Source: Oncomelania hupensis | Lineage: Eukaryota; Mollusca; Gastropoda; Littorinimorpha; Pomatiopsidae | Length of the DNA stretch: 64,000 bases | Direction: 5' to 3' | NCBI GenBank assembly: GCA_036898135.1 | Contig: CM072516.1 | Coordinates: 26,120,062-26,184,061 of the forward strand | Part shown: positions 1-64,000 of the stretch, piece after piece | Layout of the letters: every line of letters begins with the position of its first letter | Numbering within the stretch: the stretch's first letter is position 1 | Translations under genes and position numbers: made by a program | The notes under the pieces: generated by a model | Seen by the model: the letters and a program-made list of their open reading frames with translations, nothing else | Database searches by the model: none | Told to the model about the DNA's origin: nothing

Positions 1-30
1 AAGCGCGGCGATCTGGAGATATCACTATTA

Positions 31-690
31 CCTATCCTATTTCTATTCTATCCTATCCCGTAACTCGAAAGTCGTCGGGGCACCACAGATGATCGTTTAA
101 CCAGAGCACTCCATATTTCTGTCCTCAACAGTCATCATGGCTTCACTCAGTGTCAAGCCAGTCCATTCTCGAATGTTTTCTTCTAACCTTTTTTTTGTCT
201 CCCTCTTCTTTTGCCGCCTTGCACCGGGCCTTGCAGGATGGTCTTTGCAAGGCCTGATGCTCTGGTGATGTGGCCATACCATCGGAGTGTCCGTTTTTTC
301 ACCATTGTGAGCAAGTCATCGTATTGTCCAATGGCTTGTGATGGTCTGTCGGCTGGATGTAGGAAATGCCCAGAAGTCTTCTGCAGCACCTCCATGCTTT
401 GTATTCTTCGTTGTGGATCTGCTGTAAGGATCCACGTTTCGCAAGAGTATAGGAAGATGGAGATAATAACAAGGGAGCGCAGAAACCTTACCTTGAAATG
501 TAGACTGATGGTCCTGTCTTTCCACATGGGCGTCAGCCTTGTCAGGGCAGCAGTTGTTTGTACTATCTTGGAGAGGACGTCCTGTCGGGACCCATTGTCT
601 GATACAATTGCTTCTAAATAGTTGAAGCTGTGCACGTACTGTGTTGAGGAATTGGTCTTGGACTTTGATGCTCGTGTTGATGCCGTTGTT
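31..690 (-). mobile_element. Non-LTR retrotransposon 3' end, copy A (RTE-like, degenerate)
   Basis: On the minus strand, 183-635 encodes the C-terminal end of a reverse-transcriptase polyprotein. Landmarks are SCETWILTADPQRRIQ, then IGQYDDLLTMVKKRTLRWYGHITR and a basic GGKRRGRQKK end. A second frame from about 690 to 640 continues it upstream, so there is a frameshift near 640. It ends at low coordinates in a CCTATCC-type tail, which is (GGATA)n on the element strand. Copies at 20411-20683 and 63369-63768 share this tail and 3' end. It is a 5'-truncated pseudo-copy with no catalytic core left. Clade assignment to RTE is by general resemblance only. Confidence 0.8.
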
Positions 691-869
691 TTTTTCTGGT
701 CATTCTTTTGGTCTTCTCTGCGCTACAAAGAATTTCCTTACAGGTGTTTGCGGGGACCGTCACAATAGGTTATTTAGACCCACCACTACGGCTTCACGCC
801 TTAAATAGTTCAGTCTGCTGTAGCCTTTGTACATTAAATAAGGCGAAAAGAAATCATTTAAAAAAATTA

Positions 870-1055
870 GACTGGCGGCTTCGAATACCATTATTGAAGG
901 GAGGGAGGAAACCGGAGTTCCTGGAGAAAACCCTCGGTGTCCTAAAAAGCCTCGTATCTAAGTCACGTAAGTTCGTCCCATGCGGAGTTCGATCCCGTGG
1001 CCTTCGGCACAGGAAACCAGCACCATATCAACTGTGCCTGTGTCTGACTACTAAC
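870..1055 (-). mobile_element. tRNA-headed SINE with Nin-DC-like core
   Basis: On the plus strand the segment reads GGAGTTCCTGGAGAAAACCC followed by CTCGGTGTCC. This is the reverse complement of the TTTTCTCCGG..ACTCCGG core seen in the other SINEs here. A degenerate B box (GAGTTCGATCCCG on +) follows. The closest relative in the window is 47640-47940 (-), which shares the stretch from TTATTGAAGGGAGGG to the tRNA-like head. The 3' tail probably extends to about 780. Confidence 0.65.
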
Positions 1056-1059
1056 TATC

Positions 1060-2234
1060 TATGTAGCTGAATTATTTGGATTTTACTGTTACGGATAAAG
1101 ATAGGTCAAGAATCTTTCAATTGAATAGAAATAAAATTAGGTATTTGAGTTATTTCTACTGTCAACATCTTAACGGGATATGAACTCCTGCTTATGCAAT
1201 TGTTTGACAGCATGGGATTGCTGAGGTTGTATGAGTCCAGTTTACAATTCAAGACAATAAACTACTATGTACTAGGTTGGATCGCCCATCTCACTACGAA
1301 GTCGGTATTCACAAACTAGCAGAGCATTATGGTTTAGCAAGCTCGGTTTCGTACCCAGTTGCTATTTTGCATGTTTTCTTTGCGCCATTTTTTTTTTAAA
1401 ATCTCATATCTTTATGAGTCTTTGAGATATTTAAGGCGTGAAAAGGCGTGAAACCTCAAACAGCAAATTGACATAATGGTACGGACTAACATACGTATAT
1501 TTATGCATGCACTCCGTGTATTAAGAACCGCAAGCGCATTAGCCCACGCTATGCCTATAGGTACGTTGTATATTCCAAGTGCCTCTTGTACACCTGTGTT
1601 GAGAGCCTTATTATGCATCTGTCACAACATTTTTTAGGTCAATTTTTCTGCTCACTGCACTGGGAAATCCCACTCATTACCAGCCCGTGTCCCGGCCCCT
1701 GCAAGTTCACATTAGGCCAGTCAGTGAATCAAGCTATTTAATCTTCCGAAATGCTCGTGACTATAAGACAATAGTAATTAATAATAATTACGCTTGACCG
1801 ACCAAGGTCACTCGTATTACTGCACGAAGATACCTGGCTGCATTATTGAAGCCGGATACACTGCCTTGTTCATGGTCATGTGCAACAACACATGCACCCA
1901 CCTATCATAGTTTATATTCTTACCACGTGTGACAAAACAAGCGGAACTTGACCCCCTCTAACGGACGTGTACATCGATGCATGTGCATCTGTGCACCACT
2001 ACCCTCTTTTCCGCTTACCTGCCTACAACATATAACATACAACGTGACCTGCATTCCAAGCAGACTTTGATATTGTAAACCTGAGTACTAGTGAGGTTTA
2101 GTATTGATGTGAGTGGTGCAACAGTAGATCTATATTCTAATTAGTAGTTTCTGGCGTCGTGTCCAGATTGAAAGAACGGAAGTAAACTGCCCAGCAAGCT
2201 GAAGCGATCGCGTGTTTAAAGCCAGAGGAGTATA
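1060..2234. other. Unannotated AT-rich spacer
   Basis: Only short open frames without recognisable motifs occur here. I see no splice-bounded coding segment, tRNA or clear repeat. Confidence 0.5.
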
Positions 2235-2300
2235 AGTTAAGATAGGTTAGGTAGGTAGATTAAAGTCCCGCGTCACATTTAAGCGAATAGGGGACTGGGA
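2235..2300 (-). mobile_element. SINE 3' tail fragment
   Basis: GGTAGGTAGATTAAAGTCCC is the reverse complement of the GGGGACGTTAATCTACC tail found at 19800-19850, 23060 and 58440-58480. A poly-G run (2306-2318) follows. Confidence 0.45.
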
Positions 2301-2364
2301 AAGGGGGGGGGGGGGAATCGGGCAAGACTATGAGCTACCCCGGCCCCACTAAGTTAAGATTGTT

Positions 2365-2500
2365 GCTGAATTGTTTTTATATAACGCTTTGCCCGCTCAA
2401 AGATCGCTTTAGGCATGGCCGACAACAGGGTCTAACTCCAGCCGCCCCAAACCGCCACTTGCTGCTTAATGCGTATTGTTTAACGCCCCAGCCAAATAAA
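2365..2500 (-). mobile_element. Degenerate SINE body
   Basis: Reading on + it has AACGCTTTGCCCGCTCAAAG, then GGCCGACAACAGGGTCTAAC and CCGCC..CCGCCACTTGCTGC. This diverged copy matches the SINE body at 41695-42015, which has GGCCGATACAGGATCTAACTC and CCGCCCGAGGCGCC in the same order. Confidence 0.45.
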
Positions 2501-2557
2501 CTAGCTTATGCAAAGCACACACTCACACGAAATAGAGCCGTACATTATCAGGGCAAC

Positions 2558-2643
2558 CAGGAAGTAGGTCTACTAGGGGTATAGTGTAAGACGTGGCGTC
2601 CAGGAAGTAGGTCTACTAGGGGTATAGTGTAAGACGTGGCGTC
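2558..2643. repeat. Perfect 43-bp tandem duplication
   Basis: Two identical 43-bp units beginning CAGGAAGTAGGTCTACTAGG lie head to tail (2558-2600 and 2601-2643). The absence of mismatches implies a recent duplication. Confidence 0.95.
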
Positions 2644-3059
2644 CTCGTTCTTTCACTTGTGCAAGAATAATGATGTTGAAGAATTAATCGACATACCGTG
2701 CTGTGGTATCACACATTAGAGTAGCATCAGAACGATTAACTTGAGCAAACTGTTATTTAAAGGGATAGCACCCATCCTAGTATAATAATATTACATTACT
2801 CGTATTGTAGCGATGCTTTCTTGAAATAGGGTTAGTTTTTTTTTAGAGGACCTAACGTAAGGTATCTAGATCCCATTCGCCTTTACCATTTATTAACCGG
2901 CCAGGAGTAGAAGACAGGTGAAATATTCTTGCGTGTAATTAAGATAGAGGTGTAAACTATGTTCTTAATGATGTATAAATGTCGTTGCTTTTGTTTTAGA
3001 TATGATAATGGAGGAGTAGCTTCCATACTTTTCTTACTCGTGTGATCTGGCGTTGGCGT

Positions 3060-3156
3060 TGAGCTGGTATTATTACATTACATGGTTATTGCTTTAGTTT
3101 CAGCGGATTCTTCTGAGCCAAATCAGGACCAGAATTTGAGCTGGTGTTATTACATT
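3060..3156 (-). mobile_element. Truncated retroposon stub with 20-bp target duplication
   Basis: A 57-bp insert (3080-3136) carries, on the minus strand, TCCGCTGAAACTAAAGCAAT and an ATGTAATGTA tail. It is the 3' end of the family whose full copies are at 55315-55888 and 62468-63053. It is flanked by TGAGCTGGTRTTATTACATT at 3060-3079 and 3137-3156, which differ at one base, as expected of a target-site duplication. Confidence 0.85.
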
Positions 3157-3188
3157 TAACGTCGTATGCCGGCATACGAGACGTTAGA
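3157..3188. repeat. Short near-perfect palindrome
   Basis: CGTATGCCGGCATACG (3163-3178) is perfectly self-complementary. It sits inside an outer TAACGT/ACGTTA pair. Confidence 0.85.
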
Positions 3189-3189
3189 C

Positions 3190-4147
3190 ATAAGAAATTT
3201 GATTCGTCCAAAGGATTACATTTGAAAAAATATTTCCGGCCATGGAAAACACAAAGAATATACAATAGGGGGTAAAATAATACTAATTAGATTTAAAGGT
3301 GTGAATTGAGAAGGCCCCGGACATATGTTTACTAACAACAAACATCACAAAAGCTGTCTCATCTCTTGACCGACTTCAAATAATTGGTTTCGCATTGCAA
3401 TCTCTATTGCCTTGTATTTTGTGCTATTTTGTAGCACTACTGTCCCGGTGTTGTTTCCTTTCCTCTGTTCCTGTATATTGGCAGCCAGTGGAAGTATGTT
3501 TGTTTTGTAGGTATAAGGATCACTCTTTTAGTTCTTTTTTAATGTAATTATTTTTTTTTATTATTCATTTATTTATTGATATCTATTTACACAAATGTGG
3601 CGGTCATTCTGTCCAACCCAGTCCATTGTGCGAAGGCATGCGTGGGGCGTATACGTCTGTGGTCAGATAGGCCTACAACCGTTTATAATTCAATAATTTC
3701 GTGTTTTGTTTTTTTCTATATTACTGGTATAACTTTTTCAGATCTATGCATGTGTCTTCTAAACGATCTGCTGTGGATATGGTCATGCGCACGCACGCGC
3801 ACGCACACCCTCACACACACACACATTTTGGCAATTTATTCAGAAATACACACATTACACACACACACACACATATATCATGCACATTCACGCACGTACA
3901 TGTTACAGGCGCATAAACACCTAGGTCTAGTTAAAACTACGAGTATTAACCACGAAAAACAGTGCACAATAATGTTTGATATATGGAATATTTACTTAAC
4001 ACAAATTTTCTCTCCATACAATCGCAAGGTATTTTTTTCACAAACACATTTTGCAATTTGTTTCGTTTTACATTGATATTTACGTTAGAAATATTTAGTT
4101 AATGGCATGTTGTAGTGAAATGTCGAAGCAGAAACAAACTTGTCATA
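3190..4147. other. Spacer with CA-rich microsatellite
   Basis: There is no gene. A (CA)n/(CG)n-rich stretch at about 3786-3880 produces low-complexity His/Thr open frames, which I do not regard as coding. Confidence 0.6.
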
Positions 4148-4372
4148 GGCCAAAAAAAATGTCTGTTTCCGGTATCCCGACCAACACTAACTTTTTGGGC
4201 CGACCCTAAACTTTTTTGGGATCGTCTTGAAAAAAGAATTGAAAAAAAAACACAACAAAACAATCGCACCCAAGTGGAAAAGTTTTTTTTTTTAATTTAA
4301 AAAAGAACCCTACCTAACAACTCCATTTTTTCCATATGTTACCGTAAACAGACTATATAATGTTTTTTGGCC
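4148..4372. mobile_element. 225-bp TA-flanked MITE candidate
   Basis: Imperfect terminal inverted repeats start GGCCAAAAAA and include GTCTGTTTCCGGTA at the left and TACCGTAAACAGAC at the right. A TA dinucleotide lies immediately outside each end (4146-4147, 4373-4374), the target preferred by Tc1/mariner elements. There is no coding capacity. Confidence 0.65.
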
Positions 4373-7300
4373 TAATAATGTTTACTAATGACTGAGGATG
4401 AATAACTGTCAATTAGCATGTACTTGTATACTTATGCACAGATAGTCACACTAGTAAAAATATGTGGTACATATTAACAGTAAACAGTAATAAGACTATG
4501 TGTCACAATCCTTATTTGTCATAATGTTAATGTGTCACGTTCGTTTTCCAAAAACCGTCTATTATGTCAGCGTTTCTCAGTAAGCCAAAATCGATGCATT
4601 ATCGTTGGTAATATATATTTCTAGATAGGATGCGTTATTGCGTGCGTACAACTGCTTATTAAATGTTCTGTTAATGTGCTTCAAATCTGACTCCAGACTT
4701 TTAACAACTTCAGCCTGCTCCAGACTCTCTGACTGAGATCTCTGACACACACACACGCACACACACACAAGAAAATGAGAAGATACAACAATATTAAACC
4801 TTTATTTTAAAAAGGAAAAAAAGATAACGAGCAAACACTAAATTGACATTGTTCATGTTGTCATAATATGTCATCGTATAATGAGAGTTGACACATCCAG
4901 CCTGGGACGAATAAATATGTCTCCATATAAACGATTTTCTTGGACCAATTAATAAGCGCCTGGAGATGTTTTACCGGTTTCTAATGGTTTGGCCGTGTCA
5001 CATTAGGCCGCTCACTGAACTAAAGGGTGAGAGAGGGTATCACATATTTACATGACTGACTTATATGGCATACTAACTGACAAGCTTGCTAACCAACTGC
5101 TAACTAAAAATTTCTAGGTAAATTGAAATACCCCCACCCCTCCCACTCTCAATATGCACTGTTCAGTATATCTATAGCGTTCATAGGTTTTCAGTAGAAA
5201 GCACAATTTTCGTCCACATTGACTTAAGAAAGTGCAAGTATGAATTACATGAAGTGCTGAGTAGTAGTAAAACTAGTAACAAATAATCAAATGGGTTGTC
5301 TTTTTAAAAAAAAATACTAAAACGCAAATATAAATGACAAAAAGTGCTATGCGTAGTAAAAAATAGTATAACTAATCAAAATCGGCTGTCGTTTCTTTGT
5401 TTGTGTATGGTTATTTGTTTTAATTGTTTTATATTATTTTTTTAATAAAATACTGAAAATGCGTTTTGAACAAAAAAGTCAACTTTGTAGCGATGGGCTG
5501 ATCGATTGGTTGACCAACGGACCGACACTGAATGAGTGATCATGAGTTGAAGTGCCTGTATACCAAAAATCATCAAAACGGGTCCAGCCGATGTTGGTCA
5601 CTGACCTAAGTGATGCTCCTGTGAAGTTTGATCAAAATTATTATAGTACAGAAATCGTAACATGGTGTAGTTTTTTATTTTGTCCACAGCAGGAATCGCA
5701 AAAAAGCAGCAAAGTGCGAACTTCTCGAGGCACATAGTGCTGGAAGTAGTGCAACAGCATGGATGTCACTCCAGTGCTCCAGTGCGCTGTGGCACGCTTT
5801 CATCTGCCATTTTTGTTGCCGTAAACAAATCGAGCAGAATGCGCAGGGATTGGGTCGATTTGGTCACGGGACTAACATAGCCCGTTCTTTCATACAAAAC
5901 TATGACACCTTGCACGTTTAAGCAAAGGATACACTTTTTTCTCTTGCGTTTTTCTCCGAATGTATTACGTTTTATGGAATGACACTTCGCTGACTAGTAG
6001 TGCGTGACGAACAGTCTAAGGGAAAAAACCTCGATTTTTTTCAAATTTGCACATTGCACGTTCTTTCAGTGGAGTCTTCATCTGTTAAGTGGTCCTTTAG
6101 ATGTGGCTAGCAACGAATCGACAGACACACAGACCAACCGACTTTGGGCTCGTTTTAATTCCCGACTAGTTTGTTTTTGTTTAAAGTGAAAAAACAAATA
6201 TAAAACAATTAAATGGAAAATTAATCACTTAAGTTTCACAGTTTCGTAGAAAGTGGATTCAGGAGGGGTGTTGTGTGGGCGGGTCTGGGACATGGTTGGA
6301 TTTTCTCTCTTATTTTTCTCTGCTTATACAAGGGAGAGTGAGTAGGTTGAGGATCATGGAGAGGTGAGAGGAGGTAGGGGGGGGGGGGGCGGAAGAGAGA
6401 GAGAATCACAATGGGTTCTTGTCTTGCTCTTCGATATTGTTAGAGTAACGTTCAAGCCTAGCATAATTGTTGTTCAGTTAACTGATACAATCGATGATGA
6501 TACGGAAATTGACGTTTAGAATACTCAGCGTTATAATGATTGTCCCTTCATAGTTTTCATGCAAGTAACTGTTATAAGTGTTAGTGATAACTGTTTGAGC
6601 GTTTTGGAAAATGATACATTTCCAAGAAAGTTGCTTTTGCGTGGTAATAACTAATCTGCCTGCCTGTTTTGTCTGACGTTGCCATCGGTAAAAACAAATC
6701 TGTAAGCTGTCTGTCTGTCTGTCTGTTTGTCTGTCTCTCTCTCATATTTTCTGCTTTCTTTTTTTTATTATAATCTTAATCCTATTACACGGTTGAATCT
6801 TATCTCTTTTTGTCACCTTTTGTCTTTCTGTTTGTATGCGTGAAATAAAATAATGTAAGCAGATATATGGATAGATAGACAAGTAGATATATGGATAGAA
6901 AGCTTAGTTAGAAAGCACAGCAACCGGAGTGCAGCGCCATGCAAGTCAAGGTTGAGCAGAGCCCATCAGTACCAACCCCGCACATTACACGATGAATCGC
7001 TTTGTGTATCGAACAATTCAAAAATAGGAAGCAGACAGTTCAAGCACAAGAAATCAGGACAGTCACATGAGACCCTCCTCCTACCCCGGCACTTCTATCT
7101 AACCTCTTCTAGACAGAAGCACTTTAAATCGTGAATATGGATCGCTGTATTTTTTTTTCAGCGATAAGTAGGGGAATAGCCAGGGTAAATTAAATCGGCG
7201 CCAAGTTCTTATTGCATGCATGTGACTGGCCTACATAACTGACATCCGTTTGTTTTGTGTTGACGTGACCAACGCAGTGTCATTAATTCTGTCTTTGTTG

Positions 7301-8276
7301 TTTTGCTTCTGCTGCACTATTCCTGCACGTGATTGATGTAAGGGTGAACATTGACGCTGGCAGAAGCCAGAGCGAAAAGCGAATAGGGGCGTATATGCCA
7401 AATGTTGTGTCTTCTGTATTATTGAAGCTAATCAGCTAACTTGTTTGTGAAATGGTCTAAACGTTGAAGTTTGAAAGAATATTTAAAATAAAATGATTGA
7501 TAATAGTAGTAAGCTACTATTTGTTTATGGATCTGTTTTGCCAATTTTATGTTGGCCTTGCGATCCACTAGTTTTGCCTCGGGGAATTCTGTTCCTGTTT
7601 CTCTTCTGACGTTCACTTAACTTTTCATGACCCCATCACCTTGTTTCAACCAGTTTACACTTTCAGCACATTCCCCCCCCCCTCTCCTGTTTTCCTTCCC
7701 CGAATCAGCATCACCATGGTCAAGACCACCAATGCGCTGTAAGTTGGTCGTTGCCTTTTTTGGTGGTTGTTGGGTGCTACCGAACTGTGGTATCGAGTTT
7801 TCCAAAAGCGTTACAAGCGCCATAAATTTATGAGGTGTTTCGCTTGCCACCGAGGTTGAAAACAGATTTATACCGATCACTCTTGTTTGACATCATTACA
7901 TGTGACTGTTCTATGTTGTAACAATAATCTAGTAAAACGTTTGGGACACTTGTACAGCTGAAACAGGGCGGCTTGTAACCAGCGTTTGGTGCGCAATACG
8001 GTCGACGGCTGACAGCTTTGTTAATACAAGTTGTGCATCATTTTGTGTTTGTTGAACGTGAGTACATTCTCAGTGGTCAAAATAACATAAGGGCTTTTTG
8101 TCTGCAAAGGTTGCAAATCTACTTTTAAACAATAGTAGCTTGGTTGTGTGAGTGGCCGTTGTCCCTCCTTAACCGAGCAATTTTGATCTGAATGTTTGGC
8201 TTTTCACCACGACCATTCTTTTGTTTATATCCAAAGTCAGTAGCGTCTGTTCCTTTTTTCCCTGATGGCCATCTTC
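4373..8276. other. Gene-poor spacer
   Basis: No open frame here has a motif or splice context I can support. It contains a C/A-rich tract near 5130, a poly-G run at 6378-6389 and a (CTGT)n stretch near 6708-6735. An AT-rich segment at about 5490-6180 with GATCGATTGGTTGACCAACG-like sequence may be an old DNA transposon, but I could not define its ends. Confidence 0.45.
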
Positions 8277-8314
8277 TCTCTCTCTCTCTCTCTCTCCCTT
8301 CTCTCTCTCTCTCA
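8277..8314. repeat. (CT)n microsatellite
   Basis: Nearly pure CT/TC tract interrupted by one CCCTT. Confidence 0.95.
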
Positions 8315-8772
8315 TATTTTTTTCTTGCCAGTCCGCTTTCTCGCTCACTCTCTCTATGAAAGAGGAAGAAGTTGTTAGGCCGATCTTTGCTTCAAGCCTT
8401 AGGACCCTGTGGTATACACATAGAGGCTACGGTGAAAATAAGACCTCTACACTTTGCACTGACACGTGGATAACGAAAGGAGATGAACGACTTGCTAATT
8501 ATAAACTTACACGCGACACGATCACAGCTAGACCGATTTCCGACCCGCCGCTTTTTCAACCACATGTTGAATATTTATGGTGTATCTCAACACGCGTAGC
8601 CTACAAATCTTTCTCCCAGAGTGTAATCCAAAAGCAGTTGATTGTGTAAGCTAACATCCATAATGAACTAGTTAACCTATGTGTGTTTGAGTACAATAGA
8701 ACGCCTTAACATTACATTCATTTGAGGCACGTAGCCTTAAAGTTTCCACTATTCGTGCAAACTGGTTTGTGT

Positions 8773-8901
8773 GCAGGATCTGCATGCATGTGAGTCCACA
8801 CACCCTTGGAAACTGTGTGTGCAGTATATGCATGCATGTGAGTCCATGTGAGTCCACTATCCCTTGGAAACTCTGTGTATTGGGGGATGGCGGGTGCGTG
8901 C

Positions 8902-8938
<37 letters not shown>

Positions 8939-9032
8939 GTATCTGCATGCATGCGAGTCCACTATCCCTTGGAAACTGTGTGTGTGTATGTGCAGAATCT
9001 GTATGCATGCGAGTTTACTATCCCTTGGAATC

Positions 9033-9085
<53 letters not shown>

Positions 9086-9170
9086 AATCTGCATGCATGT
9101 GAGTCCACTATCCCTTGGAAACTCTGCGTGCGTGTGTGTGTGTGGTGTGTGTGTGTGTGTGCGCGTGTGG

Positions 9171-9206
<36 letters not shown>

Positions 9207-9218
9207 TCTGCATGCATG
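8773..9218. repeat. Compound minisatellite with TG-expanded spacers
   Basis: About six units share TGCAGNATCTGCATGCATG, then TGAGTCCACTATCCCTTGGA and AACT. Units begin near 8773, 8820, 8933, 8991, 9081 and 9200. Each is followed by a (TG)n tract of very different length, from a few bases to over 40. Long Cys/Val or His/Thr open frames across it are artefacts of the repeat. Confidence 0.9.
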
Positions 9219-9928
9219 CGATTGAGATTGCATTTCGTTTCAGCGAAATTGTTTGAATGTGTCTGTTTTTTAAATTCGAAGCAACCTTAGTATTGAAGCT
9301 ATAGTTATGTGGTGGTACGTTCGTGTGAATAAAATATAATTACTTAACTATACAATGGTGAGAGTTTTAGTTCCAAACAACCTTACCACGGTTTACGAGA
9401 GCATCTGATTGTAAGCGAGTTCAAAGGCCTTCTGTAATGATTCAATGGTTTTAGTGTTTTAGTTTCTAAAAATTACAATATGTGCATACATTAACATTAA
9501 ATTAGATTCGGGCATATTGCGGTCTGATTGTATAGTACTATTGTGTGTGCAGACTTTTATTGCCTGAGCGTGCAACGGTGTTGATGTTTTGGTTTCTGTC
9601 ACGTTGTTATCTGAGCGAGTATTCGATTATTACAATAGGGCCTGTGCCTAAAAGTGACTGCTCTTATTCAGATGTCTGGACAAACCACGTTACATATCAG
9701 CTATTATTGAGGGTCATCCAATCAGGTGTTAGGTCAGTTTATTCTGTTCATATCGTGTACCTTGAGAACGATGTACGCAAAAATTCACGTTCCATATATT
9801 ACGTGTAGGCTTCAACCTGTCTGTTTGTTTTGTATACAGCTGTCAGTGCGGTGGAATGCTTTGTATAAAATTAACTTTAAATTTAAAGGGTGATCTTCGC
9901 GCTGATACCCGCACTAAGTAAGACTACA
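9219..9928. other. Unannotated spacer
   Basis: No gene or repeat family recognised. The single 87-codon frame at 9545-9808 has no recognisable features. Confidence 0.45.
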
Positions 9929-9977
9929 ATGATGATGATGATGATGATGCATCATCATCATCATGATGATGATGATG

Positions 9978-10034
<57 letters not shown>
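9929..10034. repeat. (ATG)n/(CAT)n array that switches strand
   Basis: Runs of ATG change to CAT at 9950, back to ATG near 9964 and back to CAT near 9978. The two inversion points make the array self-complementary, so it can fold into hairpins. Confidence 0.95.
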
Positions 10035-10662
10035 ATCTTATTTATCTGTCAGCATTGTTTACTGTCAACACTACATTGTAATGTCTTTGGGCGAACATTG
10101 AATGTTCGCGTTCTTAACCCATTGTGTGGAGCATTTATTAAGGTTACACTTCGTCTTCCACATTGTTCTATAAACAGCTGATTTCAGGCCAGCAGCTGTT
10201 AAGTTTCACCTGACGGCACTGTTATTAGCCACTGATCGCCAAGTTCTAGATATAAACAATCTGCACAAATTACAGCTCTTATAGTTATACCAAGAAGCAG
10301 CAGTTTATCCACCACCCGTTGTCGTTGAGGTATCAAATTCTAAAGAAGCGCTTAAATGACTAAAGTTATGCTGCAATGGTCCTCAGGTTAGTTTAGATTG
10401 AACTTATTACCTCGTCTGTGCGTTGTGAGTGTGTGTGTTTGTATGTATGTGTGTGTGTGTGTGTGGGGACGTAAACGTGTATATCGCTGTGTTTGTGCAT
10501 GTGTGTGCGTGTGTATTGGTATGTGTGTGCATGCTGATGCATGTTGCGTGTGGAGGTGAACACGGGGACATTTACTTTTTTATTTTGATTTTTGACGCCT
10601 TATTGTCCATTTGTATCGGGGAAACTGGATCCTCGCTAGGAATGCGGTAGATAGCGAACCTA
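10035..10662. other. Spacer with (TG)n tract
   Basis: TG-rich microsatellite at about 10428-10545; otherwise no supported feature. Confidence 0.5.
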
Positions 10663-11327
10663 TGTATCATAGATAGAAAGGTTGGGACCAGACTGTGTTT
10701 TTGACGAAACGATTTCGCCGGTCAAATGGTTTATTCCCAAAGCCCGTAAGAACGAACCTACAATATTTTCATTTAAATTAAAATTTTAAAAAGTCCTCTA
10801 ACGTGGAAGGCATTGATATAGGCCTATTTATTATATAGGGATTTTCACTTATCATAGGGCTCTATAGTTTCGATCTAAGGGGAGATTACGTGGTTTGAGA
10901 ATAAAACGTGCAAAATTAAAGATTCAAGAATATTTTATTATCTCAAACAGAGAAATTAAGACATGCTTTGGTGACAGTACTACAACAAAATTGTTTTAAA
11001 TGTGTAACAAAATACAATTACAAACATTCACTCATTAAGGTTGAAAAAAGCATATATAACGAAGCAACAGGCAACAATAAAGTAATTAAGACAACATTAA
11101 AGTAAAAAAATGTGCAAAGTCCCTAATTGAAAACGAAAACGGAGACAAAATTAAGACACACACACACACACAATCACACACAACAATACACAACACAACA
11201 CACACAAACACAACACACACAACACACATCTATTCATTCTGAGAGACACGTATTTATACTATGTCTTTGAGCGGCGGACGCGTTTCGCCAAAGACAGACT
11301 GTTCCCACCATTTCTATCTATGATACA
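10663..11327. mobile_element. 665-bp MITE with ~60-bp inverted repeats, TA target
   Basis: The left end TGTATCATAGATAGAAAGG and the right end CC.TTTCTATCTATGATACA are inverted copies. Similarity extends about 60 bp inward, to the TTTCGCCGG / GGCGAAACG region. TA flanks both ends (10661-10662, 11328-11329), consistent with a Tc1/mariner-type non-autonomous element. The interior is AT-rich with a (CA)n stretch at 11157-11227 and encodes nothing recognisable. Confidence 0.8.
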
Positions 11328-11329
11328 TA

Positions 11330-11892
11330 TGTACGCTACCAACCGCTTTGATATGGAGGATCCACGTTCAGCATGTAATGCCCCTGTGGTGTTGATGTGG
11401 GAGAGGTGGGCTGTGTGATTATCCGTATCAGGTTCTTCTATGTGCCTGTGCGTTGCTCAGCAATTAAGGGTTACCAGTGTCGTCACCTCAAACAGAACGT
11501 CATGCACCCTTTCAAACCCCAAAGGACGAACTCTCGTGGGTTGCCCATTACTGGCGCTAGTCTGCGTAGTACACTGTCCTACAGCAAATTCCCACTGCTG
11601 AATGCGCTACAAAGTCTGGAGACTATACACACTTAAGTTGCGACAATGGATTTGGATGTGTTGTACTTTTGTTGTAAACAGACTACTCTTTCGCGCTAGT
11701 TAACGTGTGTGTACATGGAATTAAAATGATTTGCGACTTTACTGATGCGTGTCATCTAAATTGTAACTTTCATTATGGAAGCCTTGAAGGTAATTAATTT
11801 AAGGATTTATCTGTTGATGACATAAATAAATTTGGCAGTGTTAGGTTTTTGACAGTCATGAGCAGTTCCTTTCAGAATCTTTGAAGTACAGT
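11330..11892. other. Unannotated spacer
   Basis: A 79-codon open frame at 11397-11636 has no recognisable motif. No splice context supports it. Confidence 0.4.
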
Positions 11893-12055
<163 letters not shown>

Positions 12056-12439
12056 GATGTATGTTAACAGTTCAGTTACTATTTAAATTTGTCACCGACC
12101 ATAATTATTTTCTGCATATTACTGTAACAAAGAAGCCTTTAAAAAAAACAACCAAACAAACAAACCATACTACATCTATTTTGGTGAGTTTTGATTTCAT
12201 CATCGAGGAAGCATTAGCAAAATCGAGACAACTTCTTGTTGGCTACATCAGATAAAGTGGGTTCCTCCAATTGACTAATTTTCTTGTAAGCTTACCATAT
12301 ATAGTTTTATGATAAATATTATTATAACCTTAACCCCATCACCCATCCTTTGCTCTCCCCTCCTCCCTCCCTCTCTCGTTTCTTATTCATTAACAAATGT
12401 CTGATTTTATTTTGTATGATGGCGGGTGTTTAGAATAAT

Positions 12440-12497
12440 TGCGTGAGCACTGCGCTTTGAACTGATATTGTTCATTGGGAAAAAGTGCTATATAAAT

Positions 12498-12592
<95 letters not shown>
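12440..12592 (+). mobile_element. Retroposon 3' end with (ATT)n tail
   Basis: AAAAGTGCTATATAAATAGT runs directly into a long (ATT)n array (about 12501-12591). The same GCGC/GTGCTATATAAAT-to-(ATT)n arrangement marks the 3' end of the LINE at 49594-50460, so I read the microsatellite as an expanded tail. Confidence 0.6.
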
Positions 12593-12593
<1 letters not shown>

Positions 12594-13071
12594 CGAATTA
12601 CGGAAATTATGCTCTGATTCATTATCTACTTTTATTGGCGTTTGTAAAAAAAAAATGTTTATAATGATTGCGGTCTACTTGTTTATAAAGGGACATAACT
12701 TGGCAGTGTGTGTATTGTTGTTTGTGTGTGCTTGTGTGTGGGTGTGCTTGTGTGGGTAGAGTTTATTTTATTGTAACTGTGTGTTTAATTCGCGTTTTCT
12801 TTTTTAAATTATTTTTAATTATTATTTTTTATGATATTGTCTAATCTAAAATTCAGCTAGTTTCGGTTCGCATTGTTGTTAAAATAACATTAATGGCAAA
12901 GCTTATTGAGTAGTTTCAGTCTGAGTTGCACCAAAGCATTGTTTTTACCCGCAAGGTTGATGTCCACACAAATTTTTTTTTTTTCATAGGCCTACCCTTT
13001 AGGGTTACAATAAATCCAATATATAATATGAAGGACCTAATGGAATGAAACGGTTGAATTAACGACTGCTC

Positions 13072-13072
<1 letters not shown>
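12593..13072. other. Unannotated AT-rich spacer
   Basis: Nothing supported beyond a short TG-rich stretch near 12705-12755. Confidence 0.5.
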
Positions 13073-13144
<72 letters not shown>

Positions 13145-13232
13145 TCTTTCTGCCTGTCTCTCTCATATTCAAACACGCGCGCAAACACGCACCAACACTA
13201 CTAATATCACCACACACACACACACACACACC
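13073..13232. repeat. (CT)n and (CA)n microsatellites
   Basis: A (CT)n tract (13073-13138) and a (CA)n tract (13208-13232) flank a short unique segment. Confidence 0.95.
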
Positions 13233-13589
13233 ATAGCATTGTTTGACCATGAGTAAGACTGGTAAGCTAGCACTGAGATTATTATTGCAAACGTAGGCTG
13301 CACTTCCTGCATTTACGTTTGACACCCACAGTGAAGACTGGCCATGCCGAGCCGTAGCGAATTCATTGATGACCTGTGCCAGGATGCGGGAGTGTCGGCG
13401 AGCCTAATTGGACTAGATATGAGCAATTTTTGTTTTTAATTTCAACTTGTAGTACTTACATTTTGGATTAGTTTTAGCTCACTCTACAGTGTCTCTGTGG
13501 TTGCTGGTGTTTTTCTCTTGTGTGAGTTACGGACTGATTGGGATATTATATTTTGTAAAAATTCCGTTTGTGTGTACACTTACTAAATT

Positions 13590-13650
13590 ATTGGAATGCT
13601 TCCGTGTGCTCTAACCACAATGCGATTTCGCAACCCAGCATAGTTTAATA
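13590..13650 (-). mobile_element. tRNA-like SINE head fragment
   Basis: TTGGAATG..GTGTGCTCTAACCACA.TGCGATT is shared with 20125-20185. On the minus strand it reads as an A-box-like GCGAAATCGCATTGTGGTTAGAGC. Confidence 0.5.
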
Positions 13651-13659
13651 TTTTATATA

Positions 13660-15249
13660 CACTAAGTGTGTGTGTGTGTGTTTGCGTGTGTGTGCGTGAT
13701 GGTTTGGTTTATATTCCGTTCTTAAATTTGCTTTTTTATATGTTCCTACGGCTTAATACTCCCTCCTGATACTGTGACATTACGTTAGTCAAAGATATTT
13801 CGCCTGTCTTGCACCGAGTTACTCTTAAGTATGTGAGTAATGAAACGTCTAGCATTGCTGTCTGGGCTTTAATTTAAGGATTGTGTCAAAAAGTTTCTGC
13901 TTAGTGTTATAAACCAGGCAGATTGCTAATCGGAAACTTCTCTTGACTTTGTTGTGCGGTGAGCGAGCTTCCTATTTCCTGTGTTCGTGTCTGAGTCTGT
14001 TCCACTTGGTAGTTTTAGTCTCAATCTCAATGGTCTGTTCTAATTCTGTGTCATTCGCTGGGTGTCCTAAGTTCCATTCATGCATAAGTGTGTGTGTGCG
14101 TGTTAGTGTGTTTGTGTGTGCGTGCGTGTGTGTGTGGTTTCTATTTATTTCATTTAGAATTTGGTTTATATAATAACACTGTCTATATATGCCCTTTGTC
14201 TGTTTAGGGATTTTTCTGTGAGTAGCTATCTAGACCCACTCTTCTTACAGTCTAAATCTCAGTGGTCTATAATGCTTTCTATTCGTATTTTAGTACTTCT
14301 TCTTTCTCTATTAAATAGTCTCAATCTCAATGGGCAGTTCCAAATCTGTTTTATCGTTATCCTCTCTATCAAACGTCTAGGTCTACTTCCTTAATTTCTT
14401 CCTCGGGCCATTCACTGTTTATACCACGGGAATGGAACACAAGGTTTTCTTGATTAAACATACTTGCGTGCACCAGACTCTTTCATCGCTCAGTAGAACC
14501 CTAGCTTCTGTGGATTTAAAGATGCCAAAAACGCTTGTTGGTTTCCTATCCTATCCTAGTTTAAGGTTATTAAATCACCTATTATTGTTACGGTTGTTTC
14601 GATTTGTAAAAAGGCATCACGTCAATAAAACGTGTAAGTCTAGGTAAAACAAATGTGCACTTAGGCAACGTAGTTGTATCTTTCGAAAAAAATGAAGCAT
14701 TATCTAGGTTTAATGACAAATATCCATTACGTCAGCTGTGCTATATATCTATATGTCAAATTCTTTTTCTTTGACCGATTGCGCGACGGTTCTGGTGAGG
14801 TTTGGCCTCTACAGTGCATTAGAAATCCACTCCATATAGTCTATCGAAATGACCCAGACATGATTTACCGTAGGTAGACCATTAGTGATGACGTTGGGTG
14901 GTGACATTTAGTGAGAGGATAATTATGACGTATTTGTGGACAAAACAACGTTTGCAGCTAATGGATTATATCTTAGGCCTTTTGACCTGCTACATGGTCC
15001 AGAAATGCATGAAACGGGTTAATGGCATACTAACTAATAGATAAAAATGCAGACAATCACGCAATCACGTCATGCGTAATCAACCTAAGGTTTTAATGTA
15101 CTGTAAGCATTTATATAGAGGTAGACCTTTTTGTTTCAGTATCTGTAAAAAGTCAGCATTCCCCATTGGTCAGTTTTAGATTTACGTTTTGGACAAATGA
15201 TGAAGGGAACCATTGGCCGGTTATCGAAATGCCGAATGTCTATTGAGCT
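13660..15249. other. Unannotated spacer
   Basis: (TG)n tracts at 13666-13700 and 14089-14136; several short open frames without motifs. The segments at 14022 and 14321 share TAGTCTCAATCTCAATGG, hinting at a diverged internal duplication. Confidence 0.45.
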
Positions 15250-16418
15250 TATTGTATGTTGCTGTGTATCTGCAACCCCGTTTGTGAAATGTTGAAATTT
15301 TCCGATGACACTACCCTCGAAGGTCTGATCTCCGATACGGACGAGACTGCGTATCGGGAAGAGGTTCGAAGAATGGTTGGCTGGTGCTCGGACAACGACC
15401 TGGAACTAAACGTCTCGAAGACAAAAGAAGTCGTGATTCGACTTTCGCCGAATATAAGGTCCCGGTATTGCCCCTTGTCATCAATGGGGCCGTTGAGCAG
15501 TGTGTGCTCGTTCAAATTTCTGGTTCCATCATCTCGAGCGACCTTTGGAATAATAACACCACGTCTATTGTAAAAAAGTGCCAACAGCGTCTCCACTTTC
15601 TGAGACAGCTGCGAAAGTTCGGTATGTCTAGTAAAATTATGGCACAGTTCTATCGCGCGGTGATAGAGAGCATTTTGTGCTTCTCTATCACTGTCTGGTA
15701 CCAGCACAACCGCGATAGAAAAGAAACAGCTCGAGCGCATCTGTTAAGATGCCTCTAAAATAGCTGGTCGACTTCCCATCTGTCGCCTCCATTTTCACAA
15801 CGCGAATGAAACGGAAAACGGAAAAGACAGTCTGCGATCCATCACACCCAGCCAACAGTCTCTTCGAGCTTCTGCCCTCTGGCCGTCGGTTCCGTGCTTT
15901 AAGAGCCAGAACTTCTCGATTCAGAAACAGTTTCTTAGACGTTGTCCTCAGTAAAAAGGCATCACCAAATATAAATGATCTGTATAAACTGAAAAACTCA
16001 TTACCATTGCTTGATTTGTACCTTTGTGAAATAGGAGTATGCTATGCTGTGTATGTGTGTGTGCTTGTGTGTGTTGTGTTATGTTGTGGTGTATGAGATC
16101 TGGATGTGAAGCCTAACATTCTTAATAAAAATCTCATTTTATTTAATGCTGTTAAATTGTTTTAATGCTGTATTTTGTTTTACGTTGCAGTGTGTGTTTG
16201 ACTCCATAACTTTATATGACTGATGAGTGATGTATGTTTAACAATGTGTTATATCTTAGGCCTTTAGTGATGTATATGTTGTATGCCAATGAAGTGTAAT
16301 GACATGAATGCATGTGTGACTGTGCAAGAAAGGACGTAATCATTGTCGCCATGCACACAAAATCCTTGTAAGTTTTTACTTGGTTAATAAATATTTTATC
16401 TTTATCTTATCTTATCTT
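15250..16418 (+). mobile_element. Rex1-like LINE 3' portion, pseudogenised
   Basis: Reverse-transcriptase remnants begin with KFSDDTTLEGLIS, where the catalytic FADD has become FSDD. They continue with WCSDNDLELNVSKTKEVVI, then in another frame QQRLHFLRQLRKFGMSSKI and VIESILCFSITVWY. A third frame has DPSHPANSLFELLPSGRRF followed by RTSRFRNSF. This order and wording match Rex1/Babar-type reverse transcriptases. At least two frameshifts break it. The 3' untranslated region ends in a (TTATC)n tail at 16398-16418. Confidence 0.85.
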
Positions 16419-16446
16419 GCGTTTCAGCTGGAAGTCAGCCTGTGTG

Positions 16447-16484
<38 letters not shown>

Positions 16485-16559
16485 ATTTCTGTTTGTCTTT
16501 CTGTCTGTCTCTCTCTGTCTCGCTCTTTCTATCTCTCTCTTTCTCTCTGTCTCTCTCTG

Positions 16560-16626
<67 letters not shown>

Positions 16627-16737
16627 ATCTATGTATTTCTGTTTGTCTTTCTGTCTGTCTCTCTCTGTCTCGCTCTTTCTATCTCTCTCTTTCTCTCTGT
16701 CTCTCTCTGTATCTCTTTCTCTCTCTCGCTCTATCTC
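16447..16737. repeat. CT-rich array with ~150-bp tandem duplication
   Basis: A segment beginning GTATTTCTGTTTGTCTTTCT occurs at 16482 and again at 16632 inside (CT)n. The block between them was therefore duplicated as a unit. Confidence 0.9.
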
Positions 16738-16920
16738 GCGGCATGGATAGCTCAGTCGTCAGAGCGCACGACTTGTGTACGTGCGTCTCGGGCGACGTGG
16801 GTTCGAATCCTGACTTCAGCAAACTATTTTGTGATTGCTGGATAGTAGTGGCCAGCGCTTTGAGAAGGTCTCTGAGCTTGTAAGTGCGCTATATAAGAGT
16901 AATCTCTTTCTTTCTTTCTA
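16738..16920 (+). mobile_element. tRNA-derived SINE
   Basis: Box A (TGGATAGCTCAGTCGTCAGA) and box B (GGGTTCGAATCC) are well preserved. The body then runs through CCAGCGCTTTGAGAAGGTCT to a GTGCGCTATATAAGAG 3' end and a (TTTC)n tail. It is too long and unpaired at the ends to be a tRNA gene. A minus-strand copy lies at 45650-45824. Confidence 0.85.
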
Positions 16921-17390
16921 TCTGTGAGGTAATTCAAGTCTGGTACACAAACTTTCATAATAAACCAAGAAGTAATGTGTGCGTATCGTTCCATTGTTTC
17001 AGGTTGACGGACTGAAGTGCAGAAGAAGACAATGAGACACATGGTGAGATCGCTGCTGTCAACAACTAACTGGATAAGTGTTTTCACGCAGCTCAGCGAC
17101 CAGCCACTTAAATAGCCAGGAAAAATAATGTTAAACTTAAACTTTCAAGATTGTGACACTACAGTTAATAACACTTCTATAGCTGTTAAGGATTCAAAGT
17201 ACATACTTGTGGATCAGGAGAGATTTGTTTTTAGGTTTAGTAAAGTTCTGAGCTCAAGGAGGCTTTAATTGTAGACAAAGGACTCGCTAAACTTCAAGAG
17301 AAACTGTGTTTGGTTTTACCTGTGACATTGACAATGAGGTGAAGGACAACAGCAAAGGCCATAGCTTACTTTAATTTAGATTTGTTTGGA
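16921..17390. other. Spacer upstream of the host gene
   Basis: No repeat or gene recognised. Confidence 0.45.
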
Positions 17391-17643
17391 CACTTTATTA
17401 TCCCTTTTTATCGGGAAATTCTGGGCCGCCTCCCATGTATTTCTGAAATTTTGATGGGGGAGCTAACAGGAGTACCCGAAGAAAACACCCCCAGGACGTT
17501 TCCCAAGTCGATAGTAAATAATATTTGGAGAAACGTAACGCCCAGAGACGGGCTCGATCCCACACCTGTCAGGCGACATTGATTTCTAGCCTGTGGACAA
17601 GGCAAGTTAGTCCCGCCTTAGACCACTCGGCCACAACGCTCGC
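17391..17643 (-). mobile_element. tRNA-Leu/Ser-like SINE with Nin-DC core
   Basis: The minus strand starts GCGAGCGTTGTGGCCGAGTG (box A). It continues through GGTGTGGGATCGAGCCC (box B) and GTTTTCTTCGGGTACTCC (Nin-DC-like core) to GGGAAACTCTGG-type and TTATTATCCC 3' sequence. Sister copies are at 25081-25400 (+), 44931-45238 (-) and 48360-48565 (+). It lies just upstream of the host-gene promoter. Confidence 0.85.
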
Positions 17644-17740
17644 GAGGTCTTCAAGCATTGTGAATACAAGACGTTTTGTTTGTGTGATACCTGAAAACCA
17701 GACGCAGTCCACTTGAATTGAACTGACCTCATGTGAAAGC

Positions 17741-17748
17741 TATAAAAG
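17741..17748 (+). promoter_or_regulatory. TATA box candidate for the CABIT gene
   Basis: GCTATAAAAGGC is a consensus TATA element 166 bp upstream of the ATG at 17907. It implies transcription starting near 17770 and a leader of about 135 nt. No transcript evidence is available. Confidence 0.5.
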
Positions 17749-17906
17749 GCCAAGGTCATCCCATTGATGACCAGATCACTCAATACAAACCATAGTTCTT
17801 TGAATAGCCAAAGGTCTTGTAATCGAACTCGAATACTAGCCACGGCCAAAGGCCATGCTCTTGGGTCTTAACAGCTATTTTCTTTGAGGTCGTCAGGGCT
17901 GTCACC

Positions 17907-18396
17907 ATGGGTCGACGGAAAACTAGCGCGACCGAGCAAGACGGAGGGACTTCAAGAGATTCGCCATCTCCTCCTCCTCCTCCTATTCCGAATCTTGTGG
18001 CACTGCCGCCTGTGGAATGGGAGGAGACCTCGCAGAGTCTGGGTCCCATCCTGCGACACAATTCTCTCCCCTTGGTGGTGATGTGTGACCGCCGTTGTCT
18101 TCCTTGCATGGAGAGCGTGAACTTTGACTTTTCGCAGCCGCTGATGCTGCACACGCGTCGCACGGTGCGGAAAGTCGTCGCCTCTAACATCATGCCCGCT
18201 CCTTCCCCCAAACAACAACAACCGCAGCAACACCCGTCACCACGCCAACTACAACAGCAGCAGCGTCCACTATCAAAAGACATTGACGTTGGCCAGACGA
18301 CAGACACATACTCAGATGCTGGACCAACATCACCATCATCGTCACTACCACTAAAAGAAGTTGGGGACCATTTACTGATCCCAGAGGACTACAAAG
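17907..18396 (+). CDS. CABIT-domain protein, coding exon 1 (partial gene)
   Basis: The exon encodes 163 codons plus one base. The ATG has a strong context (GTCACCATGG). After a basic start (MGRRKTS) comes a proline run (residues 19-28). Then NSLPLVVMCDRRCLPCMES and VNFDFSQPLMLHTRRTVRK (about 52-89) read like the first half of a CABIT domain, the globular module of THEMIS and GAREM signalling adaptors. A Gln/Pro-rich insert (98-120) and a Ser-rich segment interrupt it before HLLIPEDYKG. The exon stops at a GTTAGT donor (18397). Joining to 39327 gives the hallmark DYKGWFAVL with correct phase. A role in tyrosine-kinase or MAPK signalling is inferred from the family only. The rest of the gene is unresolved, so THEMIS-like versus GAREM-like cannot be decided. 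Confidence 0.8.
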
Positions 18397-18819
18397 GTTA
18401 GTGCTGCCTGTTGAAAAACAAGTCTGACGTACGGTGAACCGACAATATGAATGCCGTAAATTACAATCCCTTCTCCCATCATCTCTGATCACACTCGGGT
18501 TGAGAGAATATACTATATAGAACAATCAATAATTATGTATTGCTCGATAAAACACAGAATCACGATTTGATTATCTGCTTTTGATACCTAGAACTCGACG
18601 CACAGAGATCGTAAAATATCTAAGATCTAATTTATAAAACATTGAATTTAAGCAGAAGAAACATATAATTATGGACTGTTATCACTTTAATACTGTGACT
18701 TGTTATCTTCGAGCAAGAGCGCTAGTCTCGATCACCAATGCTGAAGTTTTTAGTGCCGTATGAAATGCTTGGATTGGAAAGGATGCGAAATGTTAAACTT
18801 TTACGTGAGGCTTTTCAGG

Positions 18820-19193
18820 TCACGGAGCGTTTTCTCCGGGTACTCCAGTTTTTTTCCCCTTCCTTAGTAATGGTAGTTTAACTGCAGACAATCTAAAATT
18901 TCACAAATTACTAAACTCATTTCCTTCCCGTTGTGCAATAGCTGTCTTCCTGCAACATGTTGCTTTCTTCCCTTCCTTAATAATGTTATTTTGGTTGCAG
19001 ACAATCTCAACTTTCATAAATGCAAAACTTATTTCTTTTCCGTTTTCTAAAAGCTACCTTCTTGCCTTTACATCACGTGTTTGAGTGATAGATGTATGTT
19101 GTGTTAAATGTGAGCGAACATGTGTGTTGAATTCAGATCGTTACAGATCGCCGCCCTTTGAGTCTGGTTTAGGAATAAGGTTCGCATAGCATC

Positions 19194-19263
<70 letters not shown>
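18820..19263 (+). mobile_element. Nin-DC SINE with internal duplication and (ATT)n tail
   Basis: GTTTTCTCCGGGTACTCCAG at about 18830 is a clear Nin-DC-like core. Downstream a segment of about 117 bp is duplicated: TTCCTTAGTAATG..GCAGACAATCT near 18858 and TTCCTTAATAATG..GCAGACAATCT near 18975. The 3' end CAGATCGCCGCCCTTTGAGT resembles tails at 36660 and 43090 and runs into (ATT)n (19198-19263). The tRNA head is not recognisable. Confidence 0.65.
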
Positions 19264-19712
19264 TGTTGCTACTTTTTCTTCCTAGTACTAACTCTAGGCC
19301 AAACCCATGTCCAAACCCTAACCCGAACAATTATTTTAGGATGGGTTAGGGTTAGTTTTAGTCATGGGGTGACGTTACGTTTAACGTGTAACATTTACCG
19401 TGCTTTTTCTATCCTACGTTATTGTGCTATTATTATTGATTGTAAGGAATATAATTTCTTGTCAGGTTGGGATGGGGGAGGGGAGGTGAGCGTTGTTTTT
19501 ATTAGTGGACATAAGAAATAAATTCCTAAAGAATGTATATATAATTGCACAGGGACTGCAGACGCGGTGCTTGGAAAGAATGCTGTCGTACAATGTACAG
19601 TGCTGTAGTTTACATACACCGATTTAAGACGCCGAGTATGTAGTGGAGGTGTGTCTAGAATTTCGGTACGCTCACTGAAGTCAATCTCTCACTATAAAAG
19701 CCGCTTGTTGTT

Positions 19713-19860
19713 ACTATTGGCAGCTATATCGTCCCCTATACGCTTATGTGTCCGGGGACGTTAATATATATTCAACTTCAACTATTGGCAGCAGTTAGTC
19801 CTCTATATGCTCATAGTGTCCGGGGACGTTAATCTACATACCTACCTACCTATTGGCAGC
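19713..19860 (+). mobile_element. Two retroposon tails inserted at one target site
   Basis: Two copies of the ATACGC..GTGTCCGGGGACGTTAAT tail lie between three copies of (A)CTATTGGCAGC (19713-19724, 19781-19792, 19850-19860). Their different terminal repeats (TTCAACTTCAA-type and CTACCTACC) show independent insertions. Confidence 0.8.
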
Positions 19861-20039
19861 ATATTGTGTAAGGTAGATGCTTTCGCCGCGTAATAATATA
19901 TCTTCCTCACTGCTTTACAGTCGCCTTTTCTAAAAAGAGTCAGGTACCTATTAACAGGTGTAGGGAGGAGAGGGGGATTGAGGAAGGCGGAAGAGGGGAA
20001 GGGGGGGGAGAGAGGGGCAAATGGAGTGTTGTTTCATTA

Positions 20040-20195
20040 TTTTTGTGTCTGTTAGTGGTTGCATCCAAACACTATCTGGTCCCATCCAAGTCGATAAACA
20101 GAATCGACCATGCTTAACATCTTACGAAATAATTGGAATGTGGCGTGTGCTCTAACCACAGTGCGATTGCGCCACTAAGCATATTTTATTATTTG
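20040..20195 (-). mobile_element. tRNA-derived SINE (second head type)
   Basis: The minus strand reads GCTTAGTGGCGCAATCGCAC then TGTGGTTAGAGC. Further on is a B-box-like GGTCGATTCTG and CGACTTGGATGGGACC. The head is shared with 13590-13650. Confidence 0.55.
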
Positions 20196-20410
20196 TACTG
20201 AAAACACTGCACATGCGGATTCTATCTGGATCCAGTATAGCATCTTTGAGTTAGGATTTCCAACCCCTTTACAATGCGAATCAAGTTTTATAACGTATTT
20301 TGTTGTTCTTGGTGTCCGTGTCTCTGTTAAATGTGTTTCGTTATAACCCAGCACAATCCCCATACCTTAAGTTAATACACGATATTAAAGAAGATGTGTG
20401 TAATACAACA

Positions 20411-20683
20411 CCTATCCTATCCTATCCTGTCCCATAACCCGAAGGTCGTAGGGGCACCACAGATGATCGTTTAACCAGCATACTCCATCTTTCTCTGTCC
20501 TCAGCAGCCCTCATGGCTTCGCTCAGTGTCAAACCAGTCCATTCTCGAATGTTGTCCTCCCACCTCTTTTTCGGTCTCCCCCTTCTTCTACCTCCTTGCA
20601 CTGTGCCTTGCAGAATGGTCTTTGCAAGGCTGATGATCTGGTGACGTGGCCATGCCATCGGAGTTTCCGTTTCTTCACCACAC
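20411..20683 (-). mobile_element. Non-LTR retrotransposon 3' end, copy B
   Basis: The (CCTAT)n start and CATAACCCGAAGGTCGTAGG are shared with copies A and C. On the minus strand it encodes SLAKTILQGTVQGGRRRGR then KKRWEDNIREWTGLTLSEA, an intact version of the family's C-terminus. It is 5'-truncated near 20683, beyond which sequence is unrelated. Confidence 0.85.
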
Positions 20684-21222
20684 AACGCCATATTGTTTGA
20701 AAATATTTCGGAGATTGTTTTCCTCCATCTCCAGTTCTTCATCTAAAAATGGGCAGGGCATAATGACGAAGTAAGCATAATTTGTGTTAATATGAGACAA
20801 AAATTAAAGAAAAATAGCAGAGCAATGCTTCTGACTCAGAAGGTTGTCGCGGTAAATTAATTTGCCATGCTCATGTCTTGTTTTGTGCGTGATATAATGT
20901 TTGCAACTGGGTCGGGATTTGTATGGTTTTACACTGTGAGTTTGTGGAAGCGTAAATGTTTAATGAAAAAGCGGGACTCTCTGACAGCAGAATATAGAAT
21001 GTCTGCTGCAGTATGACTTTCACCCATCCCACAGTGAAATATGAGTTATATCATTCAAATAGGAGTATGGTAAGAGTCAATAAAATACTGTTTAGAAATT
21101 ATTGTTTTGAATATCGTCCAGTTTGGTTTCTCTGTTAGTTAAAAAAAAAAACAATCCTGCAGTGTAAGCTTTCTTTTTTTTTCTTTTTTTTTTGTACTTT
21201 CGTTGATGATTCATAATTTAAC

Positions 21223-21258
<36 letters not shown>

Positions 21259-21890
21259 TACCCTGGTTAGGCCTATTACTATGCAACGCCCACAGCATAA
21301 GAGATTTTGGGCTATAAACAGCGACCGGAAACTTAAAGGGCAGGTGATCCCAGATGTTTACTTGTTCCACCTGGAATTCCCAGCCCTGGAATCCGCCTGC
21401 ATCTTCTCGGCCAAAATATGAAACCACTGATTGAAAACAAAAAAAATTCACCCTCCGTCTTTTCCTGCACTGGAATACGTGTAAATGGGCCGATTACATG
21501 CTATAGATTCCAGAGACAGGCGCTCGACATTGTAAACATTGGAAATAACTTAAATTAAACTTAAATTTATAATAGAAGTGGCGCAGTCAGTAAATGAAGC
21601 ATTATTTTGTGCCAGAGACCATCCGATGTAGTGTCATTAAAGTTTAATGATTAAACTTTCTTTGAAAAGATTAAAAACCTATGTCACTGACACCTCTCTC
21701 ACTTCCTAATTGTTGCGGGAAAAAACGTTAACTGTTACCTTTACCTTTAAAAATAAATACTTAATTAATTATTTATTTATTTATTATTATATTATTATTA
21801 TTGTTATTATTATTATTATGATCATGATGATGACGATGATGATGATGATGAGTAGTAGTAGGAGCAGCAGCAGCAGCAGCTCACCATACC
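20684..21890. other. Unannotated spacer
   Basis: It contains a 35-bp poly-T run (21223-21257) and (ATT)/(ATG)/(AGT)n trinucleotides at 21784-21880. No gene. Confidence 0.5.
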
Positions 21891-22693
21891 TATGACGGCT
21901 TACTAGCGCCAAAACTGAGTTACCAGTATTACGAGATAATTGAAATTACCACGTGTTCTGTTTAATTTGTAGAAATATTAGTAATCCATTAATAATTATC
22001 AGTACTTGCCACTCCTTCCTAGCGCCAAAACATGATAATTACAAATATCACGAGATAATTACAAATATCATGGGATAATTACAATCATCAAGGGATAATT
22101 ACAACTATCTTTTAAAAATTACATTTGCGTGATCATGTTTAATTTTCAGTTTTGGCTCTAGCAGTCTATCTGAAAATGTGCCAAAACCAACAATTGTAAT
22201 TTTGACTTGATAATTACAATTTTTTGTGTTAATTGTAAATATATCGTTGATATTTGTAGTTATCCCATGATATTTGTAATTATTAGGTTTTGGCGCTAGT
22301 AGGACGTCAAATATGTGAATTACAAAGAACGCGTGTTAATCTCCATTATCACTTATACCTGTAAATGCAAGTTTTGGAGCCATTTAGCCGCCTGAGCCAG
22401 AATTAAACATGGAATTAAACATGATCACGTAAAAATTGTAATTATCAAGTAAAAATAGTAATTATTATGTGATATTTACAATCTTCGGTTTTGGCGCATT
22501 TCCAGCCGGATTGCTAGAGCCAAAACTTAAAATTAAACATGATTACGCGAAGATATTTGTAATTTTGCAATGATATTGTAATTAGCACTTGAGAATTGTG
22601 ATTACCCCTTGATAATTGTAATTACCCCTTGATAATTGTAATTATCCCAAGATATTTGTAATCATCAGGTTTTGGCACTAGTAGACCGTCATA
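21891..22693. mobile_element. ~800-bp element built of inverted GCGCCAAAAC / GATAATTAC motifs
   Basis: The ends are inverted repeats: TATGACGGCTTACTAGCGCC at 21891, and a right end whose complement is TATGACGGTCTACTAGTGCC. Inside, the AGCGCCAAAAC motif recurs about nine times in both orientations. Between them are many GATAATTACAA / TTGTAATTATC copies. CTCACC occurs at 21880-21885 and 22694-22699 and could be a target duplication, though the left copy is five bases away from the repeat. It encodes nothing. Confidence 0.7.
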
Positions 22694-23729
22694 CTCACCG
22701 GTGTACTGAATAATGCTTAATCTTCTACCATCCCTGTGTTGCTTATGTTTCGCACCGGTTGGCATTTTCTGTAAGGCGCGTTATGTAAGCCCTAATAATA
22801 TAAAGCATGTTACAAATATCTGAGTCAATATTACTGTGCACATCGAGATACACAGTATTGTAGTTCAGGACAAAGTGATATTGGATAGCTCAGAATACTA
22901 GAGGGTTGCACTTGGGAGTGTGGACTGAATATGTAGAGCACACGAAATCAATGTCATTCTGTACGAAACCGACCATCAACAGTTTACTTTTATTTCCGCA
23001 TTGAGGCTAGGCCAGGCCTTCTCCGATCCCCTCTGTCCCATATACGCAACGTGTACGGGGACGTTAATCTACTCAAGTCCCCTCGCCTCCCTCCCCTCAC
23101 CCTTTCCACCATCACCTTTGACCTTGTAAACTATATGGCTATAGTAAACAGGATTATTAGCATTTAAGGCTGCTTTCCAAGAAATTTAGGTGAAATCAAA
23201 TCTAGGGTATAAGAAGACCTAAATTTGAGTGTTTTATTTGTGAATGTATTTATTTGTGTATACATTATTTATTAATTTAGTTAAAATGTATTGCTATTTT
23301 GTGAGCTGTTCTTATTTTCCAGAATCACGTGGCGTTCTTTGGTTTGCAAAGTGCATGTTTGTGTGGCTGGGTGGGGGAATAAAGGGAAAAAGGGAATGGG
23401 TAAGAAGGAGGGGTTGAGCAGAATAGGGAGAGTGGCGGGGGAGGGGGAGGGGAGGGATTAGTCAGGCCAGATAAGATGTCCCTTTCTTCCTCTTTGTTGA
23501 GTTACTAACCTCAAGGTTTTAACTTTACTTTCACTTTCAGAGAACCTTTTAATAATAAAGAAGAGGGCTTTCTTTTCGTGCTGGCTTAATATTATATTTG
23601 TTTTGTCCCCCACTGATAATATTTTATGCACGATAGAAGGATATTGTTGGGAGTGCAAAGTCACGATGAAAACGGCACATAAACTAAAAAAATAACATTG
23701 TGCCCCGGCAACGCAGGGGAGAGAGGGAC

Positions 23730-23763
<34 letters not shown>

Positions 23764-24660
23764 AGGGAGGGGGGTTGGCGGAGTGGTGGTGGTGGTGGTG
23801 GTGGGGGAGGTCGTGGCGTATGTAATCTATATGTGAGTAACGTATTTTAAGATGTCATTATATAATGATAATCATTTAAATAGTGAGCTGAGTACAAAAT
23901 AAACACAACTTTTACAAGGGCCGTTTTAACCAGGTCGTCATGACTGGGTGCAAGTCGTATGTGTGTGTATGTGACAGTGTTTATGGGATAAAATCGTTTC
24001 GTTGCTGTATCATGCAGGCGTAGAACTATGTAACCGAAAATGAAAGGACACGTTTATATTAATATAATTATTTATTAGTGGTAGCCCTAGGAGAACTTGT
24101 GTTTCTATATGGGAGGAATCGGGATGGCGATCGTGGTGTTCTAGTTAAACGATAATTCTATATAGAGCTCTTCGGCAAAGCTTGGGTATTCACTGACTCG
24201 CAATCGCTCTAAAAACACTTCCTGGTTTCACACATGAAGGAGAAGAATACTTGACTAATTTTTCATATATAATTTTATTATTAGGTTATGACGTGGAAGT
24301 TAACGTAACTGTAATGGTAATTTCACTTAGTTAATAGATTGCTTTTCACTGTTTTTGCACCCCGAAGTTAAAACATACATGACTTGTGTTATTCTCTCTC
24401 TACCACCCTCCTTTCCACGCCCCCTCTCAACCCCAGTTATTACATGTATGATTTTCGCTTTGTCTGCTCTTTTGTACCCCAAAGTTAACACACTTATTGT
24501 CCACGACATAGCACTAAATAATAATCTTATTATGAAATTCTGCTGAACTGCTTATAATCTACGTTTCATGTTTGTAGAAAGTACTCTGGTTACTGGATAC
24601 TGTTTACAGCAGCCAGCCAAGAATTGGTTTATTAATTTCTACTATGACCTGGTAATCAAC
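22694..24660. other. Gene-poor spacer within the intron
   Basis: Holds a SINE-tail fragment (GGGGACGTTAATCTACTC near 23057), G-rich tracts at 23370-23460, and (GA)n/(GGT)n at 23725-23808. No coding segment supported. Confidence 0.5.
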
Positions 24661-24788
24661 TATGTTGACGCACACTACAACGTCCGCCAGAGTTATTCTA
24701 GCTGTTCTTCTGCTGTCACTTGTAATCATTGCCTTTACGTCTGACTCTCCTCTTGTCAACTCACTTCAAATCTTTGCGGTTCTGGGGC

Positions 24789-24859
24789 AGTGATGCCTTC
24801 CGGTACCAGCTTCTATGGAGAGACACTACTGCTGGGTCCCATTGAATTTGTGACCAACG
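24789..24859 (+). other. Possible isolated exon, weak
   Basis: An open stretch encoding MPSGTSFYGETLLLGPIEF and VTN lies between a GGGGCAG acceptor-like and a GTAAGT donor-like sequence. If spliced to exon 1 it would enter in phase but would not join exon 2 in frame. It may instead belong to the LINE 5' region. Confidence 0.2.
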
Positions 24860-25080
24860 TAAGTCGACACTCCGCTTGTTCTTCTTGGTCCCAGCGTGAC
24901 GGCGTTGCTGTGAATTAACCAACAGTTACGAAGCATCCCACAGGAAGACTTCTTGTCGCGCCCTTGGCTCTTGTCGTGTCAGGAGGGACAATGTCGTTGT
25001 AATTGAAAGAAGTACAAAAAAAACCCAGTCAAATTAGAATAGAACAGTTCAATTGCCAGTCTGCGGGGCCTAGTTGCAAG

Positions 25081-25400
25081 GCGAGCGTTATGGGCTAAGG
25101 CGGGACTAACTTGCCTTGTCCACAAGCCAGAAACCAATGGCGCCTGACAGGTGTGGGTTCGAGCCAGCGTATGGGCGTTATGTTTCTCCGAATATTATTT
25201 ACTTTCGACTCGGGCAACGTCTCGGGGGTTTTCTCCGGGTACTCCGGTTTGCTCCCCCAGCAAAAATTCCCAAAATTCACAAATAATGTTAGGTAGGTAG
25301 GGTTTGGGCGCGCCACTGGCTGCGACTACGCCTTCCTCGGGGGAGGCGGCCCAGAGTTTCCCGATAGAAAGGGATAATAAACTGCAGAAGAAAAAAAAAA
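25081..25400 (+). mobile_element. tRNA-Leu/Ser-like SINE, most complete copy
   Basis: GCGAGCGTTATGGGCTAAGG opens the head. Box B is GGTGTGGGTTCGAGCC, followed by the Nin-DC-like GTTTTCTCCGGGTACTCCGG, then AATGTTAGGTAGGTAGGGTT. The 3' module is GATAGAAAGGGATAATAAAC with a poly-A tail. It abuts the 5' end of the interrupted LINE. Confidence 0.9.
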
Positions 25401-26188
25401 CACACGAACAAAAATAGTCGGTTTTATTCTAGACGAAAATATTGACGTCCTCTAAACAGAGACCTGGCTGAAGACTGCTGGTCATGAGGGTATATGCACA
25501 GACCTCATCCCTCCTGGCTACAAGCTGAAATCGTTTCCCAGGGAATTACGGGGAGGTGGCTTTGTAGTCATTAATTGCGACCCTCTGCTGTTACCATTAA
25601 CGCCACCTTCCCATTTGACCACACCACCTTCGAACTGCTGCAGTTTACGTTATCGGCACCCCCGCCCACTCACATGTGTATACAGAACTCCTCCCCCCCC
25701 CTCCTCCCCACAAGAAGAATCAGCTGAAAGACGCTACTTTTCTATCGGAACTGCCCGATTTCCTCGATCATTGCAACCTACTGCGCAGCAAGTCTGTCAT
25801 CCTTGGTGACATAAACGTTTATTGTGACGTCCCCACTAACCATCTAACAAGCAAAGTTCAGGACATTCTGACCACATTCTATAAGATTCAGGGCATCAAG
25901 GAGCCAACCTACTATCGGAGCGGTCACATCATAACATTGACTGGGTCTTGGGTGGTGAAGACGACCAGCTGGTCAGCTCTTGCTCCGTCAACAACATCCT
26001 GTCCTCTGACCACGCTATAGTCATCTGCACCCTTAACGTGCCTCATTTTCAACGTCTATCGTGCTGTGAAGGACATCAAGGTTATATGTACAGCCACTTT
26101 CAAGGCTGACACCACACAGAAGCTGCAAGAACTTTGCCCTGGCATCACTGCTGAGCAGCTGGACAGCGGTCTGCGCGGTCTTCTAGAC

Positions 26189-27081
26189 CAGGGTTCATAC
26201 TCAAATTGTTGTAAAAAATTCAAGGAGTTTTCAAGGAGATTTCAAGGAGTTTTTTCAAAAATTCAAGGAGTTTTTAAAAATAGTAAACGCACATAATAAT
26301 TGATAAATAGTCAAAATAAAGGATAAATCTTTTACCCAGTGATATCCATAAATTGTTTGCAGTCATGAATCTGATGGTGATACTGATGTTAATATTGATT
26401 ATGAAATCTACACACATAAATATTGCATGTCGATGAAGTTGCAGTTATGATGATGATGCAGATACGGAGTCTATACACAAATAATAATTGTGAAACATGT
26501 TGTCCTTAGATACAAGTTAGAGAACTGTAAAAAGTCAGAAAGAGGTATCACCACCGGCTAATATTTTAGTTTTTCCATCCCTTCATCAATCTGACGGGAA
26601 ATCTTCTCCAGCTGGATCTTTATTTCCTTAGATTTGCTCCTCAGCGCATTTGACTGGATTAAACACACAATTGCCTCCAGGCATTTTTACCGATTCATTC
26701 AGCAAACACGCGCGGAAAAACGAATGATGTACGGAAACCGACAAATGAGCGTGCGCGCGCGACAGAAAGGGAATGAACAATTTCCAGTGGAGGTTACTTC
26801 CCTTATCATTAGCAGACGACAAAAGTTACGATCGTCGAACAGTTGACAAAACAAATATTATAATTTTTGTTTTATAAATTTTTATTTTTCAATGTTTTTT
26901 TTTGAAAATTTGACAATAAAATCTCTAGGTCAAGCAATGGATAGATACACTGGTTGAAATTTCAAGGAGTTTTCAAGGAGCTGAGGCAATTTGGCATTTT
27001 TCAAGGAGATTCAAGGGCCCTTGAACAAGACATCCAAAATTCAAGGAGATTCAAGGAGGTTCAAGGAGCGTATGAACCCTG
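26189..27081. mobile_element. 893-bp DNA element with CAGGGTTCATAC inverted repeats
   Basis: CAGGGTTCATAC (26189-26200) and GTATGAACCCTG (27070-27081) are perfect inverted termini, flanked by TAGAC direct repeats (26184-26188, 27082-27086). The insert splits the LINE peptide between GLLDQ and QHAPLVERH. TTCAAGGAG recurs near both ends in the same orientation. The CAGGG start recalls hAT elements, but those usually make 8-bp duplications. The interior (26630-26846) has an open frame without a recognised domain. Confidence 0.85.
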
Positions 27082-27303
27082 TAGACCAACATGCACCTCT
27101 TGTTGAGCGACATGTGGTGTGCGGGCGGACGTGTCCCTGGTACTCCGCTGTCAGCGACCAGCCAAACAAAAGCACCGTCGTGCTGAGAGAAAGTGGCGGA
27201 AGTCTAAGCTGACTGTTAACTTGCGGATTTTCCAAGACTCAAAGCAGGCAGTTGTTGGCCTGGATCAGAGTGAAAAGAAGACTATTGGTCTGAGTAGATT
27301 GCT

Positions 27304-27561
27304 AGTTGCACAATGTCTAAGGCAATGTTTACTACAAGTAAAAGACTTCTTGACAAAACGAAAGATGTCAGCCTGCCAAAGGACATACCCAGAGACGATC
27401 TGCCTGATGCCTTTTCGGCCTGTTTTGCTAATAGTTGCACAACGTCTAAGGCAATGTTTACTACAAGTAAAAGACTTCTTGACAAAACGAAAGATGTCAT
27501 CCTGCCAAAGGAGATACCCAGAGACGATCTGCCTGATGCCTTTTCGGCCTGTTTTGCTAAT
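27304..27561 (+). repeat. 129-bp in-frame tandem duplication in LINE ORF2
   Basis: The unit starting AGTTGCACAATGTCTAAGGC at 27304 is repeated at 27433 with only a few substitutions. The period is 43 codons, so the frame continues through both copies. Confidence 0.95.
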
Positions 27562-27945
27562 AAGGTGCAGGTGATGATTTATAAGCTGAATAATGCAGCT
27601 TTGCCGACGTTATGGGCGCTGTCTGAGGACATACTAGCTGAAACGTCGTCCTTTGCCGATGTAGGCATGTGAGCGAGCAGGAGGTCAGACGCTTCATTAC
27701 CAAAGCCTCCACCAAAACTACTTGCCCCTTCGATCCCATATCGACTCACCTTTTTGTTGAGTGCTTTGACGAACTGCTCCTTGCCATTACCTCTATCATA
27801 AACAATTCTCTTTTGTCTGGTAACTTTCCGCACATCTTTAAACAAGCTATTGTCACACCACTCCTGAAAAAATCTTCTCTGGTTCCAAACAATCTTGAGA
27901 ACTACAGTCCTGTCAGCAACATCTCCTTTCTCTCTAAGACAATAG

Positions 27946-27948
<3 letters not shown>

Positions 27949-28026
<78 letters not shown>

Positions 28027-28038
28027 TCTCTCTCTCTG
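27949..28038 (+). repeat. (CT)n expansion inside the LINE reverse transcriptase
   Basis: A (CT)n tract interrupts the RT between SFLSKTIEN and DYLHAKNLF, inserting a Ser/Leu run. RT frames on both sides remain aligned. Confidence 0.95.
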
Positions 28039-28994
28039 ACTATCTTCATGCAAAGAACTTGTTTCAAACTACACAGTCTGCATATCGCCCTGACCACAGT
28101 ACTGAGACCGCACTTTCCCGGGTTATGAATGGCCTCTTGCTCGCGATGAACAATGGCCAGCTCTCCATATTGACACTTCTCGATCTTTCTGCAACCTTTG
28201 ACACTATCGATCACCACATTCTCCTAGACCGTCTCAATAATTCATTTGGCATCTCTGGCACTGTTCTCAACTGGTTCAGATCTTATCTCTCTGGCAGAAC
28301 GCAGACAATTTTAGTTGACAACCTCAGATCCAAACCATCTAGCCTCTCTCTAGGAGTTTCACATGGATCAGTCCGGGGCCCAGTTCTTTTTATCCTCTAC
28401 ACCAAACAACTTCCTACTCTCATCATTCGTTATTCTATAGCCAGTCAGTCCCCAGTAAACATACGCTTCTTGGGAACTCCCCGTGCCAAGGCTGGGAATT
28501 ACTTGGGGTTCTTGGCATTGGCACACCAACCTTGCCCCAAGCAAGGCATCCTAGTTATAGCCAGTCTGATCGCGCGCGTGATTGGATGCCAAGGAATTCC
28601 CACTGCAGCTAAAAATAAACGTCTTGGCGTCCAAGCATTAGCCTAGAACAATCTGCAGAATCGAAATTGTTAACAAAACAAAAATAATTTAAAAGGGTAT
28701 TTATTGCATTCTATAAGACTAGAAAACTTTATATTTATTTGTATTCACTTATAGTTATTTTATTTTATTTTAGTTGTAATTCTTTTCAACCGCGGGTCTT
28801 AACCGTTCCGCGCAATTCAAATTTCCTATCCCGGTCGGTTTCTTCCCTTTGTGTCTTCACATACAGTCTCGAACGCACGTTTAACTCGATCTTGGATTTA
28901 TCACTTTGCAAATTTCGACTGGGATTTGTGACTTCGCAGATTTTGTTTTGTGAGTATTGTTTATTTCAATTTTTTTTTCATTCCATTGATCAGA

Positions 28995-31900
28995 ATGTCG
29001 CAAAACAGACGAATTCGGAAAAGCGTTGAACAAACTATTTCTGCATGTGAAACTGAAAGAGAAATGGCATCTATCTCCGTTGAAAAACTAGCTAAAATGG
29101 TGGACAAAGATCTAATAGCCTTACCCTTAGGCTTAGGACTAGAACCTGAAAGTAACCATCGAAACAATGAACAGCAACAGCAAGCAAATAGTGGAAACCC
29201 TGCCTATTGAAACTGAGGAATTTTATCTTTGACCAGGCAAAACTGTGATTTTAATTGGTTTATTTTTTATCAGTAGGCCTATTTTCAAACACCTTTTAAA
29301 TTATGCTGTAAACTAATGAGTATATATTTCACTTTTCTATATACACATTAATCTATAAAACCTTTGAAGAACATAAAATAATTGTATTGTCGTGTTTTTA
29401 TTACAAAAATGTCACTGTTTTGTAATTGTAGTGCTTAAAAGCCTCATGCTTCAAAACAGTTCAAGGCGCTTCTGTTTTTAAGTTTTGCAGCATGCATGCG
29501 CATGTACTGTTTTGACTTGTACTTGTTGACATCCTTTCAATATCTTAGTGTGTTTATATTGACTTGCTGCCACCATGTAGCTGGCAGGCAAAATTGTAAG
29601 ATACAGAAGTTAATGGTTGAAATGTACTGTTTAGGTTCTCTAGAGCCATATAGCTGTGTTGGTTTTATGATATTGATCTTCATAATGCTAACTGAAACTA
29701 AGCATGTATACGTCTTACTATAGTCAATTCCACCACAATTGTAGATTTTGTAAGGGTGTAAAATATCACCAAGTTATCAACCCCCCACTCCCCCATACAC
29801 TACAGTTCTTCAACTTCAAGAATTCTATGTTCTTTGTATATGCGGCTTTATTTGCTGAACTTGAATAACTTTTATTTTTCAGGGAGGAGGAGGATGAGGA
29901 GGAGGAGGACTTGCCATCTACACCCAGGTATGAATTTATAACATAGCACACTTAAATTAATATTCCTATGATAGCTAATAGTGTTTGATTGTTGAATATA
30001 ATAAGGCACTTTTCTAATGTTACACACAACATAATAAACTTAATAAATGACATATGTATGTGAATGTGTGTGTTTGCCCAAAATAATTTCATGTAACATT
30101 TGTTGTCGTTTAATGTTAGCATGCATAATAAGCATAATTATATTCATGTGTGACTGTGTAGTTTTATCCTCATTGTCATTATGATTGTTGTTATTATTGT
30201 GATGTTTATTCCTTGTTGATTGTAATTGTACACCACAATGTAATTTCTTGTAAAAGATAATAAAGTTGTCTAATCTTATCTTAACATACTTGTAACTTTA
30301 CTTAGTTAAAGGTGTGTGTTTAGAGAAAATCTTTGTGCATAGTTTTTTTTAAATCTTTTCTTTTTAATAGAAGGCTGATATGTTTTTGATTTACATGCAA
30401 ACTTTTTTATGTAAAAGGAAACGTTTCAAGCCCACCTCCAACCACACACCTCCAGGGCTGCCTCAGGCTTCATCATCACCAATCAGCCCACCTCCACCTC
30501 GGGAATATACAAGGATAGGAGATTAGGACAACCTTCGATAAGCTTCGCTTCAACAGTGATGTCCACTCCAGGTCCAATAGATGTCACCACTGGTATGTGA
30601 ATCCAGTTGCTTTTCATCGTGTTTATTTTTAGGGAAATTGTTAATCAACAACTAGTAAATCTTTTAGAATCATTTGTTGCTTGTTTAGACTTAACAAACA
30701 AAAAACAAAAAACACTTGATTAAATATGTTTTACAATAATTACATAGTAGTTAGTATTGAGTTGCACAGTGCAGTATATTTATCCAGGATGTTTACAAGT
30801 TATTTTAATTGTGAGCCCTACAGTGCAATTAATTGTTGCTCATTTACAAGATTCCTACTTTCTATCTCACCACCAGTGAAAGTTGTAACTGTATTGTACT
30901 GGAAAGAGCTGGCCATATTTATTTATCTCTTGATCTATTTAATAAAAAAATGTGAGAGAGGGGTAGTGTTTTAAAGTGACAACACTATCAGTGTTTGCAT
31001 GGAAAAACAAGTCATTTTTAAGAAAACCTAGTATATTTTGGACTATGCAAAAATGTCATACTTGTCTTTTAACTATTTTTGTCTTTTGCTGTGTGTGTTT
31101 AGCTACAAGTACTCAGGAGGACTACAGGCCCTATTTTAAGGCCATATTAAGAAACCAGGAGCAGATGTCCTCCCAGTTGAAACAGCTTCTACAGGAAATT
31201 TTAAAACTAAGGCATGCATCGAGGGAGGTGGAGGTTAAGCTAGGCGGAAGTGCTGGCAGAACCCGATCTACCTACTGGATTTACTTTTCCAATAGATACA
31301 GAGGAGGGGGGCTGGAGCAAGAAGGAGCCAGCAATGAGGCGATGAGGAAAGGAATGGTAAGCAATAGTTGCTTTAGTATTACATTATTGTTGCTTTAAAT
31401 ATTGACTCGGAAAAAAAACAATTTTACTACACATGCAGTTTTGATTCTGTGGCTTCTAGGATTGAACTATTGTGGTTTAAGGTTGTTTACTGAGTATTCC
31501 CATGGTGTTTTCCTCATGTGTAGCATGGAGTGGTGCACATACCTGTCAAGGGGTTTTCGGGTTGTGGTGTAGCAATTTAACAAAAAAACATAGCAAATGG
31601 AGGTTTGGTGTAGCACTAATGTGAATCACGCGATTCGCAACAAAACTAAAAACTTCTGCATCCAATATTATATAAACACACACATCCAATGTGTTTACAA
31701 ATTTATTGTAAAATCTTGTTAATGCACAACACTTTAGCTGTTACCATTATCATTATAAACATTTTCATGTATGTTTTTCAAAATAAAAGTAAAAATGAAA
31801 ATAAATAAATAAATAAATAAAACATAAAAATTAAAAAAACAAACAAGGGAGACAATCACTGACACAAAAAAAGCAGATGAAATTTTTTCCCCCAAACAAA

Positions 31901-33384
31901 TTTGCTTATTCACAAAACATGGTTTACAATGCCAAAAAAAAAGAACTATTAGCATTGCACAAAAGCTTATACCAATTAATTTAATAAAAATATAACTAAA
32001 TGGCAGCTAATATAATATAAAAGTAATCAAAAAGAAATGCATAATGTTAATAACATAAAACAAGTAAATAAAAAGAACAGTCCTATCAAAATGTACACAA
32101 TGAATAAAAATTATTCATTAAAATAAAAAGCCACAAAAATTTTAATAATAATTTGTAAAACAAAGTTGCACAAAGACTGATCGTAGACTGAAGTTCTGAA
32201 CGAACACGTGATGTGGAAGTGCGGTGCTTTTACTAAGTGTCTTTAAACCGGACTCGACCGGAACAGACTACTTTCGCGCAAAAAACCCCTTGGTTACTAT
32301 CGTCACTTTTGAAAAATTGCGTAGCAGCTTTGTGATACGCCGTAGCAATGAAAAAATGTTTAAAATGCGTAGCGCTACGCAAAAATCCGTAGCACTTGAC
32401 AGGTATGGGTGCATAATTTTTGGTCTTGATACTGAATGCAGACTTAAACAGTACCAACCTAACAGCTGCCATTCCCTTGGACCTAAAGCAATAATCATGT
32501 AATGTAACATCTGCCATGCTAGCATTTGTTAGCCCATTTTCATTTTAATATTATCTTATAGAAATAAGCTTAGAATACAGGAAAAGAAATCCTTATCTGT
32601 CTTACAGGAGCAATACCTGTTCAACCTGGGCGGCAAGGACTACAAGGAGTCGCTCCGGACCATTGGAGCCTGTTTGATGACACCCAGGTAGAAGGGACAT
32701 TTTAACCGGACAGGAAGCAACCAGACAGGGCCAAAGAAAACGGGCGTTTTCCCAATTTCAAGTGCTAAACCCTCTTTTTTTCAGTAAGTGCACGTCTACA
32801 CCGAATTCAGACATGGCAACTTAGAATTGTTTTCTAATTTAACTTAGTCCTTCTAACCTCCGCCACTAACTCTCCCCACCCATATTTTTTCTACGTTAGT
32901 AGCAGAAGTGAATTTCAGCTTTTGTTGTTACCATAAATCTTGAATTATAATTTGGTCTTGTTTTATTGTTTAAAGCATTATGTCTTTGAGGTTTTATTTC
33001 TTTGCCTAAAACATTGGAATACAGAAAATCCAAAATGAGGCAGGTTTTTAATAATTGTGATATGACTTAAAGGTCTAAAGTGAAACGCATTTTTCTGATA
33101 GCTCAGGGGCATTTAATACTTGCCTTGCCTGCCGGCTTACGGTCCCTTTATAAATTTGGGTGCTTACTAAGTGTATGTTATATGGAAAACAAGTGAACAT
33201 ATTTTTTATATTGGTTGGTCTTTCTGTTGTATACTGAATTGACCCATTTTCTGTATATATGTGTGTTTGCAGATGCAGTCCAGAGCCATCACAAAACGGA
33301 CTTGACTCAGTTCAACTCATATCTGAGCACATGGCTGAGCAGTTGGAGGGACCGGATGGACGGAGGAAAAAAAAAATAGAGTAG
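28995..33384 (+). CDS. Spliced gene of unknown function inside the 6.55-kb element
   Basis: Five downstream segments have proper splice sites: 29883-29927 (acidic EEDEEEEDLPSTP), 30418-30592 (RKRFKPTSNHTPPGLPQ, Pro/Ser-rich), 31103-31356, 32608-32687 and 33273-33384. The last three join in consistent phases (0 then 2). They encode YFKAILRNQEQMSSQLKQL (coiled-coil-like), then YLFNLGGKDYKESLRTIGA, then a basic GRRKKKIE end and stop. A possible first exon opens at 28995 (MSQNRRIRKSVEQTISA), but its donor is unclear and its phase does not fit the next exon. Exon 30418-30592 meets a stop (about 30523) in the frame set by the acidic exon; a different frame is open to its donor and matches the phase of the next exon. 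That suggests a one-base lesion or a mis-modelled exon. I do not recognise the protein. The GGKDYKESLRTI stretch faintly recalls DUF4806 domains. Acidic plus basic NLS-like tracts suggest a nuclear protein. Confidence 0.6.
30060..30288 (+). mobile_element. LINE 3' tail in an intron of the element gene
   Basis: AT/TG-rich 3'-UTR-like sequence ends AATAAAGTTGTCTAATCTTA with a short (ATCTT)n tail. It resembles the tail styles at 16418, 34340 and 46130. Confidence 0.45.
31538..32407. mobile_element. 870-bp DNA element with CATACCTGTCAAG inverted repeats
   Basis: CATACCTGTCAAG (31538-31550) and CTTGACAGGTATG (32395-32407) are perfect inverted termini, bracketed by GGTGCA direct repeats (31532-31537, 32408-32413). 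It sits in an intron of the element-borne gene. The interior is AT-rich and encodes nothing recognisable, so it is non-autonomous. A GTAGC/GCTAC motif recurs near both ends. Confidence 0.88.
32473..32505 (+). mobile_element. 33-bp retroposon stub with 12-bp target duplication
   Basis: TGGACCTAAAGCAATAATCA then TGTAATGT matches the extreme 3' end of the 62468-63053 element. AACAGCTGCCAT (32461-32472) and AACATCTGCCAT (32506-32517) flank it. Confidence 0.8.
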
Positions 33385-34563
33385 CTAGATAAGAACAATG
33401 TCCATATAAACAAATACAATAATATAAAACAGAAAACTTAGTTTATTAATTTTAAAAAGAAAATTCAACTAATTAAAAAATAAAAGTAACGATTATCAAT
33501 TTTTTTCTTTAAAAATTTTGTTACTTCAGTTTGATTTTTCGCCACTAACAACAACATGCGCGAAGCCGGTCTGACCCAGTTGCAGCCAGTTTGAGGCGGT
33601 TTGGATTAGCCTATGTAGACATTGCGGCTAGCCTACCCTGCATCAGTCCAAAGCATGGGTATTTTTGTCTTGATTGTGTATGCCTGTCAGAGAAATTATG
33701 TACAAATTTAAAATGCAACCCAAAATCTGTAATGGAGAATTTTGGGGAATTTCTGTAAATATGTGTTTGTGAGAGATTCTTTTTATTCTAGCGGCTGTAT
33801 TTGAATGCTTAGCTTAATTTCTTTGTCTCATTGGTGTGCGTGGGTTAAAATGCTTGGAAGGGGTGTGAATGAGTGTTGCAAGGACAGATTAGAAAAAAAA
33901 AAATTAGTCTAATATCTCTATTCTTGTTGTTAGTAAAATATTAAATCAAATCACATTATTTGTTCTTGATTTTTTTTTCACTGTGTTCATAGATTACATG
34001 GGTTCTATACAATGTATGTATTTTTTTTAAACTGCATACCCCTTTTTTTGTGTCTGAGCTGAAATATAATTCATGTATTTAACGCAAATTAATTTTAAAA
34101 AAATTAAATTTATTTCTTTAATTTTCAAAAAAAAAATAAAGAAAATTTATTTCTTTAACATTTTACCCAAATTAAAGAAAATTCATTTCTTTAAAGAAAA
34201 AAAGTATAAAGACTATTAACTCTGGCTATCTGTAAGTATACAATATAAGTGTGTGTGTATAGTGGCAGTGAAATATAAATGATTTTAATTTGAAATGTGT
34301 TTTATATGTTGTGCAAATTTGGTTAATAAATTATCTGATCTGATCTCATTTGTCATTGTAGGTGCGTATTTGTAAAACATCTCCTGAAACTGATACTTTG
34401 AGCCTCATCACACATCTCCTGCTACTCATACTTTGTACTTCATCACACCTACATACATGTCCTAGATCACATTGTGTCAAAGTTATTTCAAGGCTCTATA
34501 GGGTTTATGAATAACCAACATTGGGCATAGGTTAGAGGGGCCAATCAAGGGGCCAAGGTTGTG

Positions 34564-34920
34564 CCGACATTGGGCTTAGGTTGGATGCCAAGCATGTCCC
34601 AAGCCTGGGCCAAGGGTTGCTATAGTAGGTACAAGGTGGTGCCAAGGTACCGCCGACATTGGGCTGAGGTTGGATGCCAAGCATGTTCCAAGCCTGGGCC
34701 AAGTGTTGCTATAGTAGGTACAAGGTGGTGCCAAGGTTGTGCCAAGGTACCGCCGACATTGGGCTTAGGTTGGATGCCAAGCATGTCCCAAGCCTGGGCC
34801 AAGTGTTGCTATAGTAGGTACAATCAAGGTGCCAAGGTTGTGCCAAGGTACCGCCGACATTGGGCTGAGGTTGGATGCCAAGCATGTCCCAAGCCTGGGC
34901 CAATGAGCAGTTCTGACCTG
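34564..34920. repeat. ~90-101-bp minisatellite, four units
   Basis: Units start at CCGACATTGGGCT (34564, 34653, 34753, 34854) and each includes TTGGATGCCAAGCATGT and CCAAGCCTGGGCCAA. A 182-codon frame across it is a repeat artefact. Confidence 0.95.
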
Positions 34921-35002
34921 GCCCGAGCCAGTTTGCCATGCTTGTGCCAACTTGGCATCCAAGGTTGTGCCATGCTTGGCAATCCTTTGGCGTGTTGGCT
35001 GG

Positions 35003-36340
35003 GTCCTTTGCTGACAATACTTAAATCCATGATTCATTTTCTTTGGACAATATATACGCTGCCGTCCGTCGCGTGCAGAATTGTGTCACTGACGACAAAC
35101 AGTGGATGACATGCAACAAATTCAAACTGAATGACGACAAAACTGAAATTCTCCTCATACATTCTCCTAACAGACCACTGCCTTCTTCTACTTCTTCCTC
35201 TATTTCCATCTGTAACTAAGAAATAAAACTATCATCCTCTGCCAGAAACTTAGATGTAACCATCACAGACACTCGTTCCATGGACAAGCACATCACAAAC
35301 ATCTGCAGAGTTGCATACTTTGAGCTCCGTAACATCAGCGCCATTAACCTTCTTTCCTTTAATACAGCCAAATCTCTCGTCTGCTCCCTTGTTCTGTCCA
35401 AATTTGATTACTGCAACTCTTTCCTGTCCGGTTTTCCTCTATATTTTATTGACAAACTTCAAAAGGTACAAACTCAGCTGCAAGATTAATTTTCAGAGCC
35501 AAGAAACGTGTCCACGTTCAACCATTGCTCCACCAATTTCACTAGCTCCCGATTACTTCCCGTATCATGCACAAAACCTCCAACCTCTGCTTTAACTCTT
35601 TCGCTGATCCTCACTTCCCAGTCTATCTCTCCGACCTTCTACCTGTCTATACTCCATCCCGACTATTACGCCCTTCATCCGACACCAGAATGCTTTCCAT
35701 TCCTTGGGTTAGAACCAAAACGATTGGCGAACGGGCTTTATCGTTCTCTGCTCCCTGTTTAAAACGTCGTACGGCTTATGATCTGTATGCTTGCTGCCTC
35801 CTACTCACTTTTAGGTCCTGAACAGATTGGCTCATGGGTGTAAACGGGAAAGATAAAGGAGAAGAATGTGATGTGGGTGTGTGTTGTGTGCGTGTGAGCG
35901 CGTGGCTAAAATGTTTGCTTAGGTTAGTTGGATTAACAGCCTTTACTGATTTAACATTTAATACTCAATATTTTTATAGCTACTGTTTTTTGTGCGTACT
36001 TTTAATGGTGTATGTATTATTTTTATACATTTTAATTTATCATTTTTCTTGTGTGTATGTTCCTCAATATGAGACTGTTTATTTTATATTGTTGTGCTCA
36101 TTTAAGATGGCAAAACTATAATAGTTCGCATTACGAGGCATATGTTGGGGAGGGTGTGTGTGTGGTGTGTGTGTGTGTGTGTGTGTTTGGCTTGCTTCTT
36201 TGTTGCTTGTTTCTTTATTGGTAACACTATGCTTTTAAACTGCGTTGTGAGTCTGTTGAGTGCAGTATCAATGCAAAGCAAATAGAGCTTTTGGATATAT
36301 GCGCTATAACAAATTGACTGTAATACATAAATAAATAAGT
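35003..36340 (+). pseudogene. Interrupted LINE ORF2, part 2: RT C-terminal half and 3' UTR
   Basis: Begins TTTGCTGACAAT (FADN, the degenerate catalytic motif) in frame with the RT cut at 28451. It continues CVTDDKQWMTCNKFKLNDD, TEILLIHSPNRPLP, SMDKHITNICRVAYF and FDYCNSFLSGFP. Further pieces are in shifted frames (YTPSRLLRPS, IGERALSF). Several stops and frameshifts make it dead. The 3' region has a TATGCGCTATAACAAATTG motif and a short (AATA)n tail near 36330. Confidence 0.88.
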
Positions 36341-36388
36341 GGAACAGGACGGATTTCTAGCTCTAGTTTCCCCGTCCGTCCGTGTGTT

Positions 36389-36424
<36 letters not shown>

Positions 36425-36744
36425 AGGGGGAGGGGATGGAGGGGAGCATGGCTTGGTGTATAATTATAGCCTAAACGTGAGTATAATTATGTGACTTCCT
36501 TTTGTAGGTCATTTAATAATAATAATAATAACAACAACAACAACGATGATATGGCGCGACTGGTGTTTAACAGTAGTACTAATATTGAACGCAGTCAGTT
36601 TAAATTTTCAAAAATAAACATTGATTTCTGTTCCGACTTCTGTAATAGCGATTTTTTTCAGATCGCCACACTTTGAGTTCGATTAAAGAAAAAGCGCGTA
36701 ATAGCATCCTGTATTTTTGTGTGGTTTATTTTAAATCAATTCTT

Positions 36745-36793
<49 letters not shown>

Positions 36794-36795
36794 CA
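36341..36795. other. Microsatellites and SINE tail fragment
   Basis: (TG)n(GA)n at 36388-36424, (AAT)(AAC)n at 36516-36543, and (TG)n(GA)n at 36747-36794. Between them CTGTAATAGCGATTTTTTTC and AGATCGCCACACTTTGAGTT (about 36643-36682) match the 3' tail of the SINE at 42871-43165. Confidence 0.65.
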
Positions 36796-38646
36796 CTTTT
36801 TTTTGACACTTTTGAGATTTAATTGTTAAGGCCACCAGCCCATCACAATGGTAGGCATCACATACAATATAAAATAATCTTTAAATAATCTTTAAAATAA
36901 AAGGACAATATTAAATACATATCATTTACAAGTTTCATAAAAAAAAAATGTTTCGAAAAAGCATTCGCATCATATCACGCATGAAGGTAAATTTCGATAA
37001 CATACAACATTGCAGTTAAAAACACATTCAGTGTAAATTTTTCTTTCTAATAGCAATTGCTTTGTAAATAAAGTACGCAACATTTCTAATAATTGTTTGA
37101 TTTTGGCTGGACATAAGCAGTACAAATCTGGATAAGCATGGCTGCCTTGTAAACTTCAACGGAATAAGATCATCCCGAATGTCTGTGTATTTGGGACAAA
37201 CCAGTAACATATGCATTTCAGTCTCTTGAACATTTGGACAAAAAGGACAATTAACATCTATTAGACGATCCTTTCTAAATTCAACAAAGTGTGCATTCAA
37301 CGGTGACATTCCAATTCTAAACCTAATAATTGCTTTCCTTACTGCAATATTTCTAATTAAATTTAAGTATTCACCGCAAACCACTTCACGTTTGAAACAG
37401 GAATATACATAGTAAAAAACATGGTCGTCTAGCGCAGAACTCCAATCTTGTTTAAAACAATCAACAAGTCTTTGTTTAAATTCAAAAATAAACAGTTTTA
37501 CATTTCCAACACCCTGTGTTTCCCAGACAACTCCAAAACCAAACCTGAACAATACGTTTCGAACTTTGCAAGCCCATGTAGTATAATTCTGTTGCTGCAG
37601 ATACAGTAACATATTGTATGCTTTCTTCGAAAATCTGTGATTTCCAAGCATAGTCAGTCTAAGCCAAAATTTCACACATCTTGTGTATGTCATAACATGC
37701 AAGGGATATCGCCCTGTTTCACCATATATCAAGTGTCTTGGAGATTTGGTGCTAACTCCCAGAAAACGTTTTATTGCTGACAAGTGAACCCTTTCAATAC
37801 ATTCCTGGTCAGCAGTTAAACCCCATATTTCTGATCCGTATGTTAAAATTGGCTGAATTTGTGAATCAAAAAGTGTAAAAAAGACTTTGGGTGAAAATTC
37901 TCCAAGTGACCAAAGTAACTTCATGATGGCTGAAACGCCCTTCCTTGCTCGTTCAGCTAGATCCTTAAAAGTATAGGAAAATGTTAATTTGGTAGACATG
38001 AAAATCCCTAAATATTTGTACATATTAACAATTTTCAAAACTCGTCCATCAAAAAACCACTGTTCTCTCTCGCCCAAAAATCCTCCATTACGGAATACAA
38101 TAATATTCGATTTGTCCAAGTTAACAACAAGACCCAGTCGTTTTGCACTTTCACAAAGAACATTCAGCTGATTTTGCAGCCCAACTATAGTATCTGAAAA
38201 CAACACTACATCGTCAGCAAAAAGCAAAATAAACAATTCAATGAGTTCTGGGGGTAATTGGATCCCGTGTTTACCATGATGTACAATATCTTTCGTCAGT
38301 TCATTAATAAAAAGGGAAAACAGTACAGGAGAACATACTTCTCCCTGCTTCAGTCCCTGTGGACACATAAACTCATCAGACAGGTCTGCACCAGCACGAA
38401 CACGTGCTTTAACAACATTGTACATGCTCTGTATTGCTTTTGCTAATTTACCATTCAAACCTGATGTGTATAGAACCTTCCAAAGCTTCTCTCTACTAAT
38501 GGAATCGAAAGCCTTCCGAAAGTCTATGAAGGCTACATAAAGTTTTCTGTGTCTTAATAATTGTTTCTGAACCAGAGCCAACAGAGTAAATATGTGGTCA
38601 GCAGTACTATGTTCCTTCCTGAAACCAGCCTGCTCTTCTCCAACGT

Positions 38647-38648
<2 letters not shown>
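36796..38648 (-). mobile_element. 5'-truncated LINE in a GA microsatellite
   Basis: It has an open RT frame, a 3' UTR of about 230 bp and a short A-run (poly-T on +, 36797-36805). It is bounded by GA-rich microsatellite on both sides (36770-36794 and 38649-38695), consistent with insertion into a (GA)n tract. Confidence 0.8.
37028..38648 (-). CDS. Reverse transcriptase of a non-LTR retrotransposon, 5'-truncated
   Basis: An uninterrupted minus-strand frame runs from the GA repeat border (38648) to a stop at 37028. The longest ATG-started form has 517 codons, but the frame opens upstream with EEQAGFRKEHSTADHIF, an RT signature, so the true start is lost. Motifs in order are YVAFIDFRKAFDSISR, CPQGLKQGEVCSPVLFSLF, the catalytic LFADDVVLFS, LVVNLDKSNIIVF and MYKYLGIFM. 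Near the C-terminus CPFCPNVQETEMHMLLVC gives a CCHC-type finger common in LINE ORF2 proteins. No stop or frameshift is visible, so this is the youngest-looking LINE in the window. The endonuclease is absent. Clade is uncertain. Confidence 0.9.

Positions 38649-38696
<48 letters not shown>
38649..38696. repeat. (GA)n microsatellite
   Basis: Pure GA tract at the 5' truncation point of the LINE. Confidence 0.97.
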
Positions 38697-38697
<1 letters not shown>

Positions 38698-39326
38698 TAA
38701 GAAAAAAAACAAAGAAAGAAAGAAAGAGTTTAGTTCAGGAGTTTGCCTGCATTTTAAAAATATTTGGATCTGTTTTAACCCTGAAACTGCTGCGATAAAC
38801 GACAGATGTATTTCCCCCCACCCCCCCCCCCCCCCCACCCACCCCCTCCCATTAAAACCTGAAATCTGTTCGGTGAGAAAAGAAGAGCTAGGCCCCTCCT
38901 CCCCACCCCACTACCTTTCTTCAATAAATATGTAATTATAATAATTATACATGATTGGGAAATTAAATTAGTAAAAAAACAAACAAATAAAAAATTCTTA
39001 GGAGAAAAAAAAACAGCATAGTGTCACGCAGCGGAATGAGTTTGCACAGTTAAATGTATTCTTATCTCCTTATAACATGAGCGATACTTTGAATGGGAGA
39101 TAATCCTGTTTATGTTCGACCCGACATTGTACAATGTAGCTGTGGGAGGTAAGCAAGGGACGTAACTTCAGCTAAGATGACCAATTTTGAGCGACCTTTG
39201 TTACAGGAAGATAATCCCTAATGTAGCGAACAGCTAAGTCGACCATTAATGTAACATAATAGTTTATAAGCTTATCCTTAGTGTGAAGTGTCCGGTATTA
39301 TTTTATCATTGTCCTGTGTTGTGCAG
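38697..39326. other. Intron end
   Basis: It contains a poly-C tract (38815-38846) and otherwise unique AT-rich sequence leading to the exon 2 acceptor. Confidence 0.5.
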
Positions 39327-39574
39327 GTTGGTTTGCCGTCCTAGGCTCCCCCGAGGATGCCAAGGCGGACAGGGTTGTTCCGCATTTCCGGCAGGTGGCG
39401 CAGCTGGCGCTATCCAAGTGCCAGAGCTTTCTGATTGGCGGGAACGACTCAGTGCATGCGCTGCACATCCCGCACCCTGGGGCCCTGGACCACAAAGGGT
39501 CGGAACCCCGCACCCTCTACCCAGGTGATGTGCTGAGGATGGGGAAGCTGTATGTTGGAGAGTCCACCGTCAAG
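39327..39574 (+). CDS. CABIT-domain protein, coding exon 2
   Basis: The acceptor GTTGTGCAG precedes 248 bp with markedly higher GC than its surroundings. Joined to exon 1 (phase 1) it reads YKGWFAVLGSPEDAKADRV, then HFRQVAQLALSKCQSFLIG, SVHALHIPHPG and RTLYPGDVLRMGKLYVGES. It ends TVK at a GTATTA donor (39575, phase 0). WFAVL after a DYKG turn and a GD-xL-x-x-G-x-L pattern near the end are typical of the second half of a CABIT domain. The donor is followed within 76 bp by an assembly gap. No third exon could be assigned. Confidence 0.8.
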
Positions 39575-39649
39575 GTATTACTGGTTTCGGTATGGCTATG
39601 GTATATTTTAGCCTCCATCAAAATCTAGATTTGCAATAAATCATCGACG

Positions 39650-40149
39650 NNNNNNNNNNNNNNNNNNNNNNNNNNNNNNNNNNNNNNNNNNNNNNNNNNN
39701 NNNNNNNNNNNNNNNNNNNNNNNNNNNNNNNNNNNNNNNNNNNNNNNNNNNNNNNNNNNNNNNNNNNNNNNNNNNNNNNNNNNNNNNNNNNNNNNNNNNN
39801 NNNNNNNNNNNNNNNNNNNNNNNNNNNNNNNNNNNNNNNNNNNNNNNNNNNNNNNNNNNNNNNNNNNNNNNNNNNNNNNNNNNNNNNNNNNNNNNNNNNN
39901 NNNNNNNNNNNNNNNNNNNNNNNNNNNNNNNNNNNNNNNNNNNNNNNNNNNNNNNNNNNNNNNNNNNNNNNNNNNNNNNNNNNNNNNNNNNNNNNNNNNN
40001 NNNNNNNNNNNNNNNNNNNNNNNNNNNNNNNNNNNNNNNNNNNNNNNNNNNNNNNNNNNNNNNNNNNNNNNNNNNNNNNNNNNNNNNNNNNNNNNNNNNN
40101 NNNNNNNNNNNNNNNNNNNNNNNNNNNNNNNNNNNNNNNNNNNNNNNNN
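39650..40149. other. Assembly gap (500 N)
   Basis: Exactly 500 N, likely a placeholder of unknown true size. Open frames called through it are meaningless. Confidence 0.99.
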
Positions 40150-41694
40150 GGCTACCAGTGTGCGTATTTAACATGAAACGTGTTCAAATACGTTTTGTGC
40201 GTGCACAAGACAATCTTTACAAGGCAAGTGTCACCAACAATGAAATTCTTTTGCGTGTACAGAATTTTGCGAAACGTAACGTAAATGTGAAATGGTGGTG
40301 TTCCTATTACTAAGAAGGTTTGAGGCTCATTTTCATGTGGACATTACAGTGGAGACCACATAAAATATTTTCTGTATTACATATCGAAAAAAAAGTTGGT
40401 CACAGCGACAGTTTTGACGTTTTGACGTGGAATTCTATAACTGCGACTACATTTCTCAGCAACATAATCATTGTTCGTTAGACAGAAAGAGGCACATTAA
40501 TTTCATAGACATATTTACATTTTTAAAAAAAAGAGAGAGAGAGAGAGAGAGAAAATCTTGCATGAAATACAAAATGCAAATGAAGAAAACAAGGTCGCGG
40601 GATCATAGTTCTTTGGACGAATGATCCTTGGGAATTGCACCTAAAAACTGTCATGTGAAGGTGGCCACCATTCACGGGTGGATGTCATTGATACTAATCT
40701 ATCTGCGTGTGGTAGACCGTTTATGCACATTCTGTTTCCTCAGCAGCCAACAGATTACATTTGCGGCCTTTTGCCATACCGTAGCCCGAATTCGTATCGT
40801 TAGTTTACACCCCTCTTTCTCTTTACCAATGATACCCTCTGCACTCTTACACAAACCACTCTCTCCCCATCCTCTCCCGTTTACTCCCATCCCCCACTAC
40901 CCCCCCCCCCTGTAGCAAATGTGAGGCAGTTAAAAGAGATTAATGCTTCGTGTACTAGTTCGCAAATGTCTGCTTGCAGAGTATTTGGTAGGGAGAGTCG
41001 AGAGCACGTGATTTTAAAAAATATATTTAATAGGACCAACCTCAGTCCCAGATTCTTGGCTGGGAAAAACGGTGGCCGACATATTGCTACTTTTGGTAAG
41101 CTACTTACTACTAGTGTAATTTTTTTTCTCTTTGAAGGTGTCAGTTCCCAGCAAGCAGGCTAGAATGTCTAGTCTGCTCGTAAGCAGAATAAAATGTAAT
41201 ATAGGCGTACACGATCTACAGTCCTGTTTTATATCAATATTATTTTGTCGTCGTTGTGATCGTTTACAGTGCTACTTGTCTTCAAAGATGTTGTGGGCTT
41301 TTAAAAAATAAATTTTATTTCGGAACCTGAATTTGTATATGTATTTGCACTTTGCTCATAGTGTTTATACAGTGGTGCTCTTCGTAACTTCGTCAACGTT
41401 GTTGTCGTCAGTAACGGTGCAACATTTAACTGTTAAAGGTACGGTGACACGTTCAACCGAGATGCGGCTTTTGCACGATGTTTCAAAGACGATTGCTGTA
41501 AAATCCAATCAGATTTTGATTTTTGCTGGGCTCGTGATCATCTCATGTTAATCTATTTGGGAAAGTAATACATGCTGTAATATAATATCATCGTGGTCTT
41601 TTTGGAACATTGCCGCCATCTGCCACAGACTGAATACTGCATGCTTTTGTTGTGTTGTCGTCTCCATCTTTGGCGTCGTCATTGTGCTTTATCA
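40150..41694. other. Unannotated spacer
   Basis: A short (GA)n tract at 40532-40551 and a pyrimidine-rich stretch at 40806-40915. I see no CABIT-like exon. Confidence 0.45.
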
Positions 41695-42015
41695 TTCTTA
41701 TATATAGCGCTTTCTTGAGCTCAAGAACTACTGCTCAAGGCGCTGGCCGATACAGGATCTAACTCAAACCGCCCGAGGCGCCCAATTGCTGCTTTGGCGC
41801 ACTGTCTGACGCTCAGATGACTGAGCACAATCCTAGGCGACGGGGATGAGGGGAGAAGGGAAAACTATACACTGAAACCTCCATCAGGTTAATAGCAACA
41901 GTAAGATGGCCAGTGCTCAAAGCCAATATTTATGTCCGGGCCTCCGGAAATCGAACCAGCAACCTTTGTAATACCGTACGAGGTCTCCGCTCTACCAACT
42001 GAACTATCCCGTGTC
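41695..42015 (-). mobile_element. Full-length tRNA-headed SINE
   Basis: The minus strand has a head GGGATAGTTCAGTTGGTAGA and box B GCTGGTTCGATTTCC. A body of about 230 bp follows with GATTGTGCTCAGTCATCTGA. The 3' module is GGCGCCTCGGGCGGTTTGAG, then CCTGTATCGGCCAGCGCCTT, ending AAGCGCTATATATAAGAATG. Its 3' module recurs at 2365, 45850, 47050 and 47330. Confidence 0.85.
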
Positions 42016-42096
42016 CATGTATTCTCTTCGTCTTCCGTCGAGGTTAATGAGCTATGATTGTTGTCGTCTTCACCATTGTCACATCACGGCCTGCTA

Positions 42097-42327
42097 TCTT
42101 CTTCTTCTTCTTCTTCTTCTTCTTCTTCTTCTTCTTCTTCTTCTTCTTCTTCTTCTTCTTCTTCTTCTTCTTCTTCTCTTCAATATCGTTGTCATAGTCA
42201 TCGTCCTCTTCCTACTTCTCCTCCTCTGCACAATCATAACCTTTTATCGCTGAGTAGCAACAGAAGGGGTAGGAGGTAAAGGACGTGGGAGGCGTGTGGC
42301 TTGCTTGAGTTAGATACAACAACAACA

Positions 42328-42396
<69 letters not shown>

Positions 42397-42637
42397 GCCA
42401 CAACAACACCAACAAGAAATACTAGTACTACTACAACAACTACTACAACAACTACTACTGCTACAACAACAACAAAATAATACTAGTACTACTGCTACAA
42501 CTACAACTACTACTACTACTACTACAACTACAACTAATACTACTCCAACTACTACTACAACAACAACAACTACTACTACTACTGCTACAACAACAGCAAC
42601 ATATATAAGTACTACTACTACTACAGCAACAACAACA

Positions 42638-42670
<33 letters not shown>

Positions 42671-42861
42671 GCTACAACAACAACAAATACTACTTCTACT
42701 ACTACAACAACTACTACTACTACAGCAACAACAACAACTACTACTACAACTACTGCTACAACAACAAATACTAGTATTACTGCTACAACAACAACTACAA
42801 CAACAACAATAACAACTACGACTACTACTACTACTACTACAACTACAACTACTACTTCTAC
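42097..42861. repeat. Trinucleotide arrays (TTC)n and (ACT)n/(ACA)n
   Basis: A nearly pure (TTC)n tract (42097-42178) is followed, after a short unique spacer, by about 550 bp of (ACT)n interspersed with (ACA/CAA)n blocks (42313-42861). Poly-Ser, poly-Leu or Ser/Cys open frames are artefacts. Confidence 0.97.
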
Positions 42862-42870
42862 AGGTCATTA

Positions 42871-43165
42871 GGGATGGTCTGGTAGCTCAGTTGATAGTGA
42901 GCTGGTTTCCTAGGTCGAAGGTCGCGGGTTCCAACTCCGCATTGGACGAACATCAGACTTCTCAGGACACCGAGGGTTTTCTCCGGATACTCAGGTTTCC
43001 TCTCTCCCTTCTATGCATTCATGCATTCAATCTAAAATATTTAAAAAAAATTATTTGTCTTTCGACTTGTGTAATAGCGATTTCTTAAGATCGCCGCGTT
43101 TTGGATCCGGGGTAGTGCTTCGCTCTGAATACTTTGTGTTCGTCAAGCAGATAACTCGAATTTTA
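42871..43165 (+). mobile_element. tRNA-headed Nin-DC SINE
   Basis: Head GGTCTGGTAGCTCAGTTGAT, box B GGTCGCGGGTTCCAACTCC, core GGGTTTTCTCCGGATACTCA. The 3' module is TGTAATAGCGATTTCTTAAG then ATCGCCGCGTTTTGGAT. It is the best-preserved member of the group that includes 870-1055 and 47640-47940. Confidence 0.85.
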
Positions 43166-43317
43166 TCGGCAGTGTTGGTGACAAATATGTTTTAAAATCC
43201 AATCTCCTTACCAAAAGAAGAATCCAGCGATTCTGTGTTGTTTATGTGTGGATGCTGCATGCTCAAAATAATGATCAGAATTTATTAAGAGAGTAATGCG
43301 TGTGAAGTCAATAAATA

Positions 43318-43622
43318 AAATTCACCCCCCTCTTCCATCTCCTCCATCTTCCTATCCCACATCCTCTATTCCGACCTCTCTCCCCGCTCTCTCCCTCCCC
43401 TCTCACCTCATCGTCTCCCACCTCCTCCTCTACCTCTTCCTCCTCCTCTTTCACCTCCTCTTCCTCTCCGCGTAATCTCCCTCCACTCTCACCTCCTACA
43501 CCCCACCTCTCCCTCTCTCCTCTCTCACCTCCAACTTCCTCGTCTCCCACTCCTCCTCTCTCTCTTCCTCTTCTCCCAACTCTTCCTCTAATCTCCTCTC
43601 TCACCTCCTCCTCATTCTCTTC
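43318..43622. repeat. Polypyrimidine CCTC/CTCTC tract
   Basis: About 300 bp of almost pure pyrimidines on +, with recurrent CTCTCACCTCC. Strong purine/pyrimidine asymmetry could allow triplex (H-DNA) formation. Confidence 0.95.
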
Positions 43623-43893
43623 TTAAATAGTTAAGAAAATAATGCGAGTCTAGGATTTAGCACTAGTCTACACAGCATTGAAGACAAGCTGAGCAGGGAT
43701 GCTAGTACCGAGAGAGGAGGGGGGGGGAGGAGGGAGAGAGGGGTCACTAGCTGTGCCGCAGCGTTCTTGGTTAGATGCGCCCGCCAAACCAACTCCTCTT
43801 TTCGCTAGAATGTGACTCGCTTTATTCCTCGTTCTACACTTTCAGAGCAGCACGTGCAATATTAGTAGCAACGGTCGCAGCAAAGCAGGATCT

Positions 43894-43965
<72 letters not shown>

Positions 43966-43979
43966 CACACACACACCCA
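43894..43979. repeat. (AC)n microsatellite
   Basis: Nearly pure AC tract. Confidence 0.97.
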
Positions 43980-44339
43980 CATACGCAAAGAAGCTTCTTC
44001 GCTGCCTATCTGGATACATAGAAGACGTAGAGCGTTTGTGTGGAGTTTGTCATCATTTTTGGTGGAGTTTTAAGTTTTGTAAGGGGGGTGTACCTTTTAA
44101 AAAACATAGGAAAAAAGACTAGAAAAGAAAGAGCGTACACGCGCTTTCACCGTTCGTTTCGCTACAACAACATCGGCAAGCGCGCGCACGCACGTTGGTT
44201 TTGGAGTCTTCGTTTTTACGCTGTTGGCATTTGTCCCATACTAAAGGCCGGCACGCACGTCAGTAAAGTCCCAGTCGAGTGCTACAATTGAGGACCATTT
44301 CTGCTTTATATTCACAAACTTACTGAGGACTATTTCAAC
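43980..44339. other. Unannotated spacer
   Basis: Nothing recognised; a G-run near 44083. Confidence 0.45.
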
Positions 44340-44930
<591 letters not shown>

Positions 44931-45238
44931 CCTTATTGTTTTTTTTTTCATAGGGAAATTCTGGGCCTCCTCCCCTGGGGAAAGCGTAGTGGCAGCCTGT
45001 GGCGCGCCCAAACCCAACCTACCTAACATTAGTTGTGATTTTGAAATTTTGCTGGGGGAGCAAACCGGAGTACCCGGAGAAAACCCCCGGGACGTTGCCC
45101 GAGTCGAAAGTAAATAATATTCAGAGAAACAACGCCCAGATGCTGGATCGAACCCACACCTGTCAGGCGCCATTGGTTTCTGGCCTGTGGACAAGGCAAG
45201 TTAGTCCCACCTTAGCTCACTTGGCCACAACGCTCGCT
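44931..45238 (-). mobile_element. tRNA-Leu/Ser-like SINE with Nin-DC core
   Basis: The minus strand has GCGAGCGTTGTGGCCAAGTG, box B GTGTGGGTTCGATCC, core GGGTTTTCTCCGGGTACTCC, then the GGTAGGTTGGGTTTGGGCGC 3' module. It is about as complete as the copy at 25081. Confidence 0.9.
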
Positions 45239-45273
45239 TTGAGTGTGCATCAGTTTTGAAGTGTCACTTCAAC

Positions 45274-45352
45274 ACAATACAATGCAATTACAATACAATA
45301 CAATACAATACAATACAATACAATACAATACAATACAATACAATACAATACA
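45274..45352. repeat. (AATAC)n pentanucleotide array
   Basis: Tandem CAATA units, perfect over the last 60 bp. Confidence 0.97.
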
Positions 45353-45649
45353 TGTATGGCAATAGTCCACGTTTAACTGCGCGGAATGCGGTGACAGGGT
45401 TGACAGGTAGCTAGAAATCAAGCACACGTTTCACTTAGGCTACAGCTGACATCAAATTTGTTGCATATCATCATGTCAGCAGTTCGATCGTTGATGTCAC
45501 TTGGTCTGGAAACAGCTGTGATGACTAAATGTGCCTATCATGAAAATGTGCCTGAGCTGAAGTCAAAAGTTGAAACTTTTATACTTAAATTGTGTGATTA
45601 TAGAAGAGTTTAAATATCCAAATGATTGCCGTAACATCTTTCTCATCAA

Positions 45650-45824
45650 GAAAGAGATTTCTCTTTTATAGCGCACTTACAAGCTCAGAGAGCTTCTCAA
45701 GGCGCTGGCCCGTAATATCCAGCATTCACAAAATAGTTTGCTGCAGTCAGGATTCGAACCCACGTCGCCCAAGACGCACTCACACAAGTCGTGCGCTCTG
45801 ACCACTGAGCTATCCCTGCCGTCA
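45650..45824 (-). mobile_element. tRNA-derived SINE
   Basis: Minus-strand copy of the 16738-16920 family: head GGGATAGCTCAGTGGTCAGA, box B GGGTTCGAATCCTGAC, and a TAAGTGCGCTATAAAAGAG 3' end. Confidence 0.88.
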
Positions 45825-45849
45825 TCAGCGCAAAAACAGTTTATTACTT

Positions 45850-46125
45850 TTTATTTTATTTAATCATTCTTTTATAGCGTAGTTTTCCCGATCAAGAAGC
45901 TGCTGACGGCTCTGGCCGATACAGAATCTCAACCAAGCCGCCATAGGCGTCCACACGCTTGCATCCTTGAGCGCATGGCCTGATGGCCAAACGGATGTGC
46001 ACAATGCTGGGCGATCGAGGGTGGGGGAGAACATTACTTAGTGCCTGCTGGGTATATTTGTGTAGCCGGCACTCGCCCATTCAGCGTCAGGATCTTTAAA
46101 GTCCGTGCCGATGAAATGCGTGCGT
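45850..46125 (-). mobile_element. SINE-like repeat with shared 3' module
   Basis: On the minus strand it carries GGACTTTAAAGATCCTGACG, GCTACACAAATATACCCAGC and a TCTGTATCGGCCAGAGCCGT-type 3' module. The 47330-47590 copy is its inverse. I see no clear tRNA head. Confidence 0.65.
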
Positions 46126-46127
46126 GC

Positions 46128-46260
46128 GTGTATAAGATAAGATAACAAGATAACAATTTTATTTAACAAGGGTAAAAGATTAAGCACTGGGTGTGCTTTT
46201 TTACATCCTGCCCTTGGGGCTTGTAACAATAGCAATTAGTATAACAAAATAACTTCATAA
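46128..46260 (-). mobile_element. LINE 3' end with (TTATC)n tail
   Basis: The minus strand reads GGGGCTTGT-complement sequence, GGATGTAAAAAAGCACACCC and TTGTTAAATAAAATTGTTAT, then (CTTAT)n. It resembles the 3' UTR style of the Rex1-like element. Confidence 0.5.
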
Positions 46261-46404
46261 CAATAATAACAGAATGTAACAATATAATTAAAATATGCGC
46301 ACGTGCGCATCCACTCCTCTCTTCCGTTCCACATACACACACAAACATACACACAAAGACAAAGAGACTAGGGGCGCAGTGTGTTAGGTTTTGTGTGTAT
46401 GTGT

Positions 46405-46489
46405 GGGTGCGTGTGTCTGTCTGTCTTTGTCTGTTTGTCTCTGTCTCTGTCTCAGCCTCTGTCTGTCTGTCTCTCTCTCTCTCACTCTC

Positions 46490-46530
<41 letters not shown>

Positions 46531-46550
46531 CCCCCCTCTCTCTCTCTCTC
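46405..46550. repeat. (CTGT)n/(CT)n microsatellite
   Basis: CT-rich array with a C-run at 46526-46535. Confidence 0.95.
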
Positions 46551-47049
46551 CCGACGAAAAATGTATGAAGAAAAGCTGTTACCATTATGGTTAACGAGGG
46601 TGGGTGGGGATGGGGCGTACGCGTGGGTGTGGGAGTCAGCGACGTGGTCCCATTGTTATACACAGTGCTTTGAAGCTAGCAGACGTGTGCGGCTTTTTTG
46701 GAAACGAGGGTTTGAACCTTAGCTTCTACAAACTATTGTGTGCATTCTCATTATAACTTGTTCTTACCTTAAGCAACTCTTTGCCCTTCTTCTTCTTCTT
46801 CGTGATACTAATTTTGGTTCGTATTAACTCCTTTATTTTAATATAAGTTAATCTGTTTCTAATGTAATATGTTGTCTAATATCACAGATGTGAATAGACG
46901 TTAAATTAAATAAATAACTCTTTGCGCTAAAATGGGCGATATGTAAGCCTACTAACAGTGCAGAGACAGGAACGATAGGTACTCTTGAAATGAAGGTCTC
47001 TCCTGTTAGGATAGTAGGTTATGTTTAGTCTAGTTATTTTATTGTCTCG
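46551..47049. other. Unannotated spacer
   Basis: Short (TTC)n near 46789; nothing else supported. Confidence 0.45.
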
Positions 47050-47145
47050 CTCTTACATAGCGCTATTTCAGCTCAAGAGCTGCTCAAGGCACCCCCAGAT
47101 ACAGGATCCAACTCAAAACACAAGAGGCGCCCGTGGGGCGCATAG
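47050..47145 (-). mobile_element. SINE 3' module fragment
   Basis: On +, TAGCGCTATTTCAGCTCAAG then GATACAGGATCCAACTCAAA and GAGGCGCCC match the 3' module of 41695-42015. An (AGTT)n run (47157-47178) follows. Confidence 0.65.
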
Positions 47146-47329
47146 CCTGGTTCCAAGTTAGTTAGTTAGTTAGTTAGTCATTGTTTATAGGGTCCCGTAG
47201 TTTATACAACGAGAAAGTACGATAGCTTCATACGTTTGAGCGGATCGCACATTTTATGACATTTTATTGAGATAACAAAAATAGGTTAAACTATTCCTTC
47301 TGATGAGAGTATAAACCAAGGCCTAGTCT

Positions 47330-47590
47330 GTGAGCGCACGCATTCTATCGCACGGACTTTAAAGATCCTGACGCTCATGTCCTAGACGGTGAGTGACGGC
47401 TACACAAATACACCCAGCACTAGGTCTCTTCTCCCCCTCCCCGGTCGCCCACGATTGTGCTCAGTGGTCTGGGCGTCAGACTATGCGCCCAAAGGCTGCA
47501 GGTGGGCGCCTCGGGTGGCTTGATTAGATCCTGTATCGTCCAGCGCCTTGAGCGGCTCTTAAGCTGGAAAAGCGCTATATCCGAACAATT
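47330..47590 (+). mobile_element. SINE-like repeat with shared 3' module
   Basis: GGACTTTAAAGATCCTGACG, GGCTACACAAATACACCCAG, then GATTGTGCTCAGTGGTCTGG and a CCAGCGCCTTGAGCGGCTCT..AAAAGCGCTATAT end. It is the inverse copy of 45850-46125. Confidence 0.75.
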
Positions 47591-47639
47591 TGAAAACATA
47601 AGGATGGTGATGTTGGTAGAAGAAGAAGAAGAAGGTTCC

Positions 47640-47940
47640 GGGTGAAGAATAGCAGTGACGCGTCCTTATTCACGGGAAGTGCGATCTAAATAGATCGCTA
47701 ACACAGAAGGCGGAAGAGAAATAAATATTTATTTAGGGTGGAATTTAAATTGACGGCACCCAATATTGTTATTGAAGGGAGGGGGAAAATCGGAGTAGTC
47801 GGAGAAAACCCTCGGTGACCTAAAAAAATCTCGTAGCTAAGTCACTCAAGTTCGTCCCTGCTGGGGTTTGAACCCGCGACCCTCGGCATATGAAACCAAA
47901 GCCCTGTTATCTACTTGGTACCAAGCCACCTCGGTAGAAA
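47640..47940 (-). mobile_element. tRNA-headed Nin-DC SINE
   Basis: The minus strand has head GAGGTGGCTTGGTACCAAGT, box B GGTCGCGGGTTCAAACCCC and core GAGGGTTTTCTCCGACTACT. The 3' module is TTAGCGATCTATTTAGATCG, ending in (TTC)n. Confidence 0.8.
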
Positions 47941-48359
47941 GTTTAGCTAGAAATCGTTGTATTAATATTGCTGGAAGTATTCACAACTTTCCGGCACCTC
48001 TCATAAAAACTCGTGGGTATCGCCATTATAAATTAAAACGAGGTTATATGAAACCAAGTTCCGGTTTGGCTTGTTTTGCTTTTATCAAAGCTTGATGCGT
48101 GACTTTTAAATATGGCAAATTGCCGAAAACGACGATTGTTAGAGCCAGAAAACGAGTGGGATAAGTATAAAAACGGTGGAGGAAGTACATGCTCAGTGAA
48201 AGAATGCAAAAAACAATCGTAGAGGCCTGTATTTGTGGCGACTTCGGAGGTGCGTCGATCATCGACAGAAAGTGAAACAGGACCTGAAAAGTCTTGTAGT
48301 TTTCCATAGCTTCGCCGTCGCAACCTTCACAAAACACGAAGTAACTGACTATGTTAGGC
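47941..48359. other. Unannotated spacer
   Basis: A 96-codon minus-strand frame (48033-48323) has no recognisable motif. Confidence 0.4.
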
Positions 48360-48565
48360 TAGCGTTGTGGCCAAGTGGGCTAAGGCTGGACTAACTTGCC
48401 TTGTCCACAAGCCAGAAACCAATAGCGCCTGACAGGTGTGGGTTCGAGCCAGCATCTGGGCGTTATGTTTTTTCCGAATATTTTTCAAAAATTCACAAAT
48501 AATGTTAGGTAGGTAGGGTTTAGGCGCGCCACTGGCGATAGAAAGGGATAATAAACTGCAGCAAA
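48360..48565 (+). mobile_element. tRNA-Leu/Ser-like SINE lacking the Nin-DC core
   Basis: The head GCGTTGTGGCCAAGTGGGCT and box B GGTGTGGGTTCGAGCC are intact. The sequence then jumps from TTTTTTCCGAATA to TTCAAAAATTCACAAATAAT, missing about 75 bp including the core. The 3' module is also shortened. Confidence 0.88.
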
Positions 48566-48951
48566 AAAATAAAAATATGTGAGAGTACGATACAGTGACA
48601 CATGTTATTATTCTTGAATATTTGGAAATAACTCACTAAAACACGCGGAGAAAAAAAACCGGAAGTATTTTTCATAGAGGGGATTCCCGTTGGTGCATAG
48701 GATAGCAGAAAAGTGTGAATAGGACAGCAGACGAGTAGGATAGTATACAAATATTGTTATGGCATCATTAATTTTTCAAGGCCCGGGGGAGGATTGGATT
48801 TGCAAAATGTTTGTAATAGTCTGCAAATGATTTTTGTTTGTGCCAAATACTAACCTTTGATTTACTGTTAGCATAGACGTGTGAATATCTGTATTGTAGT
48901 TTGTTATTTAAATAAAACAGATAATAAATGCGGCATACTAATTTTTTCAGG
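48566..48951. other. Unannotated spacer
   Basis: Nothing recognised. Confidence 0.45.
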
Positions 48952-49025
48952 ACCGCAGAGAAGACATTACATTACATTACATGATTATTACTTTAGGTCC
49001 AGCGGACTCTTCACCGCAGAGAAGA
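48952..49025 (-). mobile_element. 48-bp retroposon stub with 13-bp target duplication
   Basis: ACCGCAGAGAAGA at 48952-48964 and 49013-49025 flank a minus-strand copy of AGTCCGCTGGACCTAAAGTA and ATGTAATGTAATGT. It is the same family as 62468-63053. Confidence 0.88.
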
Positions 49026-49410
49026 GGGCCTTACACACTCCAGTGGCTCGCCAGTAACATTATTTAGCAAAAGTAATAAATAAATAAATTAAATAAAATA
49101 AGAAAATAAAACAAAATAAAATAAAATAAAATAAAAAAATATCAAACAAACAAGTCATTTGATATAATAGTATATAGAATGTGAGAGGATAATGTCAGTT
49201 GACCCATATTCCTTACTGTTGTATGTAACCTTTTTAAACTTGACTAGCTTAAAGGGACACACGTTGACCACACCCCTCGACGGATCATTTTTAATGTTCA
49301 CAGTGAGTGTTGCCCTACTGGAAAAAAATAAACTCGCAACAAAAAAAAACATAGCTCTTTCGAAAGTATAGTTAGATTTTTTAATGAACAAATTCCTTAG
49401 TTTTTGTGCC
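49026..49410. other. Unannotated AT-rich spacer
   Basis: (AAATA)n-like run at 49075-49140; no gene. Confidence 0.5.
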
Positions 49411-50460
<1,050 letters not shown>

Positions 50461-51223
50461 GCCCACATTCTGGAGCTAAAAATAGCATCCACCAAAGCCG
50501 GTAAGAGACAGAACCCGAAAGAAAGAAGACTCGTAAGATTTTTCGTTTTGGGTTGATAAAATAGACCAAAGACGCACTCTCCAAACCGCGAGGTTCACTC
50601 AATGCTAGCCAGTGATGACATTGGGTCAAAGGTTAGCCTACCGTACCGTTAAAACAAGGGAAATAACTCTTTGTCAGAACCGAAATGGACAATTCAAACT
50701 TTAGGGGTTAGTTTTAGCAATGAAAGCCCACTTTATCATTGTTTATTGTAATAACAATGCGAAGTTTAGGGTAAACATGGATTTTGCCAAAAGTAAACAA
50801 CGCCTTCGATTTGGGGCATTATAATGCTTGACCTGTCAAAAAGTACTATTTCTTGATTTTTTTTTTGTTTGGAAAATGAAACGTCTTAGGTCTTAAAGTT
50901 ACTATTGGCACAACAGACAGACAGTTCTGTGTTTCCTTTGAGACTTATAATATAGGATCATGTCACAACAGTTTACACGACCTGCTGGAGTGGCGAGGGA
51001 GTGTGGGGAAAGGGGAAAGAAGGTGAAAAGATTATGTGGTTGGGTGGGTGGGCGGGCGGTAATGTGGCTGTACTTCAGTTTCAGTTTCTGCAATTTCTGC
51101 AGTGCACACGTGACTATCCTCTATGCCATCCCCAACCATACATCCCCCTAAAAAAATTATATAAAACAGCGATGGATGGACTGGCGCCAATATCTCTCTG
51201 ATTAGCGTCTTCCCACCCCTCCC

Positions 51224-51232
<9 letters not shown>
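50461..51232. other. Unannotated spacer
   Basis: No supported gene. Confidence 0.45.
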
Positions 51233-51298
<66 letters not shown>

Positions 51299-51302
51299 TC
51301 TC
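51233..51302. repeat. (CT)n microsatellite
   Basis: Nearly pure CT tract. Confidence 0.97.
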
Positions 51303-51535
51303 TCCTAACTAGTATTATAAGTATGCAGACAGCACTGCAATCTGTTCACATCCCGATACAGGCGCCGATTGATTGATGTTAGCATTGACCTGACTGTAAG
51401 TATAGTTACTATAGAAGTACTCTTTGAGTGGGTTATATAAGAATAATCCCTATTGGATCATAACTGTGTGGCACGAGAAAGATAGTATATGAGGAGCAAG
51501 CATACAATATTAGCATAGTATAGGTGCATCTGGTC

Positions 51536-51581
51536 ACAGGGGCATTAACCATGTAGAATGGATCCTCGAAAGCATAGCGGT

Positions 51582-51633
<52 letters not shown>

Positions 51634-51712
51634 CATATCGAGAGAGAGAGAGAGAGAGAGAGAGGAACCGTTATGCTAACGAGGAGCCATTTTACTGGGT
51701 TAATGCCCCTGT
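51536..51712. repeat. Hairpin of two inverted tRNA-Asp-like heads
   Basis: The left arm ACAGGGGCATTAACC..TCCTCGAAAGCATAGCGGT is matched by an inverted right arm whose complement is ACAGGGGCATTAACC..TCCTCGTTAGCATAACGGT. Arms of about 50 bp extend through (CT)n and (GA)n into an (AT)n loop, so the whole can fold back. TCCTCGTTAGCATAACGGTT closely resembles the 5' half of tRNA-Asp including box A. Confidence 0.85.
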
Positions 51713-51744
51713 ACTCTGTATATATAGAGCTCACAAGCCCAGTG

Positions 51745-52220
51745 TAGCATCCCATAAGTACTCCACCCTAAAAAGTACTCCCCTGGGGAGTATTTCTGGG
51801 ATAATCCATAAGTACTCCCCGGGGAGTAAATCCAGACAGACCTCACCCCCTTTCCGAGAAATACTCCCCTCCCCCCCATCTCCGTGAAGAGGTTAAAAAA
51901 CCCTTTACAAACAAGTAAAGCATAAGCTTTGTAAAGAAATGCAGAGGGGAGCACTTTTGGGGCATCCCAGAATTACTCCCCCCCCCCCCCCCCCCCTGTG
52001 TCCAGAAATATTCCCGGGGAATACTTCTAGAATGACCTAGATTTACTCCCCGGAGTAGTCCTGGCTCATCCCAGAACTACTCCCTCCCCACCTCCCTCCC
52101 TCCCAAGCCCAGAGGGGGGGAGTACTTCTGGTTCAGCCTGGCTGTCCAGGAATTACTCCTTGGGAGTACTCATGGGACATGGGGGAGTACTTTTGGGATA
52201 TCCCATAAGAACTCCCCACC
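51745..52220. repeat. Field of palindromic GGGAGTACTTCTGGGAT half-sites, block 1
   Basis: Recurring AAGTACTCCCC and GGGGAGTATTTCTGGGAT segments occur in both orientations, often meeting as CTCCCCTGGGGAG-type palindromes (for example 51774-51800, 51808-51830, 52000-52060, 52160-52215). Poly-C and poly-G runs separate them. Confidence 0.8.
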
Positions 52221-53266
52221 CAATGTTTTACAAATTATTTTCTAATGGTGTGTGTACTGGTGAGTTATCCCAAACTGTTCTCCACACTAATGTAGGGGGG
52301 GGGGTGGTGAGGGAGGGGAGAGAGTACACATGTTTTATTTCACAACGGTATAATAAGCACTGTAAAATAATAAATAAATAAATAAATAAATAAAACTAAC
52401 CAAAAATGTCAACTTAAAGTAAGAACTGACGAACAAATTACATGACGAAAAGAGAAACATCCTGTTTTGCAATTAGGGGGCGTGGCTACGACGCACATCG
52501 AAGTGACTTCACTCGCCTAGTATTTAAAAATGACGTCACGCCCTCTCCAGTTATTCTATTTTCTTGGTATGACACAGCGAGTTCTTTATGACAGCACGTA
52601 ATGAAGGGGGGGGGGGGGGAATAATAAAAAAGAGTTGAAAAAAAAAAGGCAGCAGCAACAACAACAACAACAACAACAAACACGCATAAATTTACGGTAG
52701 CAGGGCCCTTAAATTATGTTGGGTGAAGTGTCCCATCTCATTGTATAGCCTTTTCAGTAGGTGGGTGTGAAATAAAAAAGGAGGCTCTATTCATTAGGCT
52801 TGAGCTAAGTAGAATTGTCAGAATCTCTGTCTTGAGTATCAAGTAAGACTAGATCACAGGGGCTTGTAGACTAGATAAACCCACGATTAGTTCATGTGTA
52901 GCCCCCCCCCCCCCCCCCCCCTCCAAATCGAAACTAAATATTAATACTTGAAAAGCTTTTTGAAATAGAAAAAAAGGAAACGACGCAATACTATGTTTTA
53001 TTGATCGGAAAAACACTGCCAACTTCTAATAAGTGTACCTTTGAATGGTTTGAGTCATGGACACCTTACTGGCGAAGGGTGGGTAATGGATGCGAGGGAG
53101 GAAGACAGTGTGGTGAAGAGAGTGGTGTTGGGGGAAGAGGTAGAATGATTATGGTGTTTATAAACGGCCGTTAATTTTGAGATAATTGAAATAAATTAAA
53201 ATGAGTACTGAAAAAGGTTGTTTTAAGTCCCCATAAAGCGCGCGTCCACAGAAAACGACTCACTTT
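52221..53266. other. Low-complexity spacer
   Basis: (AATA)n at 52365-52395, poly-G at 52604-52619, (CAA)n at 52652-52680, poly-C at 52900-52921. No gene. Confidence 0.6.
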
Positions 53267-53267
53267 T

Positions 53268-53347
<80 letters not shown>

Positions 53348-53352
53348 TCTCT
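53267..53352. repeat. (CT)n microsatellite
   Basis: Nearly pure CT tract. Confidence 0.97.
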
Positions 53353-53559
53353 TTGCATGCACGCATGCATGCGCGCACGTGCAGACCCAATAGCGCACGT
53401 ACACACAAGCAAACCTATATAAATGGATGAAGAATGAAGAATTATAAAGAATCAAAAACGGGCTAAAGGGTAGAAAGATGTGAGAAGGGGGTGCGCGTGA
53501 GGGTTGGAGGGGAGTTGGAGAGGGGGGTATTTCATAGAAATCTAACGAGAAGGAAGTTG

Positions 53560-53870
53560 GGGAGGTAGAGTATATCTGGGATATCCCCACAGTACTTCCC
53601 CTTGGGAAAACACGGACCATGCATACATAAACATTGCAAAACAAAGGGGAGTATTTCTGGGGTATTCCAGAAGTATTCCCTCCTCCCTCGCTTGATGAAG
53701 GGAGAGTATTTGTGAGATATTCGAGAAGTAATCTCCCTTGTGAAAACACGGAACCATACATAAATACACATTTAATGGGAGTGGGTGAGGGAGGTAGATG
53801 GGAATGGGAGTACTTCTTGGAAAGAGGGAGGGGGAGTAATTTTAAGGGAGGGAGTACTTCTGAAACGCTA
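53560..53870. repeat. Palindromic GGGAGTACTTCTGGGAT half-sites, block 2
   Basis: GGGAGTATTTCTGGGGTATT, CCAGAAGTATTCCC, GGGAGAGTATTTGTGAGATA and GGGAGTACTTC repeat the wording of block 1. The sequence CTTGGGAAAACACGGACCAT near 53592 and CTTGTGAAAACACGGAACCA near 53739 mark a longer repeat of about 147 bp. Confidence 0.75.
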
Positions 53871-53879
53871 GACCGTCAG

Positions 53880-54715
53880 GGAAGATAGATTTACTGCACG
53901 TTAGCAGACGATATGACAACTATAAGCTGGCACGATGCTCACACGCAGATGTCATTATTAAGTCATAAACCTAGTTGTTTTTATGGAGATGTGCGCTGTA
54001 TAAATAAACATCCGAGGGATTTTATTGGATTGGAATTTCAGACTCTCGGCAGTTGAGAGAAATCTTATCAGACTGTGCAATAACTAAAGCTGTTGAAATG
54101 AAGTTCAGATTAGGACAGAAATATAGTCTGCATAGATTCTGAACAAAACAATAGCCTAATGGCTGGGTTGCACGTTTCAACAAACCAGGCGACCTCAATC
54201 CAATCAACGGTGAAGAGCCTTTTAAACACTGTTAAACCCGTCATAAGCTGTCCGAGAGTTTTAACTCTTCCCTTCAAGATTGCCCACAGCAGGGAAGGAG
54301 TCGTTCTTCGTGGATCGTCTCCATTTCATACCCGTTGAAAGGATTTTAATGTCTAAACGTTGATATGTGTGCGGATACTTTTAGAAAACAGAGGGTCTCG
54401 TACTCCAAGAAGAAGGGAAAAGAGGGGTATAACCACTACGGAAATTTGCCCTAATCTTCCAGGAAATCCAACAAAAAAAATCAGGATTTTACTTTTGTTA
54501 ATATGCTAGGTTGCTTGCGGGAATATGTGACGTGCCGACGATTCGACCTTGCCAGAGAGAAGGGGTTTGGGAAGGAGGATTTCGGGAAGTGTTAGGGAGG
54601 AGAAGAAGGACTAAGGAGAAGAGAGGAGGGAGGCGGAGTATATTAAGTGAAATAGGAGTATTGATCCCATCGTCCGCTTTAATTTTACATGAAGTAGAGT
54701 CTGGAATTATAGATG
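53880..54715. other. Unannotated spacer
   Basis: Nothing recognised. Confidence 0.45.
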
Positions 54716-54733
54716 TGTTTCTCTGTCTCTCTG

Positions 54734-54765
<32 letters not shown>

Positions 54766-54822
54766 CCTCTCTCTCTCTCCCTCTCCCTCCCTCCCTCCCT
54801 CCCTCTTTCTCTCTCTCTCTCT

Positions 54823-54866
<44 letters not shown>
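54716..54866. repeat. CT-rich microsatellite
   Basis: (CTGT)n, (CT)n and (CCCT)n mixture. Confidence 0.96.
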
Positions 54867-54867
<1 letters not shown>

Positions 54868-55220
54868 AAGATTTCACCGTTCAAGTTCGTAGTAATGACT
54901 ATTTGGAATCTAGCGCTTTCCAAAAAAACATAAAGTAAATAAATAAATAAAATAAAATAATGTAAAAAGAACAACCCTCCTCCATTTTATCAAGTTTAAC
55001 ACTTGCGGGAAATAAAGGCAATTTTGTATTTACATTTAATACAAACTTTCTACCACAGTATTTTTTTTTACTGTCGTTCGAATAACTGATTTTTTTCAGT
55101 TTTATTTTTACTTTTTTAGTTCTATTTTTTGTTGTTCCGTAAAACCTTTTTCGCTACAATTTTTATGTACTGTACAGAGCAATGGGCTTTCTTGTAAAAA
55201 ATATAACTCTAGCTGTTCTG
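54867..55220. other. Unannotated AT-rich spacer
   Basis: Nothing recognised. Confidence 0.45.
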
Positions 55221-55974
55221 GTAGTCCTAGTCGGAAACGATGGATTAACATACTGCGGATTCTGCTCTCCCACCTAAAGTATGCATCACCATAAGTCCAT
55301 TGGCTTTTTAGAACCCCCGTTGGGGTGCCGGGGGTTTCAGTATCAATAGTATCCCCACTTTCTGGAAATTTAGTGCTTTAAATTCCCACTGTCGCTGTCT
55401 TTCTCATTTGCTCTTTCTCATTCCTGCTCTGTTCTATCAATCTGCTATACTATCGTCTTCTTCGCTAGCCCAGTCTCCTACCTTTTTTCTTGAAAACTCT
55501 TCCGGGACAAGACTCCTTATTTGTGTATGAGGTCTGTTGGATCAGCTTGGGAATATTGGACGCTTTCTGCCAGGTGGTCACTAGGGCTTCCTATGATGTT
55601 ATTATTTAGCAATGTAGGCATTTTATATGTATGTGTTTTGTTGATAATTTATAATGATGTTTGTATTCTATTTTGTTTTTGTAAACGGGGGTTCGATAAG
55701 TTGGGGTGAAGCCTCAGCCGTCCCCCTGCCTGGGATGTCTTTATTGTAAAGTGACTGGCTGGTGGAGAGCTTTCGGTTTTACCACTAGTGTTGTTTCGGC
55801 AGATCTTTTATGCGGATCGGGGGTTGTCCGGTCCTCATTTGGCTCGGAAGAGTCCGCTGGACCTAAAGCAACAATTATGTAATGTAATGTAGTCCTAGTC
55901 GGAAACGATGGATTAACATACTGCGGATACTGCTCTCCCACCTAAAGTATGCATCACCATTGGCTTTTTAGAAC
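55221..55974 (+). mobile_element. ~574-bp (ATGTA)n-tailed retroposon with ~86-bp flanking duplication
   Basis: The element (55315-55888) starts CCCCGTTGGGGTGCCGGGGG and ends CCGCTGGACCTAAAGCAACA then ATGTAATGT. The flanks 55221-55314 and 55889-55974 are the same sequence, from GTAGTCCTAGTCGGAAACGA to TGGCTTTTTAGAAC. They differ by one substitution and an 8-bp insertion in the left copy. A 62-codon frame inside is not convincing. Internal box-B-like GGGGGTTCGATAAG (near 55685) is the only hint of a pol III promoter. Confidence 0.85.
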
Positions 55975-56829
55975 GTTTGGGCCAACAGCAAAGAAAAGGG
56001 TCCCCTGCTCAGTGGCATTTTGTTTTACAAATACTACATCGTCTTGTTGTTTTTTGGTGGTGGTTTAGTAAAAGCATCCTGACTCTCAACGTAGAAGGCA
56101 ACATTGCATTGGCTCTAATAGTGCTGCAGCTTTTTATGTGGGCTGGCTGGCCTTTAGGGACCATTCCTAGCGCCAACTGTCCTCATGACCCTTTCTGGCC
56201 AACAGAATGGGGGGGGAGTAGGGGGGTGGAGTGTACCCTGAGCAAGGCATTCTCTCCACTATAATCAAACTTTCGCTCATTTACTGGGACAGCAGTTGCC
56301 TCCTCTGCTGTTTGGGGCCATGGCCAGAAACGATGGGACGAACTATCATATTGTGTTCTATTATAAATATGCCTACGCAACTTGGTAATTTTTTAGATCT
56401 TTTTTTTTCCTTCTGGACTTTGACCAAGAAAGAACTGGCGAACAGGTTTTGCCATGGAAGCTCTCTCAAAGAGCATCCCGTGGCCCACACGTTGCGTGTA
56501 TGGAAATGGGACGGGGTAAAAGTGAAGGTTTGTTAATTGTATTCTTTTCTGTTAAAAACGATTGTTGAAATATTTTGCAAGTCTCAAAAAAAAAATTCTT
56601 TAACAATTTTAAATAAATAAATAAATAAATAAATTTAAAAAAAAGAAAAAAAGAAATAATAAAGAAAGAAACTGTAGAAGCCTATTTGGAAACCTTTTTT
56701 GTACAAAGAGTTTTCTTCGCTGTGTTACTGTTTTATGACATAACATTTAAATACTACAATGCATTAAAACCCTCCAGAATTAAGTGCACCCAAGCGTTTG
56801 CTTTCCGTCATCTTTAGTTTTCACTTAAA
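55975..56829. other. Mostly unannotated; weak exon candidate at 56434-56526
   Basis: A plus-strand segment encoding KELANRFCHGSSLKEHP then VAHTLRVWKWDGVKVK ends at a GTTTGT donor-like site and follows a pyrimidine-rich stretch. It could be a downstream host exon but has no domain signature. The remainder shows nothing. Confidence 0.25.
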
Positions 56830-56995
56830 CTAAATCTGAGGTCTTTATTTTTCAAACTTTTACACTAGAGAGCATGGTCATAGAAGAGTTTATTAATCTA
56901 CGTTATCGATATGAAAGCTCTCCGCTGGGCGTGTAAGCAGCTTTAAACAGACTTTTTGGGGTCCTTGATGACGTTACGGCGCGAATCAAGCTAAA
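56830..56995 (-). repeat. Unclassified dispersed repeat, copy 1
   Basis: The minus strand has GCTGCTTACACGCCCA, GGAGAGCTTTCA, GATTAATAAACTCTTCTATG and AGTGTAAAAGTTTGAAAAAT, in the same order as 60965-61130. Confidence 0.75.
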
Positions 56996-57078
56996 GGGTT
57001 CCTTGATACAGTCTTTTTAGCGCATTTAGCTCTCAATATCACACGCACACAATACTCTCACTTGGTTCATTCTGGCCC

Positions 57079-57175
57079 ACCGCTTTAGCTCAGTGGTAGA
57101 TCGTTCGCCTGGCTCACCAATGATCCAGGTTCGAATCTCTCTCTCCCTCTCTCTCTCCCTCTCTCTCTCTCCCTC

Positions 57176-57209
<34 letters not shown>

Positions 57210-57215
57210 ATCTTT
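57079..57215 (+). mobile_element. tRNA-like SINE head running into (CT)n
   Basis: Box A (GCTTTAGCTCAGTGGTAGA) and box B (AGGTTCGAATC) at correct spacing are followed at once by (CT)n. There is no 3' acceptor strand, so this is not a tRNA gene. Confidence 0.65.
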
Positions 57216-57559
57216 CTTCCTACTTTACTTCCCCACCACTTCTCTCTCTCTGTCCCTCTCTCTCGCTCGGTCTGCCCTACCATCTGTGCCAGACAATGCG
57301 AGCGCTGTGATTCAGTTATTGCTCAAAGTGAGAGAAGTTTATGACCCTTTCTTGAGTCTCTTCCGCTTTTTGTCCAGAGTTCTGCCTGTTGTTATAGCTT
57401 TCAATAAAATTGTCGCTTTTTTTTTTTAAAAATCAGTTTATAGTCCCCTCTCTTTCCGGTAAGGATTTTCAGAGAGGAGACTACTTCTTATTGTTGTTTA
57501 TTATTGTCGCTTTATTATTGCCAAGATTGCTTATTCCTTGCATCCGATGAACTTGGCAA
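57216..57559. other. Unannotated spacer
   Basis: Nothing recognised. Confidence 0.45.
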
Positions 57560-58433
57560 TACTACTTATTTGACGCAGCAGTTGGTTCAATAGTGTACGC
57601 AAAGGCAGAACAAGTGATGCATTGAATGTTAAGCGGTAGCATTGAAGCCTGGTTTGAAACCGATTGAAGCCATGGATTTGCCAAAACAAAAGTGACTTGG
57701 CCTGAAGACATAGGCAATGCGCTCCTAACCAACCCACTACCCATTCGGACAATAGTTTAAATCGAGGTCTAATCTGCACGCACGCACAGTCATACAGTCA
57801 GTCAGTCAAGAAGCCAGACACTGATGACTGTGTGGTCCAGTTTGGTCGTCTTCAGACTGCTCCGTCAGTTACCAATTCGCATGGTCTGGTTGACGAGGAC
57901 TGAACGGTCTGCACAGTCTGAGCTCCTACAGTTATCATTCGCAGAGGCGTTGGGCATATCACCTGCCGCCCTGCATTTTCAATTGCGGCGGTCAAGCCGA
58001 CCTGCAAGTTTTCACCGCGGCGGTAACATCTCAGTTCACACCTGATGGTAGGGGGCATTCAGACTCCAGCTGCTACTGGCTACGGAATGCCGGGGTGTGC
58101 TTTCGCTTGGCGATAGAGGGGAGTCGCTGTTGGCCTTGGTGACCTCGGATATCCCTGCGACTGCGGGTTGTGGAGATCCCGATACGACACTCCACCTCAA
58201 CCTTCAAGCCCCATTTTCTCATCTTATGGGGCCTTTTGAATGAAATGCCGGCGGCGGATCGTCGCAAGGCGCTGTGCCGATTTACTGCTGGTCGCTCAAC
58301 TCACTGGCTGCTTGTTCCGTTCTTTACCACCGGGAGGCGCTGGCGTTCGTCTGCAACACAAGACTTCCTTGCAAGCTCACGGGTCTATCGCCACCTCCGC
58401 TTCTAGCCTTCACTGAGACGAACACCTTCCCCT
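57560..58433. other. GC-rich segment of unknown nature
   Basis: About 870 bp with clearly higher GC than its surroundings. Short plus- and minus-strand frames (57824-58045, 58170-58406, 58073-58267) show no motif. It could be a decayed coding region or an unrecognised repeat. Confidence 0.35.
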
Positions 58434-58693
58434 AGTTTAGTTTAGTTTAGTTTGGTAGATTAACGTCTCCGGACACAATAGCGTATAGGAGACAAAGACC
58501 TTCCCCCAGGGGTATTTGTAGATTATAGTCACACGACACCGGAGCGTATAGGCGACTACTGGTCACATTATTCTGACACCAGCGAACCAGTTGAAGGTAA
58601 GGGGAAAATAATATGGTCACACATTGGCCAATCCGGGATTCGAACCAGGTACCTTTCGGTTACTAGTAAGCCGCTCTACCAACTGAGCTACCC
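58434..58693 (-). mobile_element. tRNA-headed SINE with GGAGACGTTAATCTACC tail
   Basis: The minus strand head is GGGTAGCTCAGTTGGTAGAG with box B CTGGTTCGAATCC. It ends CCTATACGCTATTGTGTCCG, GAGACGTTAATCTACC and (AAACT)n. It is the only headed copy of the family whose tails lie at 2235, 19713-19860 and 23057. The acceptor ends do not pair, so it is not a tRNA gene. Confidence 0.88.
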
Positions 58694-58819
58694 GGCCCCA
58701 CTTACCTTCCCCTCCTTTGCGCGTCTGCTTTTATACTTCGTTGCTGCCTCATGCGCACACCTCCTTCAGTCAACTTCGACCTTTTAATTCAACAAGCCTT
58801 CTTATTTAAGTCTCCTATA

Positions 58820-59170
58820 CACCCAAGTGTCAGAGGACACAAATTTAAATACGAAACGAAACGCACGCACGCATTCCGCCACAAGGACTTTACTGATCTT
58901 GACGCTCCTGTCTTCGACGGGTGTGTGAAGGCTACACAAATACACCCAGAGGGAGGGGGGGGGGTGTGGAGACAAATAGAGAGGTGGGGGTGGGGAGATG
59001 ATATTCGTATTCGTATTGAATACTGGCGAATTTCGGGTTGCTTGCTCGGGGAAAGTGTGCCAGCCGCAGTGCAACCACGCCATCGACCTGTGTGGATGTA
59101 AGGAAGGGTTTGTTTCTGGAACTCACTCTTCTGGGACATAGTCGTCAGGATCTTTAAAGTCTGGTGATAG
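58820..59170. mobile_element. SINE body in partial inverted arrangement
   Basis: CATTCCGCC.CAAGGACTTTACTG and GGCTACACAAATACACCCAG (+) match 47330-47420. The end (59134-59168) contains the inverse GTCAGGATCTTTAAAGTCTG. Confidence 0.6.
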
Positions 59171-59703
59171 AATGCAAAGTTGAAAATTCTAGACTACGGT
59201 TTATACACTAATCTCCCTACCCCAACCCCCGCCACCACTGCCAAGATTTAAAACAAATGAGTAGAAAATTAAACATGATCTTTAAAACAAAAGAGAAAAG
59301 AAAGAAAAGCCTAAAATAAAAATTAAAAAGTGAGAAAGTGACAGAAATAAAATGAGTAAAACAAACAAACAAATAAATAAACAGCAAACATAAATAAGAA
59401 AATCTAAACAAGCGGTTCTTTTTTAAAATTTTATTTTCCTAATGAGCCTATACATCAGCAGGCAGGTGCAGTGCTTGAACGATGCGTTAATGCCTGTAAG
59501 ACCCAGTTGGATACTAACTTCTTAACGGTGTTTAGATGGCTTGTTTACTCCACAATTTCTCTACCTTCGTCACTATCCCCTTTCATCCCCCCTCCCCCCC
59601 TCCCCCCCACTCTTCCTCGCTCTCTCTCTCTTTCTCTCGGGAGTATGTTAAACACCATAAGAAAGTTAGCGTCAACAGGACTCCAAGGAATCAATACGTT
59701 ATA
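59171..59703. other. AT-rich spacer
   Basis: A-rich on + at 59240-59410; C-rich at 59580-59610. No gene. Confidence 0.5.
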
Positions 59704-59907
59704 TACACCCACACAAACTATAACACGTACACATACACACACATACACACGCACGCATACATAATCCCTTTCTAACCCTCCCCCTCCCCCCGCTCTTACG
59801 CACACACGAACACACATGTATAGTGTGGCAGTAAACAGACAAGCGACACTCCGATAAGAAATTAGGATCAAAACAATACTCCGAGGAGCAAATTGAATAC
59901 ACCAGTT

Positions 59908-59948
<41 letters not shown>

Positions 59949-60107
59949 CAGCAAGCGACAGAGATATACGCAGCACTTGGACAGAAACATATAGAGACAG
60001 ACTGAGAAGATAAAGGGAGACACAGAAAAAGAGACAAACAGACAAACACAGAGACTGAAACAGAGGGAGAGGGGAAGAGAGAGACAGACAAAGACAGGCA
60101 GAAAGAT

Positions 60108-60172
<65 letters not shown>

Positions 60173-60241
60173 TAGTAGTTCTGTGTGCATGTGGTGTAGT
60201 GTAGTGTAGTGTAGTGTAGCGTAGTGTAGTGTAGTGTGGTA
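59704..60241. repeat. Microsatellite cluster
   Basis: (CA)n at 59704-59760, (GA)(CAGA)n at 59908-60175 with intervening degenerate copies, and a (GTGTA)n pentanucleotide array at 60190-60241. Confidence 0.93.
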
Positions 60242-60321
60242 TACTGTGTATGTTTGTGTGTTTCTCTGTGTGTGTGAGTGAGTGCTGTGTTTGTAAATAT
60301 AATTTTGTAAAACAGTTGCCC

Positions 60322-60770
60322 ATAAATTCAGGAGAGCTACACTGTGATGCTTAAATCTTAAGGGTGTTTTGGTGGTCTGCTTTATATCTTTTGCCTTTAG
60401 GGAATATTTTCGGAATTCGTTTGTCCTTCACAGTGTGCGTGTGTAAGCATGTGTGTGTGCGTGTGTAAGCATGGTTGTGTGCACGTGTGTATGTGTGTGT
60501 GTTTGCGGTTGTGTGGGTGTGGGTGTGCGTGTGTCGTGGGTGTATGTGTCTGCGTTTGTGCGTGTTTTTTTTTGTACATGTGTAACACCGTTTGTTCCGT
60601 ATAAATTCAGGAGAGCCACACTTTGATGCCAAATTCTTAAGGACGTTTTGGTAGTCTGTTTTATATCTTGTGCCCTTAAGGGGTATTTTCAGAGCTCATA
60701 TGCCCTTCACAGTGGGCGCGTGTAAACGTGATTGCGTGCATGTGTGTGTGCGTGTGTTTAATATTTGTGA
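60322..60770. repeat. ~279-bp tandem duplication
   Basis: ATAAATTCAGGAGAGCYACA, TTTTGGTRGTCTGYTTTATA and GCCCTTCACAGTG-like segments occur at 60322 onward and again at 60601 onward. A TG-rich tract of different length follows each. Confidence 0.88.
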
Positions 60771-60964
60771 AATTTAAATCTAAGCGTCGTGTCCGAACGT
60801 TTAAAAAAGGGCAGCTGCTATATAGCTATATCTAAATATGCATACATGCAACCACAACCAAACGCAGTGGAGCGTGTCCAACAGTCCTCAACACGTTGTG
60901 TGAATTAGCTAACGAAAACAATGATGTGCCTCTGAAGTGACTCTCAATGATTGGACTAGGGGTC

Positions 60965-61130
60965 CCTCCTTTTCTAGTGTGAGGATATCAGGAACCCCAA
61001 TGACTTTATTTAAGCTTCTTACACGCCCATATCGGAGAGCTTTCACCTCAGTAATGTATGTGGATTAATAAAGTCTTCTATGATCATATTATATAGTGTA
61101 AAAGTTTCAAAAATAAAAGAATTCAGACTC
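60965..61130 (+). repeat. Unclassified dispersed repeat, copy 2
   Basis: AGCTTCTTACACGCCCATAT, GGAGAGCTTTCACCTCAGTA, GATTAATAAAGTCTTCTATG and AGTGTAAAAGTTTCAAAAAT. Inverse of 56830-56995. Confidence 0.75.
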
Positions 61131-61187
61131 CCTTTAAAGCATGTTACATTTTAAAGATTTTTTTCAGGTTCGTGATTTATGGGCTTT

Positions 61188-61440
<253 letters not shown>

Positions 61441-62031
61441 AGACAAATAGTTTAGGCCTATCCGAAGATCTCGGTTCGGACCACAAATCAACCATAACCG
61501 ACTTCTCATACAATGGAGCATCACACTAAATAATCAAACAGATCTAGTGAAGGATAAATATAACAATATAAAAAAATATACTCGACGTTTATTCTTCATA
61601 GGTTTAGATAATATGCTATAGATTACAGATTTTAAAATAATAAGGTAAATGTTATTTCAAATCATGTTTGTGTTCATCATTGTCTGTTCAAATCACTCAT
61701 TCTGTTCATTCAATCCAAACAATATAAAATATATTCTTGAGGCTTCAAAATAGTTTTAACAATACTATATACATATGTCGGATATGCAGGCAGGAAAGTG
61801 AAAGAAATGAATTTGGACTTAGTCCACAAGTGCGACGATGACGACTCCCAGCCATAGTTCCCTCTCCACAACGACTTGCCACAAGGTCGTCCTGTTCCTC
61901 TCTGGCCCAAAGCTGGATGCCTCCTTGTGAACATACTTATAAAACAGTTCATCAATATTTATCCCTTCCAACCCTCAATATCTTTAACTGTCCGTTATTA
62001 TTACTTGTAAAGCCCCATTACACAAACACTA
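61441..62031. other. Unannotated spacer
   Basis: An 81-codon minus-strand frame (61710-61955) has no recognisable motif. Confidence 0.45.
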
Positions 62032-62109
62032 TAGCTGAATGATCGTGAATGGGCGATGAATTTGCTGTTCGTTAGTATTATTAATCGCCCATTCACGATC
62101 ATTCAGCTA
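62032..62109. repeat. Perfect 26-bp inverted repeat (hairpin)
   Basis: The arms (62032-62057 and 62084-62109) start TAGCTGAATGATCGTGAATG and are perfectly complementary around a 26-nt loop. It could be the end of a foldback element or a small-RNA precursor. Confidence 0.97.
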
Positions 62110-62455
62110 CTGTCCATCTAAAAATAACTCAACCAAAATTACAACTCTAACAACAGAGATTCGTTATTCAAAATATCATTTTAAAAAACTCCAACCAAGT
62201 TACTGAACAATAATAAATACTTTGTGAGGCCACAACGACGACAGCACTATCACACCCAGTACATCAATTCGTTGAAGAAAACGTTTTTTTTTATAATCAT
62301 AAAACAGCTGCCTATCTTAGTAGAAAGTTCAACCTTTTCTGCAGAGTGGTCGCAATAGGAATGAAATAATGATTATAAACCTAAACCACTGTGCCTAACT
62401 GACTACTAATCAACACTTATAAATTAAGCATTAAGGCATGCAAAAATCATGTCTA
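62110..62455. other. Unannotated AT-rich spacer
   Basis: Nothing recognised. Confidence 0.45.
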
Positions 62456-63065
62456 TAATCAAATTAACCCCCCCTCCCCCCACCGTTGGGGTGCCGGGGG
62501 TTTCAGTATAAATAGTATTCCCACTTTCTGGAAATTTAGTGCTTTAAATTCCCACTGTCGCTGTCTTTCTCATTTGCTCTTTTCATTCATGCTCTGTTCT
62601 ATCAATCTGCTATACTATCTTCTTCTTCGCTAGACCAGTCCCCTACCTTTTTTCTTGAAAACTCTTCCGGGACAAGACTCCTTATTTGTGCATGAGGTCT
62701 GTTGGATCAGCTTGGGAATATTGGACGCTTTCTGCCAGGTGGTCACTAGGGCTTCCTATGATGTTACTATTTAGCAATGTAGGCATTTTATATGTATGTG
62801 TTTTGTTGTATAATTTATAATGATGTTTGTATTCTATTTTGTTTTTGTAAACGGGGGTTCGATAAATTAGAGTACAGCCTCAGCGTCCCCTGCGTGGGAT
62901 GTCTTTATTGTAAAGTGACTGGCTGGTGGAGAGCTTTCAGTTTTACCACTAGGGTTGTTTCAGCAGATCTTTGATGCGGATCAGGGGTTGTCCGGTCCTG
63001 ATTTGGCTCGGAAGAGTCCGCTGGACCTAAAGCAATAATCATGTAATGTAATGTAATCAAATTAA
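62456..63065 (+). mobile_element. ~586-bp (ATGTA)n-tailed retroposon, second copy
   Basis: The element (62468-63053) is collinear and nearly identical with 55315-55888 from CGTTGGGGTGCCGGGGG to the ATGTAATGTA tail. TAATCAAATTAA at 62456-62467 and 63054-63065 is a perfect 12-bp target duplication. The 5' start coincides with that of the other copy. Confidence 0.9.
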
Positions 63066-63368
63066 ATTATTGTACCCCCCCCCCCCCCCCCAAAAAAAAA
63101 AAAAAAAACAAAAAAAAAAACCCGGTGTTGAGGCAATTATGTGACCGACTTGAAAAGTCGTCCGTTACAGATATCAATGTGGAGTGTTGAGGGCGGTATT
63201 ACCATGTACAGCGGTAAACCGTCGTCTGCTGTTCGCTCGGTACGCTATACCGCTTCAGGTCCCGTAAACCTGTCCGCCCCCGTTAACTCCTTTCTCAAGA
63301 CAAATTCCAATTTTAGGGAAGGAGGCCAATTGGGCGGATAGTCACAATTTGCCATTTTGATTTCGTCC
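63066..63368. other. Low-complexity and unique spacer
   Basis: Poly-C and poly-A runs at 63076-63120, then unique sequence without a supported gene. Confidence 0.5.
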
Positions 63369-63768
63369 ATCCTATCCTATTCTATCCTATCCCGTTACTC
63401 AAAGGTCGTAGGGGCACCACAGATGATCGTTTAACCAGTGTACTCCATCTTTCTTTGTCCTCAGCAACCCTCATGGCTTCGCTCAATGTCAAGCCAGTCC
63501 ATTCTCGAATGTTGTCCTCCTACCTCTTTTTCTGTCTCTCTCTTCTTCTGCCTCCTCGCACCGTGCCTTTCAGGGTGGTCTTTGCAAGGCCTGATGCTCT
63601 GGTGACGTGGCCAAACCATCGGAGTTTCCGTTTCTTCACCACTGTGAGCATGTCATCGTATTGTCCAATGGCTTGTGTGATGGTCTGTCGGACTTCGTCG
63701 CTGGTAATGTGCTGGGTATACGAAATTCCCAAAAGTCTTCTGAAGCACCTCATCTCCATGATTTCGTC
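63369..63768 (-). mobile_element. Non-LTR retrotransposon 3' end, copy C
   Basis: (CCTAT)n start shared with copies A and B. The minus strand encodes EMRCFRRLLGISYTQHITS, EVRQTITQAIGQYDDMLTV and KKRKLRWFGHVTRASGLAK in one frame. It is 5'-truncated near 63768. Confidence 0.87.
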
Positions 63769-64000
63769 TACAATGTAATTATTTTCGAAAACATAACATG
63801 TACGTTGTTTATCTGGACGGGTTTGACCAGTTGTTATTGAAGCTCTGTTCTTTCCTGTCGTCAAGTTTAATAAAATGCCTTCTGAGTAAAAATCCGAAAG
63901 TCCTTCTTTTTGTTTTTGCTTTATTTTGTAGAAAATAAAATAAAGTAAAAGCTTTTGATAAAATATCTTAGTTTAAAAAAAAAACTCTTAAAACGCCGAC
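63769..64000. other. Unannotated window end
   Basis: Nothing recognised. Confidence 0.45.

Follow-up and report, generated by a model that had tools for sequence, protein, structure and literature searches.

A DNA transposon without its own transposase inside a LINE of Oncomelania hupensis, probably a deleted copy of a two-gene CACTA/EnSpm-like family

The stretch of Oncomelania hupensis DNA studied here (the window, 64,000 nucleotides; G000:C6:26120062-26184061) belongs to a searched genome of 1.45 Gb in 428 contigs and contains a LINE whose reverse transcriptase is interrupted by an insert (Table 1). The LINE reverse transcriptase 5' of the insert matches the RVT_1 profile (E=1.4e-12), and the LINE frame joined across the insert reads ...SQS|FADNT, in the reading frame of both flanks. 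A genome search with the joined flanks (155 bases) returned nine rows, two of which are the two halves of the window locus itself; five of the nine cross the join and cover 154 or all 155 bases at 85–93% identity, and two weaker rows also span it (bases 1-117 at 87% and bases 4-155 at 78%). These uninterrupted LINE copies elsewhere are paralogous empty sites of the insertion. With RVT_1 halves in one frame and empty sites in other LINE copies, the proposal of the first-pass annotation that an insertion splits the LINE is borne out. The window also holds a second LINE reverse-transcriptase frame at 37028-38731 (-), with an RVT_1 match of E=1.5e-26.

Table 1. Features of the interrupted LINE locus, in window coordinates.
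Feature	Position	Strand	Basis
Target duplication TC, left copy	28449..28450		Flanks of copies compared
Whole element, 6553 bp, non-autonomous	28451..35003	+	Ends common to many copies; empty sites in LINE copies
5' terminal inverted repeat CCCAGTAAACA	28451..28461	+	Same in 10/10 complete copies counted
Pair of subterminal motifs TTGGATGCCAAG, one of them mismatched, 5' end	28582..28634		Motif scan; 2 per copy in 10/10 complete copies
5' remnant of transposase gene, ATG at 28995, frame broken	28995..29243	+	Same start in L023
Deletion junction	29243..29244		In longer copies, ~3.4 kb or more at this point, with the first module of gene 2 and most of the transposase gene
Shortened, frame-shifted exon of gene 2 covering the coiled coil and the first part of DUF4806	31120..31356	+	237 nt, against 264 nt in 5/5 longer copies
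Nested 871-bp element, ends CATACCTGTCAAG, 5-bp duplication GTGCA	31538..32408		Copy comparison
Exon of gene 2 covering the second part of DUF4806, with an internal TAG (approximate end)	32608..32782	+	Copy comparison, profiles
Last gene-2 exon (end approximate)	33273..33384	+	Comparison with L029
Tandem array, ~100-bp unit, one TTGGATGCCAAG per unit	34552..34903	+	Repeat comparison, motif scan
Inverted copy of subterminal motif	34951..34962	-	Motif scan
3' terminal inverted repeat TGTTGGCTGGG	34993..35003	-	Same in 9/10 complete copies counted; L014 has 1 mismatch
Target duplication TC, right copy	35004..35005		Flanks of copies compared

The element runs from CCCAG to CTGGG and extends one base further out on each side than the interval first annotated (28452..35002). 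Ends were paired by proximity in 25 copies, 23 with both ends readable and two unreadable. The start CCCAGT is intact in all but two of the 25, and those two have damaged 5' ends; at the 3' end, CTGG is followed by G wherever it is readable (23 copies). The outermost C and G therefore belong to the element. The imperfect inverted termini noted earlier are supported. The 4-bp duplication GTCC, however, is not: the true duplication is the 2-bp TC, and GTCC appears when one host base and one element base are added to it at each junction. The 2-bp flanks are equal in 14 of the 23 readable copies (~1.4 expected at 1/16; P=6.6e-12), the least certain match being C5:27.157, whose ends lie 34 kb apart within a duplicated stretch. 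The matching flanks are TC, AT, GA, CA, TT, TA, AA, AC and GT. Nine copies have mismatched flanks: L022, L026, C5:53.27, C5:27.212 and five copies on contig C12 (L014, L019, L020, L021 and C12:51.65 Mb) whose flanks are shared or mosaic with those of other C12 copies. Several C12 copies (among L014, L019, L020, L021 and L029) share a flank on one side and not on the other, a pattern that points to duplication or recombination between copies.

Further copies and empty sites, the two things that the first-pass annotation had proposed to look for together with 4-bp duplications, are both present in the genome. The 5' end of the element (the first 249 bases of the annotated interval) has at least 33 genome matches and the 3' end (the last 113 bases) at least 40, some of these rows being pieces of one copy. 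A subset of the matches was sampled, as 20 loci in 10-kb stretches and as short end stretches of further copies. Among the 21 copies compared (the window copy and the 20 loci), 10 are uninterrupted across 29243/29244 and five (L017, L020, L021, L022 and L023) hold ~3.4 kb or more at this point; the others are broken otherwise, or the region is uncovered. L023 is complete from end to end (9265 bp), with interrupted transposase frames. The extra DNA of L023 and L029 encodes a transposase, and the ATG retained in the window is probably its true start. The earlier statement that no transposase is recognisable therefore stands for the window copy and fails for the family, since longer copies encode one. 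Over three interior stretches, seven copies differ from the window copy by 0.4–3.1% substitutions. The insert is a mobile, recently active cut-and-paste DNA transposon without a transposase of its own, and its family is young and carries two genes.

We consider it likely (probability about 0.85) that the window element is an internally deleted, non-autonomous copy of a family in the CACTA/EnSpm-like clade, known as CMCT. L029 contains an uninterrupted 535-aa piece of the transposase, and the profile check of longer copies that had been suggested for it finds DUF4218 over the cut-off (E=1.7e-6; 28.3 bits vs a cut-off of 27). Six of the seven DUF4218 matches in the genome lie, by position, inside copies of the same family; the seventh is L030. 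Seven residues (D30, D112, C131, C134, H334, H338 and E358) are invariant in 22 transposase sequences, and the same set is invariant in 45; they are presumably catalytic. They form the D-D-C2C-H3H-E signature of the CACTA/Mirage/Chapaev/Transib clade, as this signature is defined in PMC12730594. Relatives of the transposase are numerous in public proteins (1821 at E<=0.001 among 7976 scored), and the 120 matches listed include proteins of sea urchin, sea cucumber, limpet, Littorina saxatilis (58% identical), mitten crab and sturgeon. For the fold, a sea-urchin relative (P0061) was modelled, which is 45% identical over the aligned part and outside the family of the window element; the model predicts a RAG1/Transib fold followed by a BAH-like C-terminal domain, and residues 565-687 match BAH domains from chromatin proteins, DNMT1 among them. 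A search of PDB sequences with the transposase piece gave a single weak match (E=0.067). A pattern scan of viral contigs gave no match, and scans with the transposase alignment gave 35 pattern matches in genome contigs and 51 in viral contigs, none of them confirmed.

The first-pass annotation had favored a mobile element of a new or unassigned class. In favor of such a class, the window copy by itself lacks a transposase and departs from textbook CACTA elements in its termini and duplication. Longer copies with the same ends nevertheless encode a CMCT transposase, so a new class is not borne out and is now highly improbable. As for CMCT in the broad sense, the target duplication (2 bp) falls within the range of 2-5 bp and the RAG1/Transib-like fold is predicted in the modelled relative, whereas the CA..TG termini found "in most cases" are replaced here by CCCAG...CTGGG. 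Against the narrower EnSpm/CACTA definition, DUF4218 and the subterminal direct and inverted repeats are present. The EnSpm/CACTA pattern of CAC...GTG termini with a 3-bp duplication (PMC12730594) is absent, as is Transposase_21 (PF02992), which neither the 535-aa piece nor any of four relatives matches at E<=0.1. Based on its CCC...GGG termini and 2-bp duplication, the family is filed in the CMCT clade rather than with canonical EnSpm. The clade is already known; the DUF4806 partner described below and the BAH-like domain may be new.

The second gene of the family (gene 2) is spliced in longer relatives and encodes a conserved N-terminal module, a coiled-coil-like stretch and the domain DUF4806. 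The N-terminal module is separate, 3' of the transposase and upstream of the DUF4806 exons. Three exons of L029, when joined, match positions 4-90 of the 90 in DUF4806 (PF16064; E=1.1e-12) with 48.5 bits vs a cut-off of 25, whereas single exons reach only 23.3-23.7 bits. In the sublineage of the window, the first of the DUF4806 exons measures 237 nt in seven copies (window included), 244 nt in L011 and 246 nt in L015, and its shortening changes the reading frame inside the domain. The next exon carries the TAG in 8 of 9 sublineage copies (L014 is without it; L016 is unreadable). Some longer copies are damaged as well: the next exon has a frameshift in L020 and was not found in L023, and L021 has a stop. 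Because the window gene is frame-shifted, searches with its joined exons were empty, with nothing useful in Pfam and three candidates, none scored, among public proteins. A public protein search with the DUF4806 region of L031 gave 3277 candidates, none at E<=0.001. What had been described as a spliced cargo gene is indeed spliced in relatives, but in the window it is the damaged remnant of the element's own gene 2. Copies of the short sublineage lie at different sites, each with its own duplication, yet share the damage in gene 2; they were thus probably moved in trans, by analogy with the deletion derivatives of Spm/En.

Gene 2 also accompanies the transposase in other families. The only DUF4806 match in the genome at E<=0.001 (C5:74638453-74638704, minus strand) is 4.9 kb downstream of a related transposase (C5:74643576-74645117, minus strand). 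From 92 transposase rows, seven loci of other families (48-61% identical) were chosen and scanned up to ~7 kb downstream. Both gene-2 modules are plainly present in L031 and L032, and profiles built from these two and from the family of the window element were tested on families outside that set. L030 (N-terminal module 2.5e-11, DUF4806 part 2.9e-5), L052 (2.9e-8 and 1.1e-8) and L055 (0.0077 and 5.1e-5) match both profiles, L054 matches the DUF4806 part (5.7e-5), and L053 matches weakly with the N-terminal module alone (0.041); in 79.7 kb of background no ORF matched at E<1. In this chosen sample from one genome, all 8 families examined have gene 2 downstream of the transposase and on its strand, L053 weakly so. 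Captured host cargo was rejected as the main reading on this ground. In its remaining form, this reading makes gene 2 a passenger: a DUF4806 gene taken up once from the host and kept since without a role. The short sublineage spread although its gene 2 is broken, which implies that the gene is dispensable in cis, but a trans-acting function also predicts the loss of gene 2 from deletion derivatives. Since the arrangement persists alongside transposases only 48-61% identical, a passenger is improbable.

The ends of the element carry a 12-bp subterminal motif. With up to one mismatch, TTGGATGCCAAG occurs seven times in the window, always within the two ends of the element (0.41 expected). In all 10 complete copies counted, it occurs twice in the first 250 bp, three to five times in the last 600 bp and nowhere between the two ends (<=1 mismatch), which upholds the earlier claim of subterminal repeats at both ends. 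In maize, TNPA binds the subterminal repeats of Spm/En and is required together with the transposase (PMC2613891), and DUF4806 is called a BEN-type DNA-binding subtype in PMC11075544, on the authority of Pan et al. 2023. Based on these two points, gene 2 may be the animal counterpart of TNPA, a proposal to which we give even odds. The transposase from other copies would act in trans and cut at the CCCAG ends, and insertion would follow with a 2-bp stagger; the DUF4806 protein would bind the 12-bp subterminal repeats and help the transposase recognize the ends, as TNPA does in maize. A comparison of the gene-2 profile with PDB sequences gave five weak matches, none of them BEN.

The main rival of a TNPA-like role is a chromatin or anti-silencing factor that keeps the element expressed while the transposase alone handles the ends. 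An example of such a factor is VANC of the plant VANDAL elements, an anti-silencing protein that keeps its element expressed. The BAH-like domain predicted on the relative's transposase would make contact with chromatin plausible, and, according to PMC11075544, proteins with a BEN domain recruit chromatin modifiers. Conversely, conserved 12-bp repeats call for a specific binder, which in Spm/En is the second protein (PMC2613891). A chromatin role is rather unlikely as the explanation of gene 2, and one protein could serve both functions.

Of the known systems, maize Spm/En is among the closest to the window family. Both have a DDE transposase of the same clade and short, imperfect terminal repeats. 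They also share asymmetric subterminal repeats (a 12-bp motif in En-1), a second element-encoded gene and internally deleted copies moved in trans (probably so in the window family), as described for maize in PMC2613891. The window family differs in having CCC...GGG rather than CACTA termini, a 2-bp rather than a 3-bp duplication and a DUF4806 second protein. The fungal Plavaka and ESTA elements have the CMCT signature and 2-bp duplications as well, but different termini (TGT..ACA in PlavakaA, CATCA..TGATG in PlavakaB), and ESTA duplicates TA; their companion gene encodes a TET/JBP dioxygenase in place of DUF4806 (PMC12730594). Compared with Transib, ProtoRAG and RAG1, the family is set apart by its 2-bp duplication, the BAH-like C-terminal domain predicted in the modelled relative and the DUF4806 partner. 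The target duplication of Transib is 5 bp. DUF4806 proteins of animals such as zebrafish and Hydra contain the same Pfam domain; in the window family the gene adjoins the transposase inside the element.

Animal CACTA-like transposons could, as a tentative generalization that we hold to be possible and somewhat short of probable, be two-component systems, with a transposase of RAG1 fold and BAH-like domain and a DUF4806/BEN-type protein that binds subterminal repeats. Lineage-specific expansions of DUF4806 (e.g., in Hydra) would then be largely transposon genes, and some host DUF4806/BEN factors may descend from them. In plants, CACTA elements depend on a second protein that binds DNA, and its versions TNPA and TNP1 are described as sharing little similarity (PMC2613891). 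The domains enriched in Hydra include both DUF4218 and DUF4806, which appear in separate lists and unconnected in the relevant passages of PMC7642931. No paper linking DUF4806 to a transposase was found in the literature searched, mostly at abstract level. Should gene 2 prove to be the animal partner, DUF4806, so far a domain of unknown function, would acquire a role open to direct testing, and some of the expanded "gene families" of animals would be explained as transposon genes. The BAH-like domain is possibly chromatin-reading, and on a transposase of RAG1 fold it would suggest how these elements choose or read chromatin.

Three smaller observations concern L030 and the interior of the window element. 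The L030 family (from ~1345; also L056) seemingly has the 5' end CCCAATG and, within 300 bp, five CCAAG/CTTGG cores that resemble the subterminal core of the window element. A brute-force screen of this family for terminal repeats gave A/T-rich pairs that look like chance, and the candidate ends CCCAAT...ATTGGG with a GA duplication (1345-8792) were not relied on, having been picked among five TGGG candidates. The nested 871-bp element was inserted before the sublineage of the window spread; it is absent from L015 and L016, and L009 has GTGC-T-GTGCA at the site, resembling an excision footprint. A 30-bp piece of the element (window 32478-32507) is repeated at 63022, 55858 and 48972 with 93-100% identity, and 25 bp of it also occur at 3073; this stretch is probably a piece of another repeat.
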